Both the position numbers and the translations under genes were made by a program. Positions 1-7,850 of a stretch of DNA of 7,850 bases are shown here, one piece after another. The DNA is from Actinomycetota bacterium (GTDB lineage Bacteria > Actinomycetota > Actinomycetes > Nanopelagicales > Nanopelagicaceae): positions 1-7,850 of the forward strand of contig CANHRF010000047.1 in NCBI GenBank assembly GCA_947463335.1, in the 5' to 3' direction. Position 1 is the stretch's first letter. Each line of letters starts with the position of its first letter. Under the pieces are notes generated by a model, which saw only the letters and a list, made by a program, of their open reading frames with translations, was not told the origin of the DNA and ran no database searches.

Positions 1-1696
1 CGCCGCCAGAAGCAACGTTTTGCGCACCGCCTCCACCTCCACCAACAACCAAAAAGTCAATTGCAGTCGCTGATTCTGGAAGCGTGTATGCGCAAGGAGT
101 AGTTCTAGTGATAGTAAGAATTTGATTTCCACCTGCATAGTTAGTCACTGGCGCACAGGTCGCAATCCATTCTGCAAAAAGTGTGGTGTTTCCAGTGGCG
201 GTAATAGTTTCACCTGGTAAATAACGAGTGCCTCCACCAGCCAAAAGAGTATTCCAGCCGACAAAGGTAAATCCAGTTTTTACAAGATTTCCTGTATTTC
301 CAGGGATGGTTGGAGAAGCAAATTCATTTGTTGTTATCGTTGAAGGTACTGAACCTGTTGTTGGGGTATTTCCGTTGAATTGAATATTCAAATTCCACAT
401 TGCGTGTAACGTTCTTGTCCCCGTTGCTGTGTATGTCTCTCCAGGTAGGAAAGAAGTTCCACTTCTATTGGCGGCGGTATTCCAACCAGCGAATGTGAAG
501 TTTGCTCGCAAGAGAGTTGTTGGGGATGGAAGAAAATACGTTTGGTTAGCCGAACCCGTCATGCTGCGCACAGCCGGAATAGTTCCTGCCGCAGATGTAT
601 TTCCGTTTCCGCTATAGGTAATCGTGGAATTCCACTGGGCATATAGCGTGATGTCTCCGGGTGAGGCAAAAGTCGTCAGCCCTGCTGAAAAGTTCGTTCC
701 TGCTCCATCTGCCCTCGTATTCCACCCTCCAAAGGTGTAACCGTCTCGCGCGAGCGATCCTGAATTTGTGGCCAGCGTTGTAACTGCGTTCGAAGTGCGA
801 GCAAGGGTTGGCGCTGGCACAGAACCAGATGTCGCTGAGTTAGTGTCATAAGTGATCGTGGAATTCCATTGCGCAAAAAGCGAGAGCGATGCAGTCATAT
901 TCGACTGCACATCACCATCTTGATACAAAGTGCCTGTTCCATTTGCATTGGTATTCCAACCAGCCAAACGATAGCCCGGACGATTTCCTGCATAACCAAC
1001 TACAGTTAAATCTTGATTTGGAGTGCTTTGTGTAACCGTAGATGGAACTGCACCAACACCATTATTTGCGTTATATGAGATTGAAAACTTTACATAAGGT
1101 GCACACCTTGCCCCGTGAGAATCAAGCCATATATTCCAGGTGTATCTGATTCCGACCATAAGGTCGCCAGCATTACAAAGACTATTTGTTGTCGTTTGCG
1201 TAGTTCTCGTAATTCGGGGAGTACCTGACTGCGAAGCAATATACTGAGTCTCTGTACCTGCATCGTTTACGAGTGGTGGGGTTTTGCAGACTAGTCCCGC
1301 TCTTAAACCGGAGGATGAAAAATACCTTGTACCGACTGCGGCCATGCCATCTGGGCAAAAAACATAATTTGCTGTGTTGCGAGTTGTCGCGCTGAGGGCG
1401 GCAATTGTGTAGTCATCTAGAAGCGGCGCGCATATTCTTCCTACTGCCATCGGATTTTGGTTAAAGGTGATTCCAACAACAACTTGACCTGCTGGACAAT
1501 CTGCAGCTGCAGAATTTGTCCCGCCACCAAAAAAATATTCAGGTGCGTTATAGATCGTTCCGAAAGAAGCGGCTTGACTTGGAGGCGCTGATATCGTCAC
1601 TCCCACAGGCAAAGAAACAAATAAGCCGGAAAATAGGGCATAAACCGTCCAACGGGAAATCTGGCTGCGCGTAGGCAACTTCGACCTGTACCCCAT
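1..1696 (-). CDS. Large secreted InlB-type repeat protein, N-terminal part (C-terminus beyond left edge)
   Basis: One frame stays open from ATG at 1696 to the edge (565 codons), so the gene is partial only at its C-terminus. The start is supported by an AAGAGGT Shine-Dalgarno 8 nt upstream. Residues 1-42 form a Sec signal peptide: basic n-region (R4, K6, R10, R15), hydrophobic core about 17-36, and S-Q-A cleavage site near 40-42. Residues 67-198 hold six cysteines as three C...C modules. Residues 204-510 hold four repeats of about 75 residues, each ending in hydrophobic-x-[QME]-W and carrying a central GWNT motif (F/L-x-GWNT), as in InlB B-repeat/Listeria-Bacteroides (Flg_new-type) domains. 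From about 548 a VVGGGGGG stretch opens a Gly-rich domain that continues outside. The protein is probably extracellular or cell-surface, perhaps adhesive or ligand-binding; its function is unknown. It lies downstream of the sugar operon on the same strand but seems to have its own promoter. Confidence 0.85.
   Translation of the reverse strand, partial: MGYRSKLPTRSQISRWTVYALFSGLFVSLPVGVTISAPPSQAASFGTIYNAPEYFFGGGTNSAAADCPAGQVVVGITFNQNPMAVGRICAPLLDDYTIAALSATTRNTANYVFCPDGMAAVGTRYFSSSGLRAGLVCKTPPLVNDAGTETQYIASQSGTPRITRTTQTTTNSLCNAGDLMVGIRYTWNIWLDSHGARCAPYVKFSISYNANNGVGAVPSTVTQSTPNQDLTVVGYAGNRPGYRLAGWNTNANGTGTLYQDGDVQSNMTASLSLFAQWNSTITYDTNSATSGSVPAPTLARTSNAVTTLATNSGSLARDGYTFGGWNTRADGAGTNFSAGLTTFASPGDITLYAQWNSTITYSGNGNTSAAGTIPAVRSMTGSANQTYFLPSPTTLLRANFTFAGWNTAANRSGTSFLPGETYTATGTRTLHAMWNLNIQFNGNTPTTGSVPSTITTNEFASPTIPGNTGNLVKTGFTFVGWNTLLAGGGTRYLPGETITATGNTTLFAEWIATCAPVTNYAGGNQILTITRTTPCAYTLPESATAIDFLVVGGGGGGAQNVASGG
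167..1087 (-). repeat. Four tandem InlB/Listeria-Bacteroides-type protein repeats
   Basis: The four copies are residues 204-277, 278-355, 356-434 and 435-510 of the secreted protein (about 866-1087, 632-865, 395-631 and 167-394). Each starts with a beta-strand of the I-x-[YF]-[DSN]-x-N type, contains GS/GT-[VI]-P, then a GWNT core, then a closing strand ending LFAQW, LYAQW, LHAMW or LFAEW. DNA identity between copies is modest; the longest shared stretch I noticed is ATCGTGGAATTCCA, at 621-634 and 854-867. This suggests old, diverged duplications rather than recent slippage. Confidence 0.8.
1103..1498 (-). repeat. Three degenerate Cys-pair modules in the secreted protein
   Basis: Cysteines at residues 67/89, 114/137 and 174/198 form three pairs with nearly constant internal spacing (22, 23 and 24 residues). 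The first Cys of each is followed by x-x-G and then V-G-[IT]-[TR] (CPAGQVVVGIT, CPDGMAAVGTR, CNAGDLMVGIR). The second sits in a C-x-P context in copies 1 and 3 (CAP), with CKTP in copy 2. I infer one disulfide per module. I do not recognise a named domain with certainty. Confidence 0.6.
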
Positions 1697-1704
1697 GGTT
1701 TTTT

Positions 1705-1711
1705 ACCTCTT
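1705..1711 (-). promoter_or_regulatory. Shine-Dalgarno of the secreted repeat protein
   Basis: On the minus strand this reads AAGAGGT, 8 nt before ATG at 1696. It is one of the better ribosome sites in the window and fixes the start just before the signal peptide. Confidence 0.6.
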
Positions 1712-1748
1712 AATTAGCACCGGTTAGCGAGTGTCTAATTTTAGAATT

Positions 1749-1814
1749 GGGGTGAGAAGGGATCTAGGCCAAAGGGTGATGATGAGTCAATCTCACCCCT
1801 AAGTTCACCCTTCT
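1749..1814. repeat. Cluster of interleaved inverted repeats with GGGTGA core
   Basis: Perfect arms are GGGGTGAGA (1749-1757) with TCTCACCCC (1791-1799), and AAGGGTGA (1772-1779) with TCACCCTT (1805-1812). AGAAGGG (1755-1761) also matches CCCTTCT (1808-1814). The pairs interleave in the order A, B, A', B', and share the GGGTGA core, so alternative pairings are possible, for example 1774-1779 with 1793-1798. The cluster surrounds a possible minus-strand promoter. It could be an operator array or a regulatory RNA structure. No T-run follows on the minus strand, so it does not look like a simple terminator. Confidence 0.55.
1761..1790 (-). promoter_or_regulatory. Possible promoter of the secreted repeat protein
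   Basis: On the minus strand, TTGACT (1790-1785) is followed after 18 nt by TAGATC (1766-1761). The -35 box is good and the -10 box weak. This would give a leader of about 58 nt containing the AAGAGGT ribosome site. A TAAAAT at about 1745-1740 is an alternative -10 without a matching -35. Confidence 0.35.
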
Positions 1815-1867
1815 ATATTTCTTCTCAGAAAATGCCAATAAATTTAAGAAACTTAATTGGAATCTTG

Positions 1868-1902
1868 AAAACCCTTATAAATCAATACATTTAAAGAGTT
1901 TT
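1868..1902 (-). terminator. AU-rich terminator-like hairpin at end of sugar operon
   Basis: Arms 1868-1882 and 1889-1902 pair as a 14-bp stem with one bulge (1877), one G-U pair (1873/1897) and a 6-nt loop. In the transcript the 5' arm begins with an A-run at the isomerase stop codon and the 3' arm ends GGGUUUU. The position directly at the end of the last operon gene fits an intrinsic terminator. The stem is AU-rich and the U-run short, so strength is uncertain. Confidence 0.45.
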
Positions 1903-2894
1903 TATCTAGTAAATCGTTTCTCTTGCATAATCGCGTCCCAAATAACTGCTTGTGCAGCAAGTGCATCTTGTGAGTTCTGCGCTTGGTTAAGAGCGCTGAT
2001 ATCAATTCGATCGCAGACTTCTTCAAGGTAGGTAATGATTTCAATGCTACGAGTAAGTGCCCGCACTGGATCTTCGCGGAACGGGAATTGATCAAGTAAC
2101 ACTGGATCCGTCCAATTAATACTGCGAAGTGCCAACATATATTCGATAGTTTCAAATAAGTGCACTGATGCAACAGGAAGATCATCATCCCAACCGCGCC
2201 AGTTATCGTTTAGCTCAGCGCTAACTAACTTGCCGTGGCGATGAATTAACAGAAGTGATTCCGCAGGTGTTTCTTGCGCCATCAGTGAATGACCAAAGTC
2301 CATCACGATTCCGACGTTATCAACCTTCATTTCACTAATCGCTAGAAGAGTTTTGGCTGCAGTTGCAAGAGTCATGCGAACACGTGGCTCTTTGCACTTA
2401 TATTCAATTGCGAACTGCACCTTTGGATTTTCATTTGCCAAATCACGGATTCCGTTGATGGTGTAATCCCAGATCTGTAAATAATTTGCCTGCAGCGGGA
2501 AATCAAAACCATCTTGACCTGGCCAGAACTTTACATATGTTGCACCCAAGATCTCCGCAGCGGCGATTGCTTCACGCACGCGATCTTTAGTTTGAGAGCG
2601 AAGCTTGGTATCCGGGTTTGTAAAGGAGCCTTTTACATACTCGCGCATATAAATATGTGGAGTTGTAGCGCGGCATACCAGTCCGTTGTCATCAAGCATC
2701 TTCTTGATCTCAACTGCTGTGCGCTCTGGAATATCAAATGGCACATTGATATCTAAGTGCTTAAGGCCGGGAACTTTGGCGGCATCTTCAATCATCTGTT
2801 GGCTAGTGCGAGTTGGTCCGTAACCATCTCCGGCATAACGGTCAACGAATTGGCCAAATGCCCAGATACCTGCGCCGTAAGTTAGTTTTCCCAT
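1902..2894 (-). CDS. Xylose-isomerase-like TIM-barrel sugar isomerase (candidate D-apiose isomerase)
   Basis: A 330-residue cytosolic protein of the AP-endonuclease-2/xylose-isomerase-like barrel superfamily, predicted to interconvert an aldose and a ketose with a divalent metal. Visible active-site elements are H80 in TTPH, the WPGQDG loop at 124-129 (compare WGGREG of xylose isomerase), E164 and K166 in IEYK, D199 and H202 in MDFGH, the Asp cluster D236-D238 after LNDNW, and D268 in LLDQFPFRED. These follow the order of the two metal sites of xylose isomerase, but the chain is shorter than XylA (about 390-440 residues). The start has AGAAGG 5 nt upstream. It is the last gene of the operon, 63 nt after the kinase. 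With the kinase and split transketolase, D-apiose to D-apulose is the best substrate guess; an L-rhamnose-isomerase-like or epimerase activity is possible. Confidence 0.85.
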   Translation of the reverse strand: MGKLTYGAGIWAFGQFVDRYAGDGYGPTRTSQQMIEDAAKVPGLKHLDINVPFDIPERTAVEIKKMLDDNGLVCRATTPHIYMREYVKGSFTNPDTKLRSQTKDRVREAIAAAEILGATYVKFWPGQDGFDFPLQANYLQIWDYTINGIRDLANENPKVQFAIEYKCKEPRVRMTLATAAKTLLAISEMKVDNVGIVMDFGHSLMAQETPAESLLLIHRHGKLVSAELNDNWRGWDDDLPVASVHLFETIEYMLALRSINWTDPVLLDQFPFREDPVRALTRSIEIITYLEEVCDRIDISALNQAQNSQDALAAQAVIWDAIMQEKRFTR

Positions 2895-2957
2895 TTCAGC
2901 CTTCTCTCTCTTCTTATCTTGAAATCTTACGAGTTTAAATCGTTGATGGATAGCCCT
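2895..2957 (-). promoter_or_regulatory. Intergenic leader before the isomerase with SD and imperfect palindrome
   Basis: This 63-nt gap is the only sizeable break in the operon. It holds a purine-rich run ending in AGAAGG (2900-2905), 5 nt from the isomerase ATG. It also holds an imperfect inverted repeat, ACGA-g-TTT/AAATCGT, at 2929-2943 (7 bp with one extra base). I see no convincing terminator, and only a poor promoter candidate (TAAGAT with no -35). Co-transcription with an independent ribosome site is most likely. Confidence 0.4.
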
Positions 2958-4379
2958 TTATTGGGTTTTCAAGCGCGATGCGGCCAGCGCTTTACGCCAG
3001 CTTTTTAGCTTTTCTTGCCGTTCTGGCTCACTTGCCTGAGGCAGATATTCATCATACTTAAGTTCGATATTTTCAATCTCTGCAATCGTTGCAATACCTG
3101 CGCCGAGCGCAGCAACCATTGCTACACCAAAGGCCGATAACTCCAATAACTGTGAAGATCTGATTTTCTTACCGCTTAGATCTGCGAGCATCTGCATCAG
3201 ATATTTGTTACGTGCACCGCCGCCATCTGCGTATAAAGATGTAATTTGAATATTTGATTTAGCAAAATCTTCTAGGACATCATTTATCTGGGCCGCTGTT
3301 GATCGCAGCGCTGCAGCGGCTAGATCAGCTCTGCTTGAACCGCGGGTAATTCCAGCGATTATTGCTGTGGCCTCACGATCCCACCAAGGTGCACCTAACC
3401 CGTTAAAGGCAGGAACAATTTCTACTTGTTGCTTTGATTCAGGGGCTAACTTGGCCAATTCATCAGGAGTTGTTTCAAGTAACTCAGCCAACCAAACCAA
3501 GGTAGATCCCGTCGAAAGAATATTTGCTTCAGCAGCCCGAGTTATCTCTCCATTTATTTGCCAAGCAATTGTCTGCGGTTTACTTTCCGTTAAACCCATA
3601 AGTGAGGTTCCGGTACCAAAAGTGGCTTTAAAGTTGCCGGCCTTCCAGCCTTGATGTGCAAACAGGGCGGCATGTGAATCGCCCATAATTCCTGAAAGTG
3701 GAACCTCGTTAGTTAAACCAAGTTGATCCATATTTGTGCAGATATGTTTTTCGTCAGATGCGCACACACGAGGTAGTTGCAATTTATCTATGTTAAAGAT
3801 TGCCAGCAGCTCAGGGCTCCACTGACCGCTCTGAATATCTAAGAGTTGTGTGCGGCTAGCGCTACCTGCTTCAACTATATGTCCTGCGCCAAGTTTGAAA
3901 GCAATCCAAGAATCAATTGTTCCAATACAGATATCAGCGCCGCCAAAGTCGTTATTTTCAAAGAGCCATTGCGCTTTAAGGGCCGAGAACATTGGATCTA
4001 ATTCAAGACCGCTGATCTCCTTTACCTTTGCTGCGCTTTCCCGCTGTTTTTCAGCTAAATCCGATGCTCTGCGATCCTGCCAAGTAATTACATTAGTCAG
4101 GGCTTTTCCACTTTTTCGATCCCAAAGAAGAACAGATTCGCGTTGAATGCTAAGCCCGACAGCAGAAATTTTATGGCTCTTTGTGATCTCTTTACTTGAT
4201 GTAACAACTGATTGCCAGATCTCTTCAGGGTCTTGCTCTACCCAACCAGTCTGCGGAAAGGTCGTAGAGATCTTTACCTCTGATTGTCCAAGTACCTGAT
4301 CTTTAACATCAATCGCAAGTGCCTTTGTAGATCCGCTACCTTGATCGATAGCTAAAACGATAGGCAGGCTATCTGCCAT
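2958..4379 (-). CDS. FGGY-family carbohydrate kinase, glycerol-kinase-like (candidate apulose kinase)
   Basis: A 473-residue cytosolic ATP-dependent sugar or polyol kinase, close to the usual FGGY length of about 500. The N-terminal FGGY domain (about 7-245) has the phosphate loop DQGSGSTK at 12-19, SIQRES at 77-82 and WQDRR at 100-104. The catalytic base is D234 in GDSHAALF. The C-terminal domain (about 250-470) has FGTGTS at 254-259, NGLGAPWWD at 326-334 and the adenine-side DGGGARN at 385-391. R80-E81 and the GLGAP block match glycerol kinase more than xylulokinase, which suggests a small substrate with a glycerol-like end. The start overlaps the transketolase C-half by 11 bp, implying translational coupling. 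In a D-apiose pathway it would phosphorylate D-apulose to apulose 4-phosphate; glycerol, erythrulose or another ketose cannot be excluded from sequence alone. Confidence 0.88.
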   Translation of the reverse strand: MADSLPIVLAIDQGSGSTKALAIDVKDQVLGQSEVKISTTFPQTGWVEQDPEEIWQSVVTSSKEITKSHKISAVGLSIQRESVLLWDRKSGKALTNVITWQDRRASDLAEKQRESAAKVKEISGLELDPMFSALKAQWLFENNDFGGADICIGTIDSWIAFKLGAGHIVEAGSASRTQLLDIQSGQWSPELLAIFNIDKLQLPRVCASDEKHICTNMDQLGLTNEVPLSGIMGDSHAALFAHQGWKAGNFKATFGTGTSLMGLTESKPQTIAWQINGEITRAAEANILSTGSTLVWLAELLETTPDELAKLAPESKQQVEIVPAFNGLGAPWWDREATAIIAGITRGSSRADLAAAALRSTAAQINDVLEDFAKSNIQITSLYADGGGARNKYLMQMLADLSGKKIRSSQLLELSAFGVAMVAALGAGIATIAEIENIELKYDEYLPQASEPERQEKLKSWRKALAASRLKTQ

Positions 4380-5322
4380 TTTTCAAAAGCTCTCGCGCTT
4401 GGGCAGCGATGGCATCAGCGGTTAATCCAAAGTGTTCCAATAGATAAGAAGCTGATCCTGTTGGAGCAAATGAATCAATGCCCATTAACTTCATTGGAAC
4501 CGGGTTGTTCTGCACGATAAATTCGGCGATCGCTCCGCCAACGCCGCCACGAGTGACAGATTCTTCAGCGGTGATGATCGCCTTAGTTTCATTTGCCGCT
4601 GCCAAAATTTCAGCGGTATCTAGAGGGGAAACTGTTGAAAGATTTATTACCCGAGCAGAGATTCCTGCGCTCTTTAAGATATGTGAAGCGGCAATCGCAC
4701 GCGAGACCAAAGTGCCGGTGGCGATAATTGAAATATCTTTACCGTCAATGATGCGCATCGCTTTATTTGGAATAAATGCTGGGTTTTGGCCTTCTGAAAC
4801 AGATGGAACTTTAAAGCGGCCGATGCGCATAAAGACTGGACCGGTTGTATTCGCGGCCCAACGAACTGCGCCTTCAGTCTGTGCTTCATCTGCTGGCAAG
4901 ACAATCGGAAGTGAATCAAGTGCGCGCATCCAAGCGATATCTTCAATTGAGTGGTGTGTTGGACCTAATTCTCCGTAGGAAATACCTGGGCTCATTCCGC
5001 AGAGCTTCACATTAGTATTTGTATAAACCACATCAGCCTTTATTTGTTCGAGCGCGCGTCCTGTTAAAAATGGCGAAGCCGCGCATACAAATGGCGTAAA
5101 TCCAGCGTTTGCTAGGCCCGCGGCGACGCCGACCATATTTTGTTCTGCGATTCCGACATCGATCAAACGATCAGGAAAGAGTTCGCGAAATTCAGTTAAA
5201 TTACTTGACCCGACCGAGTCGTTGCAGACAACAACAATTTTTGAATCTTCGTTAGCCAAGGCAATAAGGGTCTTGGCAAAAATGATGCGATTATCGAATT
5301 CTTCCAATTTATCTGCGCTCAT
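4369..5322 (-). CDS. Split transketolase, C-terminal subunit (Pyr and C-terminal domains)
   Basis: A 317-residue partner of the upstream 270-residue subunit; together they equal one transketolase. The pyrimidine-binding domain (about 8-175) carries the cofactor-activating Glu, E60, in GIAEQNM, and the GPTHHSIED segment at 120-128 typical of small transketolase-like halves. The C-terminal domain spans about 190-315, with IIATGT at 199-204 and the EE-x-x-x-RGGVGG turn at 253-263. ATG at 5322 overlaps the stop of the N-subunit as ATGA, so translation is coupled and near equal. It should form an alpha2-beta2 thiamine-diphosphate enzyme moving a two-carbon ketol unit. Sizes fit apulose-4-phosphate transketolase subunit B (AptB), where glyceraldehyde 3-phosphate is the acceptor and dihydroxyacetone phosphate is released. 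Family certain; substrate inferred. Confidence 0.9.
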   Translation of the reverse strand: MSADKLEEFDNRIIFAKTLIALANEDSKIVVVCNDSVGSSNLTEFRELFPDRLIDVGIAEQNMVGVAAGLANAGFTPFVCAASPFLTGRALEQIKADVVYTNTNVKLCGMSPGISYGELGPTHHSIEDIAWMRALDSLPIVLPADEAQTEGAVRWAANTTGPVFMRIGRFKVPSVSEGQNPAFIPNKAMRIIDGKDISIIATGTLVSRAIAASHILKSAGISARVINLSTVSPLDTAEILAAANETKAIITAEESVTRGGVGGAIAEFIVQNNPVPMKLMGIDSFAPTGSASYLLEHFGLTADAIAAQARELLKNGR

Positions 5323-6131
5323 TGTTTTCCGACCTGCAGCAGCGCTTCTTCATATTGTTCAGCGTTTGGAACTTTATGGTGCCACTCTGCTTTACCTTCC
5401 ATAAAGTCAACGCCTTTTCCTTTTATGGTTTGTGCAATGATCACTCGAGGTTTGGTCTGTGGATCGGTAAAAGCTTTGTATAGAGCCGTGTGATCGTGTC
5501 CATCCAGCACAACAACTTCCCACCCAAAAGATTCAAATTTCTTATCCAGTGGATCTAGCTCATTTGTCTTCGAAGTTGGGCTTCCTTGTTGGAAACCATT
5601 GCGATCAACGACTGCAATTAAATTAGTGAGTTTGCGGTGCCCGGCAAACATGGCCGCTTCCCAGTTGCTTCCTTCTTGCAATTCTCCATCGCCCATAATT
5701 ACAAATGATCGGCTACCGTTTTTCGCTAACTGCGCACCAATTGCTGTGCCGACTGCGATCGGAAAACCGTGTCCAAGAGGACCGGTGTTAGATTCGACTC
5801 CCGGAACTTTATTTCGGTTGGGATGTCCATTTAACTTACTTAAAGGTTGTGCAAATGTCTTTAGATCTTCGACTGGAAAGAAGCCGCGCAGAGCAAGAGT
5901 GGAATAGAGCGCAACAGCAGCGTGCCCTTTGCTGAGAATTAAGCGGTCGCGATTGGCCTTATTTGGATCTTTGGGATCAACTTTTAATACCGCGCCAAAG
6001 AGCGTCGCGAGAATATCTGTAACTGAAAAATCGCCACCGATGTGGCCCATACCCGCACCCTTTATGGTGTGGAGGATTTGTATGCGGATTTCTCGGGCTA
6101 AATCAGCAATTTCCCGCGTATTCATCGACAT
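5319..6131 (-). CDS. Split transketolase, N-terminal subunit (thiamine-diphosphate binding)
   Basis: A 270-residue PP-domain half of a two-gene transketolase. The thiamine-diphosphate/Mg motif is GDGELQEG at 147-154, closing at N178 in VDRNG. Transketolase His positions are visible at H30 (GHIGG), H70 (SKGH), H103 (NGHP) and H121 (TGPLGHG), with WHH at 250-252 near the end. It is complete for the family's split form (about 270-280). First gene of the operon. ATG at 6131 is used here; a second ATG at 6125 would lie 10 nt from a GAGG, so the true start may be six bases later. It overlaps the next gene by 4 bp. Best functional guess is subunit A of apulose-4-phosphate transketolase (AptA-like); a general pentose-phosphate role is less likely because a housekeeping actinobacterial transketolase is normally one long chain. 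Confidence 0.9.
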   Translation of the reverse strand: MSMNTREIADLAREIRIQILHTIKGAGMGHIGGDFSVTDILATLFGAVLKVDPKDPNKANRDRLILSKGHAAVALYSTLALRGFFPVEDLKTFAQPLSKLNGHPNRNKVPGVESNTGPLGHGFPIAVGTAIGAQLAKNGSRSFVIMGDGELQEGSNWEAAMFAGHRKLTNLIAVVDRNGFQQGSPTSKTNELDPLDKKFESFGWEVVVLDGHDHTALYKAFTDPQTKPRVIIAQTIKGKGVDFMEGKAEWHHKVPNAEQYEEALLQVGKQ

Positions 6132-6140
6132 AGTGCCTCA

Positions 6141-6168
6141 ACTCTATGCGTAATTACGCGTGCGTCAA
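6141..6168 (-). promoter_or_regulatory. Promoter of the sugar operon
   Basis: On the minus strand, TTGACG (6168-6163), a 16-nt spacer and TAGAGT (6146-6141) form a good -35/-10 pair. The -10 ends 9 nt before the ATG, so transcription should start within a few bases of the start codon, giving a leaderless or nearly leaderless mRNA. Confidence 0.55.
6148..6159. promoter_or_regulatory. Perfect 12-bp palindrome GCGTAATTACGC in the promoter spacer (probable operator)
   Basis: The palindrome lies entirely between the -35 and -10 boxes of the sugar operon promoter, the classical place for a repressor dimer to block RNA polymerase. A sugar-responsive repressor (LacI, GntR, DeoR or ROK type) is inferred; none is encoded in the window. 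Confidence 0.5.
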
Positions 6169-6176
6169 GTTAACTT
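6167..6176. promoter_or_regulatory. Second perfect palindrome AAGTTAACTT at the -35 edge
   Basis: This 10-bp palindrome overlaps the upstream end of the operon's -35 box and is centred 18 bp from the 12-bp palindrome. It could be another regulator half-site pair, or chance in AT-rich DNA. Confidence 0.3.
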
Positions 6177-6212
6177 TGGCCCTCGTAATTTCACAGCCTA
6201 ATTATGTACTCT
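6176..6212 (+). promoter_or_regulatory. Putative near-leaderless promoter of the aminopeptidase gene
   Basis: TTGGCC (6176-6181), a 17-nt spacer and TAATTA (6199-6204) would start transcription about 9 nt before the ATG. Alternatively TACTCT (6207-6212), a TAnnnT-type -10 ending 7 nt before the ATG, gives a fully leaderless start. No Shine-Dalgarno is visible upstream of 6220, which favours leaderless translation. Confidence 0.35.
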
Positions 6213-6219
6213 TAGCGAT

Positions 6220-7677
6220 ATGAATGAGAAGGTTGAAACTCCGGAAGTAAAGAATGCGCGTCCATACGATGTTGCACCTCCTGCACAATATGCAGAATTT
6301 ATGCGCACTGGATGGGCGCCTTCCAATCTAGAAGGTTTACAACCACTTGAAGTAGTTACTTATGCATTCACTCGCCGCCAAGTTTTATCTGCAGCATTTC
6401 CAAATATTCGTCTAGTTATTCCTTCTGGAAATTTCAAAACTCGTTCAAATGACACTGAATATGCATTCCGCCCGCACAGCGCTTTTGCTTACTACAGTGG
6501 AGTGCAAGGATCTGATGCGGTTCCGGATTCAGTTTTGGTGATGGAACCAAATGAAGCTGGTGGACACGATTCTTATCTTTACTTACATCCGCGATCTACT
6601 CGCGAGACCGATGCTTTCTATACCGATCGTAAATATGGTGAACTCTGGGTCGGCCGACATTTCACTCTTGATGAGGCAAACTCGGTCTATCAAATCCCAA
6701 CGCGCGATGTAGATAAGATCGAAGATCTCCTGCGCTTTAGCAAAGAAACGTTGCTGGTTCGCGGTGAAGATGCGTTGATGGATAAATTGATTTCCAAGAA
6801 CGCGCGCGAGTCAGAATTCGTAACCTTTACATCAGAACAGCGCTTAGTTAAAGATGAGTATGAAGTGGCTCAATTACAAGCCGCTGTTGATGCGACTGGC
6901 CGTGGTTTTAGCGATGTAATCGCAGCCATGCCAGCAGCTGCTGAACATCCGCGTGGCGAGCGAATTGTGGAAGGTGCGTTCTTCGGTCGCGCCCGCCTAG
7001 AAGGAAATGACATTGGGTACACAACAATCGCCGCCGCAGGTGCGCATGCTTGTGTGCTCCACTGGATCCGTAACGATGGTGCGGTTCGCAATGGAGAGTT
7101 ATTGCTGCTCGATGCGGGCGTTGAAATGGATTCTTATTACACCGCAGATATAACTCGCACCTTTCCGGTCAATGGAAAGTTCACGCCTGCCCAACGTGCG
7201 CTTTATATGTTGGTCTACGAAGCACAACTCGCTGGCTTTGCTGCGCTAAAACCTGGTGTTCCATTCTTAGAAATTAATCGTGCGGCACAACGAGTATTCG
7301 CTGAAGGTTTAGTGAATATGGGAGTTTTAACAATCAGCGCAGAAGAATCAATGAAACCTGAAGTTGGTCTGCATCGCAGATGGACATTGCATGGAGTAAG
7401 CCATCACCTGGGGTTAGATGTTCACGACTGCGAGCATGCGCGTCAGGATATGTATCGCGAAGGTGTTTTGCGCGAAGGCATGGTTTTAACTGTCGAACCA
7501 GGACTTTATATTCAGCCAGATGATGAGCTCTTTGCGCCGGAGTATCGCGGAATCGGAATCCGTATCGAAGATGATGTGCTTGTAACTGCTGATGGATATA
7601 TCAATTTAAGCGAGTACATTCCGCGTCACCCCGATGCAATTGAAGAATGGATGAAAGCGGTCCAGCAAGCGCGATAA
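6220..7677 (+). CDS. pepP: Xaa-Pro aminopeptidase (aminopeptidase P, M24B)
   Basis: A 485-residue cytosolic metallopeptidase that removes the N-terminal residue from peptides with proline in position two. The N-terminal aminopeptidase-P domain covers about 40-180 (PHSAFAYYSGV near 85-95). The pita-bread M24 catalytic domain covers about 215-465. All five metal ligands are visible: D298 (LLLDAG), D310 (TADITRTF), H395 (HGVSHHLGLDVHD), E426 (LTVEPGLY) and E450 (GIRIED). The accessory residues H281, H391, H402 and R448 are also present, so the enzyme should be active. Its length suits actinobacterial PepP, somewhat longer than the E. coli enzyme (about 440). It is divergent from the sugar operon and probably functionally unrelated to it. 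The stop is 9 nt from the following ABC gene, so the two may share a transcript. Confidence 0.95.
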   Translation: MNEKVETPEVKNARPYDVAPPAQYAEFMRTGWAPSNLEGLQPLEVVTYAFTRRQVLSAAFPNIRLVIPSGNFKTRSNDTEYAFRPHSAFAYYSGVQGSDAVPDSVLVMEPNEAGGHDSYLYLHPRSTRETDAFYTDRKYGELWVGRHFTLDEANSVYQIPTRDVDKIEDLLRFSKETLLVRGEDALMDKLISKNARESEFVTFTSEQRLVKDEYEVAQLQAAVDATGRGFSDVIAAMPAAAEHPRGERIVEGAFFGRARLEGNDIGYTTIAAAGAHACVLHWIRNDGAVRNGELLLLDAGVEMDSYYTADITRTFPVNGKFTPAQRALYMLVYEAQLAGFAALKPGVPFLEINRAAQRVFAEGLVNMGVLTISAEESMKPEVGLHRRWTLHGVSHHLGLDVHDCEHARQDMYREGVLREGMVLTVEPGLYIQPDDELFAPEYRGIGIRIEDDVLVTADGYINLSEYIPRHPDAIEEWMKAVQQAR

Positions 7678-7686
7678 GATCGGCTA

Positions 7687-7850
7687 ATGACTCAATCGCT
7701 AATCCACGCTCGTGGACTAACCAAGAAATTTGGTGACTTCACCGCTGTTAATGGGATCGATTTTGATGTTGTTAAGGGCGAATCCTTTGGACTGCTAGGC
7801 CCAAATGGAGCTGGTAAATCCACCGCGATGCGAATGATTGGTGCGACATC
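7687..7850 (+). CDS. ABC transporter ATP-binding protein, N-terminal fragment (NodI/DrrA-like)
   Basis: Only the first 54 codons are inside the window; the gene runs off the right edge. ATG at 7687 follows the pepP stop by 9 nt. The fragment shows the beta-strand entry [19 protein letters not shown] and a complete Walker [10 protein letters not shown], near 39-47, followed by MRMIGATS. The phrase [13 protein letters not shown] and the [14 protein letters not shown] context resemble NodI and daunorubicin-type (DrrA) ATPases of ABC-2 exporters. A membrane permease is expected just downstream. Walker B, Q-loop and signature lie outside, so the substrate cannot be judged. Confidence 0.9.

Follow-up and report, generated by a model that had tools for sequence, protein, structure and literature searches.

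Gene content and conservation of the locus

The stretch of DNA analysed here (the window, 7,850 nucleotides) can be assigned by similarity to the Candidatus Planktophila (acI) group. Its open reading frame list places four genes on the minus strand between positions 1902 and 6131, in the order tkN-tkC-kinase-isomerase, where tkN and tkC denote the two subunits of a split transketolase (Table 1). A preliminary description of the sequence had reported four co-directional genes, including a transketolase split into subunits of 270 and 317 residues, and its placement, strand and lengths prove exact to the base. Neighbouring genes overlap by 4 and 11 bases or are separated by a gap of 63 bases, which is consistent with a single transcription unit. 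The promoter candidate preceding the first gene has 9 of 12 matches, and its TTGAC is invariant in the window and nine related loci, two of them near-identical; promoter-like sites are rarer in the window than in shuffled sequence (6 versus 12.0). Transcription from this element would yield a leaderless or nearly leaderless mRNA. The divergent M24 peptidase gene is a marker of a conserved site and lies outside the apiose pathway.

Table 1 Features of the window, with the basis of each assignment.
Feature	Position	Strand	Details and basis
Split transketolase N-terminal subunit, AptA-like, ThDP-binding	5319..6131	-	270 aa; operon gene 1; Pfam Transketolase_N, 169 bits
Split transketolase C-terminal subunit, AptB-like	4369..5322	-	317 aa; Pfam Transket_pyr and Transketolase_C
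FGGY kinase, probable D-apulose kinase, AplK-like	2958..4379	-	473 aa; Pfam FGGY_N and FGGY_C; NCBIfam, pocket, tree
TIM-barrel sugar isomerase, probable D-apiose isomerase, ApsI-like	1902..2894	-	330 aa; Pfam AP_endonuc_2; PDB 3ktc; tree
Probable operon promoter, TTGACG-16-TAGAGT	6141..6168	-	9 bases 5' of the ATG of the first gene; predicted
Divergent neighbour, Xaa-Pro aminopeptidase-like M24 peptidase	6220..7677	+	ORF, Pfam, NCBIfam, synteny

The close form of the operon is patchily distributed, occurring in 5 of 151 acI-family genomes, in one of them as a fragment at the start of a contig; the Planktophila genomes that carry it are freshwater genomes of 1.4-1.5 Mb. All ten loci with a 98-99% identical isomerase retain the gene order within the limits of their contigs, and the arrangement is therefore not due to chance. 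All four genes appear to be under purifying selection, with ratios of median dN to median dS of 0.012-0.077 (9 sequences, 36 pairs) that are rough because median dS, at 1.05-1.69, is near saturation. The kinase is the fastest-changing of five genes compared. Across loci, the isomerase is 98-99% identical and the kinase 80-88%, but recent transfer of the isomerase is ruled out by its nearly saturated synonymous sites (median dS 1.05), and the difference is instead attributable to stronger constraint on the isomerase.

Relation of the encoded enzymes to known D-apiose enzymes

The D-apiose transketolase pathway (MetaCyc PWY-8089) was reportedly described by Carter and colleagues in 2018 as consisting of ApsI, AplK and AptA/AptB. 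The window shares with it the four enzyme classes, the split transketolase, an AplK-type kinase pocket, and an isomerase related to PDB 3ktc, presumably the characterised D-apiose isomerase ApsI. PMC13001218, which cites that study and is the sole paper on this pathway among the matches listed, describes aplK, aptA and aptB in one cluster of Escherichia coli SE15, carriers of which grow on D-apiose, and apsI in addition to these genes in Pectobacterium. It also reports no growth of E. coli K-12 MG1655 on D-apiose. The E. coli cluster (ECSF_RS02670-RS02715) encodes an AplK with 34% identity to the window kinase (276 bits). According to that paper and the cluster sequence, it differs from the window in the absence of the isomerase and the presence of two SDR oxidoreductases and an ABC transporter of its own.

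The window isomerase matches 3ktc with 45% identity over residues 6-324 (313 bits), whereas the next-best PDB chain scores 55 bits. It falls below the NCBIfam equivalog cut-offs for xylose isomerase (61 versus 447 bits) and rhamnose isomerase (78 versus 531 bits). In the isomerase tree, the window sequence belongs to clade B and 3ktc to clade A, with the branching between the clades left unsettled; this separation from 3ktc distinguishes the Planktophila operon from the described pathway. Identity of the window isomerase to clade A is 43-48%, and the motifs WPGQDG, EYK, EPR, DFGH, RxWDDD and LDxFPxRE are invariant in 36 alignment rows that cover both clades. Isomerases of this type also occur in Pantoea and Croceibacterium without a kinase or transketolase in the stretches examined.

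The window kinase has the FGGY fold in common with glycerol kinase (GlpK), and its best PDB matches are glycerol kinases (about 286 bits). However, it scores only 380 bits against the NCBIfam glycerol kinase model TIGR01311 (cut-off 590) and 174 bits against XylB (cut-off 380). In an alignment of 16 operon kinases with 8 GlpK or GlpK-like proteins, from which further Planktophila loci were left out, three pocket positions that we take to be equivalent to GlpK Y136, Q247 and F271 read Met/Leu-Ser-Ser in all 16 operon kinases, E. coli AplK included, and Met-Ser-Ser in the window. The same positions are Tyr-Gln-Phe in 6/6 GlpK and 2/2 GlpK-like proteins. The GlpK sequences form their own clade in the kinase tree (100/99), with the window kinase outside it. 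The 16 operon kinases group together at just 39/45 support, the grouping of the window kinase with E. coli AplK is not settled, and a clade with 99/99 support mixes partners of isomerase clades A and B. Identity of the window kinase to the non-Planktophila members compared is 34-44%. By these sequence measures, the window kinase is not a glycerol kinase. P. lacus and IMCC26103 each have a genuine GlpK encoded elsewhere, scoring 707 and 713 bits (cut-off 590), as well as a separate XylB (394 and 385 bits; cut-off 380), and P. lacus also has an L-ribulokinase elsewhere in the genome (804 bits; cut-off 583), so that these roles are already filled.

The two-subunit transketolase, of the AptA/AptB type, lies in the same cluster as the kinase and isomerase. 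Its N subunit is 43% identical to AptA of E. coli SE15 (226 bits) and 53-64% identical to actinobacterial and rhizobial operon members; its C subunit is 38% identical to AptB (214 bits) and 54-61% identical to other operon members. In the N-subunit tree, the window protein is clearly separate from full-length housekeeping transketolases but not from two other split ones, and the operon transketolases do not form one clade, although a single clade is not rejected (p-AU 0.243). The placement expected from the preliminary description thus holds for the isomerase, whose nearest solved structure is 3ktc and not a xylose or rhamnose isomerase, and for the kinase, which NCBIfam scores and pocket residues set outside the glycerol kinase and xylulokinase families, while the trees leave E. 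coli AplK and AptA unplaced with respect to the window proteins.

Related operons and alternative substrates

The genomic context of related operons was compared with the distribution of the apiosidase family (PF13204, cut-off 26.5 bits). In Streptomycetaceae, 4/297 genomes have the isomerase, 10/297 have PF13204 and 4 have both (p 7e-7, or 2e-5 without the discovery genome, kinship ignored). In Streptosporangiaceae, the corresponding numbers are 9/150, 8/150 and 4 (p 4e-4, or 0.003 without the discovery genome, kinship ignored), with no PF13204 match in 5 of the 9 genomes that have the isomerase. The two genes lie 5-27 kb apart on one contig in 6 of the 8 co-occurring genomes; the pair in G217 is not linked. 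Two of the eight matches are strong (G308 and G369, 230-239 bits) and six are weak (52-69 bits), including all 3 that accompany a clade B isomerase (56-65 bits). Strong PF13204 proteins are also found in five genomes without the isomerase (G294, G332, G405, G480 and G574).

The Streptomycetaceae genomes G308 and G369 (loci L117 and L118) hold, inside 13 kb, the isomerase, a DUF2291-like gene, an ATPase, a permease, an SBP, regulators, the strong apiosidase, the kinase and AptAB. Their kinase and AptAB are 37-60% identical to the window proteins and share the pocket motif, while the apiosidase, transporter and regulators set these clusters apart from the window; their isomerase is 47-48% identical to that of the window and 85-87% identical to a clade A one. 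Their SBP is 64-65% identical to the Rhizobium one. The plasmid clusters of Rhizobium sp. SL42 and CC-CFT758 (L039 and L040) likewise have contiguous isomerase, tkN, tkC and kinase genes, but with a clade A isomerase, a linked RbsB-type transporter with DUF2291, and a DeoR regulator. Similar operons in relatives adjoin pectin hydrolases, and in Nonomuraea and Streptomyces the clade B operons are found within pectin-type loci, at distances of 17 and 27 kb from apiosidase-family genes. The preliminary description had put forward duckweed apiogalacturonan or apiose glycosides as candidate sources of the sugar; the context in relatives suggests pectin, probably rhamnogalacturonan II.

Gene content, homology, synteny, selection, pocket residues, and apiosidase-family co-occurrence in relatives form the basis for reading the operon as the transketolase route for D-apiose, which these sequence comparisons make very probable. 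The proposal of an apiose operon in the preliminary description is therefore well supported by the kinase pocket, the isomerase placement and the context of related operons. There is a small but real chance that the same chemistry acts on some other branched or rare sugar, a pentose or a tetrose, with clade B having switched substrate from the apiose clade. The divergence of the window isomerase from clade A and of the fast-changing kinase from its non-Planktophila counterparts would fit such a switch, as would the weakness of the apiosidase-family proteins that accompany clade B and the lack of an apiosidase or apiose-type SBP in the tested Planktophila genomes. Nonomuraea MG754425 also has one isomerase of each clade, the clade A copy lacking both kinase and transketolase genes within the 6 kb examined, which leaves room for differing substrates. 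However, the pectin-type loci of clade B operons, the AplK-kind pocket residues and the well-supported kinase clade that mixes partners of both isomerase clades argue against a switch. It is improbable that the operon serves ordinary xylose or glycerol use, with the isomerase acting on xylose, the kinase being a xylulokinase or glycerol kinase and the transketolase a spare copy: this reading draws on fold-level labels, namely the glycerol kinase structures matched by the kinase and the xylose-isomerase-like Pfam family of the isomerase, but both enzymes fall well short of the relevant cut-offs, the pocket residues differ, and P. lacus and IMCC26103 have real GlpK and XylB elsewhere. A decaying or horizontally passing cluster without present function in Planktophila, as its patchiness and lack of a linked transporter might suggest, is scarcely credible given that the operon is intact in loci spanning all of it, stays at one site next to pepP, shows signs of purifying selection in each of its four genes and has a conserved promoter element.

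Proposed apiose uptake and use by Planktophila

In the D-apiose pathway proposed for the operon, the isomerase would convert D-apiose to D-apulose, which the FGGY kinase would phosphorylate to apulose 4-phosphate. The two-subunit transketolase, following the reaction scheme that Carter and colleagues are said to have given, would then transfer a two-carbon unit to glyceraldehyde 3-phosphate, and the products, xylulose 5-phosphate and dihydroxyacetone phosphate, would feed into glycolysis and the pentose phosphate pathway.

The preliminary description had noted no transporter or hydrolase in view. For Planktophila this stands, with no sugar ABC transporter or regulator, whose linkage is usual but not universal, adjoining the operon in the loci compared. 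Related operons sit with apiosidase-family proteins, pectin hydrolases or an apiose-type ABC transporter. Planktophila differs from the described pathway in that neither an ABC transporter nor DUF2291 nor a SorC-type regulator is linked to the operon. PF13204 is absent from 5/5 acI-family genomes tested, and the Planktophila genomes tested contain no recognisable apiose transporter. Eight of 12 Peripla_BP_4 SBPs were compared with apiose SBPs; five match weakly (25-32%) and three (L051-L053) have no match. An RbsB-type SBP lies 12-14 kb from the operon in 4/4 genomes with the close form, and in G144 directly after the isomerase fragment. Neighbouring genes encode a GMC-type oxidoreductase and a protein that weakly resembles IolE (167 bits, cut-off 290), joined in G144 by a weakly IolG-like protein (203 bits, cut-off 355) and a TPP-enzyme family protein. 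Over the parts that align, its identity to apiose SBPs is 24-32%, against 41-49% among the apiose SBPs themselves. We rejected this SBP as an apiose-specific importer on account of its neighbours, which are weakly similar to inositol enzymes, and this low identity. A 593-aa protein near this SBP was considered as a D-apionate lactonase but was not used (ApnL 78 of 750 bits, no Pfam match).

Lacking both an apiosidase and a recognisable apiose transporter in the genomes tested, Planktophila would scavenge free apiose, released by other microbes from plant material, via a putative importer. Other bacteria are already known to have the pathway; what is new is its probable, patchy presence in this lake lineage without the usual transporter or cutting enzyme nearby, and searches of open-licence PMC papers found no mention of apiose together with Planktophila, names beginning with Nanopelagic, or acI. 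The Met/Leu-Ser-Ser motif and isomerase-apiosidase co-occurrence offer a means to recognise apiose clusters under vague or misleading names, as cluster genes are labelled xylose or L-rhamnose isomerase, TIM barrel protein or FGGY kinase. Apiose is a branched sugar found in plant cell walls, and acI actinobacteria are small-genomed and abundant in lakes. We consider it an even call whether some of them live partly on free dissolved apiose, taken up by a novel or broad-range importer once other organisms have opened rhamnogalacturonan II. If they do, apiose would be a real part of the freshwater dissolved sugar pool, and its use by some acI would tie a plant-wall sugar to open-water carbon flow.

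Operon layout and conservation in Planktophila

ORF calls place four co-directional genes at 1902-6131 of the window, exactly as in the preliminary description, and Pfam assigns the expected domains to all four proteins.

Genes of the operon, with the evidence for each
Feature	Position	Strand	Basis
Transketolase N subunit (tkN), 270 aa	5319-6131	-	ORF + Pfam
Transketolase C subunit (tkC), 317 aa	4369-5322	-	ORF + Pfam
FGGY kinase, 473 aa	2958-4379	-	ORF + Pfam
TIM-barrel isomerase, 330 aa	1902-2894	-	ORF + Pfam

Neighboring genes overlap by 4 bases in one case and by 11 in another, and 63 bases separate the remaining pair. A divergent gene for an M24 Xaa-Pro aminopeptidase-like protein (pepP) lies upstream, and no tRNA was found in the window. 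Downstream, a surface-type protein with Listeria-Bacteroides repeats occupies 2-1696 on the minus strand and leaves the window edge. The motif TTGAC is unchanged across the window and nine related loci; with TAGAGT, as found in the window, it ends 9 bases 5' of the first ATG, a position that suggests a leaderless operon mRNA.

Within the genome collection, the window isomerase is 98-99% identical to those of ten loci, including Candidatus Planktophila lacus (L001, G001) and IMCC26103 (L003, G002). None of the ten departs from the order pepP/tkN-tkC-kinase-isomerase over the stretch that its contig covers. All five genes are present in eight of the ten; locus L019 has all five with the isomerase truncated by the contig end, and L007, on a 3.3 kb contig, has the kinase and isomerase only. 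Two MAG records titled Bifidobacterium breve (L002, L006) carry the Planktophila locus, with an isomerase at 98% identity and the genes in unchanged order next to pepP; these titles look wrong. In 36 pairwise comparisons among the window and eight loci, median dN divided by median dS was 0.012 for the isomerase, 0.039 for tkN, 0.048 for tkC, 0.077 for the kinase and 0.043 for pepP, with synonymous sites near saturation (median dS 1.05-1.69 across the five genes). From these low ratios, all four operon genes look to be maintained by selection. The isomerase ratio is about six-fold below that of the adjacent kinase, with near-saturated synonymous sites in both. Among 151 genomes of Planktophila's family (acI), the close isomerase form occurs in five, one of them a partial copy (85%) lying where a contig begins, while a 47% form occurs in one further genome and a 35% form in three.

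Affinities of the enzymes

The best PDB chain for the window isomerase is 3ktc (313 bits over residues 6-324; next chain 55 bits), which is labeled a xylose isomerase and which we take to be the Pectobacterium D-apiose isomerase. The protein scores far under both the xylose and rhamnose isomerase models of NCBIfam. In a 42-row isomerase tree, clade A (8 rows, support 89/93) contains 3ktc, two Pantoea, Croceibacterium and two Rhizobium proteins, Streptomyces NBC_00184 and a second copy from Nonomuraea MG754425. Clade B (28 rows, 90/90, or 97/99 without G059, an acI-family genome) contains the window and Planktophila, 13 database proteins, Nonomuraea and Streptomyces, with G059 at its base. A third group consists of G122, two clostridial proteins and, from Agrobacterium and Roseibium, relatives linked to ribokinase; the tree does not settle the joining order of A, B and this group. 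The Agrobacterium and Roseibium plasmid proteins (L041, L043) are distant, at 36-38% to the window, and are linked to a ribokinase, an RpiR regulator and a sugar ABC transporter.

The main rival to an apiose reading is that the operon performs the same chemistry on another sugar, which we consider improbable. Counted against apiose are the position of the window isomerase outside the 3ktc-containing clade, the other neighbors of 3ktc-type isomerases in Pantoea and Croceibacterium, and the absence of both kinase and transketolase from the 6 kb examined around the second Nonomuraea MG754425 isomerase. This second isomerase (L028, L062; G003:C194), of clade A type and 47% identical to the window's, adjoins a short piece resembling an apiose solute-binding protein (SBP; 49% over 67 aa). 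The Pantoea plasmid isomerases (L036, L038) are orphans, 83-85% identical to 3ktc; the 19 kb examined carries no annotation for either a kinase or a transketolase.

The window kinase scores 380 bits against an NCBIfam GlpK cut-off of 590, and E. coli apulose kinase (AplK, 495 bits) and the G059 kinase (434) likewise fall under it, with five GlpKs of the compared genomes at 707-742 bits. Among seven aligned sites, three separate operon kinases from GlpK: at the counterparts of GlpK Y136, Q247 and F271, every one of the 16 aligned operon kinases carries Met or Leu, Ser and Ser, whereas Tyr, Gln and Phe occupy these positions in six GlpK and two GlpK-like proteins. The alignment left out loci L002, L004, L005, L007-L009, L011 and L019; the motif also occurs in clusters L117-L119, and for L120 and L121 the search pattern matched two of the motif's three parts. 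Phylogeny places the window protein in a 13-row clade (99/99) together with operon kinases of Nonomuraea, Streptomyces and G059, outside the GlpK clade (100/99). The tree gives no firm place to E. coli AplK or the Rhizobium kinases, and the 16 operon kinases as one group have support of only 39/45.

The transketolase subunits are 43% and 38% identical to E. coli AptA and AptB, respectively, and 53-64% to those of other operons. In an N-subunit tree, operon transketolases are separate from housekeeping ones and are not separated from two other split transketolases (L104, L105).

Apiose-type and pectin-type loci in relatives

According to PMC13001218, the Pectobacterium cluster includes apsI, the E. 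coli cluster comprises aplK, aptA and aptB without apsI, and cluster carriers grow on D-apiose. Our E. coli comparison used the cluster of strain SE15. Two Rhizobium plasmids carry isomerase-tkN-tkC-kinase adjoining a transporter and a DUF2291 protein that resemble those of E. coli. A fuller apiose-type cluster than the window's occurs in G059 (L057, G059:C22:20000-38000), with a SorC-type regulator, kinase, isomerase, both transketolase genes, triose-phosphate isomerase, RpiB, dihydroxyacetone kinase and a Zn-dehydrogenase; its RbsB-type transporter is 46-51% identical to E. coli or Rhizobium cluster transporters.

In Streptomyces NBC_00184, isomerase-tkN-tkC-kinase-regulator is flanked by a pectinesterase, a beta-L-arabinofuranosidase-type protein, GH28 and GH95. 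The clade B operon of Streptomyces MP131-18 lies amid GH29, two GH78, GH2, GH127, GH28, a BNR protein and an apiosidase-family protein, and that of Nonomuraea MG754425 lies with GH141-type, GH106 and pectinesterase proteins, with apiosidase-family and BNR proteins 17 kb further on. Given the roles that we assume for these glycoside-hydrolase families, we read the three as putative rhamnogalacturonan II loci.

Co-occurrence of the isomerase (E <= 1e-60) with the apiosidase family (PF13204) was counted in genome samples drawn from the families of G004 and G003, with p values that ignore kinship among genomes. In the Streptomycetaceae sample (297 genomes), 4 have the isomerase, 10 have PF13204 and 4 have both (p 7e-7, or 2e-5 once the discovery genome G004 is left out); in the Streptosporangiaceae sample (150 genomes), the counts are 9, 8 and 4 (p 4e-4; 0.003 without G003). 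The two lie on the same contig, 5-27 kb apart, in six of the eight co-occurring genomes (G003, G004, G253, G308, G369, G391). In G217 they are on separate contigs, though the isomerase contig reaches at least 51 kb either side; the isomerase contig of G156 spans just 7.6 kb. Judged by identity, the window's clade accounts for 3 of the 13 genomes with the isomerase (G003, G004, G156; 64-66%); the others, and the second G003 copy, are at 45-48%. Strong PF13204 proteins occur in two of the eight (G308, G369; 230-239 bits), where isomerase, DUF2291-like protein, ATPase, permease, SBP, regulator, apiosidase, second regulator, kinase and AptAB lie inside 13 kb. The other six have weak members (52-69 bits, cut-off 26.5), including all three that accompany clade B, which counts against apiose, as does the lack of a PF13204 match in five of the nine isomerase-bearing Streptosporangiaceae. 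Five strong PF13204 proteins occur in isomerase-lacking genomes.

Hydrolase, importer and overall reading

PF13204 has no match in G001, G002, G032, G077 or G059. The preliminary description had seen no transporter and looked to related genomes for one. Sugar transporters are present in the clusters of G308, G369, Rhizobium and G059. G001, G002, G032 and G077 have three Peripla_BP_4 SBPs each; the 8 of these 12 that were compared are 25-32% identical to apiose SBPs or unmatched. The Peripla_BP_4 SBP near the operon has neighbors weakly like inositol enzymes. Its cluster (L054:1612-10617 in P. lacus; L056 in G144) comprises SBP, permease, ATPase, a GMC oxidoreductase and an IolE-like protein, with an IolG-like protein and a TPP enzyme also in the G144 version; it also encodes a protein of 593 aa with weak similarity to D-apionate lactonase.

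The proposal of D-apiose catabolism gains backing, at the level of sequence, from the AplK-type pocket, the 3ktc match, and the apiosidase-family and pectin context in relatives. Searches of open-licence PMC papers gave no mention of apiose for this lineage. The window operon is probably a D-apiose operon of a kind already known, and its novelty would lie in the lineage that carries it rather than in the pathway itself.
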